DNA of 64,000 bases from an uncultured Eubacteriales bacterium. Lineage in GTDB: Bacteria > Bacillota > Clostridia > Lachnospirales > Lachnospiraceae. Within the stretch, counting starts at the first letter, position 1. Every line of letters starts with the position of its first letter. Shown here in pieces: positions 1-64,000 of the stretch. The position numbers and the translations under genes were made by a program. The DNA lies in NCBI GenBank assembly GCA_900319795.1, contig ONPU01000008.1, positions 1 to 64,000 on the forward strand, read 5' to 3'. The notes below the pieces were generated by a model that was not told the origin of the DNA, made no database searches, and saw only the letters and a program-made list of their open reading frames with translations.

Positions 1-86
1 TCCATACCCATCTGGCTCTGTTTTAAGAGGTATAGGAGTTTGTCAAACCCGTATAAAACATGGATTTAGGGCTTGACATGATAGGA

Positions 87-140
87 AGGGACTGTCCCCA
101 GTGTCTTGCCAGACACCGGGGACAGTCCCTACTGTCTTAT
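87..140. repeat. Family B palindrome pair at the 3' end of the phosphatase gene
   Basis: AGGGACTGTCCCC at 87-99 is answered by GGGGACAGTCCCT at 118-130, with inner arms GTGTCT/AGACAC. The result is a strong hairpin followed by ACTGTCTTAT. The same motif recurs at 10034, 30722, 30788 and 54338. The phosphatase stop codon (137-139) lies inside the repeat, so it may act as a transcription terminator or 3'-end stabiliser for that gene. Nothing gene-like was seen in 1-86. Confidence 0.75.
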
Positions 141-1930
141 CCGCGGTAGATGAAGCTCAGCATCGTGAGGTCATCGAACTGCGGCGCGTCGCCGACGAAT
201 TCGCCGATGGCCTTGCGGACCGTGCGGAGGATCTGTTCGGCGCTGTCGTCTTTGGACGTGGTGCGGAGGACAGCCTGGAGGCGTTCTTCGGTGAACATGC
301 TCTGGTCCAAGGCCGATGCTTCCGGGACGCCGTCGGTGTAGAGGAAGAGGGCGTCGCCCGGGGCGAGTTTGTAGCGCTCGTTGCGGAAGATCATGCCTTC
401 CACGGCGCCGACCGCCGGGCCGTGTTTGGTCTTGATGAGCTCAAACGGCTGGTCGCCGTAGCGGATGGCCGGGTATTCGTGGCCGGCATTTGCCACGAAG
501 AGCTCGCCGGTGGAAACCGTCAGGATCGCGAACCAGACCGTGACGAAGAAGTTGCTCTTGTTGCCCTCGCAGAGCTGGTTGTTGGTGTCCTCCAGGATCT
601 CGGCCGGAGTGCCGCCGCCCGTGATGGCGCGGTTTTTCAGAGTCGTCTTGGCGATGGCCATAAAGAGTGCCGCCGGGATGCTCTTGCCGGACACGTCGGC
701 GATCGTCAGAACCAGGTGGTCTTCGTCCAGGAAATAAAAATCGTAGAAGTCGCCCGCGACACCCTGCGCCGGCTCCATGGTCGCGTAAATGTCAAATTCG
801 TGGCGGTCCGGGAACGGCGGGAATTCGGACGGAAGCATATCCGACTGGATGCTCGTCGCCACATTTAACTCGGTTGCGGCGTGCTCCCGCTCGGCGGCGA
901 CCTGTTCCATTTCTTCGGTGTAGCGTTCCATTTCCTGTGTCAGAGTGCCGAATTCGTCAGCCAGAACGCCGATTTCATTTCGCGAATGAATCCGGCTGAG
1001 CTGCTCGGTAATCTTCGCCGTATCCTTCTCCTCCCTGTAATCGATCATGGCCTTTTTGACCTTCGTCAGCGGCCTGGACACGATCAGGTAGAGGAACAGC
1101 AGCACAAGCGCTGTAAAGAGAATCATGGAAATGGTATTGTAAATAATGAATCTGCCGGAGTTCCGGAACATCCGCGAAACCAGTCTGGCATTGATCCCCG
1201 CGCCGACAGCCGCCTTGTTGGTCCCGGAAGTGCTCAGCCACCTGCCCAGGATCATTTCTTCCTTCGGCGCGTTCGAAGTGCCATTTCCGGTATTCTCGTT
1301 CTGTCCATCGTCTGCCGCCTCGCCGTCAATCGTAATATAGATGCTTACGGCGCCTTCTTCAGTCTCCACGAGTTCCCCTTTTACTTTAAACGGACCGGCT
1401 CCGAAACCGCCCTTCAGCCTGCTTCCGTCGAAGAGAACCGTGCCGCTGCCGGGATTATCCTCATCCGGAACGAAGCTCAGAAGCTGGTCGACGGGCAGCT
1501 CTTCCGTCAGCTGCCTGTAGGTATCCGCCAGTTCCATATAGGAGAATTCGGCAAATACTTTCTGCTCCCGTTCCGTGAGATTTTCCGCCTCTCCATTTGT
1601 CACAAAATGGCAGTCCGAATGCCCGAGTTTTTTCAGGATCTCAGCCATTTCGGCATTTGACGCGGCGACATGTTCCTCAGAAATCTCTCCGGGGTGGGCG
1701 GCCCAGTAGTCCACCAGCCAGTCAAGGCCCTCGAAGTCATCCATTTCGTCGATGACAAAGGTCACGAAAGAACGCTGGTTGTCTTCAACCGCGATCGCAA
1801 AGGACGTCAGCGAGTTCATGAACAGCATAACGCTCATGATCAGTCCGGTCACGAACAGCAGGAAGAGAATGACAGCACCGGTCTGAACGAGGATCCGGCG
1901 GTTCTTCTTTTTCGGCGTCTTTGGGGACAT
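137..1930 (-). CDS. Membrane-anchored SpoIIE/RsbU-type serine phosphatase with HAMP domain
   Basis: Predicted 597-residue PP2C-type protein phosphatase that probably controls an anti-sigma-factor antagonist or a similar phosphoprotein. Order seen: a basic N-terminus, a transmembrane helix at about residues 12-38, an extracytoplasmic segment of about 220 residues, a second helix at about 260-285, a HAMP-like linker with a coiled stretch, then a SpoIIE catalytic domain over the last ~210 residues. Catalytic motifs are intact: GDFYDFY, ADVSGKSIPAALFM, NAGHEYP, LYTDGVPEA and FDDLTML. The start at 1930 is chosen because AGAAGGAG lies 8 bases upstream; an in-frame ATG at 1981 would add 17 residues without a comparable site. 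It follows the DUF308-like gene after a short gap. The sensed signal and the target are not evident. Confidence 0.88.
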   Translation of the reverse strand: MSPKTPKKKNRRILVQTGAVILFLLFVTGLIMSVMLFMNSLTSFAIAVEDNQRSFVTFVIDEMDDFEGLDWLVDYWAAHPGEISEEHVAASNAEMAEILKKLGHSDCHFVTNGEAENLTEREQKVFAEFSYMELADTYRQLTEELPVDQLLSFVPDEDNPGSGTVLFDGSRLKGGFGAGPFKVKGELVETEEGAVSIYITIDGEAADDGQNENTGNGTSNAPKEEMILGRWLSTSGTNKAAVGAGINARLVSRMFRNSGRFIIYNTISMILFTALVLLFLYLIVSRPLTKVKKAMIDYREEKDTAKITEQLSRIHSRNEIGVLADEFGTLTQEMERYTEEMEQVAAEREHAATELNVATSIQSDMLPSEFPPFPDRHEFDIYATMEPAQGVAGDFYDFYFLDEDHLVLTIADVSGKSIPAALFMAIAKTTLKNRAITGGGTPAEILEDTNNQLCEGNKSNFFVTVWFAILTVSTGELFVANAGHEYPAIRYGDQPFELIKTKHGPAVGAVEGMIFRNERYKLAPGDALFLYTDGVPEASALDQSMFTEERLQAVLRTTSKDDSAEQILRTVRKAIGEFVGDAPQFDDLTMLSFIYRG

Positions 1931-1984
1931 TGCTTCATCTCCTTCTTTTTGAACATAAGATTGCCCGGCGGGCCATTTCACAGA

Positions 1985-2518
1985 TTACTGTACATACACG
2001 CTTTCAGTCTTCCGGAACGACTGAATGATCCGGATGACGCCCGAGTTAAACAGACCCGCGGCGTAGATATACGACGCAAGCCGGATCGAGTCAATGAAGA
2101 TCACGCACAGCACGGCCATTGTCACGTCCAGTATCCCATGGAGAAGGCTCAGCTTCCATGAAGGCGCGTCCAGCTGTTTGGACTCCCTGGCTCTCATAAT
2201 GTCGACAATTCCACTGAATCCGTGCATCGCGGCAAGGTAGAGCATCACGTAGACTTGAGGAAGCGATGTCAAATTGAGTGCAAAAAGCCCCAGGTCAAAC
2301 ACGATTATGGCCCGGAAAAGAATCGACAGACCGCCGGTCATATGGCGTGCCATGGTAAGGAAATAGATCATCATCCGGATCCCGTACAGCAATAGTGAAA
2401 GAGAGAGAAGAAAGGAAATCACCTTCATGGCACTCTCTGTGTCCGTCGAAAAAAGCAAAGCCGCCAAAACCATGATCAGTCCGCCGAGAAAGCTGGTGAT
2501 TCGCTTGATTTTTGTCAT
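1985..2518 (-). CDS. DUF308/HdeD-like multi-pass membrane protein
   Basis: 177 residues with about six hydrophobic helices, starting with a helix near residues 8-24. The overall pattern of short paired helices with SFLLSLSLLLYGIRMM-type segments resembles the HdeD/DUF308 family, whose biochemical role is not established in Firmicutes. Its ATG overlaps the stop of the DUF6765-like gene by 4 bases (ATGA), so the two are probably translationally coupled. The phosphatase gene follows. The assignment rests on hydrophobicity pattern and length, so the family name is moderately sure and the function unknown. Confidence 0.7.
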   Translation of the reverse strand: MTKIKRITSFLGGLIMVLAALLFSTDTESAMKVISFLLSLSLLLYGIRMMIYFLTMARHMTGGLSILFRAIIVFDLGLFALNLTSLPQVYVMLYLAAMHGFSGIVDIMRARESKQLDAPSWKLSLLHGILDVTMAVLCVIFIDSIRLASYIYAAGLFNSGVIRIIQSFRKTESVYVQ

Positions 2519-3654
2519 GAAGCACCCCTTTCTTTCCCGGTCAGGCTCCGGGTGATCTCCTCACCCACGCGCCTGCTGATCCCCGCCAGCCAGTTCCCGG
2601 ACGAGAAGATCCTGTCCGTAACCATGCTCTTCTGGGCATTTGCCGCGGCGAAATATTTGCCGGGAGCCGTTTCCGGGCGGGACGCGCCGGCAGCGAGTGT
2701 GTACTCATTTTCATAAAGAGACATGTCAAATTCCGGGATTTCCCTGCCGGAAAGCTTCTCGCCGAAAGCCTTCCAGTCCGCGCTCGCGTCCGTCTGCACC
2801 TTCGTCAGAATCCCCTTGATCTCGTCTTTATAAGGCTCCACGAGGTCGAAATCGTAGGTCCCGAGCTTGAATTCGGGAACATCGCCGCGCAGATAGCGGA
2901 GCGCGTAAACCATCTGGCAGAACGCATAATAGTATTCCTTCGGATTGTCTTTCACCACTTCCCGGTATCCGGCCCACGAGGGCATATAGACGTAGCGGGC
3001 GTAGGCGTAATCCGGCAGGTGCCCGGCGCGTCCGTGTCCGAGATTCATGATCGAATTTTCGGAGACCTGGCGGATCGTGCGGATGTAGGTTGAGGCTTTG
3101 GGATTGTCGCCGGCCGAGACATTTCTATGGAAAATGACCGCTCTCCGGTTCCACTCCCCGTCCCCTTCGTACAGTTCAAAGAAATGGTCATCCGTGTTGT
3201 TAATGACATACGACGGCGTTCCCGCAAAATACCGGTGCGCCCAGGTATCCGAAAGGATGTGCATCGCGATGCCCGCCGCCTCGGGGCCTTTCCCTTTCGC
3301 AAGTTCCACGGTATCCTTGAGCAGCGCGCTGTTCGGGCCGCAGATGAGGCGGTATTTGCTGCGGTATCTCCTGCCGCCTTTGCATTTCGCGTACAGATCC
3401 CTCGGCAGAAAATGAAAGGATGACCAGATCCGTGTTATTTTCTGCAGTCCTATAAGATCGGTTCTGGCATCCATGAGCTCCAGCTGGAGCTGCGTGGTTG
3501 CCGCTTCGGCAGGGGCGCCGATCTTTTTCAGCAGGGTTTCCGAACAGACGTCCGTGAACTGGTCGCTGTAGCAGATGGCCAGGCTCTCCTCGTGGGAGTA
3601 GCCTGCCAGGCAGGCCGCGCCATATGTAGCGTAATAGTGAAAATCTTCCTGCAT
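2515..3654 (-). CDS. DUF6765-family protein of unknown function
   Basis: 379 residues. The N-terminal motif QEDFHYYATYGAACLAGYS and the later segments MHILSDTWAHRYFAG and DARTDLIGLQ match what I know of the DUF6765 family. That family's conserved His/Asp pattern (DFHYY, HILSDTWAHR, NNTDDHF) recalls zinc-dependent phospholipase-C/S1-P1-like folds, but no activity is established. The start at 3654 is preferred: GAGGTG precedes this ATG by about 9 bases, while the GTG at 3666 has no clear site. It is the first gene of a tightly coupled set with the DUF308-like protein and, probably, the SpoIIE-type phosphatase. Confidence 0.75.
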   Translation of the reverse strand: MQEDFHYYATYGAACLAGYSHEESLAICYSDQFTDVCSETLLKKIGAPAEAATTQLQLELMDARTDLIGLQKITRIWSSFHFLPRDLYAKCKGGRRYRSKYRLICGPNSALLKDTVELAKGKGPEAAGIAMHILSDTWAHRYFAGTPSYVINNTDDHFFELYEGDGEWNRRAVIFHRNVSAGDNPKASTYIRTIRQVSENSIMNLGHGRAGHLPDYAYARYVYMPSWAGYREVVKDNPKEYYYAFCQMVYALRYLRGDVPEFKLGTYDFDLVEPYKDEIKGILTKVQTDASADWKAFGEKLSGREIPEFDMSLYENEYTLAAGASRPETAPGKYFAAANAQKSMVTDRIFSSGNWLAGISRRVGEEITRSLTGKERGAS

Positions 3655-3710
3655 GCTTGGGTGCACCTCATTTGCGTGTATGTGTCATTTAACGGAACGG
3701 ACCTGTCGCT

Positions 3711-4307
3711 TCAAATCATCTCGGACTGCCCGAAAATCTCATCATCGCCGAGCAGGACGTCCGTTGCTTCTTTCAGCTGTTTTCTGAGCCTTCTTGTGCG
3801 GATCGCATAGATCACCAGAAGCAGAAGAATGAATCCCGAAGTCAGATCAATAAACACCGATGAAGAAATTTTGTTCATCAGGGCAGTGCTTTCGGTCACC
3901 TCGTTCGCGGCTCCGATCAGAATGCGGATATACGGAATGAACAATCCCACGCCCAAAAGCGCGGCAGCTGCAATATAGACCGGGCTTTTCTTTTTCCCCT
4001 GCGCGTCCTTTACCGCCGCTCGTCCGATCACCCAGCGCAGCAGGAGGTTTATAAGAAGAAAGAAAACAATAACAAATAAAAAGACCGCTTTCATCAGAAA
4101 GAAGGCCGTGTCTCCCAACTCCGCGACCAGACGATTCACCTCCTGCGGACCAATGAACACCGTCACGTCCACGTCCTGCAGGATCATATAAAAAACAGCC
4201 CTTAACAGTTCCCACACGCCAAAGGCAATCAGCGCGACACCGCTGTTTGCCAGGTTGTATTCGCAGCGCCTCAGTTGGATCTGCCTGGGATCATTATATG
4301 CTTTCAT
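3711..4307 (-). CDS. Unknown four-helix membrane protein
   Basis: I do not recognise this 198-residue protein. It has a hydrophilic start, a helix near residues 20-45 (VALIAFGVWELLRAVFYMIL), a central pair near 80-105, a third segment near 115-140, and a fourth near 160-180 followed by a basic, charged cytoplasmic tail (RTRRLRKQLKEA). The start at 4307 is chosen for the GGGAGGA just upstream; the longer frame beginning at 4352 would translate the family A palindrome at 4320-4341 and is not believed. It lies 77 bases downstream of hydF on the same strand, but nothing ties it to hydrogenase maturation. Confidence 0.65.
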   Translation of the reverse strand: MKAYNDPRQIQLRRCEYNLANSGVALIAFGVWELLRAVFYMILQDVDVTVFIGPQEVNRLVAELGDTAFFLMKAVFLFVIVFFLLINLLLRWVIGRAAVKDAQGKKKSPVYIAAAALLGVGLFIPYIRILIGAANEVTESTALMNKISSSVFIDLTSGFILLLLVIYAIRTRRLRKQLKEATDVLLGDDEIFGQSEMI

Positions 4308-4319
4308 AGTTCCTCCCGG

Positions 4320-4341
4320 TGCACCACAGGGGTCTGGTGCC
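4320..4341. repeat. Family A palindrome, shortened copy
   Basis: GCACCA at 4321-4326 pairs with TGGTGC at 4335-4340 around CAGGGGTC. This is a short, asymmetric member of the dispersed palindrome family found throughout the window. It lies just upstream of the ribosome binding site of the membrane protein gene. Confidence 0.6.
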
Positions 4342-4384
4342 TCGTCGTACATTACCTTGGATGTTTTCTCTGTACCACAAAAAT

Positions 4385-5635
4385 TTACAGCGGAAGCATA
4401 GCGACTGACCGCCTGAGGATCCCGTTCATGTGAGCGATCGCGATTCCGTAATTGGTAAATGGCACACCCGCGTCCAGCGCCGCCCGCATCCGATACTGCA
4501 TCTCTCTTTCATTCAGCATGCAGCCGCCGCAGTGGAGCACGAGGTCAAATGTATCAAGATCCTCCGGATAGCTGCGGCCGCTCGACCACTCCAGACGGAA
4601 TTCCTTGCCCGTGAATTTCTTCAGCAGTTTCGGGAGCTTTACGGTGCCGATATCCTCACACTGACGATGGTGCGTGCAGCCCTCCGCGATCAGAATTTTA
4701 GCCCCGTCCGGCAGCTGATCAATGAGGAGCGCGCCCTCCACGGCCGGCTCAAGAAAGCCCTTATAACGGGCCATCAGGATCGAAAAGGACGTCAGAGGCA
4801 CCTCGTCCGGTACAACATTTTTTACAAAATGAAACACCTGAGAGTCCGTCACCACAAGCGCGGGCGGCTCTTTCATAAGCGCAAGCGTTTGTTCCAGCTC
4901 CGTTTCCTTCGTCACCAGCGCCATCGCGCCGATATCCAGCAGTTCCCGCAGGACCAGCTGCTGCGGCAGAATCAGCCGTCCTTTCGGCGCGCTCGCATCG
5001 ATCGGCACCACAAGCACCACGGCCTCGCCCGGTTTTACAATATCCGCGAGAATTGTCCGCTCCGGCCGGTCCTTGAGGCAGGCCCCGAGCGCCTCCTTTA
5101 ATTCCTCAATTCCCGCTCCTGTCGCAGCCGATGTGACAACGACTGCACCACTGGGGTCAGGCACCTTTGGTGCAACTGCACCAGCGGGGTCAGGCACCTT
5201 TGGTGCAACTGCACCACAGGTGCCTGACCCCTGTGGTGCAGTGTCGCACTTCGTCAGCGCCGTCACGTACGGGATGCCGCGCTTTTCGAACAGCGCGGTC
5301 AGCTGCTGTTCGTAGTCGTCTAAAGCACCGGCCCCGCACTCTACGCACAGCACTGCGATGTCGCAGCTGTGCAGGACGCGGTTCGCCGCCGCGACGCGCT
5401 TTTCACCAAGCAGGCCTTCGTCGTCGATTCCCGGGGTGTCGATAATGACAACCGGGCCGAGCGGCAGCAGTTCCATTGCCTTTCGCACGGTATCCGTCGT
5501 GGTGCCTTTCACCGGGCTTACGACGGACATTTCCTGGTTGGTCACCGCATTGACAAGGCTGCTTTTGCCCGCGTTTCGTTTTCCGAAAAAACCGATATGG
5601 ATGCGTTCCGCAGAGGCGGTTTCGTTAAGACTCAT
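4385..5635 (-). CDS. hydF: [FeFe]-hydrogenase maturation GTPase HydF with repeat-derived insertion
   Basis: HydF is the GTPase scaffold on which the 2Fe subcluster of [FeFe] hydrogenase is assembled before transfer to HydA. The GTPase domain shows GKRNAGKSS (about 18-26), the GTTTDT switch, DTPG and LTKCD (about 127-131). The C-terminal metal-binding domain carries EGCTHHRQC and LVLHCGGC, matching the C-x-H...H-C-x-x-C cluster-binding pattern. Between the TKCD motif and the SAATG motif, residues ~133-165 (GTCGAVAPKVPDP-type repeats) are encoded by three tandem family A palindromes. These are absent from ordinary HydF, so the protein carries an in-frame insertion in a loop of the G domain. hydE lies 36 bases upstream. 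hydG and the hydrogenase itself are not in the window. Confidence 0.95.
   Translation of the reverse strand: MSLNETASAERIHIGFFGKRNAGKSSLVNAVTNQEMSVVSPVKGTTTDTVRKAMELLPLGPVVIIDTPGIDDEGLLGEKRVAAANRVLHSCDIAVLCVECGAGALDDYEQQLTALFEKRGIPYVTALTKCDTAPQGSGTCGAVAPKVPDPAGAVAPKVPDPSGAVVVTSAATGAGIEELKEALGACLKDRPERTILADIVKPGEAVVLVVPIDASAPKGRLILPQQLVLRELLDIGAMALVTKETELEQTLALMKEPPALVVTDSQVFHFVKNVVPDEVPLTSFSILMARYKGFLEPAVEGALLIDQLPDGAKILIAEGCTHHRQCEDIGTVKLPKLLKKFTGKEFRLEWSSGRSYPEDLDTFDLVLHCGGCMLNEREMQYRMRAALDAGVPFTNYGIAIAHMNGILRRSVAMLPL
5144..5240. repeat. Three tandem family A palindromes inside hydF
   Basis: Three 31-bp palindromic units lie at 5144-5174, 5177-5207 and 5210-5240, each beginning TGCACCA and ending TGGTGCA. 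They are separated by 2 bases. The period of 33 bases equals 11 codons, so the array stays open in the hydF frame and reads as repeated GAVAPKVPDP-like peptides. The same palindrome is otherwise intergenic in this window. Confidence 0.92.
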
Positions 5636-5671
5636 TTTCCGAATCCTCCGTAATCTGATGATCCCGTGCGG

Positions 5672-6736
5672 TCACCGCACAAGCGAGTCCCCGCGGTCGA
5701 CGACGATCTCGCAGCCGGTGGTGCGCATGCGCGTTTTCATGCATTCGATGCACTGCGCGGCCTCGTCGCCCGTGCAGATTTTGTTGTCGTAGAGGAGGTA
5801 TTTGCCGCGTACAGCGGCCGGGGAGAGATTGGGCATGACTACATTTGCCCCGAATTCGACCCCCATCTCGCGTCCTCTCGGGTGAATGGTGCCCAATGCG
5901 GTCGTCGCCGGCAGCAGCACGCGGGGCAGCGTCAGGCGGATCAGTCCGAGCATGAAAAGCGTCAGCTCCACCGTGCCCGCCGCCTCACCCGCGAACGGCG
6001 TGTCTTTATGCGGGATAAATGGCCCGATTCCGCACATATCCGGGTTCAGCTCTTTCAGAAAATGCATTTCCTCAGCGAGCATTTCCTCCGTCTGGAACGG
6101 GGGCGACACCATAAAACCGGCGCCGATCTGGTACCCCATTTCCCGCAGCACATGGAGGCAGCGAATGCGGTTGTCTAAGCTTTGCTCCGCCGGATGCAGC
6201 TTCCCGTACAGCTCCTTCGACGCGGTCTCATGCCGCAGCAGGTAGCGGTCCGCGCCCGCCTCGCGCATCGAGCGGTAGCTTTCGTCGCTCCGTTCGCCGA
6301 GGCTCAGTGTCACGGCGCAGTCCGGGTGCCGCTCCTTCAGGGCGCGTATGATCGCGCACATTTTTTCATCTGTAAAAAATGGATCCTCTCCGCCCTGCAG
6401 CACAAACGTCCGGAAGCCGAGCTCATATCCCGCATCCGCGCAGGAAATGATCTCTTCCGCGCTCAGCCTGAACCGCTCAGCCCGGTGGTTTCCTCTGCGG
6501 ATCCCGCAATAAATGCAGTCATTCCGGCAATAGTTCGTAAACTCAATCAGCCCGCGGATGAAAATACGCTTTCCGTATACTTCGTCGCGCACTTCGCCGG
6601 CCTGTTCTTTCAGCTCCCCGGCGCACTCGTCCCGGTTCTGAATCAGGTACAGATACTCTTCTTTCGTGAGGATCTGCTCCCTCCTCAGTTTGCCGATCAG
6701 TTCGATGCAGTTCTCTTTCGTATTCTTCCCAATCAT
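5672..6736 (-). CDS. hydE: [FeFe]-hydrogenase maturase HydE, radical SAM
   Basis: HydE is the radical-SAM enzyme that works with HydG and HydF to build the H-cluster. The SAM cluster motif CRNDCIYC lies near residue 65 in a TIM-barrel frame of 354 residues, the usual family length. The C-terminus keeps the optional second cluster motif CTGDEAAQCIEC (C-x7-C-x2-C). The start at 6736 (MIGKNTKENC) is chosen because AGAGGAAG lies upstream; the longer frame starting at 6784 would translate the family A palindrome at 6753-6783. hydF follows after 36 bases, supporting a hydE-hydF unit. A methylornithine synthase (PylB)-like enzyme is an alternative fold relative, but the hydF neighbour argues for HydE. 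Confidence 0.95.
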   Translation of the reverse strand: MIGKNTKENCIELIGKLRREQILTKEEYLYLIQNRDECAGELKEQAGEVRDEVYGKRIFIRGLIEFTNYCRNDCIYCGIRRGNHRAERFRLSAEEIISCADAGYELGFRTFVLQGGEDPFFTDEKMCAIIRALKERHPDCAVTLSLGERSDESYRSMREAGADRYLLRHETASKELYGKLHPAEQSLDNRIRCLHVLREMGYQIGAGFMVSPPFQTEEMLAEEMHFLKELNPDMCGIGPFIPHKDTPFAGEAAGTVELTLFMLGLIRLTLPRVLLPATTALGTIHPRGREMGVEFGANVVMPNLSPAAVRGKYLLYDNKICTGDEAAQCIECMKTRMRTTGCEIVVDRGDSLVR

Positions 6737-6752
6737 ACAATTCTTCCTCTTT

Positions 6753-6783
6753 TGCACCAGAGGTGCCTGGCACCCGTGGTGCA
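6753..6783. repeat. Family A palindrome between ccsB and hydE
   Basis: TGCACCAGAGGTGCC at 6753-6767 pairs with GGCACCCGTGGTGCA at 6769-6783. On the minus strand the hairpin lies just after the ccsB stop and before the hydE ribosome binding site, so it could act as a terminator or RNA-processing site between the cytochrome and hydrogenase genes. Confidence 0.8.
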
Positions 6784-6789
6784 AAAAAA

Positions 6790-7614
6790 TTAAGCGTAGC
6801 TGTGAATTCCCGGAAGGAACGTGTTGACTCCGATGTAAGTGAACAGGACGCAGATGAAGCCGATGATGGCGAAGATCGCGGCCGCGCGGCCCTTGAGGCC
6901 GCGGCGCATGCGCATGTGCAGGTAGAGCATGTAGATAATCCAGGTGATCAGCGACCAGGTCTCTTTCGGATCCCAGGACCAGTAGCTGCCCCAGGCCCGC
7001 TCCGCCCAGATCGCGCCTGTGACGATCGTGAAGGTCAGGAACAGAAGGCCCAGAGAGACGCTCCGGTAAGCGATCTGATCGAGGCGCGCGGAGCTCGGGA
7101 TGTGCGCGTCCAGAAAACTCCCCAGACGGTCGCGGAGGAGATAAATGATTCCGAGCGCGAAACTCACACCAAACGCGCCGTACGCGATGATCGCGGTCGA
7201 CACGTGAAAGCCGAGCCAGTTGCTGCGAAGCGCCGGCATCAGTTCGAGCACGTCACGGCTCTGCATGGCCGCGTAGCCGATGATAAGAAAGATCACCGGC
7301 GTCGAAAACGCGCCCAGCACCTGGAATTTGTATTTCCAGACAAATATAAGGCTCACGAGGCTGAGGCCCCACGCGAAGCTCGTGGCAAATTCGTACTGGT
7401 TCGTCATCGGCAGCCGCCCCGCGCCGATCCCGCGGACCACGAGCGCGACCGTATGGACCGCAAATCCGCCGGCCTGCACAAAAAAAGCGATCCGCGCAAA
7501 CTTCTCCTTTTTCGCAGCGATGAAGATGAAGTAGAGAACCATCGCAAGGAAGTAACACAGCATCGCACAGGTGAACAGTACATTTTCAATGCCCGAAAAA
7601 CTCTGACTGCTCAT
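6790..7614 (-). CDS. ccsB: Cytochrome c assembly protein CcsB/CcsA (ResC type)
   Basis: Heme-handling subunit of the System II cytochrome c synthase, which moves heme across the membrane and ligates it to CxxCH motifs outside. The 274-residue protein has about eight transmembrane helices and the family signature tryptophan-rich loop WGSYWSWDPKETW near residue 205, which binds heme. Flanking conserved histidines are present. AAGGA precedes the ATG. It follows resB by 56 bases and lies downstream of nrfA, whose five hemes it presumably attaches. Gene naming for this subunit (CcsA, CcsB, ResC) varies between annotators. Confidence 0.92.
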   Translation of the reverse strand: MSSQSFSGIENVLFTCAMLCYFLAMVLYFIFIAAKKEKFARIAFFVQAGGFAVHTVALVVRGIGAGRLPMTNQYEFATSFAWGLSLVSLIFVWKYKFQVLGAFSTPVIFLIIGYAAMQSRDVLELMPALRSNWLGFHVSTAIIAYGAFGVSFALGIIYLLRDRLGSFLDAHIPSSARLDQIAYRSVSLGLLFLTFTIVTGAIWAERAWGSYWSWDPKETWSLITWIIYMLYLHMRMRRGLKGRAAAIFAIIGFICVLFTYIGVNTFLPGIHSYA

Positions 7615-7670
7615 TTTCCATCCTTTCTTTGTAAAACGGACCGCTTAAATCCGCATTTCCCGAAACAATA

Positions 7671-8744
7671 TCATTCCGCCTCCGGGTGAGGTTTCACGTA
7701 AAATGCCAGCACAAGGCCCAGCATCAGTACCAGCCCGCCCATAAGGGCAAGCATTTGAAAATGATCCTCCTTCACCTGGATCAGCGAATAGTTCCGCGGA
7801 TTGTCAAATGTCACCGTATATTCATCGATCGTCAGCTTCTCATCCGCCATCAGCGCGTTCATGCCGATCATCTGGTCCTCAAAATAGACCATGTAGAGAT
7901 AAGCCGGGTTGTTGAGCGACGAAGAGGCGGAAACCGGCCCCTTCACCGGGTCCAACACGTAGTCCGGGTAAAACGCGCTGAGCCAGATCTCAAGCGCGGG
8001 CTTGTCCTTGACGCTGATGGCTTCCCCCGCGTAGATCACCTCGTCCTGAAGCGGTTCGCCGTTCTTTTGGACATGGACGTCCGCGGCCCAGCCGGTGGAG
8101 TTCTGGTAGCATTTGAAGCCGAGGAGGCTGGCCGGATTGTTCACGCTCGCGGTGCCGCTCGCCGACTGGCCGGTCGCGAGGTTCCGCATGGTCAGTTCGG
8201 CCGTGTACTGCTCTACGGTATCATCCTCCCTGAGCGAAACGTCAAAACTGTCGATCGTAAGGGCGCAGCCCGTATTTCCGACGTCGCGGGTCGTTCCGGC
8301 AACGCCGTAAACCGTATATTCCTTCTTTGTGGCCTGACCGAGCCCGAATCCGAGGATGAGGAGCAGCACACCCAGGTGGCAGAGCCACGCGCCCCACATG
8401 CCGAATTTTATCCGGGTGTCTTCCGCTGTTCTGAACCTCTTCACCAGCGAAGGCACCCGCACAAGATTACAGAGCATGAGATTCAGGCAGAGAAAAGCGC
8501 TCACCGCCACGAAGAACGGTGAGTGAAATGCGTCATCCAGCCCGAGCGCAAGGATCAGCCCCGCCGTCCGCTCCGAATAGGTTTCGGCGTACCACGCCAG
8601 AGATTTCCCCTGTGTCACAAAGCTGGCGACCATGCAGTAAACTGCAAGAATCCCCAGCAATGTGATCGCAAACTGCATCGATTGTAAAAATTTGAAAGCT
8701 TTCTTCAATCCGAAATACCTTTGGCCTGCGCTGTTCTCACGCAA
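7671..8744 (-). CDS. resB: ResB-like cytochrome c biogenesis protein
   Basis: Partner of CcsB in System II heme ligation. The 357-residue protein has a short cytoplasmic N-terminus, paired helices at about residues 18-40 and 70-95, a third helix near 128-148, a large extracytoplasmic domain of about 180 residues, and a final helix near 330-352. This is the ResB plan in a compact form. Its start codon overlaps the end of nrfA by 8 bases, so translation is probably coupled to that of the cytochrome. ccsB follows. Together the trio looks like a dedicated nitrite-reductase assembly unit. Confidence 0.9.
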   Translation of the reverse strand: MRENSAGQRYFGLKKAFKFLQSMQFAITLLGILAVYCMVASFVTQGKSLAWYAETYSERTAGLILALGLDDAFHSPFFVAVSAFLCLNLMLCNLVRVPSLVKRFRTAEDTRIKFGMWGAWLCHLGVLLLILGFGLGQATKKEYTVYGVAGTTRDVGNTGCALTIDSFDVSLREDDTVEQYTAELTMRNLATGQSASGTASVNNPASLLGFKCYQNSTGWAADVHVQKNGEPLQDEVIYAGEAISVKDKPALEIWLSAFYPDYVLDPVKGPVSASSSLNNPAYLYMVYFEDQMIGMNALMADEKLTIDEYTVTFDNPRNYSLIQVKEDHFQMLALMGGLVLMLGLVLAFYVKPHPEAE

Positions 8745-10020
8745 GAAGCGCCATTCCTTCGTCGATCATCGTGTCGGCTGTGTCGAGACAGCGGTTCGCG
8801 AGTTCGGAGTTGTGGGCTCCTTCGGCATTTTCCACATAGCAATAGTCGAAGTACCACTGCGCTTCGCGATGGATCTGCCGCACTTCGTCGAGCTGTTCCT
8901 CCGTATAACTTCCACTCGCGACGGCGTCGGCCAGAGCGTCCTTGAATGCGGAGAGCTTATTGCCGACTTCGGTTTCGCGGGCCGTCGTGCGGTCCTGGAT
9001 GCCCTTGACCATGGAAACCATGTCCACGCCTTCGTGGCACTGGGCGCAGGTTTCGAGGATTGCCGGGCTGTCCAGCGGACTTACGAAGTTGTGGCTGTGA
9101 TAGACCTTGCCCTCTTCCGTCTGAATCAGTTCCATGTGGCAGTCGGCGCAGTTGAGGAGGCCGGCGTGTTTGCCCTGAAGGAAGGTTTCCATTTCCGGAT
9201 GCTGTGCTTTCAGCAGTTTCGTACCGGTGGATTCCTGGGTCCAGTCGGAGAAGTCCATGGCGTTGTATTTTTCGAGCATGGCTTCGGGCGACATTTCCTC
9301 AACGCTTGAGGGAACAAACCTGGCCGCTTTATTTTCCGGATCAAAATAGTACTCCATATGGCACTGTCCGCAGGACAGCACCGCCGGATCGACTTTGGAA
9401 ATGTTGTCTCCCAGCGCGTCCGAGAGGTACTTGTGCGTGACCACGAGCTCGCCGCCGTTGCCGGCATTGTTGCCGTGGCAGTTGTAGCAGCTGACCGTCT
9501 CCTGCATCTGAGACGCGACTTCTTCGAAGTCCATCATGTAGGCGTCCTCGCCGATGTCATTGACGAGCTTCGTGAAATTCGGCGTCTTGCAAGTCAGGCA
9601 GTTCGCCATCGGATGCGGGCGCTCGGTGGCCGCCACGTCGCGCAGGGTGTAGGCATGGCCGATCGCGCTCTTGTAATCCTTCGCAAAGCCGTAGCCCTCG
9701 TAGATGTTGACCAGATAGGGCGACTCTTCCAGGTAGTCGACCTGATAGGTGTTCTGATCCATTTCGCCCATTGTCACAGCGATTTCCGGGTACACGGCCG
9801 CCCATTCCTGCTGCGAAATGACGCCGTCCGGCGAGGCGGCTTCCGGAGCCTCCACGTCCAGATACTCGATGTCTTCGCGCGTGAGGGGACCCAAAGCCCC
9901 TCTGTTCTCAAGATGATACCAGACCGGTTTTCCCGTCGCGATGCCGCCAAGTCCGACAACAGCCGCGACTGTCAGCGCTCCCGCGCAGATGCATTTTAAA
10001 ATTGTTTCCCGATGTATCAT
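8737..10020 (-). CDS. nrfA: Pentaheme cytochrome c nitrite reductase (ammonia-forming) NrfA
   Basis: Reduces nitrite to ammonium with six electrons on the outer face of the membrane. Five heme motifs are visible: CLTCK (about 131), CYNCH (168), CGQCH (207), CADCH (281) and CAQCH (315). The lysine-ligated CxxCK marks the catalytic heme. The active-site context CGQCHMEYYF and AQHPE, giving the Tyr and His near the substrate, is intact. An uncleaved helix or signal at residues 7-28 would anchor it or export it. The start at 10020 is chosen because GGAGG sits 6 bases upstream; the ATG at 10035 lies inside the family B repeat. No nrfH or nrfB quinol-linked donor gene lies nearby. resB overlaps its 3' end, and the rnf genes lie upstream. 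Confidence 0.95.
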   Translation of the reverse strand: MIHRETILKCICAGALTVAAVVGLGGIATGKPVWYHLENRGALGPLTREDIEYLDVEAPEAASPDGVISQQEWAAVYPEIAVTMGEMDQNTYQVDYLEESPYLVNIYEGYGFAKDYKSAIGHAYTLRDVAATERPHPMANCLTCKTPNFTKLVNDIGEDAYMMDFEEVASQMQETVSCYNCHGNNAGNGGELVVTHKYLSDALGDNISKVDPAVLSCGQCHMEYYFDPENKAARFVPSSVEEMSPEAMLEKYNAMDFSDWTQESTGTKLLKAQHPEMETFLQGKHAGLLNCADCHMELIQTEEGKVYHSHNFVSPLDSPAILETCAQCHEGVDMVSMVKGIQDRTTARETEVGNKLSAFKDALADAVASGSYTEEQLDEVRQIHREAQWYFDYCYVENAEGAHNSELANRCLDTADTMIDEGMALLA

Positions 10021-10033
10021 AGTCGTCCTCCGC

Positions 10034-10097
10034 ATAAGACACCAGGGACAGTCCCCGGTGTCTTATAAGACACTGGGGACTGTCCCCACTGTCTTAT
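10034..10097. repeat. Two back-to-back family B palindromes between rnfB and nrfA
   Basis: Two ATAAGACA...TGTCTTAT palindromes adjoin: 10034-10066 (inner GGGACAGTCCC) and 10065-10097 (inner GGGGACTGTCCCC). The rnfB stop codon (10094-10096) is supplied by the repeat. On the minus strand it would fold as one or two stable hairpins between rnfB and the nrfA ribosome binding site, so it could separate the expression of the two gene sets. Confidence 0.85.
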
Positions 10098-10885
10098 TTT
10101 CTCACATTTATCGCTTTTGTCGGACATTTCTCCGCGCATTTGCCGCAGTTTGTGCAGAGCGCGGTGTCGATGTGCGCCAGGTTATCCGTTACCGTGATCG
10201 CGCCGGTTTCGCACTGCTTTGTGCACAGGCGGCAGCCGATGCAGCCGACGGCGCAGATGTTCTTCACCTGCGGGCCGCGGTTGGTGTTTCTGCAGCGGAC
10301 AAAGGTCTTCTGATCGTAAGGAATCAGCTCGATCAGGGCCTTCGGGCAGGTCTTGACGCAGAGGCCGCAGGCGACGCATTTGTCGGGGTCGACGACCGCG
10401 ACGCCGTCCACGACCGTGATCGCGTGCGCCGGGCAGACCTTCACGCAGGAGCCGTAGCCCATGCAGCCGAAGTCGCAGCTCCACATCGAAATGCCGCTTG
10501 CCACTGCCGATCTGCAGTCCGAAATGCCGGTGTAATTGGCCTTGATGGCCGTGTGTTCACAGCTGCCGTTGCAGCGGACATACGCCACTTTTCGCTCCGC
10601 GGCATCGGCGCTTACGCCCATGACTTCACCGATCTTCTCGGCGCAGGACGCGCCGCCGACCGGACATCCGTTCACCGGGGCCTCGCCGGAGGCGATGGCC
10701 GCCGCCATGGCGTCGCAGCCCGCGTAGCCGCAGGCGCCGCAGTTGTTGCCCGGAAGAAGTTCACGGACCGCCGAAACTCTCTCGTCCACGTCCACGTGGA
10801 ATTTTCTTCCGAAGAAGACCAGCCCCACGCCGACCAGAATTCCGCAGACGGCGATGACAGCTGTTGCTATAAGTATTCCCGCCAT
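10094..10885 (-). CDS. rnfB: Rnf complex iron-sulfur subunit RnfB
   Basis: Ferredoxin-accepting subunit of the Rnf ion-translocating ferredoxin:NAD oxidoreductase. The N-terminal helix (residues 3-25) anchors it. It is followed by the four-cysteine domain NNCGACGYAGCDAM...GCPVGG (about 46-78) and several 4Fe-4S motifs: CMGYGSCVKVCP, CVACGLCVKTCP, CIGCRLCTKQC and CTNCGKCAEKCP. The length of 263 residues is typical of clostridial RnfB. It lies 11 bases after rnfA at the end of the rnfC-DG-E-A-B operon. The complex couples ferredoxin oxidation to sodium or proton export and NAD reduction. Confidence 0.96.
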   Translation of the reverse strand: MAGILIATAVIAVCGILVGVGLVFFGRKFHVDVDERVSAVRELLPGNNCGACGYAGCDAMAAAIASGEAPVNGCPVGGASCAEKIGEVMGVSADAAERKVAYVRCNGSCEHTAIKANYTGISDCRSAVASGISMWSCDFGCMGYGSCVKVCPAHAITVVDGVAVVDPDKCVACGLCVKTCPKALIELIPYDQKTFVRCRNTNRGPQVKNICAVGCIGCRLCTKQCETGAITVTDNLAHIDTALCTNCGKCAEKCPTKAINVRK

Positions 10886-10896
10886 ACTTCCTCCTT

Positions 10897-11472
10897 TCAG
10901 CTAAGGCCCGAGAAGCCCATGAACGCAATTGACATCAGTGCCGCGCACAAAAAGACGATCGGCGCGCCGCGGAACGGCTTCGGAATCGCCTCTTCGTCGA
11001 GACGTCCGCGGATGCCGGCAAGAAGCACGATCGCGATCGTATAGCCGACGCCGGTGCCGAAGCCCGCGAGAACGCTCTCGATAAAAGTGTACTCATTCTG
11101 GACATTTGTCAGCGCCACGCCGAGCACCGCGCAGTTTGTGGTGATCAGCGGCAGGTAAATGCCGAGCGCCTGATAAAGTCCCGGAGAGGTCTTTTTGATA
11201 AACATTTCCACGATCTGCACGAGCGCCGCGATGACCAGAATGAAGACGATCGTCTTCAGATAGTCGAGATTAAACGGCTTCAGTACAAAGTCGTAGAGAA
11301 GCGAAGCCACCGCGGACGCGAGCGTGATAACAAAGATCACCGCCACGCCGAGCGACGCGGACGCCTTCATCTTGCTCGATACGCCAAGGAACGAGCAGAT
11401 ACCGAGGAACTGGTTGAGGACCACGTTGTTAATGAGGGCCGCCGTCACGATAATCAGGATCAGTTCTTTCAT
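10897..11472 (-). CDS. rnfA: Rnf complex membrane subunit RnfA
   Basis: 191-residue polytopic subunit with six helices, homologous in fold to RnfE and arranged with it in inverted orientation around a membrane Fe-S site. The motifs NNVVLNQFLGICSFLG near the N-terminus and TTNCAVLGVAL in the middle carry the conserved cysteines. The start at 11472 is preferred, with AAAGGAGG upstream; the longer frame from 11493 is not needed. Its ATG overlaps the rnfE stop by 4 bases. Confidence 0.95.
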   Translation of the reverse strand: MKELILIIVTAALINNVVLNQFLGICSFLGVSSKMKASASLGVAVIFVITLASAVASLLYDFVLKPFNLDYLKTIVFILVIAALVQIVEMFIKKTSPGLYQALGIYLPLITTNCAVLGVALTNVQNEYTFIESVLAGFGTGVGYTIAIVLLAGIRGRLDEEAIPKPFRGAPIVFLCAALMSIAFMGFSGLS

Positions 11473-12146
11473 TTTTCGGCCTCCTTTCCGCACGCGGGAC
11501 CTTTCGCGCAGGCCGCGCAGCAGCCGTCGCAGCCGGTCACCATTTCCGAAGAACGGTTCTTCACATTGAAGAAATTCAGTACCGCGATCATGAAGCCGAG
11601 CACGAGGAACGCGCCCGGAGCCTTCACGAAAATGCCGATCGGCTCAACCGACTTCGGCAGGATCTGAATCCCGAACAGCGTGCCCGCGCCGACCAGCTCG
11701 CGGATCATGCCGAGCGCGGTCAGGGCAATCGTAAAGCCGAGGCCCATGCCGATTCCGTCAAATACCGCCGGCAGCGGATGCGCCTTATTGGCATAAGCTT
11801 CCGCGCGGCCGAGGATGATGCAGTTCACCACGATCAGCGGAATATACAGGCCGAGCGCGCTGTAGATCGAAGGCAGGTAGGCCTTGATCAGAAGCTCGGT
11901 CACCGTCACGAGCGAAGCCACGATGACGATATAGGCCGGCAGACGCACTTCGTCCGGAATCACCTTCCTGAGAAGGGAAATAATCAGGTTTGACAAAACG
12001 AGCACCGCGAGCGTCGAAAATCCCATTCCGAGGCCGTTGATCGCGGCCGTCGAAACCGCCAGAGTCGGGCACATGCCGAGCATCAGCACAAAGGTCGGAT
12101 TCTCTTTGACAATGCCGTTATAGAGACGTTCCTTACAAGCATTCAT
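11469..12146 (-). CDS. rnfE: Rnf complex membrane subunit RnfE
   Basis: 225 residues, polytopic, paralogous to RnfA. The conserved LMLGMCPTLAVS near residue 20 and IVVNCIILGRAEAYA in the middle carry the paired cysteines expected of the RnfA/RnfE Fe-S site. The C-terminus is cysteine-rich (CDGCCAACAKGPACG), an extension that could bind another metal centre or simply be a lineage feature. The start at 12146 follows GGAGGAG; upstream in-frame codons are rejected. It lies 19 bases after the rnfDG fusion and overlaps rnfA by 4 bases. Confidence 0.94.
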   Translation of the reverse strand: MNACKERLYNGIVKENPTFVLMLGMCPTLAVSTAAINGLGMGFSTLAVLVLSNLIISLLRKVIPDEVRLPAYIVIVASLVTVTELLIKAYLPSIYSALGLYIPLIVVNCIILGRAEAYANKAHPLPAVFDGIGMGLGFTIALTALGMIRELVGAGTLFGIQILPKSVEPIGIFVKAPGAFLVLGFMIAVLNFFNVKNRSSEMVTGCDGCCAACAKGPACGKEAEK

Positions 12147-12165
12147 CTTTCTCTCCTCCCTTCCA

Positions 12166-13737
12166 TCACGCTGCCGCGTCGGCCGCAGCCGCTCCGCCGT
12201 TCGCCGCGTAGAAATCCAGTGCCGCGTTGACGGCATTGACAACCGCTCCGGAGGTAATCGAAGCACCCGAAATCGAGTCGATTTGGCTGTCCTCCGTCGA
12301 TCCGCCGCCCTTCATGAGCTCGAACCGCTCTACATTTTTGCCCGCGAACTGGCCCTTCCACTCAGGCTCGTCGGCGCGCATACCCATGCCGGCGGTTTCA
12401 TTTAATTCGGTAAATGAAATGCCATTCACGGTCCCGTCCGCGGCAATGCCGACCGCCAGCGTAATCTTTCCGTCAAAGCCGTCGGCCGTGGTCACGGAAA
12501 TGACGTATCCCACGGTATTTCCGGAAGCATCCACGCCCTTGTAAGCATCATTGATATAGACACGGCCGAAGTCGCTGCCGTAGACCGCGCCTTCCAGCGC
12601 TTCCACAGCCGCCTTGCCTTCTTCCCAGTCCACGATCTCCTCGGCGCCGGTCACGACTTCCTTGTAGGCCGCCGCCTGGGCCGCTCTCTCCTGCTCTTCG
12701 ATCGTATCTTTCGTAAGGCCGAACACGCCCGAAAGCGCCACGCCCGCGATCAGGGTGATCAGGGTCAGGACTAAAGCGGGAGCAATCGCCGCGAGACTGA
12801 AGAAGCTCTCTCCCTCTTTCTTTCTGTACGCAAACGGCTTCGGCACGATGAACTGATCGATCATCGGCGTCACGAGGTTGGTAATGATGATCGCGTAACT
12901 CACCGAGTCCGCCGCGCTTCCGTTCACACGGAAAAGGCCGCTCAAAACACCCGCGATCGCGCCGTACAGAAGCTGTCCCGTCGACGAGACCGGGCTCGTC
13001 ACCGGATCTGTCGCCATGAAGAACGCGCCCATCAGGATACCGCCGCCGCAAAGGTGTGCGAGGAGGAATTTGCCGTCAAGGCCCTGCCCTCCGAAGAGGA
13101 TCATGAAAATGCCGAACGCCCCGATCATCGAAGCCGGAATCTCCCAGGTAATGCCGCCGCTGATCCACAGATACAGGCCGCCGATCAGAAGTGCCAGAGC
13201 CGAGCATCCGATGACGCCGGTGGAGGTTCCGAGGAACATCTGTGTGACATTGACCGCGCCGCCGCCTTTCAGGACCTCAAGCGGAGTCGCGGAGCTGACG
13301 CCGTCCACACCGTAGGCCGTCATTGTTCCGCTGAACGAGATCAGCAGGAAGCATCTGGCCGCAAGGGCGGGGTTGATGAAGTTCTTGCCGAGGCCGCCGA
13401 ACATGCATTTGACGACCACGATCGCGAACACGGCGCCGAGTACCGGAATATAGAACGGAACCAGCGGAGACAGACAGAGCGCAAGCAGAAGTCCCGTCAC
13501 AACCGCGCTGCCGTCCTTAATCGTCAGTTCCTTCTTCATGATTTTGCAGCAAATGGCTTCCGACGCCACCGCCGCAAGAATCGACAGAAATACGATGATT
13601 CCCGCGCGGACGCCGAAGCGCCAGATGCCCACCAATGTCGCGGGAAGAAGGGAAATGATGACGTTGTACATCACCGGCCCCGTCTGCAGCCTGCTCCTTA
13701 CATGCGGGCTGGAGGATACATGATAGATCTGGTTCAT
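12166..13737 (-). CDS. rnfDG: Fused RnfD-RnfG flavin subunits of the Rnf complex
   Basis: One 523-residue frame holds two normally separate subunits. Residues 1 to about 320 match RnfD: nine or ten helices, the quinone-reductase NqrB-like core, and the flavinylation-type motif SSATPLEVL. After a charged linker (AYRKKEGESFF), residues ~330-523 match RnfG: one helix, then a periplasmic FMN-binding domain with the covalent flavin motif SISGASITS near residue 500. No stop, frameshift or good internal ribosome binding site was seen at the join. RnfC, E, A and B are all present, so the fusion would supply both flavin subunits. Its start overlaps the rnfC stop by 4 bases. Confidence 0.93.
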   Translation of the reverse strand: MNQIYHVSSSPHVRSRLQTGPVMYNVIISLLPATLVGIWRFGVRAGIIVFLSILAAVASEAICCKIMKKELTIKDGSAVVTGLLLALCLSPLVPFYIPVLGAVFAIVVVKCMFGGLGKNFINPALAARCFLLISFSGTMTAYGVDGVSSATPLEVLKGGGAVNVTQMFLGTSTGVIGCSALALLIGGLYLWISGGITWEIPASMIGAFGIFMILFGGQGLDGKFLLAHLCGGGILMGAFFMATDPVTSPVSSTGQLLYGAIAGVLSGLFRVNGSAADSVSYAIIITNLVTPMIDQFIVPKPFAYRKKEGESFFSLAAIAPALVLTLITLIAGVALSGVFGLTKDTIEEQERAAQAAAYKEVVTGAEEIVDWEEGKAAVEALEGAVYGSDFGRVYINDAYKGVDASGNTVGYVISVTTADGFDGKITLAVGIAADGTVNGISFTELNETAGMGMRADEPEWKGQFAGKNVERFELMKGGGSTEDSQIDSISGASITSGAVVNAVNAALDFYAANGGAAAADAAA

Positions 13738-15425
13738 TTCGCATCCTCCTTTCCGATCGCTTTGACGGACTTTTCTTCGCTCGACGTATCGGCGACGTCC
13801 GCCCTCACCGCGTCGGTGACTTTATTTCCCAAAGTGGTTTTCGCGTTGCTGGCCAGATCCGCCTCAGCCTCTTTGATGGCGGTCTTGACGCTCGCTTCCA
13901 CCTTCTCATCCACGTTGTTGACGGCCTCGCTCTGGGCTGCCAGGCGCTGTTCCGCCTCGGAGGCCCTTGCCAGGTTCTTGCCTGGCTCTCTTACGCGCAG
14001 AGCCGCCGCAACCGCCGCGTCGATCTCTTCCTGACGCTTCTGGGCCGCCTCTTTCTCAAGAGCCGCTGCCGCTGCCGCCTCTTCCGCGCGTTTCACGGCC
14101 TTCGCGGCCATGATGTCGTTGCGCGCTTCCTTGAAGAGCTGCATCAGCGGACGTTTCGCGGGACATGTAAATGTACAGGTTCCGCAGGAAATGCATTCCA
14201 GTCCGTAGAGGACCTTCTCATAGCGTTCATAGTCCTTGCGTTCCGCGGCCACGGCCATCATCTGCGGGTTGAGCCCCAGCGGACATACATGGACGCAGCG
14301 CGCGCAGCGGATGCAGGCGGTCTGCTGCTTTTCGGCGGCCGCCACCTCGTCTTCCTCAAGGAATGTAAACGCGTTGTTGTTCTTCTGCAGAGGCACTTCC
14401 GTAGTCGCGAGCGCGACGCCCATCATCGGACCGCCGCTCAAAACCTTGACCGGAACCGTGCCCTCTTTCGCGCCGCCCGCGGCATCGAACAGCTCGCTGA
14501 CCAGGGTGCCGATCGGCACGATCAGGTTCGAAGGCTCCGCCACCGCTTCTCCGGAAATGGTCACCGCCTTCTCCATCAGCGGCGTCGATTCGCAGACCGC
14601 CTGGTAAATGGCGTAAATCGTCGCGACGTTGTCCACAATGCAGCCCGCGTCAGCCGGCAGCTGGGACGCCTTGATATCAATGCCCGCCACGACCGAAATG
14701 ATCTCTCTTTCACCGCCCTGCGGGTACTTGATCGGAACCACCTTGACCGAGATGTCGCTCTCCGTCTCACACGCCTTCTGCATCGCGGCGATCGCTTCGG
14801 GCTTGTTGTCCTCGATCACCACGACTCCCTTCGCGTTCGGGAAAAGGCGCATCATCACCTTCATACCGGTCACGATCTCGTCCGCGTGTGTCCGCATCAG
14901 CTGGTCATCGCAGGTAATATACGGCTCGCATTCGGCGCCGTTCGCGATGACATAGCGGATCCCGTCCGGATTCTTCGGGGACAGCTTGACGTTGGTCGGG
15001 AAACCCGCGCCGCCGAGGCCCACGATTCCCGCGTCCTTGACCTTCTGCACGATCTCCTTGCCGTCCAGTGTGGTGTAGTCCACCTTTTCCCCGATTCCGG
15101 GCATTTTTTCGTACTGTCCGTCATTGGAAATGATGACAGACTCCGCCATGACTCCCATCACGGTCCTGTGTTTTTCAACTGCCTTCACGGTGCCGGAGCA
15201 GGAGCTGATGATATTTGCGGAAATGAAACCGCTGGCTTCACCGATGATCTGCCCCGCCAGCACCCGGTCGCCCTTTTTCACGACCGCCGTCGCGGGACGC
15301 CCGATATGCTGCCCGAGCGGAAATACCAGAAGCCCGCCGGGCTCGTAGCGTCTGAACGCGGCATCGCGCGAGAGCGCTTTTTTATCCGCCGGGTGCACAC
15401 CGCCGCGGAAAGTTCTTCTTGCCAT
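13734..15425 (-). CDS. rnfC: Rnf complex NADH-binding subunit RnfC, long C-terminal tail
   Basis: First gene of the rnf operon, encoding the peripheral subunit with NADH- and FMN-binding folds and two 4Fe-4S clusters. Seen: the N-terminal RnfC barrel-sandwich region, the glycine-rich segment VGLGGAGFPTNVKL near residue 140, NGAECEPYITCD, and the cluster motifs CIRCARCVHVCP and CISCGTCTFTCP near 370-415. After residue ~440 comes a tail of about 120 residues rich in Ala, Glu and Lys, probably coiled coil, ending in a charged tail. Long RnfC tails occur in other bacteria, but the partner of this one is unknown. The 5' region contains a long inverted repeat. Confidence 0.95.
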   Translation of the reverse strand: MARRTFRGGVHPADKKALSRDAAFRRYEPGGLLVFPLGQHIGRPATAVVKKGDRVLAGQIIGEASGFISANIISSCSGTVKAVEKHRTVMGVMAESVIISNDGQYEKMPGIGEKVDYTTLDGKEIVQKVKDAGIVGLGGAGFPTNVKLSPKNPDGIRYVIANGAECEPYITCDDQLMRTHADEIVTGMKVMMRLFPNAKGVVVIEDNKPEAIAAMQKACETESDISVKVVPIKYPQGGEREIISVVAGIDIKASQLPADAGCIVDNVATIYAIYQAVCESTPLMEKAVTISGEAVAEPSNLIVPIGTLVSELFDAAGGAKEGTVPVKVLSGGPMMGVALATTEVPLQKNNNAFTFLEEDEVAAAEKQQTACIRCARCVHVCPLGLNPQMMAVAAERKDYERYEKVLYGLECISCGTCTFTCPAKRPLMQLFKEARNDIMAAKAVKRAEEAAAAAALEKEAAQKRQEEIDAAVAAALRVREPGKNLARASEAEQRLAAQSEAVNNVDEKVEASVKTAIKEAEADLASNAKTTLGNKVTDAVRADVADTSSEEKSVKAIGKEDAK

Positions 15426-15449
15426 CTCGATCCCTCTTTTTCATCTTTT

Positions 15450-15664
15450 TATGATTACTGCGTCAAAAGAATATTTCTAAAATCATTGTATAAACAATTC
15501 AGACGGCTTCCGCGCGAAGAACTTCTAACCTCCTCAGAAATTGCTAAAAGCGTTCGAAAAAATCGCAAACTCGCTTCGCTCAGACAGTGCTGAAATCACT
15601 TGTGCAGATGTCTAAATTGTTTATACAATGATCTCAAAATATTCTTTTGGCATTGTAATCATTT
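15450..15664. repeat. Long imperfect inverted repeat upstream of rnfC
   Basis: An arm at 15450-15504 (ATGATTAC...CAAAAGAATATTT...TCATTGTATAAACAATT.AGAC) is repeated in inverse orientation at 15610-15664, with scattered mismatches and a one-base indel. About 105 bases lie between the arms. Each arm contains the small palindrome ATTGT(TTAT)ACAAT, at 15485-15498 and 15616-15629, so two operator-like sites lie about 131 bases apart. On the minus strand TTGTTT (15492-15497) and TATTCT (15468-15473) are 18 bases apart and could be the rnf promoter. The element could be a MITE or a paired regulatory site. The rest of 15426-15789 shows no gene. Confidence 0.8.
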
Positions 15665-15789
15665 CTATAACAAAACATAACAAAAACCGCGAAGACCTGC
15701 GCACAGATCTTCTCGATTTCTGCCATGTCGATTTAACTACATTGTACTCGAAGCTGCCCTGCCAGTAAAGCCTTTCTTCCTGTTGGCTT

Positions 15790-16815
15790 TCAAACCCGGA
15801 TCACATGGAAGGACGCCGACTTCAGCATGCGGTTCATGACCGAAAATCCCGCTCCCTCCTGCGGCAGGGCCGTCGCGAGAATCAGGTCCGCGCCGGAGGC
15901 GTCCGCCTCCCGAAGAAGGCCGTAAATGTCATGGGCGGCCCGCTCCGCTTCGTCCGGTTCGAAGGAAATCACATAGACCCTTTCGCCCTTTTCTTCATGG
16001 GCTTTCCGCACAACGTCGATTTCGGCGAGAACCTTTTCATAAGGTCCTTCGAAAAGGAGCATCGGGGCCTTGGGCGCGTAGTGTTTGTACTTCATTCCCG
16101 GCGCCTTCGGATGAAAGTCCGAAGTGTCATTTGCCGCTTCGGAAGGATCCCGGTTCAGCGTCGGATCGAGCAGGACCTTCTTGCCCAGCACTTCCTCAAA
16201 CTGACTGCGGATAATCATTCCCGGGCGGAGGATCATCGGCACGTCGCCGCTTAAGTCGATGATCGTGGATTCGATTCCGACCCGGCACGTCCCTCCGTCA
16301 AGCACGGCGTCAATCCGTCCGTCCATGTCCTCGAGCACGTGCTGCGCGGTTGTCGGCGAAGGTCTCTTCGAGCGGTTCGCGCTCGGTCCCGCAAGCGGTT
16401 TCGAACGGCGGATCAGTTCGCGCGTCAGCGCGTTGTCCGGCATGCGGATTCCCGCCGTTTTGAGGCCCGCAATCGTAATCGCGGGAATGATCGGGGCGGC
16501 CGGCACCACCATGGTCATCGGTCCCGGCCAGAAGGCTTCCGCCAGCTTTTTCATATCCTCCGTCACTTCCGGTGTCAGCGTTTCAAGATCCGACACGTCC
16601 GCGATCGTCACAATCGTCGGGTTGTCGGCCGGGCGGCCTTTTGCCTCGTAAATTTTGGCGACGGCATTTGCGTTCAAAGCGTCCGCGCCGAGCCCGTAAA
16701 CGGTTTCCGTGGGAAATGCCACGAGCCCGCCGCCTTTAATAATCGCCGCGGCCCTGTCCAGGTCCCGGTCCGTTCCCTTCAGGTATAGTGTCTCCATTGT
16801 TTTATTTCCATTCAT
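15790..16815 (-). CDS. L-threonylcarbamoyladenylate synthase, Sua5 type
   Basis: Makes threonylcarbamoyl-AMP from threonine, bicarbonate and ATP for the t6A37 modification of tRNAs. The YrdC domain fills residues ~10-205 (FPTETVYGLGADA, KIYEAKGRPADNP, WPGPMT, GPSANRS), followed by the linker SDFHPKAPGMKYKHYAPKAP and a C-terminal Sua5 domain, the long architecture of B. subtilis YwlC. The ATG at 16815 has no strong ribosome binding site; the ATG at 16797 is an alternative start. It stands alone between rnfC and thiW on the same strand. Confidence 0.95.
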   Translation of the reverse strand: MNGNKTMETLYLKGTDRDLDRAAAIIKGGGLVAFPTETVYGLGADALNANAVAKIYEAKGRPADNPTIVTIADVSDLETLTPEVTEDMKKLAEAFWPGPMTMVVPAAPIIPAITIAGLKTAGIRMPDNALTRELIRRSKPLAGPSANRSKRPSPTTAQHVLEDMDGRIDAVLDGGTCRVGIESTIIDLSGDVPMILRPGMIIRSQFEEVLGKKVLLDPTLNRDPSEAANDTSDFHPKAPGMKYKHYAPKAPMLLFEGPYEKVLAEIDVVRKAHEEKGERVYVISFEPDEAERAAHDIYGLLREADASGADLILATALPQEGAGFSVMNRMLKSASFHVIRV

Positions 16816-16883
16816 TTTTTTGTCGGTTGAACATCTCGTTCACGACAATTATAGCATGAATGCGGCACAAAGCCAGCTGAAGC

Positions 16884-17393
16884 TCAGGCGTTCAGCTGTG
16901 CCTTGACCTGTTTCAGCACGCCTGTGCCGTTCAGTGCCGCGAGCACAATGGCCGCGATGAGCGTCCCGCCTGCGGTACTGATCAGAAATGGTACGACAAA
17001 CGTAAACAGCGCCGCGCCGGTATTTCCCATCACAAATGCCGCGATCGGATAAGCCAGAAGGCCGCCGATAACGGCTGTGCCGAATACTTCTCCGATGCAT
17101 GCAGCCGGGAGCGCTTTAAAGCGATTGTACAGAAGCCCCGCAAGGAGCGCTCCGCACATGCTTCCCGGGAACGCGAGCGGTGTGCCGAGTCCCGTAAGAT
17201 TCCGCACGAGGCTTGCGATAAATGCAGCCGCAAGGCCCCACCACGGTCCGAGCAGCACGGCGCAAAGGACATTGACGAGGTGCTGGATCGGGGCGCATTT
17301 GGAGCCGAATACCGGGACCGAGAATGTCGATCCGACGACGGCCACTGCCGCGAAGATTGCCGTAAGTACCATTTTTCCTGTTTTTGAATTCAT
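16884..17393 (-). CDS. thiW: ThiW, thiazole-precursor ECF-type S component
   Basis: 169 residues, about six helices, matching ThiW. ThiW is the substrate-binding membrane subunit thought to import the thiamine precursor hydroxyethylthiazole with the shared energy-coupling-factor module. Motifs APIQHLVNVLCAVLLGPWWG and AFPGSMCGALLAGLLY are characteristic. It overlaps cytX by 4 bases and is the last gene of the TPP-riboswitch operon thiD-cytX-thiW. ECF ATPase genes are not in the window, as expected for a group II ECF system. Confidence 0.9.
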   Translation of the reverse strand: MNSKTGKMVLTAIFAAVAVVGSTFSVPVFGSKCAPIQHLVNVLCAVLLGPWWGLAAAFIASLVRNLTGLGTPLAFPGSMCGALLAGLLYNRFKALPAACIGEVFGTAVIGGLLAYPIAAFVMGNTGAALFTFVVPFLISTAGGTLIAAIVLAALNGTGVLKQVKAQLNA

Positions 17394-18577
17394 AATCTGC
17401 CTTTCTTTTGTCTGCTCCCTCCGGCAGCCGCGTTTACGATCAGGCAGAGGAGGATCGTAATCGCCATATCCGGCAATGTATTTCCGACGGGTGTGTCGAC
17501 GCCCATCAGGAAGCGGTAGAGCACGAAGCCCGCAAGCCAGATGAGCAGATTGCGGACGCTCACAGCTTCCCGTACGGGTTCCTTCTTCAAAATGAAGTAG
17601 TCCGCGATCTGTACCGCGATCATCGGCGCGAACACCGACCCGATCAGATAGAGGAAATTCGTGATGTTGTCCATCGGGTAAATGATTGCCGCGACAGTGC
17701 CGATCACGGCGACGATGGCCGCGGCCCGTTTTTCATCGATCTTCGCGGAAATGGAAACCGCCGAGACCCCCGCCGAATAGGCGTCGAGGAAGGTCGTCGT
17801 CACCGTTGAAAATACGATGATCAGAAGGCCCGCCACGCCGAGTCCGGCTTTCACCATAATCGATGCGATGTCATCGCTTCCCGTGAAAATGGACGCACCC
17901 ATGCCGATCATATACATGAAAATGCTGACCAGCGAGTACACAACCACACTCGCGAGCGTCGCCTCAAACGGCTTCTCCGCTTCACGCGTATAGTCACTGA
18001 TGAGCGGCAGCCAGGAGAGCGGCATGGCCACGGCCAGCTCCACCGCCGCGCCGAAGCTCAAGGAATCGTCGATGACTGCATCAGCGCGGCCATTTCCAAA
18101 GAAAATGACCCCGAAGAGGATGATCGAAAGCACCAGAAGGCCCGCCATCGCGACCGTGTTGACCTTGCCGAGGTTCGTGAGGCCGATCAGGATCCAGACG
18201 AGGATGAGGCCGCCGATAATGAGGGCCCAGACCCAAGTGCCGGCGCTGAAAATGCCGTTCGCCGCCAGCGCCCCGTCGTAGATCATAATCGCGGTCCAGC
18301 CGACCAGCTGCAGGACATTGAGAGACGAAAACAGGATGCTGCCCTTTTGTCCGAAGCTCATTTTGACGGTTTCCATCGCGCTTTTTTCCTCGCGCGCGCC
18401 GATCATGCCGGCCGCGAACATGAGCGCGCCGCCGATCAGATGGCCGAGGAGAATCGCGGCCATGCCGCGTCCGAAGCCGAGCGTGCTGAAATAGGTACCC
18501 GTGAGAATTTCCGCGATGGACACACCCGCGCCGAACCAGATGAGGGCGTTGGCGCGTACAGAGGTTTTATTTTTCAT
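17390..18577 (-). CDS. cytX: CytX, putative hydroxymethylpyrimidine transporter
   Basis: 395-residue member of the NCS1 cytosine/purine permease family with about twelve helices. The N-terminal segment ALIWFGAGVSIAEILTGTYF and the middle WLPLISDYTRE are family-like. CytX genes typically lie in thiamine operons and are inferred to import the HMP pyrimidine moiety. Here it sits between thiD, which phosphorylates HMP, and thiW, overlapping thiD by 11 bases and thiW by 4. The set is downstream of a TPP riboswitch, so expression should fall when thiamine pyrophosphate is plentiful. Confidence 0.92.
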   Translation of the reverse strand: MKNKTSVRANALIWFGAGVSIAEILTGTYFSTLGFGRGMAAILLGHLIGGALMFAAGMIGAREEKSAMETVKMSFGQKGSILFSSLNVLQLVGWTAIMIYDGALAANGIFSAGTWVWALIIGGLILVWILIGLTNLGKVNTVAMAGLLVLSIILFGVIFFGNGRADAVIDDSLSFGAAVELAVAMPLSWLPLISDYTREAEKPFEATLASVVVYSLVSIFMYMIGMGASIFTGSDDIASIMVKAGLGVAGLLIIVFSTVTTTFLDAYSAGVSAVSISAKIDEKRAAAIVAVIGTVAAIIYPMDNITNFLYLIGSVFAPMIAVQIADYFILKKEPVREAVSVRNLLIWLAGFVLYRFLMGVDTPVGNTLPDMAITILLCLIVNAAAGGSRQKKGRL

Positions 18578-19406
18578 AATGAACCTCCGCCGGATCTGCT
18601 CCGTTTACGAGCCCGCTGTAGTCACCGGCAATCGCGAACGCATGGTTCATCGGTCCGCTGCCCTTCCCGAGGTCCAGCATCGCCGCGAGCGCGCCGGACA
18701 GGTAGGCCTTCGCGAGGGTCACCGCCGTCTTCAGGTCGCAGCCTTTCGCGAGGTTCGAAGCGATCGCGCTGGACAGCGTACAGCCGGTTCCGTGCGTGTT
18801 CGGATTATCGATGCGCCTGCCGGGAATCCAGACGGCATTCTGGCCGTCGAAGAGGAGGTCATTTGCGTCGTTGACGCGGTGGCCGCCTTTGGCAAGGACG
18901 CTGCAGCCGAAGAGGTCGTGGACGATTCGGGCCGCATTTTCCATATCTTCACCGGACGAAACGGACATGCCCGAGAGGACTTCCAGTTCCGGAATATTTG
19001 GCGTAATCACAGTTGCCAGAGGGAATAATGCTGTTTTCAGGGTGCCGATCGCGTCCTCGCTGATGAGCTTCGCGCCGCTCGTGGCGACCATCACCGGGTC
19101 GACGACGATGTTACGGGCGCCGTACTCTTTGAGCTTGGCCGCGATTACTTCGATGAGGGCGGCCGATGAGACCATCCCCGTCTTTACTGCATCCGGGAAA
19201 ATATCCGTGAAGATCGCGTCCAGCTGCTCTGCCAAAAATTCGGGAGTCACTTCCATGATCCCGGTCACGCCGGTCGTATTCTGCGCAGTCAGCGCCGTGA
19301 CAGCGCTCATGGCAAAGACGCCGTGAGCCGTCATCGTCTTGATATCTGCCTGAATGCCGGCGCCTCCGCCGGAATCGCTCCCGGCGATTGTTAATGCTGT
19401 CCTCAT
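18567..19406 (-). CDS. thiD: Hydroxymethylpyrimidine/phosphomethylpyrimidine kinase ThiD
   Basis: Phosphorylates HMP to HMP-P and then HMP-PP, the pyrimidine donor for thiamine phosphate synthase. Ribokinase-fold motifs are clear: AGSDSGGGAGIQADIKT at the N-terminus, DPVMVATSG near residue 110, and NTHGTGCTLSSAIAS with the catalytic Cys-Thr region near 205-220. The length of 279 residues is close to the family norm. It is the first gene after the TPP riboswitch and terminator and overlaps cytX, so riboswitch control should reach the entire three-gene operon. Confidence 0.95.
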   Translation of the reverse strand: MRTALTIAGSDSGGGAGIQADIKTMTAHGVFAMSAVTALTAQNTTGVTGIMEVTPEFLAEQLDAIFTDIFPDAVKTGMVSSAALIEVIAAKLKEYGARNIVVDPVMVATSGAKLISEDAIGTLKTALFPLATVITPNIPELEVLSGMSVSSGEDMENAARIVHDLFGCSVLAKGGHRVNDANDLLFDGQNAVWIPGRRIDNPNTHGTGCTLSSAIASNLAKGCDLKTAVTLAKAYLSGALAAMLDLGKGSGPMNHAFAIAGDYSGLVNGADPAEVHYEK

Positions 19407-19532
19407 GATGCCTCCTTTCCATCCGTCAAGGACCAGATCGCATTAATTTTATCGGAAGTACGGGCCGTTTTTTGCCGGTCCGTCTCCCGGCGACAGAAGG
19501 TGGTGCCCCCGGTCTGCCGCCTTTACAACACA

Positions 19533-19563
19533 TAAAAAGGGATACCCGAACGTGGATATCCCG
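19533..19563 (-). terminator. Intrinsic terminator of the TPP riboswitch
   Basis: On the minus strand GGGATA (19558-19563) pairs with TATCCC (19539-19544), and the hairpin is followed by TTTTTATG. It lies directly 3' of the aptamer and 5' of thiD, as expected for a transcription-terminating expression platform. Confidence 0.85.
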
Positions 19564-19571
19564 CACTTAGT

Positions 19572-19668
19572 TCCTTATTCCCTACGTTGGCATTATCCAC
19601 ATCAGGTTTTGGGTCGAAACGAAACAGTTTCCTCTCAGCCGGTTTCCGCCAGCTCCCCGTTGAGCTCC
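19572..19668 (-). promoter_or_regulatory. TPP (THI-box) riboswitch
   Basis: The minus strand reads the hallmark THI elements in order: GGGGAGCTGG, CCGGCTGAGA, ACCC, CCTGATGTGGATAATGCCA and ACGTAGGGAA. The P3 arm GCTGG...CCGGC is visible. TPP binding should favour the terminator at 19533-19563 and switch off thiD-cytX-thiW. The thiEM fusion lies upstream of the aptamer and is not covered by it. Confidence 0.94.
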
Positions 19669-19705
19669 ATTGTACGCCCGTCCCGGGCTTTACGCAAGTT
19701 GAAAT

Positions 19706-19816
19706 TGCACCAGAGGGGTCTGGCACCTGTGGTGCAGTTAGATTGACACAACCCCGGACGATCAGTCTCGTCCTTAAGTTATAGCTGCACCAGAGGTGCC
19801 AGACCCCTCTGGTGCA
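19706..19816. repeat. Two family A palindromes after thiEM
   Basis: Units at 19706-19736 (TGCACCAGAGGGGTC...GGTGCA) and 19786-19816 (TGCACCAGAGGTGCC...GGTGCA) are 80 bases apart. The second abuts the thiEM stop codon. On the minus strand they lie between thiEM and the TPP aptamer, where the first hairpin could end thiEM transcripts. About 50 bases between the units show nothing else. Confidence 0.85.
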
Positions 19817-21265
19817 CTATAGAAGCGAAAGTGCGTCGAAGAAGCGGGTGTGGAAGGATCCGGTGCCGGTGCCCGGCAGGGCAGCGCAGTCGCGCCGGGC
19901 CCAGCGCTCGGCGGCTTCGCCGGCGGCGGCCATGAGTTCGCAGCAGGCGGCCGCGCTCTCGATGGACGGAGAAATGCTCATGAAGGCGCCGAGGAGCGAG
20001 CTCATCATGCAGCCGGAGCCGGTGATGTGGCGAAAGAGCGCTGTGCCGCCGGTCACTTCCTTTACGCAGCCGGCCTTTGCGATGTAGTCCGTCGCGCCGG
20101 AGGCGATGACGATCGCACCGGTCATTTCGGAAAGGCGGCGCACGTAATCTTCCTCCGCTGCAGGTGTGTCGCGGAGTTCCTCCGGATCGTCGACCCCGCG
20201 CCCGGTGTCGGCGTCCAGCACGAGCGCCTTGATCTCGGACGCGTTTCCGCGGATGCAGACGGGCTGAAGTGCGCGAATCAGCTCCCAGCACTTCTTTCTG
20301 CGGAAACCCGAAGCCGCGCATCCCACCGGATCAATTACAATCGGACGCTTGGTCCGGCTGCCCGCAGCCCCTTCTGCACGGCCGGCCCGGAACATCGCCT
20401 CAAGCGACTCGGTCGCGCCCATGCTGAGGACCAGCGCGTCGCTGATTTTCGCGAAATCCTCCATCTCGTCGGGGTGGTGCGCCATCGTCGGCGAGGCGCC
20501 GATCGCCAGCAGCGCGTTGGCGCAGTCACCCGCGGTGACAATGTTCGCGATGCACTGCACAACAGGCCGCCGTTCCCTAATTTTTTCGCAAAATGCCGCG
20601 GCCTCCGGACTCAGCCTGACATCCCGGGCAATCAGCTCCTCCGCAATTCCTCGCAGCTCTCTTGCCGCCGCTTCCACGTCCAGCGCGCCGAAAATGCCCC
20701 CGACAACCGCGAAGCCGCTCATCCCTCGGCCGGCCAGCTGTCTGATATTGTCCCGGTTAATCCCTCCGATGGCCGTCACCGGAATCGACACGCTTCTGCA
20801 GATCTTCTCAAAATGGTCGAGATCGAGCGGAACCGCGTCCGTCTTGGTCGTACTTCCGAAGACGGCCCCGCTGCCGAGGTAATCCGCGCCCGCTGCCTCT
20901 GCCGCCAGCGCCTGCTCCACGGTTTTGGCGGTCACGCCGACAATCGCGTCATTTCCGAGGATTTCCCGTACATGGCGCGGATCCATATCCTTCTGGCCCA
21001 CATGAACGCCGTCCGCACCAACTTTCGCGGCCAGTTCCACGTCGTCATTGATGATGAACGGGACGCCGTACGCATGGCAGATGGGCAGAATCTCACGGGC
21101 TTCATTTTCAAATTCTTCCCGGGAAATGTTTTTCTCACGCAGCTGGACCATCGTCGCACCGCCCCGCAGGGCGCTTTCGACCTGATCGGCCAGTGTGACG
21201 CCATTTCCCGTCCAGGCCCGGTCCGTCACCGCATAAAGCAGCAAATGTTCTTTCTGAAATTTCAT
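19817..21265 (-). CDS. thiEM: Fused thiamine-phosphate synthase and hydroxyethylthiazole kinase (ThiE-ThiM)
   Basis: A 482-residue bifunctional enzyme. Residues 1 to about 210 are ThiE, which joins HMP-PP and thiazole phosphate: MVQLREKN, GVHVGQKD, YLGSGAVFGSTTKTD and TAIGGIN. Residues ~215-482 are ThiM, which phosphorylates hydroxyethylthiazole: VQCIANIVTAGDCANALLA, ASPTMAHHPDE, VIDPVGCAASGFR and HITGSGCMMSSLLGAF, with the catalytic Cys in GSGC. The domain order equals that of fungal THI6. With ThiD, CytX and ThiW it makes a complete salvage route from imported HMP and thiazole; no de novo thiC or thiG is in the window. Only 77 bases precede it. Confidence 0.94.
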   Translation of the reverse strand: MKFQKEHLLLYAVTDRAWTGNGVTLADQVESALRGGATMVQLREKNISREEFENEAREILPICHAYGVPFIINDDVELAAKVGADGVHVGQKDMDPRHVREILGNDAIVGVTAKTVEQALAAEAAGADYLGSGAVFGSTTKTDAVPLDLDHFEKICRSVSIPVTAIGGINRDNIRQLAGRGMSGFAVVGGIFGALDVEAAARELRGIAEELIARDVRLSPEAAAFCEKIRERRPVVQCIANIVTAGDCANALLAIGASPTMAHHPDEMEDFAKISDALVLSMGATESLEAMFRAGRAEGAAGSRTKRPIVIDPVGCAASGFRRKKCWELIRALQPVCIRGNASEIKALVLDADTGRGVDDPEELRDTPAAEEDYVRRLSEMTGAIVIASGATDYIAKAGCVKEVTGGTALFRHITGSGCMMSSLLGAFMSISPSIESAAACCELMAAAGEAAERWARRDCAALPGTGTGSFHTRFFDALSLL

Positions 21266-21286
21266 TTTGCAAGTCTCCTTAACATA

Positions 21287-21318
21287 CCAAAGGTGCCAGT
21301 GGTCCCTGGCACCTTTGG
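21287..21318. repeat. Family A-type palindrome upstream of thiEM
   Basis: CCAAAGGTGCCAG at 21287-21299 pairs with CTGGCACCTTTGG at 21306-21318. It lies between the surface-protein stop and the thiEM ribosome binding site on the minus strand, so it could terminate the surface-protein transcript. Confidence 0.75.
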
Positions 21319-21342
21319 CACATGATCTGATATTATATCACA

Positions 21343-24300
21343 TCATTTGACCTTCACCTTCAGCTTTTTATACGTTCCGTCCGCCGCGTAGCAGTAGATC
21401 GTCGCGGTGCCCTTCTTCTTCGCCTTGACCTTGCCCTTTTTGGACACGGTCGCGACCGCCGGATTCGAGGACTCGTAGCTCATCTTGCGGTGCGCCTTTG
21501 CCTTCTTTCCGCGCTTGACGGCTTTGGCCTTGATCTGGAACTTCTTGCCCTTCTTCAGCGTAACCTTGGTTTTGTTGAGCTTCACGGACTTGTAATTGTT
21601 GTAAGTCCCGCCGAGCGTCGTGATGTGGACCGTCTTGGACGTCGATACCACCTGCTGGCCGTTGCCGCTTCCCTTCACGGCCATGACCAGGAACTTGTAA
21701 TACTTCTTCTTGGCAAGCTTCTTGCCGTCAGCCAGTTTCGTCACTTTGAAGCTGAACGCGCCGGTCCGGCCGATTTCCTTGAATTTCTTTCCTTTGCCGC
21801 AGGCATTGCCGAAGATAATGTACTGGGTCGCGCCGCTGACCTTGTTCCAGCGGATCGTGATCGCGTTCTTCGTCGCTTTCTTCAGCCTCAGACAAAGCGG
21901 CGCGTACTTCGTTCCCTTCGGTCCTTCGTCCGAATTGGAAGCTGCGATCGCTCCTGCCGCGGCTTTCGCCGAAGCGCCTGCTCCGACCGGAGTGCCGTCA
22001 GCGCCCTTCGTGGGCAGTGTTTCCACAGGCGTCGGTTTTGCCGTCGGAGTCACACTCGGATTCACGGTCGGTGCCGGGGTCGGGGTGGTTCCGCTGCCCG
22101 AACCATTTCCGGAATCGTCCGGTTTCACGTCGATCGGGTCTCCGCTGTCCGGAGTCTCGCCGCCCTCTTCCGGGGTGCCCGAAGGCTCACCCGAAGGCGT
22201 CACGGAAGGCTCGCCCGAAGGTGTCACAGTGGGTTCGCCAGTAGGCGTGACGGTGGGCACTTCCACCTTCTTGTACGGGATCGTCAGAGATTCCGCATTT
22301 TCCACTGCAATATTGTAAGTGATCACCGTCGCGGTCGCCGTCTCCGAAGACTCTGTCCAGAGATCCACCTCGAACACCGTCTGATCCGCCTCGTAACCCT
22401 CAGGTTTCTTCGTCTCAATCAGGTAGAGCGTCGCGTCTCCGCCCGGAGCCGGCAGAATGTTCTTAAGGCCTGTAAGAGTAGTCGAAATGTTGATCTCGGC
22501 TCCGCTGAATCCTGCAATCTTCGTCGTGCCCTCGGCATCCGCGAAGAGGCCGTATTCCACGTCTTCCAGCAGATTTCCTTCCTCGTCCTCAACGCTTACC
22601 GAAACTGCCTTGTGCACCTTATGGATGCCCTTTTCGTTGACGATTTCGATTTCCTTCTGGCCGTCGGCTGTCATCGTGTAAGAAGTCGTCGTCATGAAGA
22701 CGTCCTTCTCCTCGTCGAGCGCCGTCTTGACCGTTGTCACAATCCTCACCGAATAGACGGCGTCCTCAGCCTCGTAGCCCTCCGGGGCACTCTTCTCAAG
22801 GAAATAAAGCGTCTTCGACGCGCCGGACGTCTTAGGCAGATAGTTCGCCAGCGCCGCGTCCGCCGTACTGATCTCAAAATGATCTCCCGTATAGTGTTCG
22901 ACGACCGTGTTGCCCTTTTTATCGGTGCTGAGCACAAAGCCCGCGCCTTGAAGAGGAGCGTCATTTCCGTCTTTTACATTGACGGCAACGGCGTCGTCCA
23001 CTCTCGCGGTGTCCGTCTTCTTCGTGTTTTTGACGGTCAAAGAGGCTTTGTTGTTGACCGTAGTAACCGTATAGCTGATATTCTTGCCGGCATTCGTAAT
23101 GACGGTCTTCAGCACGACCGGATGGGCCGTTGTGTCCGCCGCGTATCCGGCCGGTTTTCCGCTCTGTTTCAGGTAGAGCGTCTTCGTGCCGTTATGGGTC
23201 TGAGGCAGATAGGACTGAAGCGCCGCGTCCGCCGTACCGATTGAGAACGCGGGGCCCTCATAGTCGGCCAGCTTCACCGTGCATCCCTGGTCCGCGTAGA
23301 GTCCGAAGCTCATTCCGGCGAGTTCTTTCCCGTCCTCATCCGTATTGCTGACCTGAAGCGTGCTGTCACTGCGGATCACGACTTCCTCGAATCTCGGATA
23401 GATCGTCAGCTTCTTCACGCCGGAACCCGCGACATAGCTGCCGTCAACCTGCGTTCCGCCGGACTGCGTCGTCGTATACCAGCCGATCAGTTTCTTTCCT
23501 TCCGGTATATTGAGGGCGCTGCCGTCCATCAGGTCTCTGACCCTGTAATCATCGTCCGGATCCACCGTATCGTGATTGGAAATGGCTTTGCCGACGTCGG
23601 CCCTCATTTCCCAAACCTTGTCTTTCGCGCGGCCGATCGTCACGCCCTTCGTATACGCGTCAAATACCACCGTATACTGTTTCACCCAGTCTGCCGTGAT
23701 GGTCTCGGCCGTTTTCGGGATATAATTGCCCGGGTCGACCGTCCCGCTGCCGTTCTTCCAGCCCGCAAGGCGCCATTCGAATCCGTCGCTGTCATCCATC
23801 GTTACGCCGAGAATGCCGTCTCCGTGGACCCTTGCGAGTGATTCGACGCCGGCCGCGTTCTTGCGGATCTTCGTCGGGAAACCGGCACTGTTCCTTGATA
23901 CGACTGTCACGCCAGTCTCGTCCATGTCGAAATATCCGCCGCCCGCGTCGAGCGTGATCGGAATCGACGGCGTTGCCGGTGTGTAGCAGGCCCAGAGCGT
24001 CGTCACCTTCTTCTGGTTCACGAACGGATAGGCGTCTTCGGCATCCATCTTGTCCGGAACGATGGTGTTCGCGTCATTTTTCACCGTGGACCAGCCGAGG
24101 AAGACCTGGCCGTTCTTCACCGGGTCGCCGGAGTCATAGAGCACGAAGCCCTGCCCGAGCGGGAATTTCAGGTACTCCGGATCGTCGCCGATTTCGGAAT
24201 CATTGTCCCAAATGCCGCCGTTCGTATTCAGTTCAATTGTATAGGCATCGGTATAGACCGCGTAGAATGTCTTATTGCCGCTCAAGGTCACCGAGGAGAG

Positions 24301-26148
24301 GTCGACTTCCGCATTAGTACTCTTATTGTCCGTCCAGTGCGAGAAGATCCGAAGCTGGTTTTCGATCTCCGGTTTTTCCGGCTCGTTGATTCCGACCGAA
24401 CCGGCCGGCACCGTAACGCGCATCTTTCCGTCCGCGTCGGCTTCGTCTTCGAAGTAGCCGCTGTCCGAACCGTTCACCGGATCAAATGTGATCGTGCACG
24501 GTGAAGAGTACTGGGCCGTAAATGTCATATTGGACTCAATCAGAAGATCATCCGTTGCCATCGCGCCCGTGTTGGTCTTCCATCCCGCAAATGACTTCGT
24601 ACTGTCATTGGGCGTCGGATTGCTCGGCGACAGCACCTGTCTTACGTCGCCGAACGTCGTGCCAATGTCGACATAGTCCTCGACCAGGGTCTTCCCGTCC
24701 GCGAACTTCCCGGATCCGGAGTTCATCGCCACCTTCACCTGCTGGATCCAACCGGCATAGAGGATGACGTTGCCCGTCGGGACATAGTTGTCCATGTCAA
24801 CCGGTTCATTTCCCGAAGAATCAAGATAGTACTGATCCGCGAAGCGGTAGTTTTCATTTGTCCAGGACGGCGCGATATAGTTTTCGTCAAAGTCAAATCT
24901 CGTTCCCTGAACCACCTTGAACGTGACCGTCTTCGGTTTCCCGTCCAGTGTGTCAAAGAATGCGGAGCTTGGGGAGCCGTGCTGCGCGCCGTTGGCGTCC
25001 AGTGTCACCGTATAGAACGGCTGCCAGACTGCGGTCATGGTCAGGTTGGATGTGACATTTTCAACAACACCCTCCGGATCATAGGTCTTCCCGTTGCTGC
25101 CCTTCCAGCCTGTCAGCATCTGGTCTGCCGACGGCGGGTTGACCGCTATTGCAAGGGAAACATTGCCGCCCGGTTCCACGTATGCGATGCTGTCGTCATC
25201 ATTTTCAAAAGTGCCGCCGTTCGCTTTGAACGTCACAGACGGATTATTTTCAAACTGTGCCTCAATAAAAGTCTCCTGAGAAATCGTGAGCTTGTCGGTG
25301 AGGCCGTATGCCGTTCCGGTTTTCGTATTTTTAAAGGAAATAAGACGCTTGGAGTTGTCCGGCAGATTCGGCTGATAGTTCTTCAGGAAAATGGTCCGCC
25401 CGCTGCCGACCGAAAGATCCAGCTTTCCGTCGCTTGCGGCCCCCGGATAGCGGCCGAACGTCGTCGTAAAATGCACCTGCACTTTCGCCGCGTAATTCGC
25501 CGTCAGCGTCGCGCTGTCCGCCGGGCGGAACTCCTGCTCCGTGTCATAAGTGTTTCCCGACGAATCTTTCCATGAGACAAAGCCCTTGCCGCCTTCGAGG
25601 TCCGGAACGAGGATTTCGTCCCTGTCGGTCACGCCGTACCCCGAGATGGCCTCGAGGTCGACCTGGTGGCTGTCTCCGATCGTTCCTTCCTGAGCGTCCA
25701 GAGTAATCGTGATCTTCTGCCCGACGCCCACTTTATAGCTTCCGGTCTTGCCGCCGCGGTTGACAACTTCGGCCAGAAGGTAATACGACTGCCCGGCCTG
25801 AAGCTGTACCGGCCCGATCAGGAAGCTCTTTTCGCCTTTTTCCGTTCCTCTTCCTGAGCCGTCTTTAACTTCGGAAGCGTCCGCCGTGAGGACTGTACCT
25901 CCCGCAGCCAGGCCGTCCTTCTCGCAGTCGAGCGCATAGAAGTAATACTCCCCGCTGCTCGACGGCTGAAAGCGAAAGGCGATCTGCTGGTTCACCTGCG
26001 TGAACACCGCTTCCGCCGGGACACCCATCACAAGGTCCGTCGCATTGGCAAGCGGATCGATTTCCTCGGCAAACGCACCAAGAGGCATAAGAATTGTAAG
26101 AACAAGGGTGGATAAAAAGAGGATTAAAGCATTCTTCCAAGTCTTCAT
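21343..26148 (-). CDS. Large secreted repeat protein: InlB-type repeats, SpaA-like domains, FN3 and Big2
   Basis: 1601 residues and probably surface exposed. The signal peptide spans residues 1-27 with a likely cut at AFA/EE. Next is a sandwich domain resembling bacterial pre-peptidase domains (FQPSSSGEYYFYALD). Then come about eight repeats of the Listeria-Bacteroides/InlB B type (GW...G..Y...V..N.T..A.W), over roughly residues 170-940. Three SpaA/prealbumin-like domains follow, each with APEGYEA-type motifs (about 950-1290), then a Pro/Thr linker with PTGEP-like repeats, a fibronectin-III-like domain and a C-terminal Big2 domain rich in Lys. No LPxTG anchor is seen; the cationic C-terminus may bind the wall. 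Start chosen by GGAGAAG before 26148. An adhesin role is inference. Confidence 0.88.
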   Translation of the reverse strand: MKTWKNALILFLSTLVLTILMPLGAFAEEIDPLANATDLVMGVPAEAVFTQVNQQIAFRFQPSSSGEYYFYALDCEKDGLAAGGTVLTADASEVKDGSGRGTEKGEKSFLIGPVQLQAGQSYYLLAEVVNRGGKTGSYKVGVGQKITITLDAQEGTIGDSHQVDLEAISGYGVTDRDEILVPDLEGGKGFVSWKDSSGNTYDTEQEFRPADSATLTANYAAKVQVHFTTTFGRYPGAASDGKLDLSVGSGRTIFLKNYQPNLPDNSKRLISFKNTKTGTAYGLTDKLTISQETFIEAQFENNPSVTFKANGGTFENDDDSIAYVEPGGNVSLAIAVNPPSADQMLTGWKGSNGKTYDPEGVVENVTSNLTMTAVWQPFYTVTLDANGAQHGSPSSAFFDTLDGKPKTVTFKVVQGTRFDFDENYIAPSWTNENYRFADQYYLDSSGNEPVDMDNYVPTGNVILYAGWIQQVKVAMNSGSGKFADGKTLVEDYVDIGTTFGDVRQVLSPSNPTPNDSTKSFAGWKTNTGAMATDDLLIESNMTFTAQYSSPCTITFDPVNGSDSGYFEDEADADGKMRVTVPAGSVGINEPEKPEIENQLRIFSHWTDNKSTNAEVDLSSVTLSGNKTFYAVYTDAYTIELNTNGGIWDNDSEIGDDPEYLKFPLGQGFVLYDSGDPVKNGQVFLGWSTVKNDANTIVPDKMDAEDAYPFVNQKKVTTLWACYTPATPSIPITLDAGGGYFDMDETGVTVVSRNSAGFPTKIRKNAAGVESLARVHGDGILGVTMDDSDGFEWRLAGWKNGSGTVDPGNYIPKTAETITADWVKQYTVVFDAYTKGVTIGRAKDKVWEMRADVGKAISNHDTVDPDDDYRVRDLMDGSALNIPEGKKLIGWYTTTQSGGTQVDGSYVAGSGVKKLTIYPRFEEVVIRSDSTLQVSNTDEDGKELAGMSFGLYADQGCTVKLADYEGPAFSIGTADAALQSYLPQTHNGTKTLYLKQSGKPAGYAADTTAHPVVLKTVITNAGKNISYTVTTVNNKASLTVKNTKKTDTARVDDAVAVNVKDGNDAPLQGAGFVLSTDKKGNTVVEHYTGDHFEISTADAALANYLPKTSGASKTLYFLEKSAPEGYEAEDAVYSVRIVTTVKTALDEEKDVFMTTTSYTMTADGQKEIEIVNEKGIHKVHKAVSVSVEDEEGNLLEDVEYGLFADAEGTTKIAGFSGAEINISTTLTGLKNILPAPGGDATLYLIETKKPEGYEADQTVFEVDLWTESSETATATVITYNIAVENAESLTIPYKKVEVPTVTPTGEPTVTPSGEPSVTPSGEPSGTPEEGGETPDSGDPIDVKPDDSGNGSGSGTTPTPAPTVNPSVTPTAKPTPVETLPTKGADGTPVGAGASAKAAAGAIAASNSDEGPKGTKYAPLCLRLKKATKNAITIRWNKVSGATQYIIFGNACGKGKKFKEIGRTGAFSFKVTKLADGKKLAKKKYYKFLVMAVKGSGNGQQVVSTSKTVHITTLGGTYNNYKSVKLNKTKVTLKKGKKFQIKAKAVKRGKKAKAHRKMSYESSNPAVATVSKKGKVKAKKKGTATIYCYAADGTYKKLKVKVK

Positions 26149-26241
26149 AAGGCACTTCTCCGTAAACAGCATAAAGAACATACCGCCAGACTGCGCATCT
26201 CATTTTCATAAAAATGCACATAAAAATGCAGATACATTATT

Positions 26242-26271
26242 ATTTTATCATGCAATACTACCTGCTGACAA
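26242..26271 (-). promoter_or_regulatory. Predicted sigma-A promoter of the surface-protein gene
   Basis: On the minus strand TTGTCA (26266-26271) and TAAAAT (26242-26247) are spaced 18 bases apart, about 95 bases before the chosen start codon. A family A hairpin lies immediately upstream. Confidence 0.5.
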
Positions 26272-26274
26272 GAA

Positions 26275-26305
26275 TGCACCACAGGTGCCAGGCCCCCGTG
26301 GTGCA
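26275..26305. repeat. Family A palindrome after the VanZ-like gene
   Basis: TGCACCACAGGTGCC at 26275-26289 pairs with GGCCCCCGTGGTGCA around 26291-26305. It begins next to the vanZ-like stop codon on its 3' side and precedes the surface-protein promoter. Confidence 0.8.
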
Positions 26306-26306
26306 T

Positions 26307-26792
26307 TTATGAAGATTCGGATTTGCGGGAATGAAGGAATATGCAGATGAGAAGGCCGGCAAGGGCTCCCGCGGCGTCGATTAAGACGTCGCGGAGCTCG
26401 CAGCTCCGGCCGGGGACGAACATCTGGTGGATTTCGTCCGAGATTGCGTACAGAACAGTAAAGCCCCATGCCAAAAACGCGCGGCGCTTTATAGAAATAG
26501 GAAAGCTGCCCTTCAGAGCGTTCCAGATCAGTCCCGAAAGGATCGCGTATTCCGTCGCGTGGGCGCATTTGCGCACGATGAAGGAAATGCTGTCCGCCAT
26601 CCGGAGCTGCTCCGCCTTCGGCAGGGCGGAAAAGCCCGGGCGCACAAGCCGAAGGATCAGCATCCCGACCCATGCACTGTCCATGGAGGACTCGGGCCCC
26701 GGCCGCGCGGAAAACAGGAAGATCACTGTCATCCAAAGGAGCGCGGCCCATATGAACGGATTGCTCCATTTTCTGAAATGTTTATACTTCAT
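26307..26792 (-). CDS. VanZ-like membrane protein
   Basis: 161 residues with four or five helices. Family motifs are ARPGPESS after the first helix, RKCAHATEYAILSGL in the middle and ISDEIHQMFVPGRSCELRDVLIDAAGA near the C-terminus, typical of the VanZ family. The family is named for teicoplanin resistance, but most chromosomal members are of unknown function. It begins 4 bases after the epimerase stop and is likely co-transcribed with it. Confidence 0.88.
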   Translation of the reverse strand: MKYKHFRKWSNPFIWAALLWMTVIFLFSARPGPESSMDSAWVGMLILRLVRPGFSALPKAEQLRMADSISFIVRKCAHATEYAILSGLIWNALKGSFPISIKRRAFLAWGFTVLYAISDEIHQMFVPGRSCELRDVLIDAAGALAGLLICIFLHSRKSESS

Positions 26793-26796
26793 CTGA

Positions 26797-27831
26797 TTAT
26801 TTTGAGCTCGTCAGACCAGCCAGCGCCTTCTCCTGCGCCTCAATAACACAGTCGCAGAAGCGATCAAACTCCGGATCCTCCACACACTCCTCCGGATGAT
26901 CCTTCAGATACTCCAGCACAATCCGCACGCCCCGATGGAAAGGCACCCGCGTCGTCATCTCCGGCACCTGCGCCTTCAGCTTCGAATTGTCAAATACGAC
27001 CGAAACGGCCTTGTCGCCGAGGAGCCCGCCGCCGAAGTCATAGTCCCATACCCGTCCGACCATATCAAGGAAATGAGACGCCACATAATACGGATGCAGC
27101 TCCACCCCGAGGGCATCGGCAATCGTCTGATAGATCTGGTTCCACGTCAGAATCTCGTCGCCGGTGATCTGGAACGCCTCGCCGATCGCATGCCGGTTCG
27201 CCATAAGGCCGATAAATCCGACCGCGAAATCACTGTTGAAAGTCAGCGCCCAAAGCGAGGATCCGTCGCCGTGGATGATGACCGGTTTCCCCTGCTGCAT
27301 CCGCCGGATCACCTGATAAAAGCCCTTATGGCCGTGAATTCCGACCGGAATCTTCCTTTCATCATAAGTATGGCTCGGCCTCACGACCGTGAGCGGGAAC
27401 CCTTCCTCGCGGTATTTGGCGAAGAAGAACTCTTCGCAGGCGATCTTATTTCGCGAATATTCCCAGTGCGGATTCGCCAGAGTCGTCCCCTCCGTGATGA
27501 TATAGCTGGCCGCAGGTTTATTGTAGGCCGACGCCGAGCTGATGAAAATGAACTGCCCGCACCTGCCGTTAAAGATCCTGAAATCGCGCTCCGCCTGGTC
27601 CTTCGTAAAGCAGATGAAATCGCAGACCGTATCAAAATGCATCCCCTCGATCTTCCGCTTCACGTCCTCTTCGTCCGAAATGTCCGCCGTAATCTGCCTG
27701 ATCCCCTCCGGCAGGCTCGCCGCGCGGTTCCCTCTGTTGAGGACCCAGACTTCCCACAGAGGATCCTCCGCCAGCTTCCTTACGATGCCCATGCTGATCG
27801 TTCCCGTTCCGCCGATAAAAAGCGCCTTCAT
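26797..27831 (-). CDS. NAD-dependent epimerase/dehydratase (extended SDR)
   Basis: 344 residues. The Rossmann glycine motif GGTGTIS lies at residues 7-13. The active-site serines ISSASAY and the YSRNK (Tyr-x-x-x-Lys) pair lie near 97-130. The C-terminal half binds a substrate, perhaps a nucleotide sugar or phenolic aldehyde; the exact reaction cannot be read from the sequence. AAGGAGGAAG precedes the ATG. The vanZ-like gene follows within 4 bases, and no glycan cluster surrounds it. Confidence 0.85.
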   Translation of the reverse strand: MKALFIGGTGTISMGIVRKLAEDPLWEVWVLNRGNRAASLPEGIRQITADISDEEDVKRKIEGMHFDTVCDFICFTKDQAERDFRIFNGRCGQFIFISSASAYNKPAASYIITEGTTLANPHWEYSRNKIACEEFFFAKYREEGFPLTVVRPSHTYDERKIPVGIHGHKGFYQVIRRMQQGKPVIIHGDGSSLWALTFNSDFAVGFIGLMANRHAIGEAFQITGDEILTWNQIYQTIADALGVELHPYYVASHFLDMVGRVWDYDFGGGLLGDKAVSVVFDNSKLKAQVPEMTTRVPFHRGVRIVLEYLKDHPEECVEDPEFDRFCDCVIEAQEKALAGLTSSK

Positions 27832-28120
27832 GTTCTTCCTCCTTATGGTGTTTCATTTTCTGAAAATGATTCATTTCCCTGATCATTCACTATCCGAACT
27901 GCTGCTACATATTATGAAGCATGTTAAGAAAAATGAAAACCTTATGCTTTTTTTAATCTTCCTTTAATTTTAACCACATTACCCATTTATCTTCGGATGA
28001 TATTCTTTGATTACATCAAACGGAGATGCAAAAGCAAAGCGAAAACGATTAACATCCCGTCAAGGTGGGTTACACAAAAAAAGGAAAAGTCATTTTCAAC
28101 ACAAATATGGAGGTATTACA
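27832..28120. other. Divergent intergenic region
   Basis: 289 bases, noticeably AT-rich (TTTTTTTAATCTTCC near 27947), separate the minus-strand epimerase and the plus-strand DUF4342 operon. It should hold both promoters. A weak CCC...GGG hairpin near 28053-28067 was seen. No riboswitch consensus that I know fits the purine-rich leader at 28015-28080. Confidence 0.5.
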
Positions 28121-28663
28121 ATGGAAATGCTGGAAAAAGTCGAACGTCTCGTAGAAAAGGCCAACGTATCTTATGAGGAGGCCAAAGCGGCCCTTGATGA
28201 GGCGAACGGAGATCTTCTTGACGCGATGGTGCTCCTCGAGCGCCAGGGCAAGGTGAAGAGGCCGGAACAGGCGTCATTTTCCACCCAGTACGAAGAGCAG
28301 AAGAATTACATCGACGTCCGGGACAAGGTTGAGGAGCAGGAACAGTCGGCGCCGAGCTTCGGCCGCAGCGTGAAGAAATTCTTCCGGACCATGATCCGCT
28401 TCATCAAGGAGACCACGTTCATCGTCAAGAGAAAGGAAGAAACATTTTTCACGATGCCTACAGCGGTCGCGGCACTCCTTCTCTTCATCTTCTGGGAGGC
28501 CCTTTTCCCGGTCATGATCATTGCGCTGTTCTTCGGTGTGCGGTATTCTTTTGAAGGAGCCGGCAGTGCCGAAACGGCCAACAGAGTTCTTAACAGAGCC
28601 GGCGATTTCGCGAATGACGTGAAAAATGAATTCACCGGCGGCGACAGCAACACATCCAACTAA
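28121..28663 (+). CDS. DUF4342 protein with UBA-like N-terminus and membrane segment
   Basis: 180 residues. Residues 1-45 (LVEKANVSYEEAKAALDEA.GDLLDAMVLLE) form a UBA/TS-N-like three-helix motif. A charged linker follows, then a DUF4342 region with a basic amphipathic stretch and a hydrophobic segment near 110-138, and a polar tail. The start at 28121 is set by GGAGG 10 bases upstream; the frame from 28007 would add 38 basic residues without a site. It is the first gene of an operon with a response regulator (33-base gap) and histidine kinase, suggesting a role in membrane stress sensing, which is inference. Confidence 0.85.
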   Translation: MEMLEKVERLVEKANVSYEEAKAALDEANGDLLDAMVLLERQGKVKRPEQASFSTQYEEQKNYIDVRDKVEEQEQSAPSFGRSVKKFFRTMIRFIKETTFIVKRKEETFFTMPTAVAALLLFIFWEALFPVMIIALFFGVRYSFEGAGSAETANRVLNRAGDFANDVKNEFTGGDSNTSN

Positions 28664-28696
28664 GGAGCGTCCCCTACACGGCTCACGAAAGGAACA

Positions 28697-29422
28697 ATGA
28701 TGGAACAAAGCATTTTACTGGTAGAAGATGAAGAAAAGCTCGCCCGCTTTGTGGAGCTGGAGCTTATGCATGAAGGGTACAAAGTAGACAAATCAGGGAA
28801 CGGGCGCGACGCCCTTGAAAAGGCCCTTAAAAATGACTACGACCTCATTCTCCTCGACATCATGCTCCCGGGACTTAACGGACTCGAAGTCCTTCGGAGG
28901 CTTCTCAAGGAAAAAGACGTCCCCGTCATCCTTCTTACCGCCAGAGATGCCGTCATGGATAAAGTATCAGGGCTGGATGCGGGAGCCGTGGATTACATCA
29001 CGAAGCCCTTTGCGATAGAAGAACTGCTGGCGAGGATCCGGGTTGCCCTGAAGCTCCATTCGGTGCGGACGGGCCGCGGGTCCTCCGCGGCGTCGGCGGA
29101 AGACAAAGAGGGTGTCCTTCGGTGGCAGAGTCTGACCCTCGACGAACGCCGCCACCAGGTCCGCTATGACGGACATGAAATCACGCTTACGAACAGGGAA
29201 TTCATTATGCTGAAGACCCTTTTGGAAAATATGGACATCGTCCTTTCAAGAGATACGCTTCTCAACAAGGTATGCGGCTACGACTACATGGGCGAGACCA
29301 ATGTCGTCGACGTCTACATCCGCTACCTCCGCTCGAAGATCGACGATGTATTCGGAGTCAAAATGATCCAGACAGTCAGAGGAGTCGGTTATGTCATCCA
29401 CTCAGGCGAAGACGAAAACTGA
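28697..29422 (+). CDS. OmpR-family response regulator
   Basis: 241 residues. The receiver domain (1-120) has the acidic pair VEDEE, the phosphoacceptor Asp54 in LLDIMLPGLNG, the LLTARD threonine and YITKPF lysine. The winged-helix DNA-binding domain (about 140-240) ends RTVRGVGYVIH as in OmpR/PhoB regulators. Two adjacent ATGs (28697 and 28700) follow AAAGGA; either could be used. The kinase gene begins within its 3' end, a 32-base overlap. Confidence 0.95.
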   Translation: MMEQSILLVEDEEKLARFVELELMHEGYKVDKSGNGRDALEKALKNDYDLILLDIMLPGLNGLEVLRRLLKEKDVPVILLTARDAVMDKVSGLDAGAVDYITKPFAIEELLARIRVALKLHSVRTGRGSSAASAEDKEGVLRWQSLTLDERRHQVRYDGHEITLTNREFIMLKTLLENMDIVLSRDTLLNKVCGYDYMGETNVVDVYIRYLRSKIDDVFGVKMIQTVRGVGYVIHSGEDEN

Positions 29423-30722
29423 ATCCATCCCTAATGGAGGGAAACAAAAGGGGCGTTTCGCGCCCCTTGATCCGCAGCGGAGAATGACTTCCATCACGAG
29501 AAGGCTCCACTGGTACGGGATCCGGCGGAAAATAGCCCGCTTCATCGGCACCGACCTCCTCTTCCTCATCCTTCTCCCCGTACTCTGGTGCGCTGAGAAG
29601 GAGTACAGCGCGATGAAAAATATCATTTTGCAAAATGAGCGCGTCATTTACTCCTATCAGCCTACCGCCGGGCACGAGTTTGACCTCATTTACCGCGTAA
29701 CGGCACCAAACGGGAAAGTGCTCCTCAACGTTTCCTGCCTGGTCCCGTTTCTGGTGATCCTTTCCATCGTTTCGGTCATGCTGCTTTTCCAGCTGCTGGA
29801 CATCCTGTTTTCGTATTTCAGGGAAGACCGCGCCATCCGGAAGATTCTCGGGCCGATCAACGAAATCGCGCTGAAGGCGGACGAGCTGAGCCGGATCAGT
29901 TTTACCGAGGACAAATATCAGGTCATCGAAGACGCGCTGGAGCACATTCAGCCTGGGCAGTCCGACGGCGCGGTGCCGCTGTCCTTCGGGGATTCCGACT
30001 TAAGCGGCGTGGAGGCGGCCATGAACAACCTGCTGCTTCGCATGCGCGATACGCTCCGGCAGCAGTCCCGCTTCGTCAATGATGCCTCCCACGAGCTCCG
30101 TACGCCGATTGCCGTCATCCAGGGCTACGCCAACATGCTGGACCGCTGGGGCAAGACGGACGAAAAGATTCTCGAGGAGAGCATTTCGGCCATTAAAAAC
30201 GAGGCCGAGCATATGAATTATCTCGTGGAACAGCTGCTCTTCCTCGCAAGGGGCGACAGCGGAAAGATGGTTCTGAAGAAAGAACCGGTCCAGACGGACC
30301 TCTTCATGCGGGAAATCTACGAGGAGTCGCTTATGATCGACGAGCAGCACCTCTACCGGCTCGTCACCGGCGGCCAGTGCGCCGAAGTCACCATCGACCC
30401 CGGCCTCATGAAACAGGCGGTCCGCATCCTGATCGACAACGCGGCCAAATACACGCCCACAGGCGAAGAAATCCTCCTCTCCTACGGCCTGGACGAAAAA
30501 AATCTCCCCTACCTGCAGGTCCAGGATACGGGAAGCGGCATCGAAGAGAGCGAACTTCCTCACATCTTCGAACGTTTCTACCGCGCGGACGAGGCGCGGG
30601 AAAGCGCGGGCACCGGCCTCGGACTCTCGATCGCGAAGTGGATCGTCGACAAGCACAACGGCCACTTCGAAGTCCTCTCCCGGAAAGGGCTGGGCACGCG
30701 CATTCGAATCGTGCTGACGTGA
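29391..30722 (+). CDS. Membrane sensor histidine kinase
   Basis: 443 residues. A cytoplasmic basic N-terminus of about 50 residues leads to a helix at 53-66, a short extracytoplasmic loop of about 45 residues and a second helix at about 114-140. Next comes a linker, the phosphoacceptor box DASHELRTP with His234, and an ATPase domain with LIDNAAKYTP (N box), DTGSGI (G1), and GTGLGLSIAKWIVDKH (G2). The start at 29391 is supported by GAGGAG 6 bases upstream inside the regulator gene; an internal ATG at 29484 has its site too close. The small sensor loop suggests sensing within or near the membrane. A family B repeat and terminator follow directly. Confidence 0.94.
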   Translation: MSSTQAKTKTESIPNGGKQKGRFAPLDPQRRMTSITRRLHWYGIRRKIARFIGTDLLFLILLPVLWCAEKEYSAMKNIILQNERVIYSYQPTAGHEFDLIYRVTAPNGKVLLNVSCLVPFLVILSIVSVMLLFQLLDILFSYFREDRAIRKILGPINEIALKADELSRISFTEDKYQVIEDALEHIQPGQSDGAVPLSFGDSDLSGVEAAMNNLLLRMRDTLRQQSRFVNDASHELRTPIAVIQGYANMLDRWGKTDEKILEESISAIKNEAEHMNYLVEQLLFLARGDSGKMVLKKEPVQTDLFMREIYEESLMIDEQHLYRLVTGGQCAEVTIDPGLMKQAVRILIDNAAKYTPTGEEILLSYGLDEKNLPYLQVQDTGSGIEESELPHIFERFYRADEARESAGTGLGLSIAKWIVDKHNGHFEVLSRKGLGTRIRIVLT

Positions 30723-30821
30723 TAAGACAGTGGGGACAGTCCCTTGTGTCTTATCGAAAAAGACGCCGAAAATTCGGCGTCTTTTTTCATAAGACACCGG
30801 GGACTGTCCCCACTGTCTTAT
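30722..30821. repeat. Pair of family B palindromes flanking a terminator
   Basis: Units at 30722-30754 (TAAGACAGTGGGGACAGTCCC..) and 30788-30821 (ATAAGACACCGGGGACTGTCCCC..) bracket the terminator hairpin at 30761-30782. They separate the convergent kinase and YdcF-type genes and touch both stop codons. Confidence 0.85.
30757..30787. terminator. Bidirectional intrinsic terminator between kinase and YdcF-type gene
   Basis: AGACGCCGAA (30761-30770) pairs with TTCGGCGTCT (30773-30782), with AAAA on the left and TTTTT on the right. It can therefore end transcripts from both convergent genes. Confidence 0.9.
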
Positions 30822-32299
30822 CTCACGATCAGATACAGCATCCACGCGTCCATCAGTACGACGGCCGCAAGGAGCACCAGTTCCTGGCGGATCCGGTTTA
30901 CGAAGAGTCCGACGCATTCCCGCATGAACGCGTTCGGCCAGAACCACCACTTGGTGCTGCTGCCGATTCCCTCGGCTTCAAGGCCCGCGAGGCCTGCCCA
31001 GACCCCGCTTCGGAAGATGTGGTAGTTGGTCGTGGAAAATGCCGTCTTCGCGTCCGGCTTTCTCTCCCTAATAATTCTTTTTGAAAATTGCATATTCTGG
31101 AAGGTATTGACCGACTTGTCTTCGCAGATAATGCGGTCGTCCGGGACCCCGGCCTCGATCAGGTAATTCCTCATCGCGTGGGCCTCCGGCATCGGCTCAT
31201 CCGAACCCTGTCCGCCCGAAGGAATGAGGATCGCGTCCTTGCCGGTCTTTTCGAGCTGTTCGTTCCGGAACTCGATCGCCCGGTCGCAGCGGCCCTTAAG
31301 GAGCGGCGTCAGCGTCCCGTCCTTGCGGAAGCGGCAGCCGAGAATCACGATAAAATCCCTGTCCGGGGAAACGCGGTGCTTCGCGGCGCGGATCCCGCAG
31401 ATCACGGAAGCCGCGAGCATATATTCGAAATAGACGTAAATCGTAATGAAGACGTTGTCAAGCAGAAGGCGCCTTCGGTAGTCATTGAAGGATCCGGAAA
31501 AATCCCGCGTCGCGAAGAGTACGCAGAACACCTCCCCGCCGATCATAAGGAGCGGAATCAGAAGACCCAGCACATTGGACAGCCTCGGCCGTTCGTGCCG
31601 GAGCAGCTCAATATTGCTGATGATCATCGCGACCGCGAACAGAAGCATCGGCAGCGTCATATAGAGCATGCAGTTGTTCGGAATGGCCCACAGAGAATCG
31701 AGCAGGACCGGAATCCCGTAATAATAGGGGTCGATCAGATAGCGGACGAATTCAAATAGAACGCTGACTCCGCCCACTCCGAAGAAAATGGCAAGACCTG
31801 TCAGGAAAATGGAGACATAGGAGTAGAGCACGCTGTCTTTCATTCTGACAAATGTCACGATACACAGAATCGCCACTCCCAGATAGAAAATGCCCGCTGC
31901 CAGAATATACATTTCCAGCCCCGTAAAATACGAGTGGTTGCAGAAAATGTTCATCCAGCGGTCTACCCGCAGATAACAGTAGGCGCTGTCCTCATCCCCC
32001 TCCATCCGGATGGAACATCCTGTACTCCCGGGAGCGACAGCCCGGAAACGGAGTTCAATGTAGTCCTCGTGAATCCGCGCCTGATCCGCGCTGACGACCC
32101 CTTCGGTCTCCATTTCCATAATCAGCTCGTCCGGAAGGTCCTCAAAAGAGGTGTTCGCGGGAAGGCCCGGATTCGTAATCACCGCCACAACGGTGTTCCC
32201 GATCCGGACCCTGTACAGAGCGCAGATAAGGAGCAGAATGAAAGCCAGCACCGCTATGCCGATCGACATTCTTCTCATTATCTGACTGTATTTCTCCAT
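30818..32299 (-). CDS. Membrane protein with C-terminal YdcF/DUF218 domain
   Basis: 493 residues. An N-terminal helix (about 10-28) is followed by an extracytoplasmic domain of about 100 residues, then six or seven helices (about 125-315). A cytoplasmic DUF218/YdcF domain (about 320-470) follows, with VILGCRFRKDGTLTP, LIPSGGQGSDEPMPEA, CEDKSVNTFQN and STTNYHIFRSG, and a last helix. YdcF-type domains are linked to envelope polymer metabolism (the SanA/ElyC relatives), but no reaction is proven. It is convergent with the two-component operon and lies just downstream of carB. Confidence 0.85.
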   Translation of the reverse strand: MEKYSQIMRRMSIGIAVLAFILLLICALYRVRIGNTVVAVITNPGLPANTSFEDLPDELIMEMETEGVVSADQARIHEDYIELRFRAVAPGSTGCSIRMEGDEDSAYCYLRVDRWMNIFCNHSYFTGLEMYILAAGIFYLGVAILCIVTFVRMKDSVLYSYVSIFLTGLAIFFGVGGVSVLFEFVRYLIDPYYYGIPVLLDSLWAIPNNCMLYMTLPMLLFAVAMIISNIELLRHERPRLSNVLGLLIPLLMIGGEVFCVLFATRDFSGSFNDYRRRLLLDNVFITIYVYFEYMLAASVICGIRAAKHRVSPDRDFIVILGCRFRKDGTLTPLLKGRCDRAIEFRNEQLEKTGKDAILIPSGGQGSDEPMPEAHAMRNYLIEAGVPDDRIICEDKSVNTFQNMQFSKRIIRERKPDAKTAFSTTNYHIFRSGVWAGLAGLEAEGIGSSTKWWFWPNAFMRECVGLFVNRIRQELVLLAAVVLMDAWMLYLIVR

Positions 32300-32329
32300 G
32301 TGTCTTTAAGCCTCTTACGTGTAAAACGA

Positions 32330-35300
32330 TCAACGAATCTGGGCGTGACGTTCCTGCAGCGAACAGATCTCGCCGTTTCCGTGATTCTTAAGATAGCGGA
32401 TGCCCTCCGCCGCAGCCCTTGCGGCCGCGATTGTCGTAATGTACGGAATTTTCGCCTTGATGGCATTTTTCCGCAGATAGCTGTCGTCGTGAATGCTGTC
32501 CTTGCCGACCGGTGAATTGACGATCAGCTGAATCCGGTCATTGGCGATGAGGTCCAGAATATTCGGTCTGCCCTCATAGAGCTTCTTGACGTATTCCGCC
32601 GGGATGCCCGCCTCACGGATGAGCTCGCAGGTCCGTCCCGTCGCGAGGATCTTAAATCCGCATTCGTGGAAGATCTTCGCGATTTCCGGAGCCTCCGGCT
32701 TGTCTTTTCTATTGACGGAAATGAGGACCGTCCCCTCAAGCGGAAGGGTTGCATTTGCCGCTTCTTCGGCTTTGAAAAATGCCTCGCCTGCCGTATCGGC
32801 AATGCCCAGCACCTCGCCCGTGGAACGCATTTCCGGTCCGAGGAGCGGATCGACTTCCTGGAACATATTGAACGGGAAGACTGCTTCCTTTACGCCGTAG
32901 TACGGTATTTCCCTCTCTTTTAAGCTCCCGACCGGCGAAGGTCTGCCGGTGAGTTCCGAAGTAATGATGTCCGTCGCGATCGGCACCATGCGGATTCCGC
33001 ATACTTTCGATACGAGCGGCACGGTTCTCGACGCTCTCGGGTTGGCCTCGAGCACGAAGACGCGGTCATTTTCAATCGCGTACTGCATGTTCATAAGGCC
33101 GACGACATGCATTTCTTCAGCGATTTTCCTTGTGTAGTCGCGGATCGTCGCCAGATGCTTTTCCGGAATGTGCTTCGACGGGATGATGCACGCGGAGTCT
33201 CCGGAGTGGATTCCTGCCAGCTCGATATGCTCCATCACGGCCGGTACGTAGGCATGCTCTCCGTCGCTGATCGCGTCCGCCTCGCACTCCAGCGCGTGGT
33301 TCAGGAAGCGGTCGATCAGGATCGGACGGTCAGGCGTCACGCCAACCGCTGCCCTCATGTAGTCCGCCATCGCATCGTCATCGTAGACGACTTCCATTCC
33401 GCGGCCGCCAAGAACGTAGGACGGGCGTACCATCACCGGGTAGCCGATTTCCGCTGCGATCGCGATCGCTTCTTCGACGGTCGTCGCCATGCCGGATTCC
33501 GGCATCGGAATTCCGAGTTTTTCCATCATGCCGCGGAAGAGATCGCGGTCCTCGGCAAGGTCGATGACCTCCGGCTGTGTGCCGAGGATATTGACACCGT
33601 TCGCCTTCAGGTCAGCCGCGAGGTTGAGCGGAGTCTGTCCGCCGAACTGCGCGATGACACCGACCGGCTGTTCTTTTTCATAGATCGCGAGCACGTCTTC
33701 CAGCGTCAGTGGCTCGAAATAGAGCTTATCCGACGTGTCGTAGTCCGTGGAAACCGTCTCGGGGTTGCAGTTGACAATGATCGTCTCAAACCCGAGCTCG
33801 CGAAGCGACTTCGCCGCGTGGACGCAGCAGTAGTCGAATTCGATTCCCTGGCCGATCCGGTTCGGTCCTCCTCCGAGGATCATGATCTTCTTCCTGTCGG
33901 TATTGACCGGATCATTGTCAGGCGCGTTGTAGCTTGAATAGTAATATGCGCTGTCTTCGGTTCCGCTGACATGCACCGCGTCCCAGGTCTCCGTGACACC
34001 GAGCGCTTTTCTGCGGTTGCGGATCTCTTCCTCAGATACACCAAGAAGTATTGACAGATACTTGTCGCTGAAGCCGTCCTTCTTCGCCTGAATGAGCGCC
34101 TCGTCCGTCAGGGTTTCGGCCGCAATGAGGGCTTCTTCTTCCTCGACCAGTTCCTTCATCTGTTCTATAAAATAGTGCTTCACCTTCGTCCGCTCGAAGA
34201 TCTCATCGACCGTCGCGCCCTTGCGAAGAGCCTCGTACATAATGAAATGGCGTTCGCATCCGGTGCCGTTCAGAAGCTTCAGCAGCTCTTCCTTCGGAAG
34301 GTCGTGATAGTTCTTCACGAAACCGAGGCCGTAGCGGTCTTTTTCAAGCGAACGGATCGCCTTCTGAAATGCCTCCTTGTAGGTCTTTCCGATGCTCATG
34401 ACTTCGCCGACCGCGCGCATCTGGGTTCCGAGCTGGTCGCTGACGCCCTTGAATTTTTCAAATGCCCAGCGGGCAAATTTGACAACGACGTAGTCGCCGT
34501 CCGGGACGTATTTGTCGAGCGTGCCGTATTTTCCGCAGGGAAGTTCGGCAAGGGTGAGTCCTGTCGCCAGCTTCGCGGATACCAGCGCGATCGGGAAACC
34601 CGTCGCCTTGGAAGCGAGCGCGGAGGAGCGGGATGTACGCGGATTGATCTCGATGACGACCACGCGGCCGGTCTTCGGATCATGGGCGAACTGGACATTG
34701 GTTCCGCCGATGACGCCGATGTGCTCAACAATTGCGTAGGCCTCATTCTGAAGTTCCTTCTGCAGGTCTTCATCGATGGTCAGCATCGGGGCGGTACAGA
34801 AGGAGTCGCCGGTGTGGATGCCGACAGGGTCTACATTTTCAATAAAGCAGACCGTAATCATGTTGTTGTCCTTATCGCGGACAACTTCCAGCTCCAGTTC
34901 TTCCCAGCCGAGGATCGACTCTTCCACCAGTACCTGATGGATGAGGGACGCCTGCAGGCCTCTGGCGCAGACGACCTTTAATTCCTCACGGTTATAAACA
35001 AGGCCGCCGCCGGCACCGCCCATCGTATAGGCGGGACGGAGTACGACCGGATAATTCAGCTCTTCCGCAATGGCGAGCGCCTCTTCCACCGAATAGGCCA
35101 CTTCGCTGCGCGCCATCTCAATGCCGAGTTTATTCATGGTTTCCTTGAACTCGATGCGGTCCTCGCCGCGCTCGATCGCGTCGACCTGCACGCCGATGAC
35201 CTTGACATTGTAACGGTCAAGAATTCCTTCTTTATAGAGTTCCGAACAGAGATTGAGGCCGGACTGGCCGCCGAGATTGGGGAGAAGGGCATCCGGGCGT

Positions 35301-35542
35301 TCTTTCGCGATAATCTGCTCGAGGCGCCGGACATTAAGAGGTTCGATATAGGTGATGTCGGCCATTTCCGGATCTGTCATGATCGTCGCCGGATTGGAGT
35401 TGACCAGTATGATCTCATAGCCGAGGGACCGAAGCGCTTTACACGCCTGTGTTCCGGAATAGTCAAATTCACATGCCTGTCCGATTACGATCGGCCCCGA
35501 ACCAATGATGAGAATCTTGTGAATATCTGTTCTTGATGCCAT
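32330..35542 (-). CDS. carB: Carbamoyl-phosphate synthase large subunit CarB
   Basis: 1070 residues, the full family length. It makes carbamoyl phosphate from bicarbonate, ammonia and two ATP for pyrimidine and arginine synthesis. Two homologous ATP-grasp halves are seen: IGSGPIVIGQACEFDYSGT at the start and ILGGGPNRIGQGIEFDYC near residue 560. Each half has TMGGAGGG- or VLGGRGM-type loops and the EINPRTSRSS and EANPRASRT metal-binding segments. The last 140 residues form the MGS-like allosteric domain. AAGGAGG precedes the ATG. carA is not adjacent, so the small subunit must be encoded elsewhere. A nested hairpin at 35667-35716 lies upstream. Confidence 0.97.
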   Translation of the reverse strand: MASRTDIHKILIIGSGPIVIGQACEFDYSGTQACKALRSLGYEIILVNSNPATIMTDPEMADITYIEPLNVRRLEQIIAKERPDALLPNLGGQSGLNLCSELYKEGILDRYNVKVIGVQVDAIERGEDRIEFKETMNKLGIEMARSEVAYSVEEALAIAEELNYPVVLRPAYTMGGAGGGLVYNREELKVVCARGLQASLIHQVLVEESILGWEELELEVVRDKDNNMITVCFIENVDPVGIHTGDSFCTAPMLTIDEDLQKELQNEAYAIVEHIGVIGGTNVQFAHDPKTGRVVVIEINPRTSRSSALASKATGFPIALVSAKLATGLTLAELPCGKYGTLDKYVPDGDYVVVKFARWAFEKFKGVSDQLGTQMRAVGEVMSIGKTYKEAFQKAIRSLEKDRYGLGFVKNYHDLPKEELLKLLNGTGCERHFIMYEALRKGATVDEIFERTKVKHYFIEQMKELVEEEEALIAAETLTDEALIQAKKDGFSDKYLSILLGVSEEEIRNRRKALGVTETWDAVHVSGTEDSAYYYSSYNAPDNDPVNTDRKKIMILGGGPNRIGQGIEFDYCCVHAAKSLRELGFETIIVNCNPETVSTDYDTSDKLYFEPLTLEDVLAIYEKEQPVGVIAQFGGQTPLNLAADLKANGVNILGTQPEVIDLAEDRDLFRGMMEKLGIPMPESGMATTVEEAIAIAAEIGYPVMVRPSYVLGGRGMEVVYDDDAMADYMRAAVGVTPDRPILIDRFLNHALECEADAISDGEHAYVPAVMEHIELAGIHSGDSACIIPSKHIPEKHLATIRDYTRKIAEEMHVVGLMNMQYAIENDRVFVLEANPRASRTVPLVSKVCGIRMVPIATDIITSELTGRPSPVGSLKEREIPYYGVKEAVFPFNMFQEVDPLLGPEMRSTGEVLGIADTAGEAFFKAEEAANATLPLEGTVLISVNRKDKPEAPEIAKIFHECGFKILATGRTCELIREAGIPAEYVKKLYEGRPNILDLIANDRIQLIVNSPVGKDSIHDDSYLRKNAIKAKIPYITTIAAARAAAEGIRYLKNHGNGEICSLQERHAQIR

Positions 35543-35666
35543 ATTCTCCCTCCTTTTTGCGTATAATCTGATTTCCTTTTGAGTATTTTATAGGAAAACC
35601 GTCTGAAATACTACACAAAAAATAGAGGACAGAACAGGTTATCTCTGTAGCACTTTAACGTGTCAA

Positions 35667-35716
35667 AGGTTCCTGACACCTCCGCCACATCAACGTGGCA
35701 AAGCTGTCAGGAACCT
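35667..35716. repeat. Nested hairpin upstream of carB
   Basis: AGGTTCCTGACA (35667-35678) pairs with TGTCAGGAACCT (35705-35716). Inside it GCCAC pairs with GTGGC near 35684-35699. It is related in layout to the family A palindromes but has a different sequence. It may terminate the phosphatase transcript before carB. The rest of 35543-35742 shows no gene. Confidence 0.7.
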
Positions 35717-35742
35717 CCGGTACGTCAATATTATACGGCACC

Positions 35743-36342
35743 TCAATGCCGTCCGGGGCGATGAATCACGCGCAATTCCTCCGGCACTGTATACTGCCCG
35801 TCGATAAGATCTGCGCCGTATATCGCGCAGTTGCCGATATATTTCGACCAGTAAGAACCCTCCGACTCCGGTGTCAGATACTCCAGAAGGCCTTTCATCG
35901 CAATCGCATGTGTGGAAATCAGGATATTCTTCCCTTCCGCGCTCTCCCGGATCTCTTCCAGAAACCGGCCCGCTCGAGCCACGACCGAACTTAACTGCTC
36001 CATTCCTTCGGGTGCCGGATTATGCTGAAAATCCTGGAAAAATGTCATCACCTCCGGCGGCAGGTTCATAAGATCCGTCCCTTCATACGGGCCGTAGTCC
36101 ATTTCAATCAGCCGCTCGTCGACCACCTGCGCGACTCCCGGCGCCGCGATCCGGCCGCTTTCGACCGCCCTTATAAGCGGACTCGTATACACGAGGTCCA
36201 GGTCGATCTCCTGACTTTTGAACCACTCAAAGGCCTCCCGGGCTTCCTGCCTCCCGGCGTCATTCAGCGGATCGTCCTTGCGTCCCTGCAGCGCCAATGC
36301 CTTATTCTTTGCTGTCTGTCCGTGCCGCATCATATAAATCAT
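35743..36342 (-). CDS. Histidine phosphatase (phosphoglycerate-mutase-like) family protein
   Basis: 199 residues. The catalytic MMRHGQT at the N-terminus supplies the phosphorylated His; LVYTSPLIRAVES, the ERLIEMDYGPYEG acid segment and ISTHAIAMKG with the second His are all present. The substrate is not determined; relatives act on phosphosugars, alpha-ribazole phosphate or other small phosphates. It stands between carB and the composite repeat at 36360-36650. A second family member lies at 41939. Confidence 0.9.
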   Translation of the reverse strand: MIYMMRHGQTAKNKALALQGRKDDPLNDAGRQEAREAFEWFKSQEIDLDLVYTSPLIRAVESGRIAAPGVAQVVDERLIEMDYGPYEGTDLMNLPPEVMTFFQDFQHNPAPEGMEQLSSVVARAGRFLEEIRESAEGKNILISTHAIAMKGLLEYLTPESEGSYWSKYIGNCAIYGADLIDGQYTVPEELRVIHRPGRH

Positions 36343-36359
36343 GTCATTATCTCCTTAAG

Positions 36360-36650
36360 TGCACCACAGGTGCCTGGCACCTGTGGTGCAGTTTTATACT
36401 TCAGGTCGAGACTGAATTCTATCATTTCAAACTACTTTTGAGGCGCTTTTAGGGATTGGCGAGACAAGCAGCTTAGTAAGACTTGGGAGCGAAGGGGCTC
36501 CCCGGTCCGAGGGGAGACCCGAAAGTGAGCTAGTCGCACTTGGCTGGTGGCTCGACAACCCGTTGCCGGGTAGTTTGAAATGATAGAATTCAGTAAGGCC
36601 GGGATCGTGTTATACGAAGTGCACCACAGGTGCTTGGCACCTGTGGTGCA
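36360..36650. mobile_element. Composite repeat element, copy 1
   Basis: A 184-bp core (36411-36594) starts and ends with perfect 25-bp inverted repeats, ACTGAATTCTATCATTTCAA.. at 36411-36435 and its complement at 36570-36594. The core is full of paired segments: GGGAGC/GCTCCC near 36485-36500 and CTCCCC/GGGGAG near 36498-36516, so it looks like a structured RNA or a foldback element. Family A palindromes bracket it at 36360-36390 and 36620-36650. A nearly identical copy lies at 55571-55859. No protein frame of note is inside. It fills the gap between the phosphatase and ABC permease genes. Confidence 0.85.
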
Positions 36651-36652
36651 TT

Positions 36653-37396
36653 TTACAGTTCCAGTTCCTTCTTGCGGAAGACGAGCCACGACACAAGATA
36701 CGCCAGCCCGAGATACAGGACGGCTCCGGCAAGAAGACGCAGGAACCCGCCGCCCGTGAGCATCATATCCGCGAAAAATCCGTTCGCGAAGCCCGTGACA
36801 TAGAGAGAATCCAGGTGGAAATTGTGTATAAGGGGCTTACTGCCCATCATCTCCAGTGCAAGCGGAATCACAGAAATGAGAAGCAGTTCCGCAAAGACGG
36901 ACAGTGCCGTATTGTCCGTCGCGTACAGAAGAATGGCCGCAAGGGGCGTGCAGCAGATCACGATGTATGCTCCCGACACGGTCGCGAGGGCCAGAATCTT
37001 CACATCCTCAGGGGACATGTGTGCCCCAAGGATCCGTCCCAACAGGACGAAAAATACGAAAAAGACGACAAATACAATGGCCGTAAGAATCGAGCAGACG
37101 ATGATTTTCGAAAGGATCAGCCGCCGGCGGGGCATACCCCTGCCGATCGCGGCCTGCAGCGATTTCGACTGGAATTCGTCGGCGTAAATTCCCAGAAAGG
37201 ACGCGATCCCGATAATCACCGGAATCGTGGTCGTAAGAGCATTGATCCGGTTCACCGCGTATACGAACCCGTTCCAGAACTTCAGCCGGTCCGGAATCAC
37301 AAGCGCCAGAACCAGAGCCGCGGTCACGGCCAGCACAATCTGAAAACTTCTCTTGTTCAGGATCCTTAAAAGATCCGCTTTTATCAAACTGATCAT
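36653..37396 (-). CDS. ABC-2 type transporter permease
   Basis: 247 residues, six helices, starting LIKADLLRILNKRSFQIVLA as in ABC-2 permeases of the lantibiotic-immunity/NatB kind. A long loop follows the first helix, and the helix pair after residue 100 carries GRGMPRRRLILSK, the usual coupling-helix segment. It overlaps the upstream permease gene by 4 bases and is the third gene of an ATPase-permease-permease operon. Substrate unknown. Confidence 0.86.
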   Translation of the reverse strand: MISLIKADLLRILNKRSFQIVLAVTAALVLALVIPDRLKFWNGFVYAVNRINALTTTIPVIIGIASFLGIYADEFQSKSLQAAIGRGMPRRRLILSKIIVCSILTAIVFVVFFVFFVLLGRILGAHMSPEDVKILALATVSGAYIVICCTPLAAILLYATDNTALSVFAELLLISVIPLALEMMGSKPLIHNFHLDSLYVTGFANGFFADMMLTGGGFLRLLAGAVLYLGLAYLVSWLVFRKKELEL

Positions 37397-38118
37397 AACT
37401 GCAGCTCCTTATTCCGAAATACCGCCGCTGCCACCGCGAAAACAGCCCCGACATAGATGAGAAGAACGACGATCAGCTGCCATGGAAATCTTCCCGCGGC
37501 AATATTGTTATAAGCGTTCTCCACGAGTCCGTCCGGTGTGTAATCGCCGATATTCACATTGTAAAACAGCGCGGCCATTCTCGTCCCGAGGGTTATGAAC
37601 ACCACCTGCGCCACATTTGCAAGAATGGCCAGTGCCGTGCTGTCCGTTAAAATATCCACCAGCATATCAATGATCAGGACGCTGACTCCCCGGATCACCT
37701 GTAACCCGGCATAAACAACCAGTAAACTCAGCTGCCTCCCTGAAAGCGGCAGGCTCGTCACCGCATAGAAGAAGAGTCTCTCAGGAACAAGTACGGCATA
37801 GAAAATGACCATGAGTATCACGAAGACAATCGCCTTTGCCCAAATGAGTTTTCTCCGCCCGATCCCGATTCCGATATCATATGCCCACGAATTGCTGTTC
37901 CTGTCATTTGAAAGAACGCTTATGGCTATAAAGATCGTAATAATGAGCATAAAGGTCAGACCGAACCTGTTTCTGGCAGACGTGAGGACCTGTTCCATCG
38001 GTTCATCCGTAATCGTCAGGACATCAAAAAACTGAACGATGATCATGATTGCCATGAGAATCCACATTGAGGGTTTCCGGCAGACTCTCCTCAAATCCGC
38101 CCGGATCAGCTTCCTCAT
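37393..38118 (-). CDS. ABC-2 type transporter permease
   Basis: 241 residues with six helices. It is similar in plan to the next gene: LIRADLRRVCRKPSMWILMAI at the start, and YDIGIGIGRRKLIWAKAIV as coupling segment. The two permeases probably form a heterodimer driven by the ATPase encoded immediately upstream, which it overlaps by 4 bases. Confidence 0.86.
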   Translation of the reverse strand: MRKLIRADLRRVCRKPSMWILMAIMIIVQFFDVLTITDEPMEQVLTSARNRFGLTFMLIITIFIAISVLSNDRNSNSWAYDIGIGIGRRKLIWAKAIVFVILMVIFYAVLVPERLFFYAVTSLPLSGRQLSLLVVYAGLQVIRGVSVLIIDMLVDILTDSTALAILANVAQVVFITLGTRMAALFYNVNIGDYTPDGLVENAYNNIAAGRFPWQLIVVLLIYVGAVFAVAAAVFRNKELQL

Positions 38119-38942
38119 TCCCCCTCACCCCCGATCAGACTGAAGTAGAAGTCTTCCAAAGTGGCCTTCTCTTCCACTTCGCGAAGCACCTTTACACCGC
38201 CGGCCGCAAGAAGCTCTTTGGCCTTCTCAAGATCATCCACGGAAATCTCAACGGCCCTGTTCTTCTCCTTCAGGTCATCCTCCGTGATTTCACGTACGAC
38301 AATGCCCTCGTTGACAATTCCGAAACGGTGTGCCGTATGCTCCAGTTCGCCCAGGATATGGGAAGAGACGATCACGGTCATGCCGAATTCCTCGTTGAGG
38401 CGCCGGACCAGATGGCGGACATCCGCGATTCCCTGCGGGTCGAGGCCGTTGGTCGGCTCATCGAGGATCAGGATTTCGGGATTCCCGAGGATGGCGTTCG
38501 CGATGCCGAGGCGCTGCTTCATTCCCAGTGAATAGGTTTTCACCGGCTTCTTCACACCCTGAAGATTCACGATTTCCAGCACCCGTTCGATCTCCTTCTT
38601 CTGCTCTCTCCCGGGAATGCCCTTTACGGTCGCGTAATAGCGCAGATTCTCCTTCGCCGACAGGTACGAAAAGAAACTGTGCCCGACGAAGAAGCCGATT
38701 TTCCGGCGGTTGGCCGCCAGCTCCCTGTCATTCGAGGAGCCCGCTATGGAAAGCATCCCTCCGTTCTTTTCGGACAGGCCGAGCAGGATTTTGAAAATGG
38801 TCGTCTTACCGGCCCCGTTCTTCCCTATAAGACCGTAAATATCGCCCTTGTTAACGGCAAGCGTCACGCCCTTCAGCACATCGTGTTTGCCATAGCTTTT
38901 GTAAATATTTTCCATGCGGATCACTGCATTTTCAGCACTCAT
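38115..38942 (-). CDS. ABC transporter ATPase, BcrA/lantibiotic-immunity type
   Basis: 275 residues. Walker A GKNGAGKT lies near residue 40, the Q-loop and signature YSLGMKQR near 140, Walker B ILILDEPTNGLD near 160 and the switch His in VSSHIL. A C-terminal domain of about 60 residues is typical of exporters related to BcrA/NatA. It is the first gene of the operon with two ABC-2 permeases. Such systems often remove antimicrobial peptides or ions; which one here cannot be told. No dedicated two-component pair adjoins it. Confidence 0.92.
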   Translation of the reverse strand: MSAENAVIRMENIYKSYGKHDVLKGVTLAVNKGDIYGLIGKNGAGKTTIFKILLGLSEKNGGMLSIAGSSNDRELAANRRKIGFFVGHSFFSYLSAKENLRYYATVKGIPGREQKKEIERVLEIVNLQGVKKPVKTYSLGMKQRLGIANAILGNPEILILDEPTNGLDPQGIADVRHLVRRLNEEFGMTVIVSSHILGELEHTAHRFGIVNEGIVVREITEDDLKEKNRAVEISVDDLEKAKELLAAGGVKVLREVEEKATLEDFYFSLIGGEGE

Positions 38943-38990
38943 ATCATTTTACTCCTTTATTGAGCACGTATCATTTTCGACACAAAAAGA

Positions 38991-41042
38991 TCACCATACC
39001 GAAATCCGGCTACCCGGGGCCAGATACATGGCGTCGCTCTCTTCCACACCGTAGGTCGTATAGAATTCCTCAAACTGCTGGACCCCGACATTCACTCTCA
39101 GATACGGGAGCGGGTGAACATCCGTGCGGAATTTACTGAGCTCCTCTTCTTCGGTGGCGACGCTGCGCCACAGATCGGCATATTTCCGGAAGTAGGCATC
39201 ATAGTCGAAGCCTTCGGTCGCAGAAGCGATCGAAAGGGTTACCTTAAGGCCGCCCATATCGGCCGTGGCTTCCGTAACCACATTCTGACCGTTATACGCA
39301 GTGCTTCCCGGGAACGGGCGGATCGTCGAGTAATAGGCCGCCACCTTACTGCAGCGGTCGAGGAATTTCATCTGATCCTGCATCGGCAGCCAGTTATTTT
39401 CAAGACCGTTTTTGTCGTATCGGCTGCCGCCCTGGTCGAAGCCGTGGGTGATCTCGTGTCCGATCACGGTTCCCATTCCACCCAGTTTCTCTTCAAGAGA
39501 CATCCCCGGATTATACATGGGATCCGTCGCGAACCCCGCCAGAATATAGATGCTGTTTTCGCTTGGCATGTAATAAGCGTTAATGGTTGTCGTATCCGTG
39601 AGAGGGTTCCATTTGCCCCGATCATAGGGTTCGCCGCAAAGCGATATGGACTGCTCCTTCAAAACATTTTCCGAATGAAAATAAGCGTCCAGGAAGGTAC
39701 CTCCCTCCTCCTTCGGGACAATGTTGAGCCCGTCGAAATTCAGCATGTCGAAGTCTGGTTCGATGACATGAAGCTTGATCGCGTCGAGCTTCTCGATGCA
39801 GAGTTCTTTCCCATTGTCGCTGAGCCAGTCCTCTTCGGAAAAGACCTTATGAAACTCCTCGATAATTCTCTTCGTAAGAGCCGCCAGATCTTCTTTTGCA
39901 TCCGTACTCTGATAGGCGTCAAGATAGTATTTCTGAAGGATCGGTCCGCAGGCGCTTCCCGCGACATAGTCCATGAAAAGGAGCACGTCGTCCTTCACCT
40001 CTTCCGGAACAGTATCTTCCGGCTCTTCGGAAAGACGGCTCTTTTGGAGTTCACTGTTCAGTTCCTCCGTCTCCCGGTCCAGATAACGCGCGCCCTTCAG
40101 CACGGTATGGACGATCAGCATGGACTTGATGTCCTCAAGATTCTGCTCGGAACAGAGGGAAATGATGCCGTCCATTTTGCCCTTATTGTAGAAGCAGACC
40201 CCCTCTTCCGGTACATTCCAGGCGTCGAGAATCTTTTCGAGAGGATAATCCCCCGCGGCTTCGATGGTATCCGCGCGGCTTCTCTGCTGACCTTCAACCA
40301 ATACTTTCGCCAGCAGAACGTCCTTTTCCGCAAGCTTTTTTTCAAAGCGGTAATTCGCCTTTTGAATCGCGTTGATGCGGCTCTTTTCATAGCCCAGTTT
40401 TGTGAGAACGGCTTCCGTAATGCCATTTACATAATGCTGTTTTTCCAGGCCGCCGGAAGTCAAATGCAGGTACTCCCCGTCGCTCCCCAGAGAATAGGAC
40501 GGTCCGTCGATGGTCAGAATCGAAAGCTCCGGATTTACCGAAGACTGACCGCTGTTTTGAGGCATGATCAGGCCGAGGCCGAGAGGATTGTGTTCCCGGT
40601 CGCACTCATAGGCTGTCAGGTCTTCGAGCGAGGAAATGGCTTCAATCGCCTCCAGATACTTTCTCAGCGGCTCCGCGCCTGCTTTGTCTCTCGTCTCCCA
40701 ATCCATGGCCAGATCGACAAATTTTTTCAGCTCATTGGCATCCTTCTCGTCCGGAAGGCTGTCCATAAGCTTTTTCTTTTTGTCAAGCACGCTCAGCGTC
40801 ACTTCCGTGATCGTACCGTCCCCGGCTTTGGCGTTCACGATAAAGTCCTTATTGACCGCGGCGGCAAAATCATCCTGCAGCCGGATCTCCTCCGACTCCG
40901 ACACGCTTCCGGCAATTCCGGAGTTGTGCCATTTTCCGTTTCCGGGCTGGTCCTTTGCCATCGCGCCCCCGGAGGATGCCGCGCCGCACGCGGACGTCAT
41001 GAGCGCCGCGGCACAGATCACACTCAGCAATTTGAATCTCAA
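38991..41042 (-). CDS. M13-family zinc metallopeptidase lipoprotein (PepO-like)
   Basis: 683 residues. The signal ends in a lipobox LMTSAC with Cys19, so the enzyme is probably lipid-anchored outside the cell. A large alpha-helical N-terminal region is followed by the catalytic part with the zinc motif HEITH (about 529-533), the third ligand Glu in TEATADMGG (about 591), and the late conserved RTDVHPLPYLRVN. These are features of the neprilysin/PepO family, which cuts peptides of limited size. Length and motif order are normal. It is divergent from deoC; no partner gene is evident. Confidence 0.93.
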   Translation of the reverse strand: MRFKLLSVICAAALMTSACGAASSGGAMAKDQPGNGKWHNSGIAGSVSESEEIRLQDDFAAAVNKDFIVNAKAGDGTITEVTLSVLDKKKKLMDSLPDEKDANELKKFVDLAMDWETRDKAGAEPLRKYLEAIEAISSLEDLTAYECDREHNPLGLGLIMPQNSGQSSVNPELSILTIDGPSYSLGSDGEYLHLTSGGLEKQHYVNGITEAVLTKLGYEKSRINAIQKANYRFEKKLAEKDVLLAKVLVEGQQRSRADTIEAAGDYPLEKILDAWNVPEEGVCFYNKGKMDGIISLCSEQNLEDIKSMLIVHTVLKGARYLDRETEELNSELQKSRLSEEPEDTVPEEVKDDVLLFMDYVAGSACGPILQKYYLDAYQSTDAKEDLAALTKRIIEEFHKVFSEEDWLSDNGKELCIEKLDAIKLHVIEPDFDMLNFDGLNIVPKEEGGTFLDAYFHSENVLKEQSISLCGEPYDRGKWNPLTDTTTINAYYMPSENSIYILAGFATDPMYNPGMSLEEKLGGMGTVIGHEITHGFDQGGSRYDKNGLENNWLPMQDQMKFLDRCSKVAAYYSTIRPFPGSTAYNGQNVVTEATADMGGLKVTLSIASATEGFDYDAYFRKYADLWRSVATEEEELSKFRTDVHPLPYLRVNVGVQQFEEFYTTYGVEESDAMYLAPGSRISVW

Positions 41043-41074
41043 GTTTCACCCACTCCTTTCCGGAGCAATCCATG

Positions 41075-41102
41075 TTGCTTTTTTACTTCGTTTTGCTATG
41101 AT
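41075..41102 (+). promoter_or_regulatory. Predicted promoter of deoC
   Basis: TTGCTT (41075-41080) and TATGAT (41097-41102) are spaced 16 bases apart, about 90 bases before the deoC start, in the divergent gap with the M13 peptidase gene. Confidence 0.4.
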
Positions 41103-41191
41103 AAACACGAAAGACTTATCGAAAGCCTTATTTCACAATCAGAATAGCATAATGCCATCAGTAACCGCCAGTAATAGTGAGGAGATCCGAT

Positions 41192-41857
41192 ATGAAATAC
41201 ACGAAAAAAAGCGTTGCCGCCATGATTGATCATACCCTGCTGAAGCAGAATGCCACAAAGGAGCAGATCGCGAAGCTCTGCGAAGAAGCGAAGGAATACG
41301 GATTTGCTTCCGTCTGTGTCAATCCCGGATATGTTCCCGAGGCCGCAGAAGCCCTTCGGGGCACGGATGCAGCCGTCTGCACCGTGATCGGGTTCCCTCT
41401 GGGCGCCACCACTTCCGCCGCAAAGGCGGCCGAGACCGAGGACGCCATCCGGAACGGCGCTCAGGAAGTCGACATGGTTGTCAACGTCGGCCGGATCAAG
41501 TCCGGAGACTGGGATTACGTGAAATCCGACATCGAAGCGGTCGTCAACGCCGCGAAGGGGAAGGCTCTGACAAAAGTCATTATCGAAACATGCCTTCTGA
41601 CCGATGAAGAGAAGGTCCGCGTCTGCCTCACCGCGAAGGAAGCGGGCGCCGATTTCGTCAAAACCTCCACCGGCTTCTCCACCGGAGGCGCCACCTGCGA
41701 AGACGTGGCCCTCATGCGAAAAACGGTCGGCCCGGACATGGGCGTCAAGGCCTCCGGCGGCATTCACAATACCGAAGAAGCTCTCGCCCTGATCGAAGCG
41801 GGCGCGAGCCGGATCGGTGCCAGCGCCGGCATCGCCATTGTCAGCGGGCTTGACTGA
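41192..41857 (+). CDS. deoC: Deoxyribose-phosphate aldolase DeoC
   Basis: Class I aldolase that splits 2-deoxyribose-5-phosphate into glyceraldehyde-3-phosphate and acetaldehyde in nucleoside breakdown. 221 residues. The Schiff-base lysine lies in [10 protein letters not shown] and the second catalytic lysine in [18 protein letters not shown] and [10 protein letters not shown] are family motifs. GAGGAG precedes the ATG at 41192; a GTG at 41177 would overlap that site and is rejected. It is monocistronic and followed by two hairpins. Other deo genes are not in the window. Confidence 0.96.
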
Positions 41858-41878
41858 TCTTTATCTGCAAAATAATTT

Positions 41879-41909
41879 CGCCGCAGTCCCAAAGGGCTGC
41901 GGCGTTTTA
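41879..41909 (+). terminator. Intrinsic terminator of deoC
   Basis: CGCCGCAG (41879-41886) pairs with CTGCGGCG (41897-41904) and is followed by TTTTAT. A second hairpin, TCTTCCTC/GAGGAAGA near 41915-41933 with TTTT after it, lies just beyond and abuts the stop of the convergent phosphatase gene. Confidence 0.9.
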
Positions 41910-41938
41910 TAGGCTCTTCCTCTTTGAGGAAGAACCTT

Positions 41939-42577
41939 TTAAACCGCGAAGCGGTCCACCGCCTCCGCGGGGTCATAGTAGAGTTTGTCGTCCGCTATGA
42001 GCCTTGCCTTCCCGTCTTTTATTTCAACAATATTGACAGCGCAGTTATACGGTACATGACCGTGCCAGAAGTCGTCCGGATTCTCATAAAGGCTGTTCAG
42101 CAGCGCGCGTACGGCGCAGCCGTGAGTGCCGATGAGATACGTGCGGTCATCGGAAATCCGGCACATCTCATCGAGGAACTCTTTCGTCCTTTGCTTGACC
42201 TCCTCCAGCGTCTCTCCGTTCGGAAATCCCGGAAACTTCGCCGTATCCTTAAAAAAGGCATTGGCCTCTTCACGGGACAGGGGCCCGTCATCCAGATGGC
42301 GCCACTCATAATCTCCCGCGTCCACCTCGATCAGTCTTTCGTCCGTCTCAACCGGAACCTGCCCGTTTCCGCTCTCTTCAAGGACAATCCTGGCCGTCTC
42401 CTGAGCTCTTTTCAAAGGACTCGAAATACACCGGTCAAACCGGATTCCGTTCATGTTCCGCCCGCTGATCTTCGCGAGCCTTATACCCGCTTCATTCAGC
42501 TCAGTGTCTCCCCGTCCCTGAATCACACCGCTCTTATTGCAGTCAGTCTCCCCGTGCCGGATGATATACAGCAGCAT
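41939..42577 (-). CDS. Histidine phosphatase family protein
   Basis: 212 residues of the phosphoglycerate-mutase-like superfamily. IIRHGETDCNKSGVIQGRGD at the N-terminus carries the catalytic His. CISSPLKRAQETA, the acidic ERLIEVDAGDYEW segment and IGTHGCAVRALL complete the site. The start at 42577 follows AAGGAG. The longer frame from 42667 would translate two family A palindromes and is not believed. Its substrate is unknown. It lies downstream of the HPr-dehydrogenase fusion, separated by the palindrome. Confidence 0.9.
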   Translation of the reverse strand: MLLYIIRHGETDCNKSGVIQGRGDTELNEAGIRLAKISGRNMNGIRFDRCISSPLKRAQETARIVLEESGNGQVPVETDERLIEVDAGDYEWRHLDDGPLSREEANAFFKDTAKFPGFPNGETLEEVKQRTKEFLDEMCRISDDRTYLIGTHGCAVRALLNSLYENPDDFWHGHVPYNCAVNIVEIKDGKARLIADDKLYYDPAEAVDRFAV

Positions 42578-42601
42578 TGATCTTCTCCTTGTCGTTTGAA
42601 G

Positions 42602-42666
42602 TGCACCACAGGTGCCTGACCCCTCTGGTGCATTTTGCACCAGAGGGGTCAGGCACCTGTGGTGCA
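42602..42666. repeat. 65-bp perfect palindrome made of two inverted family A units
   Basis: The unit at 42602-42632 and its exact reverse complement at 42636-42666 are joined by TTT. Each unit is itself an imperfect palindrome, so the DNA could form either one long hairpin or two short ones. It lies between the HPr-dehydrogenase stop and the phosphatase ribosome binding site. Confidence 0.9.
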
Positions 42667-42673
42667 CGTTAAG

Positions 42674-43975
42674 TCAGACTCCGCACTCAGCCTCTCCCAG
42701 CGAGCGCCCCTCATTGAAGTTGCGGGCGTTCTCCAGCGTCTGGGCCGCGATGGCCTGCAGCGCCTCGCGAGTGAAGAAGGCCTGGTGGGATGTCAGGACC
42801 ACGTTCGGGAACATCATGAGTCTCGCCGTGATGTCGTGATGCAGGTAGTCGTCGGAACGGTCCATATAGACGTTCTTGTCTTCGCCTTCGTAGACATCGA
42901 GCGCCACGGCGTGGAACTTGCCTTCCTTCAGCGCGTCGATGAGAGCCTCCGTGTCAATCAGGCCGCCGCGGGCCGTATTGACGAGCATGGCCGAATCCTT
43001 CATGAGGTCGATCGCTCTTTTGTCGATCAGATGGTAGGTCCCGTACTCGCCTTGGATGAGCGGCGCGTGAAGGGAGATCAGATCGGCTCTTTCAAAGAGT
43101 TCGTCTTTGTCGACATAGGTCAAAAGCCCCTCTTCTTCCAGAGACTTGTTCGGGAATGCGTCCCAGGCAATGACGGTCATGCCGAAGCCCTTGCAGATTC
43201 TGGCCATGCACTGGCCGATCTTTCCGGTTCCGACGATTCCCGCGACCTTGTTGTGAAGGTCGACGCCCAGAAGGCCGCTTAAAGCGAAGTTGTTGTCACG
43301 GACCTTATTGACCGCCTTGTGCAGACGGCGGTTCGCTTCCATCAGAATCGCGATCGCGTGCTCCGCCACCGCGTAAGGAGAATAAGCCGGCACGCGGGCC
43401 ACTTTGATTCCGCACTCCTTGGCCGCCTGCAGGTCCACGTTGTTGAAGCCCGCGCAGCGGAGGAGAATCAGTTTGACTCCGCAGTCCTTCAGGATTTCCA
43501 CCGCCTCCCTCGGGCACTCGTCATTGACGAAAATGCAGACCGCTTCATATCCCGCAGCCAGGTTGGCCGTTTCGGGCGTCAGGCGGCAGCGGAAATATTT
43601 GATGTCGCAATTGTATGTTCCCTCGCCGCGGTCCTTGGCCAGTTCGCTGAAGAACATGCGGTCATAGTCCTTCGTCCCGAAAAACGCGATTTTCATGGGC
43701 GCTTCGTTCCGGCGGCTCTTCATTTTCTCATCGAGAATGGCCAGCACCTCATCGAGAGCCGCGTCCTCGTCTCCGCCGTCCGCGGTGATTTCCAGAATCG
43801 AGCCGTCTGTGGCATGCAGTCCGAGGAGCTGCAGCACATCGCTGCCGTTGGCGGTCTTCTCGCCGCAGCGGATCGTGATCTGGGATGTCAGTCTCACACA
43901 GGTCTGAGCCAGAAATGCCGCCGGGCGGGCGTGCATTCCGAGCGGGTTTCTCACTTCGTAACGAATTGTTTTCAC
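42674..43975 (-). CDS. HPr-domain fused to D-lactate dehydrogenase-type 2-hydroxyacid dehydrogenase
   Basis: 433 residues. Residues 1-88 are an HPr-like phosphocarrier domain with NPLGMHARPAAFLAQ, His15 at the PTS phosphorylation position, and Ser45 in NGSDVLQLLGL at the place of the HPr kinase Ser46. Residues ~94-433 form a D-isomer 2-hydroxyacid dehydrogenase beginning MKIAFFGTKDYD. It has the NAD motif GIVGTGKIG, RCAGFNNVDL (catalytic Arg region), the Glu region after NTARGG, and the catalytic His in SHQAFFT, as in D-lactate dehydrogenases. A GTG start follows AGGAGG at 8 bases. The internal ATG at 43696 has only a weak GGAAC-like site, so the fused form is favoured. PTS control of pyruvate reduction is inference. 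Confidence 0.92.
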   Translation of the reverse strand: MKTIRYEVRNPLGMHARPAAFLAQTCVRLTSQITIRCGEKTANGSDVLQLLGLHATDGSILEITADGGDEDAALDEVLAILDEKMKSRRNEAPMKIAFFGTKDYDRMFFSELAKDRGEGTYNCDIKYFRCRLTPETANLAAGYEAVCIFVNDECPREAVEILKDCGVKLILLRCAGFNNVDLQAAKECGIKVARVPAYSPYAVAEHAIAILMEANRRLHKAVNKVRDNNFALSGLLGVDLHNKVAGIVGTGKIGQCMARICKGFGMTVIAWDAFPNKSLEEEGLLTYVDKDELFERADLISLHAPLIQGEYGTYHLIDKRAIDLMKDSAMLVNTARGGLIDTEALIDALKEGKFHAVALDVYEGEDKNVYMDRSDDYLHHDITARLMMFPNVVLTSHQAFFTREALQAIAAQTLENARNFNEGRSLGEAECGV

Positions 43976-44143
43976 AGCTGTACCTCCTGAAAAATATAAT
44001 AAAATGCCTCCTTTTCATCCTCTGCGGCGTCCGGCATTAACTTTAATCCATTTCCCATAATAACACAAACCGGCCGTTTCGTAAGAGCAAAATAGACATG
44101 GCATTTTTCGAAACCGTACGGTATCATAGATATCAGGGTTTTT

Positions 44144-44809
44144 ATGAATTTTCTTTTGGAGCGTTTTTTGGAAATGGCTGATCAAGGCGGAATGTCCGCG
44201 GAAGAATGGCTGCCCTACGCAGTCTATCGCTCTACGGGCTGTTATTCACATCTGGGGAAAGGATACGTCAATCACTGTGGGCCGACAGCGATCACCAACG
44301 CGGTGCTGACGCTTCGGCGCAGAGCGGGCGGCGAATCCGGCAAAAGGGGACCGGACGGTGAGGACCGCGCGCTCTTCGAAAAGATCGCCCGCTACGGGAC
44401 AAGGCATCTGTTCTATTTCAACTTCTCGTTCCTGAAGATTTACGGAGGAACACTGGACGTCCTCGCGGGCTTTTACCTGAGAAACATGCTCAGGCGCTAT
44501 GTCTCCGGAAACATCCATGTGAGCCTTCTTCGACCGCTGTTCACGCGTCTTATGAAAAAAGAACTGTCCCGCGGGCGCATCCTCTACATCCAGGTCCTGC
44601 GGCATCCGAAGTACAAAAACCATCATTTCCTGTGCTACGGGTATAAAACGGAACCGTCCGCGGAGGGACCCCGCGGACGTAAAAAGGACAATATTCGATT
44701 TATCTGTGCCGACGGCTGGTCCATGGGACCGAAAGAACTGACAAAAGACGATTTCCGCTTCGGAAGCTTCCGGAGCATTTCTTTGGAAAGGAGAACATTC
44801 CATGAATGA
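44144..44809 (+). CDS. C39-like cysteine peptidase-fold protein of unknown role
   Basis: 221 residues. The pattern VNHCGPTAITNAV (Cys near residue 46), KNHHFLCYGYK (His near 165) and FICADGW (Asp near 193) reproduces the Cys-His-Asp order of peptidase C39/papain-like folds such as BtrH-N and C39-like proteins. No signal peptide or transporter domain is attached. A cytoplasmic or membrane-associated peptidase or transglutaminase-like acyl enzyme is possible. The next gene, a 50-residue membrane protein, overlaps it by 8 bases. Substrate unknown; it lies 2.4 kb from the NHLM-type exporter. Confidence 0.7.
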   Translation: MNFLLERFLEMADQGGMSAEEWLPYAVYRSTGCYSHLGKGYVNHCGPTAITNAVLTLRRRAGGESGKRGPDGEDRALFEKIARYGTRHLFYFNFSFLKIYGGTLDVLAGFYLRNMLRRYVSGNIHVSLLRPLFTRLMKKELSRGRILYIQVLRHPKYKNHHFLCYGYKTEPSAEGPRGRKKDNIRFICADGWSMGPKELTKDDFRFGSFRSISLERRTFHE

Positions 44810-44954
44810 TCGGGATAAACTGCGCAGAAGCAACCTCTTCCTCATCCTCATTGTCGTGACGATCCTCATCTTCGGTCTCATTTACCGTATGAAGACCGGC
44901 GATCCGACCCTGTATCTGTTCGGATATGAAATCCCTCTGCCCTTCGCGTCTTAA
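44802..44954 (+). CDS. 50-residue single-span membrane protein
   Basis: Starts MNDRDKLRRS and has one helix at about residues 11-28 (NLFLILIVVTILIFGLIY), then a short exterior tail with GDPTLYLFGYEIPLPF. AAAGGAG lies 8 bases before the ATG, stronger than the site of the gene it overlaps, so expression is likely. I do not recognise it. Its coupling to the C39-like gene suggests a membrane anchor or partner for that protein. Confidence 0.7.
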   Translation: MNDRDKLRRSNLFLILIVVTILIFGLIYRMKTGDPTLYLFGYEIPLPFAS

Positions 44955-45059
44955 AATGCCCTGCGAATCCACTTTTCGTATCCTGCCGGCACGGACGTAT
45001 ACTGCAGAAGGAACGAATCGTCGTACAATGCATATACTCTTACGAATATATTCGACGAA

Positions 45060-46559
45060 TTATTTCACCCGCGAAATGCGCTTCCGCGCGGGCACCACCG
45101 CCTTCTCGGGACATACAAGGATGCAGAGATGGCACCCGACGCATTTTTTGCCGTTCAGAACCGGTTTCCGCTCATCGGACATCGTAATCGCCTGATGTCC
45201 TCCGTCCATGCAGGAAATGTAACACCTGCCGCAGCCGATACATTTTTCATGACGGAAACGCGGGAAGAGAATCGTGTCGCGCTCCAGCACATCCGTCGAT
45301 TCGCTGACGGAGGAAAGGCCGAGGCCCTGAAGTTCCCTGACGCTGTGGAATCCGCCCGCGGCGAGATAGTAATTGAGGCCGTCCTTCAGGTCGTCGATAA
45401 TGCGATAGCCGTACTGCATCACGGCGGTCGTCACCTGGATGCTGCCCGCCCCGAGCAGCATGAATTCGATCGCGTCCGTAAAGTTCTCGACGCCGCCCAT
45501 ACCGCTGATATGGGCGTTCTCAAGCGCCGGGTTCTGCCCGAGTTCGGCGATAAAGCGAAGCGCAATCGGCTTGACGGCATTGCCGCTGTAGCCGCCGATC
45601 GCGGATCTGCCGTGAACGGCAGGCGCTGAAATATAGGTGTAAAGATTGATTCCGGTAATGCTTTTGATCGTGTTGATCGCGGCCACCCCGTCCGCGCCTC
45701 CGCGCATGGCGGCCTCCGCTGCCGGACTCATCGATTCGACGTTCGGGGTGAGCTTCGCGAGAATCGGAATCTTCGTGCCGCGTCTGGCGGCGGCGGTAAA
45801 GCGTTCCACCTGATCCGGATTCTGGCCGATCGCGGAGCCCAGATCTCCCTCCATCATATTCGGACATGAGAAATTGAGCTCGACCGCGTCCGCGCCGTTC
45901 TCCTCGCAGAGCCTTGAGAGTTCTTCCCACTCCTCGTCATTCCGCCCCATAATGGAGGCGAGAATGAATTTCGTCGGATAGCGCTCCTTGAGACGGCGGA
46001 AAATCTCCATATTTTCCTGAACGCTGTGGTCCGAGAGCTGTTCGATATTTTTAAAGCCGATGATGCTTCCGTCCGCTCCGGTAATCGCGGAAAAGCGGGG
46101 GGATGCCTCATGGATGTCAAAGGCGCAGATGGTCTTGAACGCGATGCCTGCCCAGCCCGCCTCAAAAGCCCTCGCGCACATCTCATAGGTGCTGGCGACA
46201 ACCGAGGAGGAAAGAAGGAAGGGATTTTCCAGAGGAATGCCGCAGAAATCCGTTCTCAGGCGTTCCTCGTCCTTCGGGGCTTCGATCTCGAGCTTCGGAC
46301 GGACTTTCTCATAGAGCCTTTCAATCAGATTTCGGATCGGCACCTGATGGGGCCGTACACAGGCCTCTTCGCAAGGAGCACTGCAGCCGATACAGGGATT
46401 CTCAGGAGGAAGCTTTGCGGCCGTCGCGTTTTCATTCTGAAACCAGATTCCCCGAAGGATCCGTGCCGGATCCGTTTTTCCGCATGCCGCGGTACATGGC
46501 GCCTCGTGACAGAGCGCGCAGGACAGCATTGAAGAGCGGTAGATCTTCTTTTCAAGCAT
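45060..46559 (-). CDS. PreA-like dihydropyrimidine/dihydroorotate dehydrogenase with Fe-S motifs
   Basis: 499 residues. The N-terminal ~75 residues are Cys-rich (CALCHEAPCTAAC, NPCIGCSAPCEEACVRPHQVP), resembling the Fe-S domain of dihydropyrimidine dehydrogenase/GltD-type proteins. Residues ~100-420 form a DHOD-like TIM barrel with SSSVVAS, VELNFSCPNM (catalytic region), KLTPNV, and GMGGVENFTDAIEFMLLGA. The C-terminus has two 4Fe-4S motifs, CIGCGRCYISCMDGGHQAI and CVGCHLCILVCP. This is the PreA plan plus an extra N-terminal segment. The partner PreT is not seen. The reaction is probably reduction or oxidation of a pyrimidine or related ring; the exact substrate is open. Confidence 0.87.
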   Translation of the reverse strand: MLEKKIYRSSMLSCALCHEAPCTAACGKTDPARILRGIWFQNENATAAKLPPENPCIGCSAPCEEACVRPHQVPIRNLIERLYEKVRPKLEIEAPKDEERLRTDFCGIPLENPFLLSSSVVASTYEMCARAFEAGWAGIAFKTICAFDIHEASPRFSAITGADGSIIGFKNIEQLSDHSVQENMEIFRRLKERYPTKFILASIMGRNDEEWEELSRLCEENGADAVELNFSCPNMMEGDLGSAIGQNPDQVERFTAAARRGTKIPILAKLTPNVESMSPAAEAAMRGGADGVAAINTIKSITGINLYTYISAPAVHGRSAIGGYSGNAVKPIALRFIAELGQNPALENAHISGMGGVENFTDAIEFMLLGAGSIQVTTAVMQYGYRIIDDLKDGLNYYLAAGGFHSVRELQGLGLSSVSESTDVLERDTILFPRFRHEKCIGCGRCYISCMDGGHQAITMSDERKPVLNGKKCVGCHLCILVCPEKAVVPARKRISRVK

Positions 46560-46668
46560 CTTAAGAACCTCCTTTCCTTCCGATGCACCTTAAGGGGGTG
46601 CTCCTTCATGTGAAACCATACTTCCTGAAATATTTTATGCCATATCACAAATGACACAGACTTGTAAA

Positions 46669-46697
46669 TTGTAATCCGGATTCTTCTGTGATATGAT
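46669..46697 (+). promoter_or_regulatory. Predicted sigma-A promoter
   Basis: TTGTAA (46669-46674) and TATGAT (46692-46697) with a 17-base spacer, 45 bases upstream of the unknown 162-residue gene. Confidence 0.6.
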
Positions 46698-46741
46698 AAG
46701 TCCACTTCAAACAGACTGGCTTTCCTAGGGGGGAAACATCC

Positions 46742-47230
46742 ATGGCACATCCATACATCAACCGTCAGTTTTACGATTCGATCGTTCACTTTGACGAGAG
46801 CAAAGAAGCCCAGGACTACTACTATATGGTCATGAATACCGAAACCGTCCGTGGCAACAAAATCGATACGCTTCGTACACAGATCCTCCGCGTCTATGCC
46901 ATGCTCTTCTGCGATGATCTCGGCCTTTCAGCCGGCGCTGTCGCGGGTCCCGATGAGGTCGAGGCCACGGCTGACCGTCTGTATATCGGCATGATCGGGT
47001 TCGATCCGAATCACTGGTACAGGATGCGCTATCATTTCCCGGTCATTGACGAGGACAACTATGACCGCTTCGCCGCGCTCGTAATCGCGGACCTCAACGC
47101 CGGTCCCTTAAGGGACGCAGTGGTGGACGGCGGCCAGATGCTGCTCCTCGGCGAAAACGATCCTCTTCACATGACAAAGGAACAGAGGAGGCATCAGAAG
47201 GTATCGGTCATCAGTACAAATCTGAAATAA
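46742..47230 (+). CDS. Unknown 162-residue protein convergent with the NHLM exporter
   Basis: I do not recognise this protein. It is soluble, acidic, rich in Tyr and Asp (FDESKEAQDYYYMVMN), with no signal peptide and no helix long enough for the membrane. A VVDGG motif near residues 125-129 precedes a 33-residue tail that is richer in Lys, Arg and Gln. AGGGGGGAAAC precedes the ATG and a promoter lies at 46669. Its stop is 12 bases from the end of the convergent exporter gene, without a clear terminator between. It is a real gene by codon use and signals; function unknown. Confidence 0.65.
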   Translation: MAHPYINRQFYDSIVHFDESKEAQDYYYMVMNTETVRGNKIDTLRTQILRVYAMLFCDDLGLSAGAVAGPDEVEATADRLYIGMIGFDPNHWYRMRYHFPVIDEDNYDRFAALVIADLNAGPLRDAVVDGGQMLLLGENDPLHMTKEQRRHQKVSVISTNLK

Positions 47231-47242
47231 AACCCCCTTATT

Positions 47243-49414
47243 TTAAATTCTCTGCCTGCTTACGAGTTCCGCAAATGACCCGTTAAGGGCAATCAGCTCG
47301 TCAAATGTTCCGCTCTCCTTGATCTTTCCTCCCTCGAGAAGAAGGATCCGGTCACAATTCTTAATCGTGGAGAGCCGGTGCGCGATGACAATTCGCGTGC
47401 ACTTCAGGCTGTCCAGCGCCTCGGAAACCTGTTTCTGAGTCTTGTTGTCAAGCGCGCTGGTCGCTTCGTCGAAAATCAGGATCTTCGGCTTCGGGGCGAT
47501 TGCTCTCGCGATCATCAGCCTCTGTTTCTGACCGCCGGAGATTCCGCCCTGTCCTTCCGCGATAACGGTCTGCATCTGCATCGGCATGTCGCGGATATCA
47601 TCCGCGATTCCCGCTATTTCCGCGGCTTCCCACGCCTCGTCCAAAGTCAGTTCCGGTGCCGAAACCGTGATATTGGAGTAGATGTCTCCCTGGAACAGCT
47701 GTCCGTCCTGCGTGACGGTTCCGATCTTTCTGCGGAGAGACTGCAGGTCAATTCCCGTAATATCCTTTCCGTCATAGTAGATCGCGCCGCGTTCGGGTTT
47801 TTCAAATCCCAGAAGGAGGCGTACCAGCGTGCTCTTTCCGCAGCCGGTCTTGCCGACGAGCGCAATATATTCGCCCGCCTTGATCTTCAGGGACAGGCCG
47901 TCCACCACATAGGGCATATTGTCCTGATAGCGGAAATAGACGTTGTTGAGTTCGATCCCGCCGTTCAGGCTGGTCAGGATCTCTTTCCCGTCGGACATTT
48001 CCGGTGTTTCCTTCAGGATCGGTTCCGCCATTTCCAGGATCGGCTTGATCTGGGCGACGGAAATCGCGATTCCCGAAAGCGCCGAAAACGCGGCCGTCAC
48101 CTGTCCGTAGGACAGAGAAAACGCGATGTATTCGGAAGTTGTGACGTTATTTTTAACGGCAATATAGTAAATCGCGATCGAGCCGGCAAGCAGTATGGCC
48201 TGCATGGCAGCGCTGCTGATCTTCAGGATCATCGGCGGGTTGTACCTTACGCCGGAGGTTTCGGCGTAGGCAGTGGCCCATTTTGAAAATGCTCTCTTCT
48301 CGGCGCCCGCCAGTTTGATCTTCTGCACGCCGGAAATGAGGGCGTAGCTGATACCGTTTTCCTTCGCGCCGAGTTCCATCTGGCGCTTGCTGACCTTCAC
48401 CTGCCTGATACTGACATAAAGTGAAAGAAGCGTGGTCGCAAAGATGATCAAAAGCGCGGGCAGCGCAAGGCTCGGCGTAAAATTCACGATCTGCGTAATG
48501 TAGAGAAGGGAGGCCACCGATGTGATGCAGGTGGCAAAGACTCCGCTTACGATCAGGGAGGACAGGGTCGAGACGGACTCGAACCTGGTCTGCAGTTCAC
48601 CGGAAGTATATTTGCGGAAAAATGTGGTCGGAAGCCCCATCACGCGCATCATTACGGCTGATTCCACGGCGAGGTCCGTCTTCGTCACCAGTCTGTCCAT
48701 CATGAGTTCCCTGGCTGTCTGGAACAGCTGGCTTGTGACGGCCACGCTGAAGATAAAGAGCGCGGTTCCCCACAGGAAGGTCATATTGCCGCTCTCAAGC
48801 ACCATTCCGGTGAGCAGTTTTGAGATCTGCGGAATGATCATGCCGACGATGACCACCGCAAGCGTAAGACCCACAAACATGACGACATCGCTTGCGCTGA
48901 TGCAGCTCCACAGCCATGCGGTCAGATCCGGAATCCCGATGCTCTTCTGCGGAAGCGGCCTGTAGAAACACAGCGCCCGCCTCTCGAACTGTTCGGCTAT
49001 CTTTGATGTAATGGTGACGGTCCTGTCTCCGTCTTTGTAATAATATCCTGAAAGGAGCTTCGGAAATACCGCCTGCGGGATCCCGTTCTCTTTCCAGTAG
49101 ACAATCATCGGCCCGAACGCGTCCTTCTGCCAGCCTTCATTGAGGTCCACCTCGCGTCTCATGATGCCGTGAGGACGCAGCGCGTAGTTCATCTGCTCCT
49201 CGGCGTCCTTGATCACTTCGGGGACTTCCGTCGGCTTAAAACGGTAGTACTTCAGGATCTCATCCACGGCTTCCTTGGTCTCAAGACGGAAGTCGTTCAG
49301 CTTTCCGGCGCCTTTCTGGCCCAGCACGGCCGAAGCCATCCTGAAAATGGATTCCTCGAAGACATCCTGGTCGTTCTGTTTTCTCAGTTTAATCTGTTCT
49401 TCAAACCAGCCCAT
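47243..49414 (-). CDS. NHLM-type export ABC transporter, ATP-binding/permease subunit
   Basis: 723 residues. An N-terminal cytoplasmic region of about 160 residues without recognisable peptidase residues precedes a six-helix type I exporter domain (about 170-460). The nucleotide-binding domain then has GKTGCGKS, the signature ISGGQKQR and ILIFDEATSALD. This resembles the second ABC protein of NHLM (NHase/Nif11 leader peptide) bacteriocin systems, which lacks C39 and works beside the C39 transporter. It is the last gene of a minus-strand operon after the C39 transporter. The weak ribosome binding site at 49414 leaves the exact start uncertain. Confidence 0.88.
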   Translation of the reverse strand: MGWFEEQIKLRKQNDQDVFEESIFRMASAVLGQKGAGKLNDFRLETKEAVDEILKYYRFKPTEVPEVIKDAEEQMNYALRPHGIMRREVDLNEGWQKDAFGPMIVYWKENGIPQAVFPKLLSGYYYKDGDRTVTITSKIAEQFERRALCFYRPLPQKSIGIPDLTAWLWSCISASDVVMFVGLTLAVVIVGMIIPQISKLLTGMVLESGNMTFLWGTALFIFSVAVTSQLFQTARELMMDRLVTKTDLAVESAVMMRVMGLPTTFFRKYTSGELQTRFESVSTLSSLIVSGVFATCITSVASLLYITQIVNFTPSLALPALLIIFATTLLSLYVSIRQVKVSKRQMELGAKENGISYALISGVQKIKLAGAEKRAFSKWATAYAETSGVRYNPPMILKISSAAMQAILLAGSIAIYYIAVKNNVTTSEYIAFSLSYGQVTAAFSALSGIAISVAQIKPILEMAEPILKETPEMSDGKEILTSLNGGIELNNVYFRYQDNMPYVVDGLSLKIKAGEYIALVGKTGCGKSTLVRLLLGFEKPERGAIYYDGKDITGIDLQSLRRKIGTVTQDGQLFQGDIYSNITVSAPELTLDEAWEAAEIAGIADDIRDMPMQMQTVIAEGQGGISGGQKQRLMIARAIAPKPKILIFDEATSALDNKTQKQVSEALDSLKCTRIVIAHRLSTIKNCDRILLLEGGKIKESGTFDELIALNGSFAELVSRQRI

Positions 49415-49477
49415 GTATCTGAAATGCGTCTGCCTTCTCCTCGATTTGAGGGCAGCGCATCGTCCTCCTTCCCGAAA

Positions 49478-51658
49478 TCAGTCACTGGCAATCAGCGCCG
49501 TGTAGTACCCGCCTTTCGCGTACAGCTCATCATGTGTGCCGCGCTCGACAACGTCTCCATGGTGAAGAACGATTATTTCGTCACAGTCGCGGATCGTCGA
49601 GAGACGGTGGGCGATCACGATGCAGGTAATGCCTCTGTCCGTCACGGCTTTGACCAGGTCATATTCCGTCTTGGCGTCCAGAGCGCTCGTCGCCTCGTCC
49701 ATAATGATGATGGACGGATCCTGGGCGAGCACGCGGGCGATCTCCAGTCTCTGTCTCTGGCCTCCGGAAAGATCCTTTCCGCCTTCGGTGAGGCGCCCGT
49801 AATAACCGCCGTTCCGGGCGACGATATCGTTGTGAATCTGGGCATCCCTGGCCGCGAGAATCATTTCAAAGTCTTCGATCGAATTGTCCCACATCTTGAT
49901 GTTGTTGGCGATCGTGTCCTCAAAGAGGATAATATCCTGGTCCACGACCGCTACGGATCCGGTAAAGATGCTGCGGTCAATTTCGGAAATGGGTTTTCCG
50001 TCGAACAGAATCTCCCCGCTCCACGGCTGATACAGTCCGGAGATCAGCCTGGAAAGGGTGGATTTTCCGCATCCGCTCATACCGACAAACGCGACGCGGC
50101 TTCCGGGTTTCACGCTCATCGAGAAGTCCTTGATCAGGGGCTCGGAGAGGCGGGAATAGCCGAAGCAAACGTTCTTCATCTCGATCTGACCGGAGAGTTT
50201 GCGGTATTTGATTTCCTCCTCCGGGATCGTATGTGTGTAAACCACATCCTCCGGATATTCCATGACGTCGTCCACGCGCTCCATCTGGGTCCGCATTTCC
50301 TGGATTGTCTGCCCGGCGTTGATCAGGGTCATCGCAGGCGCCATGAAGCTGCTTAAGAAGCCCTGGAACAGCATGAGGAGGCCGAGGGTGAATTCATTTC
50401 TCATACAGAGGAAAATACCGAGTATAAGAACGAGATAGTTGGCAACTGTGGAGAGAAATGCCGGAATCATGCCGAGGTAGGCATTCGTTTTGGCAAAGCG
50501 CACGTCCTGCGCGTTCACCGAAGCCTGGAAGCCGGACCATCTCTGGAAGAAGCCGTTCTCCGCGCCGCTGGCCTTGATGGTTTCGATCATCTGGATGCCG
50601 GAAACCGTGGCGGCCGAGAGCTTGCCCGCGTCGCGCATCTGCACACGGGTGATGTTGACGCGCTGCCTCGAAATCAGCTGCGCGAGGAGAAGGTTCAGCA
50701 CAATCGTCACAAGGCCTACCAGCGTCAGCAGGACACTGTGCTTCAGCATGAGGACCAGATAGATCACCATCATCACCGCGTTGAGAGCAAGCGGGGCGAT
50801 GGTATTGACGAGAATCTCCGCGATGGAGGCGTTCGCGCTCTGCCGAAGCAGAATATCGCCCGCCATACGCTGTGTAAAGAACTGCATCGGCATATGCAGC
50901 ACCTTCCACATGAAGCTGCTGCTTCCGATGATGGCCATTTTGCCGTTGATTTTCAGGGAATAGATCGCCTGAACGGCCAGAACGAGGACCTGCGCCCCGC
51001 CGACTATAAGCATCAGGATAATAAACGGCATGAGAAGATCCCTGTTCTCTCCGGTCAGAAGGCGGTCCATAAAGAAACGCGTGAAAACCGGATTGATCAG
51101 GTTGAAGAGATAGGCGATAATCGTGCAGATCGTCACAAACGCGACGGCGGCGGATGCCCCTTTGAGGCGCTTCGCGGCGAAATCGAGCACGCTCTTCCGT
51201 TTGCCGGACGGGACAAACTCCTCGGTCGGTTCCAGCATCAGGACGACGCCCGTGAAGGATTCGTCGAAATGCTCCATCGGCATTTTCAGCATGCCTCTGG
51301 CCGGGTCGTTGATATAGACCGTATTTCCCTTAAAGCCGCAGCAGACGACGAAATGGTTGAACTCCCAGTGGACAATGCAGGGGAATTTTCCCTCGTCCCT
51401 CAGAACTTCCGGCTCGCAGCGAAAGCCTTCGGCTTTGAGGCCGTAGTTGCGTGCCGCGATCAGTACATTTCTCGCGGTGGAACCGTCTCTCGAGACGCCG
51501 CAGTCCAGACGGACCTGCTCGAGGGGGATCCATTTGTCATAATATGCCAGTACCATTGCCAGCGAGGCGGCGCCGCACTCCAGCGCCTCCATCTGCATGA
51601 CGACAGGCACTTTTGCTACGCCTTTCGTGACAGGCTCTTTGGTCTTTATTTCACTCAT
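49478..51658 (-). CDS. NHLM-type peptidase-containing ABC transporter (C39-PCAT)
   Basis: 726 residues. The N-terminal C39 peptidase domain has all three catalytic residues: Cys28 in ALECGAASLAMVLAYY, His102 in EFNHFVVCCGF and Asp118 in YINDPARG. A six-helix permease (about 165-440) and nucleotide-binding domain (GMSGCGKS, LSGGQRQR, IIIMDEATSALD) follow. Such transporters cut leader peptides after a double glycine and export the product. It lies 15 bases after the adaptor gene. GCGGAG precedes the ATG. No precursor peptide with a clear NHLP/Nif11 leader was found in the window. Confidence 0.93.
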   Translation of the reverse strand: MSEIKTKEPVTKGVAKVPVVMQMEALECGAASLAMVLAYYDKWIPLEQVRLDCGVSRDGSTARNVLIAARNYGLKAEGFRCEPEVLRDEGKFPCIVHWEFNHFVVCCGFKGNTVYINDPARGMLKMPMEHFDESFTGVVLMLEPTEEFVPSGKRKSVLDFAAKRLKGASAAVAFVTICTIIAYLFNLINPVFTRFFMDRLLTGENRDLLMPFIILMLIVGGAQVLVLAVQAIYSLKINGKMAIIGSSSFMWKVLHMPMQFFTQRMAGDILLRQSANASIAEILVNTIAPLALNAVMMVIYLVLMLKHSVLLTLVGLVTIVLNLLLAQLISRQRVNITRVQMRDAGKLSAATVSGIQMIETIKASGAENGFFQRWSGFQASVNAQDVRFAKTNAYLGMIPAFLSTVANYLVLILGIFLCMRNEFTLGLLMLFQGFLSSFMAPAMTLINAGQTIQEMRTQMERVDDVMEYPEDVVYTHTIPEEEIKYRKLSGQIEMKNVCFGYSRLSEPLIKDFSMSVKPGSRVAFVGMSGCGKSTLSRLISGLYQPWSGEILFDGKPISEIDRSIFTGSVAVVDQDIILFEDTIANNIKMWDNSIEDFEMILAARDAQIHNDIVARNGGYYGRLTEGGKDLSGGQRQRLEIARVLAQDPSIIIMDEATSALDAKTEYDLVKAVTDRGITCIVIAHRLSTIRDCDEIIVLHHGDVVERGTHDELYAKGGYYTALIASD

Positions 51659-51673
51659 ACAATCGTCTCCGCG

Positions 51674-52090
51674 TCAGCTGAAGAGCATTTCGATTACTTT
51701 TGTCGTCTTGTAAGTAGCGGAAAAATCATAGGATCCGTCAGGGATCTCCTGGTCAACGCCGATCAGGACCTGGCCTTCTTCGCCTCTGCCCGTAAAGGTG
51801 ATCTGCGCGTTCACACCTCCGATCGTCGCGGACATGCCTTTCTCGATCTTGGACGCGTTGGTCCTGTCTTTCAGAATGACGGAGATATTGTCCTCGCTGA
51901 CAACCGCGGTTCCGGTGACACGGCTCTCGATGACGGCAAAGTTGCTCCAGACGATAATGCCGGCAAGGAGAAGAACCGTCGCGGTCAGCATCACCCAGAC
52001 AGAGGGGCTGGTCACGTGCATATAGTCATTCAATGCTTCCGGAGAAGAAAGCCGGTCCAGGCTCTTCTGCCTGAAAATCTGTTGCGCCAT
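51674..52090 (-). CDS. Short NHLM-type secretion adaptor (HlyD-like)
   Basis: 138 residues. IFRQKSLDRLSSPEALNDYM followed by one helix (about 32-53) matches the N-terminus of NHLM secretion proteins, which belong to the HlyD adaptor group. The exterior part is only about 85 residues, whereas typical members are roughly twice this size with lipoyl and coiled-coil parts. So the adaptor is compact or reduced, with no sign of frameshift at its end. It sits between the alpha-CTD-like gene and the C39 transporter. AAGGAGG precedes the ATG. Confidence 0.78.
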   Translation of the reverse strand: MAQQIFRQKSLDRLSSPEALNDYMHVTSPSVWVMLTATVLLLAGIIVWSNFAVIESRVTGTAVVSEDNISVILKDRTNASKIEKGMSATIGGVNAQITFTGRGEEGQVLIGVDQEIPDGSYDFSATYKTTKVIEMLFS

Positions 52091-52122
52091 TTTTATGGAT
52101 CCTCCTTCATGTTTCAGATTCT

Positions 52123-52377
52123 TTATGTGAAATGATGTTCCAGCTGCCGGAGAATTTCGATGAGATCCTCCGTGCGAAGGCCGCGTACCGTCAGAAGGTC
52201 TTCAACGCTGGTATCGTAGAGATCGGCGGCCGTCAGGAGTTTCGCTTTCGTAAGGCACTCTTCTATGTGTGCGTCAAGTCCAAGAGCACCGATCGGAATG
52301 TCCTCATAGTACTTGTGAGGCCTCTTAAGGATCTCACGCGTTTTCCCGGCTCCGTCATTTACGTAATCGTCATTCAT
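52123..52377 (-). CDS. Small protein with RNA polymerase alpha-CTD-like helix-hairpin-helix fold
   Basis: 84 residues. After a polar 25-residue start, residues ~28-84 read IPIGALGLDAHIEECLTKAK..TAADLYDTSVEDLLTVRGL, following the alpha-CTD/helix-hairpin-helix pattern (L.L..R..N.L....I.T...L......L....G). Free alpha-CTD-like proteins are known near other genes but their role is not settled. It is the first gene of the exporter operon, with GAGGG before its ATG, so it could be a regulator or a cargo-recognition protein. Both ideas are inference. Confidence 0.72.
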   Translation of the reverse strand: MNDDYVNDGAGKTREILKRPHKYYEDIPIGALGLDAHIEECLTKAKLLTAADLYDTSVEDLLTVRGLRTEDLIEILRQLEHHFT

Positions 52378-52463
52378 CTGTGTCCCTCACAGCAGTCCCA
52401 AGATAGTCTTATTTTTCATTCTACCACAAGAAAAAAAAGGTCGCGAGCATAAAAGAATGGGAC

Positions 52464-52493
52464 TTGCCCCCGAATAAGAAGAGTGATTAAAAT
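52464..52493 (+). promoter_or_regulatory. Predicted promoter of the lipid kinase gene
   Basis: TTGCCC (52464-52469) and TAAAAT (52488-52493) with an 18-base spacer, about 30 bases before the start codon. Confidence 0.4.
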
Positions 52494-52523
52494 ATAGAAA
52501 AACTATGTAAAAAGGTGAGCAAA

Positions 52524-53387
52524 ATGCTGCATATTATCGCAAATGAAACCGCGGGAAGCGGAGCCGGCGCCAAAGTACTGAAACGGGTCACGCAGATTCT
52601 GAATGAGAAAGGCCTCTCCTATCGCGTCAGCCCGACTTCCGGTCCCGGAGACGCCTCCCGTTTAGCGTCCCTCGCCGTCGAGAACGGGGACACGGATCTC
52701 ATCTGCCTCGGAGGGGACGGCACGATCTTCGAAGTGGTAAACGGCCTTCAGGGGCGTTTCGCCAGACTCTATTTTGTCCCCTGCGGAACCGGAAATGACT
52801 TCGTCAAAGTCCTCGATCTTCCCAAAGATCCCGTGGGAGCTCTCGCGAAGCAGCTCGAAGGAACGCCGCACCGCATCGACGTCGGGCGCGTCAATGACCA
52901 CTATTTTCTGAATGAGTCCGGCGGAGGCTTCGACGTGGAGGTTCTGAAGGAAACCCTCCGCTTTAAAAAGTTCGGCAAGGGCCTCGTTCCGTATCTGTTC
53001 GGCCTCCTCACCTCGTTAAAATCGTTCCGGCCGCTGCCCGTCGAGATAGAGGCGGACGGACATGTCAAAAAAACCGATGTCACGGTTTTCATCGTCGGAA
53101 ACGGAAGATATATCGGCGGAGGGATGAAGGCCGCGCCGCACGCGCTGATTGACGACGGCTATTTCGACGTCCTCGTGGCGGACGCGATGAACCGCCGCAC
53201 GATTCTGAAGCTTCTCGGCAAATTCATTCCGGGCCGCCACACATCCCTTCCCGAAGTTCACGAATGGCGCGCGAAGGAACTTGTCATCCGCTGCCCGGGA
53301 ATGACCGTCAACCTCGATGGGGAACTCATAGAGATGGACGAAGCCCATTATGAGCTTCTGCCGGGGGCCCTTGAAATTATGGCGTAA
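52524..53387 (+). CDS. Diacylglycerol-kinase-family lipid kinase (YegS/BmrU type)
   Basis: 287 residues. The catalytic-domain motif GGDGTIFEVVNGL near residue 70 and PCGTGNDFVKVL near 95 are the ATP- and substrate-loop signatures. SGGGFDVEVL and the C-terminal beta-sandwich ending VNLDGELIEMDEAHYELLPGAL complete the fold. It phosphorylates diacylglycerol or a related lipid in phospholipid turnover; the exact substrate is unknown. The ATG at 52524 follows AAAAGGTGA; a GTG at 52515 overlaps that site. The esterase gene follows after 57 bases and may be co-transcribed. Confidence 0.93.
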   Translation: MLHIIANETAGSGAGAKVLKRVTQILNEKGLSYRVSPTSGPGDASRLASLAVENGDTDLICLGGDGTIFEVVNGLQGRFARLYFVPCGTGNDFVKVLDLPKDPVGALAKQLEGTPHRIDVGRVNDHYFLNESGGGFDVEVLKETLRFKKFGKGLVPYLFGLLTSLKSFRPLPVEIEADGHVKKTDVTVFIVGNGRYIGGGMKAAPHALIDDGYFDVLVADAMNRRTILKLLGKFIPGRHTSLPEVHEWRAKELVIRCPGMTVNLDGELIEMDEAHYELLPGALEIMA

Positions 53388-53444
53388 GCGGTATTTGCAC
53401 CGCTTGCGACATTTACAAAAAAATGTATAAAAGGAGGTTTGGTG

Positions 53445-54341
53445 ATGAAGAAACTGTCGGTGGGCCGCATCATGATGGGCGATGTGGTATTTCCGCTTTT
53501 TTGCAGAACGATGTTCAGGAAAAATGACGACAAAAGAGACGCGGGCCTGACCGTGCCGGACAATATTTCCATCACGGCGGACCTCCACTACGGTCCCGAC
53601 CCGGAGCAGGTTCTGGACGTATACAAACCGCTTCCGCTCACTCCCGGGGAAGCGCTCCCCGTGATCATCAGCATCCACGGCGGCGGGTACGTCTACGGGG
53701 ATAAAGAGCGCTACCGTTTTTACGCGATGGACCTCGCCCGGCGCGGATTCGCGGTCGTCAATTTCAGTTACCGCCTCGCACCGAAACACAAATATCCGGC
53801 GCAGATCCTCGACGTCATGAACTGCGTCAATTACGTCATGAAACACGCACCGGAACTCGGCATTGATCCCGGGCGCGTGTTCTTCGTCGGCGACTCCGCC
53901 GGCGGGCAGATGCTGACCCAGTACGTGGCTGCCTGCAGCAATCCCGCTTACGCGGAGCTCTTAAATCTGACATTTCCCGAAATGAATGTCCGCGCGGTCG
54001 CGATCAACTGCGCGCTGTCCCATTTAAATTCCGCGAACCCGGCGGTAAAGAGCTACCTCCCGCGGGAAGCCTGGACGTACGGCAGGGAGCTGCGCGTCAT
54101 GGAGCACATCACCGACGCTTTCCCACCCGCTTTCGTTATGACCGCCTACGGCGACGGCCTCTTCGAGGACGCGTTCACGATCAGCCACCACCTGACGGAA
54201 GCCGGCGTCGAGAACGAGCTCCACATCTACGGCACCAAAGAGAACCCTCCGGGCCATGTCTTCCACCTGAATATCCGCAATCCCGAGGCAATCCGCTGCA
54301 ACGACGAGGAATGCGGCTTCTTCCGGAAGCACATGGAATAA
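53445..54341 (+). CDS. Alpha/beta-hydrolase esterase, hormone-sensitive-lipase type
   Basis: 298 residues. The oxyanion motif HGGGYVYGD, the nucleophile GDSAGGQM with Ser near residue 152, an acid residue region FVMTAYGDGLFED and the C-terminal His in PPGHVFHLN match bacterial HSL/AXE-type carboxylesterases. The substrate could be a short-chain ester or an acetylated sugar. AAGGAGG lies 8 bases before the ATG at 53445. The stop codon lies within a family B palindrome that also borders the convergent aldo/keto reductase gene. Confidence 0.9.
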   Translation: MKKLSVGRIMMGDVVFPLFCRTMFRKNDDKRDAGLTVPDNISITADLHYGPDPEQVLDVYKPLPLTPGEALPVIISIHGGGYVYGDKERYRFYAMDLARRGFAVVNFSYRLAPKHKYPAQILDVMNCVNYVMKHAPELGIDPGRVFFVGDSAGGQMLTQYVAACSNPAYAELLNLTFPEMNVRAVAINCALSHLNSANPAVKSYLPREAWTYGRELRVMEHITDAFPPAFVMTAYGDGLFEDAFTISHHLTEAGVENELHIYGTKENPPGHVFHLNIRNPEAIRCNDEECGFFRKHME

Positions 54342-54370
54342 GACAGTGGGGACTGTCCCCACTGTCTTAT
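54338..54370. repeat. Family B palindrome between convergent genes
   Basis: ATAAGACAGTGGGGAC (54338-54353) is followed by its near-perfect complement to 54370, with only the central base unpaired. The esterase stop codon lies inside and the reductase stop immediately follows, so it can act as a bidirectional terminator-like hairpin, though without a long U-tract. Confidence 0.85.
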
Positions 54371-55546
54371 TTACCGTTTCATGACCTTTCGGGCGACGGC
54401 AATGCCGATTTTATAGGGAAGCGGGCGCAGAGCGCGGTCCGCTTCCTTTAATTTTGCGCGGATCGGAAGGTGCTGCGGGCAGTGCTTTTCGCATTTGCCG
54501 CAGCCGACGCACAGAGAGGCCACGCCGGCGTTCTTCTGGAGCGCGAGGTTGCGCGCGTATTCGAAGCGTGCCGATGCTTTGTCCTGGAAATACATGAGGT
54601 TGTAATAGTGGAAATTGCCCGGGATGTCCACGCCCTTTGGACATGGCATGCAGTAGCGGCAGCCGGTGCAGCCGACTTTTTCCTTCGATTTGATGATTCC
54701 CCGGACGCGCTCGATGAGCGCGTTTTCCTCTTCGGAAAATGAACCGGGTTCTGCCGCAGAGGCAATCCGGATATTTTCCTCCACCATTTCAAGCGAATTC
54801 ATTCCCGAAAGGACCACCGTCACCTCCGGCTGGTTCCACAGCCAGCGAAGGCCCAGTTCCGCGGCGGACATGCCATTTCCCGAAGCGGAAATCGCCTTCT
54901 GCGCCTCAGCCGGAAGATTGACCAGCTTGCCGCCCCGAAGCGGTTCCATGATGATGACCGGAATGCCCTTTGCCGCCGCTGCCTGAAGGCCTTTGCGGCC
55001 GGCCTGACTGTGTTCGTCCATATAGTTGTACTGAATCTGGCAGAAGTCCCAGTCATAGGCATCGAGAATCTTCAGGAACATCTCGCTGTCCCCGTGATAG
55101 GAGAAGCCGATCTGCCGGATGCTCCCGTCTTCCTTTTTCGAACGGATCCACTCCTCGATCCCGTAGCTCTTAAGGCTCTCCCACTCGGAATAGTCCGTAA
55201 ACATGTGCATGAGATAATAGTCGATATGATCCGTACGGAGCCTCTTAAGTTCCTCCTGGAACGTCTTCTCCACCGCCTTCAGCGAACGCAGCACATACTG
55301 CGGGAGTTTCGTGGCAATATACACCTTGTCACGGACATGGTTCTCTTCCAGAATCCGTCCGAGCAGCTCCTCGCTCCCCGAGTAGATATAGGCAGTATCG
55401 AGATAATTCACACCGAGTTCGATCGCGCGCATCACTTCCTGCTCGGCCTTCTTATAGTCGATGCCGGAGCCCTTCTTCGTAAAGCGCATGCAGCCGAATC
55501 CCAGCTGCGACAGCTCGTTCCCGTAACGGTCTTTTCTGTACTTCAT
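54371..55546 (-). CDS. Aldo/keto reductase with C-terminal ferredoxin domain
   Basis: 391 residues. The N-terminal two-thirds is an AKR barrel: LGFGCMRF, NYLDTAYIYSGSEE (Asp and Tyr), YIATKLP (Lys) and YLMHM (His) give the catalytic tetrad. The C-terminal part carries CTGCRYCMPCPKGVDIP and CVGCGKCEKHCPQHLPI, two 4Fe-4S motifs. This hybrid is common in anaerobes, where electrons may come from ferredoxin as well as nicotinamide. The substrate is unknown. The start at 55546 has GGAG upstream; the longer frame from 55591 would translate part of a family A palindrome. Confidence 0.92.
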   Translation of the reverse strand: MKYRKDRYGNELSQLGFGCMRFTKKGSGIDYKKAEQEVMRAIELGVNYLDTAYIYSGSEELLGRILEENHVRDKVYIATKLPQYVLRSLKAVEKTFQEELKRLRTDHIDYYLMHMFTDYSEWESLKSYGIEEWIRSKKEDGSIRQIGFSYHGDSEMFLKILDAYDWDFCQIQYNYMDEHSQAGRKGLQAAAAKGIPVIIMEPLRGGKLVNLPAEAQKAISASGNGMSAAELGLRWLWNQPEVTVVLSGMNSLEMVEENIRIASAAEPGSFSEEENALIERVRGIIKSKEKVGCTGCRYCMPCPKGVDIPGNFHYYNLMYFQDKASARFEYARNLALQKNAGVASLCVGCGKCEKHCPQHLPIRAKLKEADRALRPLPYKIGIAVARKVMKR

Positions 55547-55570
55547 TCCTCTATCTCCATTTGCCGGCAC

Positions 55571-55859
55571 TGCACCAAAGGTGCCTGGCACCTGTGGTGC
55601 GTTTATACTTCAGGTCGAGACTGAATTCTATTATTTCAAACTACTTTTGAGGCGTTTTTAGGGATTGGCGAGACAAGCAGCTTAGTAAGACTTGGGAGCG
55701 AAGGGGCTCCCCGGTCCGAGGGGAGACCCGAAAGCGAGTTAGTCGCACTTGGCTGGTGGCTCGACAACCCGTTGCCGGGTAGTTTGAAATGATAGAATTC
55801 AGTTCGGCCGGGACAGTGTCACATGAACTGCACCAAAGGTGCCTGGCACCTGTGGTGCA
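55571..55859. mobile_element. Composite repeat element, copy 2
   Basis: The second copy of the element at 36360-36650. The 184-bp core (55620-55803) differs from copy 1 at about four positions by eye. Its inverted ends lie at 55620-55644 and 55779-55803 (one mismatch). Family A palindromes bracket it at 55571-55600 and 55829-55859, and parts of the segments between core and palindromes are also conserved (TTATACTTCAGGTCGAG; GGCCGGGA). It lies between the acyl-CoA ligase fusion and the aldo/keto reductase, and nothing coding is visible inside. Confidence 0.85.
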
Positions 55860-55860
55860 C

Positions 55861-58359
55861 TTACGCGGTTTCCACGCTCGCGGCCTTCTGAAGGCCGAGC
55901 TTCTCCACCGCCATCTCTCTCATCTTGTACTTCTGGATCTTCCCGGCGTCGTTCATCGGGAAGCTGTCGACGAAGTCGATGTACTTCGGCACCTTGTGCT
56001 TGGCCATGTGGTCGAGCACGTAGGTCTTCATCTCTTCGACGGTCATCTCCTCACCTTCCTTTAAGATGATGCAGGCCATGATCTCTTCGCCCATCGCCTC
56101 GTCCGGCACACCGATGACCTGGACGTCGCTTACCTTCGGGTGCGTGTAGATGAATTCCTCGATTTCTTTCGGGTAAATGTTTTCGCCGCCGCGGATAATC
56201 ATATCCTTCAGACGGCCGGTAATGCGGTAATTTCCTTCCGCGGTGCGGCAGGCCAGGTCGCCGGTGTGCAGCCAGCCGTCCTTGTCGATCGCCGCCGCTG
56301 TCGCTTTCGGCATCTTATAATAGCCCTTCATGATATTGTAGCCGCGGGCCACGAATTCACCGATCACTTCGTCCGGGCAGTCCTCGCCGGTTTCCGGATC
56401 CACGATCTTGCACTCGACCTCCGGGAACGCGCTTCCGACTGTCGTCACGCGAACCTCCAGGGAATCCGTGGTACGGGACATTGTACAGCCCGGCGCGGCC
56501 TCGGTCTGGCCGTAAACAATGACGATCTCCGGCATATGCATTTTCTCGACGACGTCGCGCATGACCGCGATCGGGCAGGGGCTTCCCGCCATGATGCCGG
56601 TCCGCATATGGCTGAAATCCGTCTTCGGGAAGTCCGGGTGTTCCAGCATCGCGATGAACATCGTCGGAACGCCGTGGAATGCCGTAATCCGTTCGTTGTG
56701 AATGCACGACAGCGAGGATTTCGGTGAAAAATACGGTATCGGCAGAATTGTGCCGCCGTGTGTCATCGTCGCGGTCATCGCCAGCACCATGCCGAAGCAG
56801 TGGAACATCGGAACCTGGATCATCATGCGGTCTTCCGTCGACAGGTCCATGCCGTCGCCGATGCTCTTGCCGTCATTGACGATATTGTAGTGCGTCAGCA
56901 TTACGCCCTTCGGGAATCCTGTCGTACCGGAAGTGTACTGCATGTTGCAGACATCGTTGACATCGACTGCCGCCGCCATGCGCCGCACTTCCTCAATCGG
57001 CGTGCGGGACGCGTAGGTCAGGGACTCTTCCCATGTAATCGCGCCCGGCATGCGGAATCCGACCGTAATGACGTTCCGAAGGAACGGAAGCCGCTTCGAG
57101 TGAAGCGCTTCTCCCGGTTTTTTCTCCGCAAGCTCCGGACACAGCTCGCTGATGATCTTCTTATAGTTCGAGTCGCGGTAGCCTTCAATCATCACCAGCG
57201 TATGCGTATCCGACTGCCTGAGCAGATACTCCGCCTCGTGGATCTTGTAAGCCGTGTTCATCGTCACGAGAACCGCGCCGATCTTCGTGGTGGCCCAGAA
57301 CGTCAGGAACCACTGCGGCACGTTGGTCGCCCAGATCGTGACCTTCGAGCCCTGCTTCACTCCGAGTGAAACAAGCGCGCGGGCGTATTCGTCCACATCC
57401 TCGCGGAACTGGCTGTAAGTGCGTTCATAGTCCAGCGTCGTGTACTTGATCGCGGTCTGGTCGGGGAAGGTCTCCGCCATCGTATCCAGTACCTGTGAAA
57501 ATGTCTTGTCAATCAGGTCTCCCTTTTTCCAGACATAGCGGCCTTTGTGCCGGTTGCTCCAGAAGAGGTGCTTCTGACCGCGTTTTGTATTTTCATAGCG
57601 TTTCATCGCATTTGCAAAATGCGTGAAAATGATCTCCATATCCGCGATCTCCGGCATCCACTCCGGGTTCCAGCGGATCGAGACAAATCCGTCGTAGTTG
57701 ACGGAACGCAGGGCGTCCATGAGCTCCTGCATCGGGATTTCCCCGTCTCCGATCAGTTCCGGGGCGAATTCGTCGCCCTCTTTCCGGAAGTCATGGATAT
57801 GCACGTGCTGCACGTAGGCGCCGAGGTTCGTGATCGTCTCCTCCGCGCTCTCCCCGCCTTCGGATGTCGTCGTATGCATGTTCCAAAGCGCCGCGAGCCG
57901 GTCGTCGGCGAAGCGGTTGAGAAGATCCCTGAGGCTCACTGTGTTCGCGAACGCTCCGGACGTCTCCACAAGAACCGTCACCGGCCGCTCTCCCAGGACC
58001 TTGATGATCTTTTCTATGGCAAATGCGCACTTATCGGCATCGGTCTCGTCTGTATGGATCGCGATATACGGAATTCCGAGGTTGACGGCCGCGGCAAGGA
58101 CGCTTTCCATTTCCTCGAAAAATGCACTGTCGGTAAAGTCCGTCACCGTCCCCGCGCACGGAATCGAAAGACCCCTCGCGATCAGTTCGCGGCGCGTCAC
58201 CGCTGAAAGCTCCGGATTCGTCGGGCTTGTTTTGCCCCGGAAAACCGGTCCCCGGACATCGTAGATCTCAATGCCGGCCATACGTGTATTCTGAGCTGCG
58301 TCCAGGAATTCCTGCCAGCTGATATTGTCCCAGTTACGTATTGAAAATGAGAGTTTCAA
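55861..58359 (-). CDS. TIM-barrel isomerase-like domain fused to an AMP-forming acyl-CoA ligase
   Basis: 832 residues. Residues 1 to about 250 form a xylose-isomerase-like/AP-endonuclease-2 TIM barrel (GIEIYDVRG, PYIAIHTDETD, VLVETSGAF, QHVHIHDF, IGDGEIPM), with several likely metal ligands. From about 275 on is a complete adenylate-forming ligase: YTSGTTGFPKGVMLTHYNIV (AMP binding), IVYGQTEAAPG, GWLHTGDLA, GRLKDMIIRGGENIYPKEIE and the C-terminal lysine region NDAGKIQKYKMR. It should activate a carboxylic acid to its CoA thioester; the barrel may supply or modify that acid. It starts 26 bases after the LeuA-like gene and shares its T-box leader. Confidence 0.92.
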   Translation of the reverse strand: MKLSFSIRNWDNISWQEFLDAAQNTRMAGIEIYDVRGPVFRGKTSPTNPELSAVTRRELIARGLSIPCAGTVTDFTDSAFFEEMESVLAAAVNLGIPYIAIHTDETDADKCAFAIEKIIKVLGERPVTVLVETSGAFANTVSLRDLLNRFADDRLAALWNMHTTTSEGGESAEETITNLGAYVQHVHIHDFRKEGDEFAPELIGDGEIPMQELMDALRSVNYDGFVSIRWNPEWMPEIADMEIIFTHFANAMKRYENTKRGQKHLFWSNRHKGRYVWKKGDLIDKTFSQVLDTMAETFPDQTAIKYTTLDYERTYSQFREDVDEYARALVSLGVKQGSKVTIWATNVPQWFLTFWATTKIGAVLVTMNTAYKIHEAEYLLRQSDTHTLVMIEGYRDSNYKKIISELCPELAEKKPGEALHSKRLPFLRNVITVGFRMPGAITWEESLTYASRTPIEEVRRMAAAVDVNDVCNMQYTSGTTGFPKGVMLTHYNIVNDGKSIGDGMDLSTEDRMMIQVPMFHCFGMVLAMTATMTHGGTILPIPYFSPKSSLSCIHNERITAFHGVPTMFIAMLEHPDFPKTDFSHMRTGIMAGSPCPIAVMRDVVEKMHMPEIVIVYGQTEAAPGCTMSRTTDSLEVRVTTVGSAFPEVECKIVDPETGEDCPDEVIGEFVARGYNIMKGYYKMPKATAAAIDKDGWLHTGDLACRTAEGNYRITGRLKDMIIRGGENIYPKEIEEFIYTHPKVSDVQVIGVPDEAMGEEIMACIILKEGEEMTVEEMKTYVLDHMAKHKVPKYIDFVDSFPMNDAGKIQKYKMREMAVEKLGLQKAASVETA

Positions 58360-58385
58360 AACTTTCTGCCCTCCCGTATTCCCTG

Positions 58386-59798
58386 TCAGTTCTCTTCGTA
58401 GACGATCTTATTGACTGCCGCGATGTACGCGCGCAGCGAAGCACCGATAATATCCGTGGAAATGCCGTTTCCGGAATAGACCTTGCCGCCCGCGCGGAGC
58501 TTGACCAGCGCGCTTCCCATCGCGTCACGTCCCTCCGTAACGGTCTGGATCTGGAAATCATCCAGTTCGTAGTGGTGGCCGATAATCCGTTCCACAGCCG
58601 CGAACGCCGCGTCGATCGGTCCGTCTCCGGTACCGACTCCGCGCATCTCCTCCCCGTCTTTTTCCAGGAGGATATTGGCCGTCGCCACGATGATGTTGCC
58701 GCTGTTGATGACGTAGTTTTTGAGATGATAGGCCTGCGGAACCTGCATGGCGGCACTGGCGACGATCGCGTCGAGCTCGCGGGTGCCGACGAACTGCTTC
58801 TTTCCTGCGACGCGCCGGAAGGCTTCAAAGACCTTTCCCTTGTCCTCTTCGCTCAGATCGTATCCCAGCTGGCTGACCACGCTCATCACTTCCGCGATGC
58901 CATCGTGTTCGTCCAGGCAGACATTGGCGATGTCACCGAGAGCGACGTTCGAGAAGCGGGACTCCTCTTCCTCTTCCGGAGTCAGCATCTTCTGAAGCTG
59001 GCCGACAGCCCTGTGGATCTCGGTAATGCGCATGCCGGTCTCCAGATCGAGGTCGGCGCCGCGCTTTTCGATGAAGCGGATCATTTCCTCGAGCGTCGGG
59101 TAACCGTTCTCGACGGCAGTGCATTTGACACCTGCCGCGCCTGCGCGGACAGCTGCGGCGGCGCATGCGGACGCCATATTCATGTCGTCGCTGATCTGAA
59201 CATAGAGTTCAATCTGCTCCCCGAGAGCGGGTACGGCCTCAATCACTCTTTTTACAAATGACCCGAACTCGTCCGGAAGCATAATGCCGGCTGTGTCGCA
59301 GAGCGTGATCTTGTTGGCGCCGGCATTGACGGCAGTATTAATCGCGTCAAAGAGGAACGCTTCCTCGGCGCGGGTGGCGTCAATAGCGGCAAATTCCACA
59401 TTTTCACAGTAAAAACGGCACTGTTTCACCGACTCTTCGATAAGCGCGAGCATCGCCGGCGCTTTTTTATGGCAAATGTATTCCATCTGAACCGTGGAAA
59501 CCGGCACGAGGAGCAGGAGCTTCGGCTTGCGCGCGCTCCGGATGCTCTCCCAGGTTTCCTCGATATTGCCCGCGGAAATGTCCACGGCCGCGGAAATCCT
59601 CGTCGCGACAGTCTGCGCGATGGTTTTGTTCGCCAGCTGATCCGCGCGGCTTCCCGAAATCGGAGGCAGCTCGATCGTATCCGCCTTCAGGCGGTCCAGA
59701 ACTCTCACGATCTCGAGTTTTTCCTTAAACGTGAGCTCCTTTCCGCGGATCTCGGCCGCTTCGCGAAGCGTCATATCGATCAGTTTCAGTGTTCTCAT
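58386..59798 (-). CDS. Isopropylmalate-synthase-like protein with altered metal site
   Basis: 470 residues. The layout is that of LeuA: an HMG-CoA-lyase-like barrel (1 to about 300) and a C-terminal LeuA allosteric dimer domain (about 335-470; VASAAMQVPQAYHL, GTGDGPIDAAFAA, YSGNGISTDIIGAS). The N-terminal motif is DMTLREAAEIRG instead of the usual DTTLRDGEQ-type. The metal-binding HxHDD is QISDD (residues 201-205), so both histidines are lost, and the ERAGN segment is not kept. Acetyl-CoA condensation by the standard mechanism is therefore doubtful. A T-box leader precedes it and the ligase fusion follows. A regulatory or re-purposed paralogue is likely. Confidence 0.85.
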   Translation of the reverse strand: MRTLKLIDMTLREAAEIRGKELTFKEKLEIVRVLDRLKADTIELPPISGSRADQLANKTIAQTVATRISAAVDISAGNIEETWESIRSARKPKLLLLVPVSTVQMEYICHKKAPAMLALIEESVKQCRFYCENVEFAAIDATRAEEAFLFDAINTAVNAGANKITLCDTAGIMLPDEFGSFVKRVIEAVPALGEQIELYVQISDDMNMASACAAAAVRAGAAGVKCTAVENGYPTLEEMIRFIEKRGADLDLETGMRITEIHRAVGQLQKMLTPEEEEESRFSNVALGDIANVCLDEHDGIAEVMSVVSQLGYDLSEEDKGKVFEAFRRVAGKKQFVGTRELDAIVASAAMQVPQAYHLKNYVINSGNIIVATANILLEKDGEEMRGVGTGDGPIDAAFAAVERIIGHHYELDDFQIQTVTEGRDAMGSALVKLRAGGKVYSGNGISTDIIGASLRAYIAAVNKIVYEEN

Positions 59799-59853
59799 TA
59801 CGTTCTCCTTTCAATCTTCCCCCAAAGGATTTTCGTTTTGCCATCCTTTTACA

Positions 59854-59891
59854 CAAAAAAGCCCGGAGGCTCATGGAACTGAACCTCCGGG
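59854..59891 (-). terminator. Terminator of the T-box leader
   Basis: On the minus strand CCCGGAGGTTC and GAGCCTCCGGG (59862-59891) form a strong hairpin followed by CTTTTTTGT (59854-59861). It competes with the antiterminator formed by the T-box sequence. Confidence 0.9.
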
Positions 59892-60095
59892 ACGACTATA
59901 CTTCCATAATCGCGGTACCACCCGGATTGCTGCTTCAAAAACAGCCTCTCTGCGACACTCCATCAAGTGTCCGGCCAAGGTAACGGGGCCAGCCGGATCT
60001 CCCTACGCAGCCCGGAGGCGTTCAGGAAATCTGCTCGGGCAGGAGACTGCGCTTCTGCCCCAATACCGGCTCACACCAGCCGCCGGCTCTCTGAA
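59892..60095 (-). promoter_or_regulatory. T-box leader
   Basis: On the minus strand AGAGAGCCGG begins stem I near 60092, the T-box GGTGGTACCGCG lies at 59911-59922 and the terminator follows at 59854-59891. Uncharged tRNA should stabilise the antiterminator and permit expression of the LeuA-like and ligase-fusion genes. The specifier triplet could not be fixed with confidence: the segment CCTGAACGCCTCC allows AAC or a neighbouring reading, and a leucine codon at the standard place is not obvious. With the promoter at 60156 this accounts for the 416-base gap 59799-60214. Confidence 0.92.
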
Positions 60096-60155
60096 ATATG
60101 GAAACAGAGCACATAGTGCCGTCATCGCATTTAACGTTTTATTCGCTAGAAAAGG

Positions 60156-60184
60156 ATTTTAAAGGACTGAAGATTCTTTGTCAA
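60156..60184 (-). promoter_or_regulatory. Predicted sigma-A promoter of the T-box operon
   Basis: On the minus strand a consensus TTGACA (60179-60184) and TAAAAT (60156-60161) are separated by 17 bases. It lies between the diguanylate cyclase stop and the T-box stem I. Confidence 0.75.
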
Positions 60185-60214
60185 GCGAAAGATCAGGCAA
60201 AAAGGCCGCCTGTA

Positions 60215-61387
60215 TCAGCTGCCGCGGTTTCTCCTCCGGTCTCTTCCGGTTCTTATATACCACTGCGATTTTGCGGCATACATCGCCTTATCGGCTTCCC
60301 TCACCAGCGCCTCCGCGGACATCTCCGGATAATCCGACGCGAGCGCGAAGCCTGCCGCGAGATACAGATTTTTGACTTTCTCCCCGGACCATTTTTGTGT
60401 CTCCGTTTCGAGAAGGACCGACATGGCCTCTGCCTCTTCCCTGTTCATCTGGGTCATGACCACGAACTCATCCCCGCCGGTCCTGTAGATCCGGCTGTGC
60501 TCCGAAAAGACGTTCCCGATCGCGGACGCAGCGCCCTGAATCAGTTCGTCACCGGCCGAATGGCCGAGGCTGTCGTTGACCTTCTTCAATTCGTTGATAT
60601 CGATCGCGAACACGGCGAACCCGACGGGCAGCTGTTCCGGCTTCGCGTAAGTATTCAGCGTCTCAGAATACGCGTGCCGGCTCAGAACCCCGGTCAGTTC
60701 ATCCGTCATCAGCAGTCTTTCCTGCTGTTCCAGATAGGCATCCGCCGCCTGCTGTGAAAATCCGCTGTAATGAATGAACATCATCGCCGCCGCCATTGTA
60801 AGAGACAGATAGGCCGTTCGCGCTTCTCCGCCGCTTGCCTCCTGAAGAACGACACCGAGGACCACGAACACTATGATCGAATAAAGCGCGCGCCTGTTCT
60901 GTCTTTTGTAAGCCTGACCGTAAACGGTAAAGCCGACGATTACCAGCACGATGACTGCCAGATAGACTAAAATATAGACTAGATATAAAGGTCCGTGATG
61001 GTAATAGTGGTTCTCATCGACGGTGATCATCCCACCGAAAAATGCCGCGATGATCTGAAAGACAGAATTGGCCGCAAGGATCCCTACCAGGAGGGCGGTC
61101 CAGCGGTTGCGCATTTTCATCTGCGCGACCAGAATGCCTCCTGCCATAGGCGTCAGTATATAGTCCAGGCATTTTACCAGATAGATGAGGGCGACCGGCA
61201 CATTCGGCCTGCCGTTCAGCTGAATCGCCACCCATTCCGCCAGCGCGGAAACGGCGATCAGCGTGTAGGTAAGATAATACAGCCAGCGGTCTTCTTTCTC
61301 AATCCGCCCGTTGCCCTCTACCAGAACGCACAGAACGAACAATGCCATCAGGCAAAGTATGATGATACAGGTATAAAAATCAGGCAT
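60215..61387 (-). CDS. Membrane GGDEF diguanylate cyclase
   Basis: 390 residues. Seven or eight helices (about 5-225) form an integral sensor region without a recognised name. It is followed by a short coiled linker and a GGDEF domain (about 235-380) with TDELTGVLSRHAYSE, FAIDINELKKVNDSLGHSAGD and the intact active loop TGGDEFVV. It should make cyclic di-GMP from GTP. An RxxD inhibitory site was not evident. The start at 61387 follows AAGGAG; the longer frame from 61465 crosses a terminator of the neighbouring gene. No cyclic di-GMP riboswitch or EAL protein was seen in the window. Confidence 0.92.
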   Translation of the reverse strand: MPDFYTCIIILCLMALFVLCVLVEGNGRIEKEDRWLYYLTYTLIAVSALAEWVAIQLNGRPNVPVALIYLVKCLDYILTPMAGGILVAQMKMRNRWTALLVGILAANSVFQIIAAFFGGMITVDENHYYHHGPLYLVYILVYLAVIVLVIVGFTVYGQAYKRQNRRALYSIIVFVVLGVVLQEASGGEARTAYLSLTMAAAMMFIHYSGFSQQAADAYLEQQERLLMTDELTGVLSRHAYSETLNTYAKPEQLPVGFAVFAIDINELKKVNDSLGHSAGDELIQGAASAIGNVFSEHSRIYRTGGDEFVVMTQMNREEAEAMSVLLETETQKWSGEKVKNLYLAAGFALASDYPEMSAEALVREADKAMYAAKSQWYIRTGRDRRRNRGS

Positions 61388-61435
61388 TTCACACTCCTTA
61401 ATAATGAAAGCCATAGTCTGGCGTATTATACAGCA

Positions 61436-61462
61436 CAAAAAAACCGGATGCAAGAATCCGGT
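61436..61462 (-). terminator. Intrinsic terminator of the guanine deaminase gene
   Basis: On the minus strand ACCGGAT (61456-61462) pairs with ATCCGGT (61443-61449) and is followed by a run of seven T. It lies just past the guanine deaminase stop codon. Confidence 0.9.
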
Positions 61463-61492
61463 CAAAAAAAGGGGGTGACAAAGCGGAACCCC

Positions 61493-62743
61493 TTACAGTT
61501 TCTTTCCTCTTAAGTACCTTGCGGTGATATCCTTCGGCTCTCCGATATAGGCGAAACGCTCGACGGCTTCCGCCGGAGAAATCTCCATAAACGGATCGGC
61601 CATCGGCCGGATCACAAGCGCGTCAAACGCGTAGCCGGGCTCGAGGGATCCGACATTTCCGAAAACGGATCCGCCCTCTTTCGTAGCGATGTAAAATGCT
61701 CTCGCGAACGAAATCGCCTCATTTCCCCCCGGCTCGTAAAATGCTTTCAGCTTGGACAGCTGCACGGACTTTGCCGCCTGCCCGAAAATGCCGATGCGGT
61801 GCCCGCCCGCGATATCGCTTCCGTAAGCCAGTCGGATGCCCTGGTCCTGAAGGAAGGACGTTCTCATGATGCCGGCGATGACATTGACTGTGGCATCCGG
61901 GCACTGAACGGCGTATCCGCCGTATTTCTTCAGGATGGAGAGGTCATTTTCAGAGGGGAAAATGAAATGCGCGCCGATCACCGGGCCGTTGTCCAAAAGG
62001 CCCGCCTTCTCATAGATCTCCGTATCGCAGCTCACATCCGGGAAGCAGCGCCTCGCCTCGGCTTCTTCCCAAAGGGATTCGACAAGGTGCGTCTGCACGC
62101 CGACGCCGTATTTCGCGCCGAGCTTTCCGAGGCCCGTCATCAGCTCCTTTGTGCAGGTCGGGGCAAAGCGCGGAGTCAGGATCGGCTTCGCGAAATGATT
62201 TCCAAGATGTTCTTCAAGGAAGAGTTCCGTCTCGCGGAGCGACTCTTCCGTACTTTCACATAAGTATTCAGGAGAGGCGGTGTCCATATTGACCTTGCCG
62301 ACGAAGGCATTAAGGCTCAGTGTCTCCAGCTTCCGGATCAGGTACCCGGTCGCCTCCCTGTGAATCGTGCCGAAAATGACGGCATGCAGCGTGCCGTTCA
62401 GGATGAGGTCCGCCACGAACGCGTCATAGACCGCGCGGGCGAATTCCGGATCCGCGTACTTCGCCTCCAGCGGAAATGTGTAGTCGTTCAGCCACTCATA
62501 GAGCGTTTTATCCATCTGAAGGCCGCGCTGCGGGTACTGCGGCGCGTGGACGTGGAGATCCGAAAAGGCAGGGATGACGATATTATCTCCGAAATCCGTC
62601 ACGGGCAGGCCGGCGAATTTCTCCGGAAGCACCGGGTAGATTCCCACGACAATTCCTTCCTCGACTGCGATATAACTGTTCTCATGGACAGCCAGGGTGT
62701 CCCGGTCCTTTGAATAGACAAAAGTCCCGCGATAAAGATCCAT
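61493..62743 (-). CDS. guaD: Guanine deaminase
   Basis: 416-residue amidohydrolase that converts guanine to xanthine and ammonia. The metal site HVHAPQYPQRG near residue 64 is the guanine-deaminase version of HxH. Further family motifs are LYEWLNDYTFPLE, LTPRFAPTCTKELM, VQTHLVES and AYGSDIAGGHRIG with the catalytic Asp. Length is normal. The promoter probably lies in the 45 bases after the FAD oxidoreductase gene, or the two are co-transcribed. It suggests purine salvage or use of purines as nitrogen source. Confidence 0.93.
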   Translation of the reverse strand: MDLYRGTFVYSKDRDTLAVHENSYIAVEEGIVVGIYPVLPEKFAGLPVTDFGDNIVIPAFSDLHVHAPQYPQRGLQMDKTLYEWLNDYTFPLEAKYADPEFARAVYDAFVADLILNGTLHAVIFGTIHREATGYLIRKLETLSLNAFVGKVNMDTASPEYLCESTEESLRETELFLEEHLGNHFAKPILTPRFAPTCTKELMTGLGKLGAKYGVGVQTHLVESLWEEAEARRCFPDVSCDTEIYEKAGLLDNGPVIGAHFIFPSENDLSILKKYGGYAVQCPDATVNVIAGIMRTSFLQDQGIRLAYGSDIAGGHRIGIFGQAAKSVQLSKLKAFYEPGGNEAISFARAFYIATKEGGSVFGNVGSLEPGYAFDALVIRPMADPFMEISPAEAVERFAYIGEPKDITARYLRGKKL

Positions 62744-62788
62744 AGAACTCTCCTTTCCGGTGCGCGCCGCCTGTTCCTGAAACCTTCG

Positions 62789-64000
62789 TCACATCGCGAT
62801 TCTTCGCGCCACATAGATGCCGCTGGCGGAGGCATGCGAAAGCGAATGCGTGACGCCGCTCCCGTCGCCGATCACATAGAGGCCGGGATACTCCGTCTCC
62901 AGGTTTTCGTCGACATCCACTTCCATATTGTAAAATTTGACCTCGACGCCGTACAGCAACGTGTCGTCATTGGCCGTACCGGGCGCGATGCGGTCGAGCG
63001 CGTGGATCATCTCGATGATCCCGTCCAGGATTCGCTTCGGAAGCACCAAAGACAGGTCTCCCGGAGTCGCCTTCAGAGTCGGCCTGACCGTCCCCTCTTC
63101 GATGCGCTTTTCGTTGCTTCTGCGCCCGCGCTCGAGATCGCCGAAACGCTGTACGATGACGCCGCCTCCGAGCATATTCGAAAGACGCGCGATACTCTCG
63201 CCGTACTCGTTGCTGTTTTTAAACGGCTCCGAGAAATGTTTGCTCACCAGGAGCGCGAAATTGGTATTCTCAGTCTGCAGGGCCGGATCTTCGTAGCTGT
63301 GTCCGTTAACCGTAATAATGCCGTTCGTATTCTCGTTGACGACGGCGCCGCGCGGATTCATGCAGAACGTCCGGACGTTGTCCTCGAATTTCTGCGTGCG
63401 GTAGACGATCTTGCCCTCATAGAGCTCCTTCGTGATGTCCTCAAAGACCACCGCGGGCAGCTCCACGCGGACACCGAGATCGACGCGGTCGGATTTCGTC
63501 GGGATGTTCAGTTCCTCCGAGACCTGCTGCATCCATTTGCTGCCGCTGCGGCCGACGGAGACGACGCACTTCGCGCAGGTGGCGCTCCCGCCTTCGAAAT
63601 CGACGCGGAATCCTCCGTCCACAAGGGAAATGTGCTCCACCGGCGTGCGGAAAAAGAAGGAAATGTGATCCTTCATTTCCCTGTATAAATTCTCCAGCAC
63701 TACATAATTCTTATCTGTTCCGAGATGGCGCACGGACGCGTCCAGAAGCTTCAGGTGGTTCTGAATGCAGCGTTTCTTGAAATCGGAACCGGAAGTGGAA
63801 TAAAGGCGTGTTCCCTCACCGCCGTGAGTCATATTGATCTCATCGACATACTCCATCAGTTTCGTGGCATTTGCCCGCCCGATGTGCTCGTAGAGCGTGC
63901 CGCCGAAGTCGTTGGTGATGTTGTATTTTCCGTCGGAAAATGCTCCCGCCCCGCCGAAACCGCTCATGATCGAGCAGGTCGGGCAGCCAATGCAGGTTTT
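62789..64000 (-). CDS. FAD-dependent oxidoreductase, 5' end beyond the window
   Basis: At least 403 residues are present; the frame stays open to the edge of the window. Codons upstream of the Met at 63967 read KTCIGCPTCSI, a cysteine-rich segment conserved in this family, so the start lies outside. Seen: GFGGAGAFSDGKYNIT, a middle FAD/substrate domain with VVSVGRSGSKWM, and the C-terminal GLYVIGDGSGVTHSLSHASASG flavin-binding motif. Similar proteins are annotated as NAD(P)/FAD-dependent dehydrogenases of unknown substrate. It lies upstream of guanine deaminase on the same strand. Confidence 0.85.
   Translation of the reverse strand, partial: KTCIGCPTCSIMSGFGGAGAFSDGKYNITNDFGGTLYEHIGRANATKLMEYVDEINMTHGGEGTRLYSTSGSDFKKRCIQNHLKLLDASVRHLGTDKNYVVLENLYREMKDHISFFFRTPVEHISLVDGGFRVDFEGGSATCAKCVVSVGRSGSKWMQQVSEELNIPTKSDRVDLGVRVELPAVVFEDITKELYEGKIVYRTQKFEDNVRTFCMNPRGAVVNENTNGIITVNGHSYEDPALQTENTNFALLVSKHFSEPFKNSNEYGESIARLSNMLGGGVIVQRFGDLERGRRSNEKRIEEGTVRPTLKATPGDLSLVLPKRILDGIIEMIHALDRIAPGTANDDTLLYGVEVKFYNMEVDVDENLETEYPGLYVIGDGSGVTHSLSHASASGIYVARRIAM

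Follow-up and report, generated by a model that had tools for sequence, protein, structure and literature searches.

The matching of lactate overflow to sugar uptake is usually ascribed to metabolite allostery and transcription. On the uptake side, Enzyme I of the PTS phosphorylates HPr from PEP in a reversible reaction that releases pyruvate. On the fermentation side, known D-lactate dehydrogenases (D-LDHs) are tuned by pyruvate cooperativity and, in some cases, by FBP and metals, as described in PMC4230899. The allosteric fermentative D-LDHs of Fusobacterium nucleatum (5z21), E. coli (LdhA, 5z1z), and Pseudomonas aeruginosa (5z20) do without an HPr domain.

HPr has been described in several other settings. 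Multi-domain PTS proteins of the FPr/FruB, MTP, and DhaM types also hold HPr within a larger protein, where its partners are PTS phosphotransfer domains (IIA, EI), according to PMC2405797; in the fusion reported here, by contrast, the partner is an oxidoreductase of central metabolism. Free E. coli HPr binds and regulates PykF, PfkB, NagB, and Adk (PMC8167557), and so is likewise a regulator by contact; however, it acts in trans on separate proteins, whereas the fusion is covalent and placed on a lactate dehydrogenase. Type I SerA enzymes with ASB and ACT domains, as described in PMC6303947 (where "HPr" stands for hydroxypyruvate reductase), belong to the same dehydrogenase superfamily and also carry added regulatory domains, but these are C-terminal and bind small molecules, while the extra domain of the fusion is an N-terminal phospho-acceptor. 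No description of an HPr and D-LDH architecture was found in the literature searched, with most subscription journals outside it; both families are known, and their combination appears to be undescribed.

The window, which is the whole 64,000-nucleotide stretch analyzed from an uncultured Eubacteriales bacterium (Lachnospiraceae), carries on its minus strand a single ORF at 42674–43975 that begins with GTG, includes its stop codon, and encodes 433 amino acids free of internal stops. A Shine-Dalgarno sequence, AGGAGGT (43982–43988, minus strand), lies 6 bases 5' of the GTG. The HPr domain covers residues 1–84 (43724–43975); Pfam PTS-HPr (PF00381) matched residues 4–81 with an E value of 4e-21 and 75.2 bits (cut-off 23), and TIGR01003 scored 59.4 bits against a cut-off of 47.9. 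The D-LDH part covers residues 94–433 (42677–43696), with 2-Hacid_dh at 111–426 and 2-Hacid_dh_C at 209–399. Between the Pfam domains is a linker of residues 85–93 (43697–43723), and the predicted structure had lower confidence at residues 81–90 (mean pLDDT 76). An HPr domain and a complete fermentative-type D-LDH are truly fused in one frame. The N-terminal part was assigned to HPr by sequence profiles, because dehydrogenase matches filled both structural match lists (Foldseek and VIA-align) obtained for the whole fusion.

We recovered 55 fused sequences, consisting of the window, 13 same-genus genomes, and 41 named public loci; 53 of them are distinct, since two pairs were the same contig reached twice. 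The genome set comprised 61 genomes (the window's own, 36 of the same genus, and 24 of the same order). The full fusion was present in the window genome and in 13 of the 36 same-genus genomes, with contig-edge fragments in G028 and G033, and in none of the 24 same-order genomes, seven of which had an unfused relative at 46–53% identity. A scan of named genome contigs kept at least 80 loci, among them the 41 with the fusion, and 37 loci among the matches listed align only from residue 70 or later and are unfused, their upstream frames having been viewed over the last 40 residues. Two contig-edge fragments (L072 and L075) were left out of the 55, while L070, with 401 amino acids and an internal gap, was counted as fused. 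Named fused records include Kandleria vitulina DSM 20405 (L071), Eggerthia catenaformis DSM 20559 (L043), Faecalibacillus faecis (L046), and Eubacterium pyruvativorans (L066); the remainder are mostly gut and rumen MAGs, with taxon labels as given in the records. Each of the 42 sequences of alignment A2, which comprises the window and the 41 loci, matched PF00381 and both dehydrogenase families. The fusion occurred in 16 of 43 genomes of the K. vitulina family and in 3 of 398 genomes, the window genome included, when the phylum was drawn evenly. G251 and G330 from this draw are rated 100% and 99% complete and show the same architecture, and the ORF and profile match of G251 were confirmed. The finding of 55 fused sequences across many records rules out an assembly chimera or frameshift as the source of the fusion.

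An all-against-all comparison of the ORFs that flank the fusion at 42 loci (the window and 41 public ones) yielded only groups of at most 6 loci, so that a conserved operon or PTS neighbor was rejected. CcpA-type cre sites, searched by their consensus, showed no clear excess over shuffles in the 42 upstream stretches (mean best mismatch 2.38 versus 2.64), with one mismatch in six of the stretches.

A tree was built from 84 dehydrogenase parts, of which 54 were fused and 30 unfused; all fused rows formed one side of a branch with an SH-aLRT of 100, indicating one origin of the fusion in the dehydrogenase tree. Fused L039 was left out of the trees because the motif cut missed it, and seven of the 37 unfused loci are outside the tree, three (L076, L077, L107) with a stop inside the match range and four (L089, L093, L098, L101) not chosen. 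A smaller HPr tree, based on few columns, also split fused from free-standing HPr with a support of 94. The dN/dS values were 0.04–0.23 for the HPr part (20 of 22 pairs computable) and 0–0.11 for the dehydrogenase part (21 of 22), rough estimates with several dS above 1. By these estimates the HPr part evolves faster than the dehydrogenase part yet is clearly constrained, and its values indicate purifying selection on the HPr domain.

The start of translation was evaluated because an in-frame ATG (Met94, at 43696) opens the dehydrogenase part, and many unfused relatives begin at the equivalent residue. Met94 is Met in only 3 of the 53 distinct fused sequences, and the eight same-genus orthologues printed, out of 13, have TTA, CTT, CTC, ATC, or CTG at this position. 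The start codon at HPr, in contrast, has the same position as that of the window fusion in 13/13 same-genus orthologues and lies 14 codons 5' of His15 in the 41 named fused loci, with an SD-like sequence, judged by eye, at the HPr start of fused loci. Translation from 43696 as the main product is largely ruled out by the rarity of Met94 and the conserved start position at HPr, and the start-site evidence points to the fused form as the product. The first-pass annotation had proposed both domains in a single frame, which the stop-free ORF of 433 amino acids and the Pfam domains confirm. Among the findings that it had named as speaking against its proposal were a main start at 43696 and loss of HPr in close orthologues; the internal start shows no conservation, and close orthologues retain the HPr part.

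The dehydrogenase part is most similar to D-LDHs, which make up most of the nearest solved chains (Fusobacterium, E. coli, Salmonella, and Pseudomonas among them), and 5z21, 5z1z, 4cuk, and 5z20 were near the top of the match lists. The NAD-binding GxGxxG motif is present as GTGKIG at 249–254, and the acidic residue that follows, Asp272, was kept in 53/53 fused sequences. The catalytic Arg, Glu, and His of the family correspond to Arg336 (codon 42968–42970; 53/53), Glu365 (42881–42883; 51/53, Gln in the other two), and His397 (42785–42787; 52/53, one gap). No curated NCBI D-LDH model reached its cut-off: VanH-general, the top-scoring NCBIfam model, stayed far below at 219 bits versus 540, followed by NF009127 (194 versus 579) and NF006374 (183 versus 356). 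This part is best described as a general D-LDH type, for which we claim no subfamily; D-lactate chemistry is strongly suggested. The two sequences with Gln at the catalytic Glu are L066 6001–7314 (E. pyruvativorans) and L056 6001–7302 (a MAG).

Compared with the allosteric D-LDHs named above, the fused enzymes carry an insertion near residues 116–120, and most have a second at 308–310. The former was missing from 28 of the 30 unfused rows, and the latter was seen in none of the unfused rows printed and was missing in some fused rows, such as L060 and L068. L073 (6022–7023), the nearest unfused relative among the matches listed, has a GEG-type insert at 116–120 but lacks HPr, which shows that this insert also occurs outside the fusion; no adjoining HPr gene was found within the stretch read.

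The active center of the HPr domain was well conserved: Gly13, His15, Ala16, and Arg17 were kept in 53/53 distinct fused sequences and Pro18 in 51/53. The codons of His15, the PTS phosphorylation site, and of Arg17, the active-center arginine, are at 43931–43933 and 43925–43927. Firmicutes HPr (PtsH), represented by 3le1, shares sequence family, His15, Arg17, and length with the fused domain, but the latter is part of an enzyme and has Ser46 replaced, mostly by Asn. In a gapless alignment over residues 1–84, Ser46 of 3le1 pairs with Asp46 of the window fusion (43838–43840), and the serine of the latter is residue 45. Position 46 was Asn in 45, Asp in 5, Arg in 2, and Ser in 1 of the 53 sequences, and position 45 was Ser in only 5. 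The first-pass annotation was correct about the His15 site, the His15/Arg17 center being invariant, and wrong about a "Ser46-type" site; its suggestion of serine phosphorylation by HPr kinase finds no support in the residues at position 46. The 3le1 alignment and the single Ser46 rule out Ser46 control of the fusion, and with Asp here and Ser in only 1/53, control by HPr kinase is unlikely. An intact His15 center without Ser46 points to Enzyme I rather than HPr kinase. Positions 47, 48, and 51, the usual partner-binding positions of HPr, are mostly hydrophobic in the fused HPr parts.

The sole Ser46 among the 53 fused sequences (motif GKSIL) is in L061 (679–1986), from a MAG labelled Selenomonadaceae; a search of its genome (G067) found no HPr kinase, and the same search missed the B. 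subtilis control. Free-standing HPr proteins were read in the window genome, where four of the five HPr matches were listed and read, and in seven other fusion genomes. Six of the 12 have Ser46, in the classical KSIMGV motif in K. vitulina, E. catenaformis, and F. faecis, so Ser46 is also lost in some free-standing HPr proteins, although the fusion lacks it almost universally. A free-standing HPr in the window genome (L113, G000:C2:15700-17000) has Lys in place of Arg17 together with a Ser46-type site (GLHLKPA, AKSVL) and is perhaps a Crh-like regulator. F. faecis has a second HPr-like protein (L132, G063:C18:17200-18200) in which Tyr replaces His15 and Ser replaces Arg17 (GLYASPA) but a Ser46 site is present, and it resembles regulators that respond solely to HPr kinase.

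Enzyme I was detected over cut-off in the window genome (G000:C15:5253-6848), in 12 of the 15 same-genus genomes carrying the fusion or a fragment, and in 9/9 further fusion genomes; none was over cut-off in G004 (fusion) or G028 (contig-edge fragment), and it was partial in G017, all of these being draft genomes. HPr kinase is encoded in the window genome and in five of nine other fusion genomes; in the remaining four it was not seen, an absence that is unsafe because the same search missed the kinase that B. subtilis, the control, is known to have. The window genome also gave two EIIC matches. Two of eight fusion genomes, those of K. vitulina and E. pyruvativorans, gave an L-LDH match (TIGR01771); the other six, which include the window genome and E. 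catenaformis, gave none. None of the eight had another dehydrogenase match above 41% identity to the fusion, so the fusion is the only candidate found for fermentative lactate formation in several genomes, some of whose assemblies are possibly incomplete (that of the window is rated 82%), and it can be the presumptive lactate enzyme of cells in which no L-LDH was found. G094, a fusion genome of the K. vitulina family, also has an unfused relative at 49%. In the sheep rumen, a Sharpea azabuensis D-LDH gene was expressed 12-fold higher in low-methane animals, together with PTS genes, according to PMC5069950.

Based on these data, we tentatively read the fusion as a fermentative D-LDH with a built-in PTS phospho-acceptor that would gate pyruvate reduction by the PEP:pyruvate ratio, a reading for which belief and doubt are almost in balance. 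A pyruvate-consuming dehydrogenase that carries the phospho-acceptor of Enzyme I could read this ratio directly. Enzyme I is likely to phosphorylate the fusion, at His15 of the HPr domain and with PEP as the donor, and since the transfer is reversible, the phosphorylation state of the domain would track the ratio. Sugar uptake through the PTS would drain PEP and raise pyruvate, so that the HPr domain would for the most part lack phosphate and the dehydrogenase, which uses pyruvate as its substrate, would be on. When uptake stops, phosphorylated His15 would build up and pyruvate reduction would be damped. The gating and its direction are a proposal, and the choice of the unphosphorylated form as the active state is a guess from physiology. 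Several observations count against this scheme. Enzyme I was unseen in G004 and G028 and partial in G017. E. pyruvativorans, which is not known to use sugars, has retained the fusion, in which Gln replaces the catalytic Glu, and this argues against a simple sugar sensor, as does the lack of conserved neighbors among the loci compared. In addition, allostery is already present in related D-LDHs that lack HPr (PMC4230899), so regulation as such does not require an HPr domain.

The main rival to gating is that the HPr domain brings pyruvate-releasing Enzyme I beside the pyruvate-consuming dehydrogenase, which would remove pyruvate locally and regenerate NAD while sugar is taken up, with the complex cycling through phosphorylation and working without a switch. 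No allosteric contact of the two domains is required, Enzyme I was present in the nine further fusion genomes, His15 and Arg17 are kept, and the conversion of PEP to pyruvate by Enzyme I is established chemistry. However, HPr-Enzyme I contacts are short-lived, and the free HPr pool would compete for them; we consider this docking unlikely. It is also conceivable that the fused HPr is an additional phosphocarrier that relays phosphate from Enzyme I to EIIA proteins and leaves the dehydrogenase unaffected. Its complete His15/Arg17 center would fit phosphotransfer, and multi-domain phosphotransfer proteins with HPr are well known (PMC2405797). Against this, the window genome and the seven other fusion genomes looked at have free-standing HPr genes, and there would have to be a reason why the fusion arose once and has persisted with one dehydrogenase clade, making this relay improbable.

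The two remaining explanations stand much lower. That HPr kinase sets activity by serine phosphorylation, as had been proposed, could draw on the kinase genes of the window genome and the five other fusion genomes and on Ser45, which adjoins the usual site, but the serine counts at positions 46 and 45 and, less certainly given the missed control, the four genomes in which the kinase was unseen make it very improbable. It is hardly credible that the HPr part is a passenger or that the enzyme is made mainly from 43696: the in-frame ATG and the start of many unfused relatives there would favor this, but they are set against the scarcity of Met94, the replacement codons in the orthologues printed, the SD-like sequence at the HPr start, and the purifying selection on the HPr part.

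The gating and docking readings converge on a broader claim, which we find equally easy to believe and to doubt: as a central fermentation enzyme with a covalent PTS phospho-sensor, the fusion would be the first of its kind, with lactate set in one step by PEP:pyruvate through Enzyme I and His15, or with Enzyme I handing pyruvate over. In some gut species no other lactate dehydrogenase was found. The fusion joins the phosphate relay of sugar import to the enzyme that disposes of by-product pyruvate and is kept in several gut and rumen Bacillota lineages. This joining suggests direct control, or supply, of lactate production by sugar import. D-lactate accumulation has been linked to rumen acidosis. 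As the family includes cultured species, the link between sugar and lactate is testable in vitro and in culture.

Two minor observations were made on neighboring or related sequences. Genome G051, of the same order, has a CAT_RBD-PRD-PRD antiterminator and an HPr domain in one stop-free frame (L144, 360–1547, plus strand); since there is an ATG for the HPr part itself, this may be either another HPr fusion or mere adjacency. At the end of the fusion gene, window positions 42596–42672 form a 37-nt near-perfect inverted repeat (95%) with a 3-nt loop. Its core, GGTGCCTGACCCC, occurs in 30 copies in the window genome compared with 0 for the reversed control, and eight more related repeat matches are elsewhere in the window. 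The repeat is therefore a dispersed palindromic repeat, perhaps of the REP or MITE kind.
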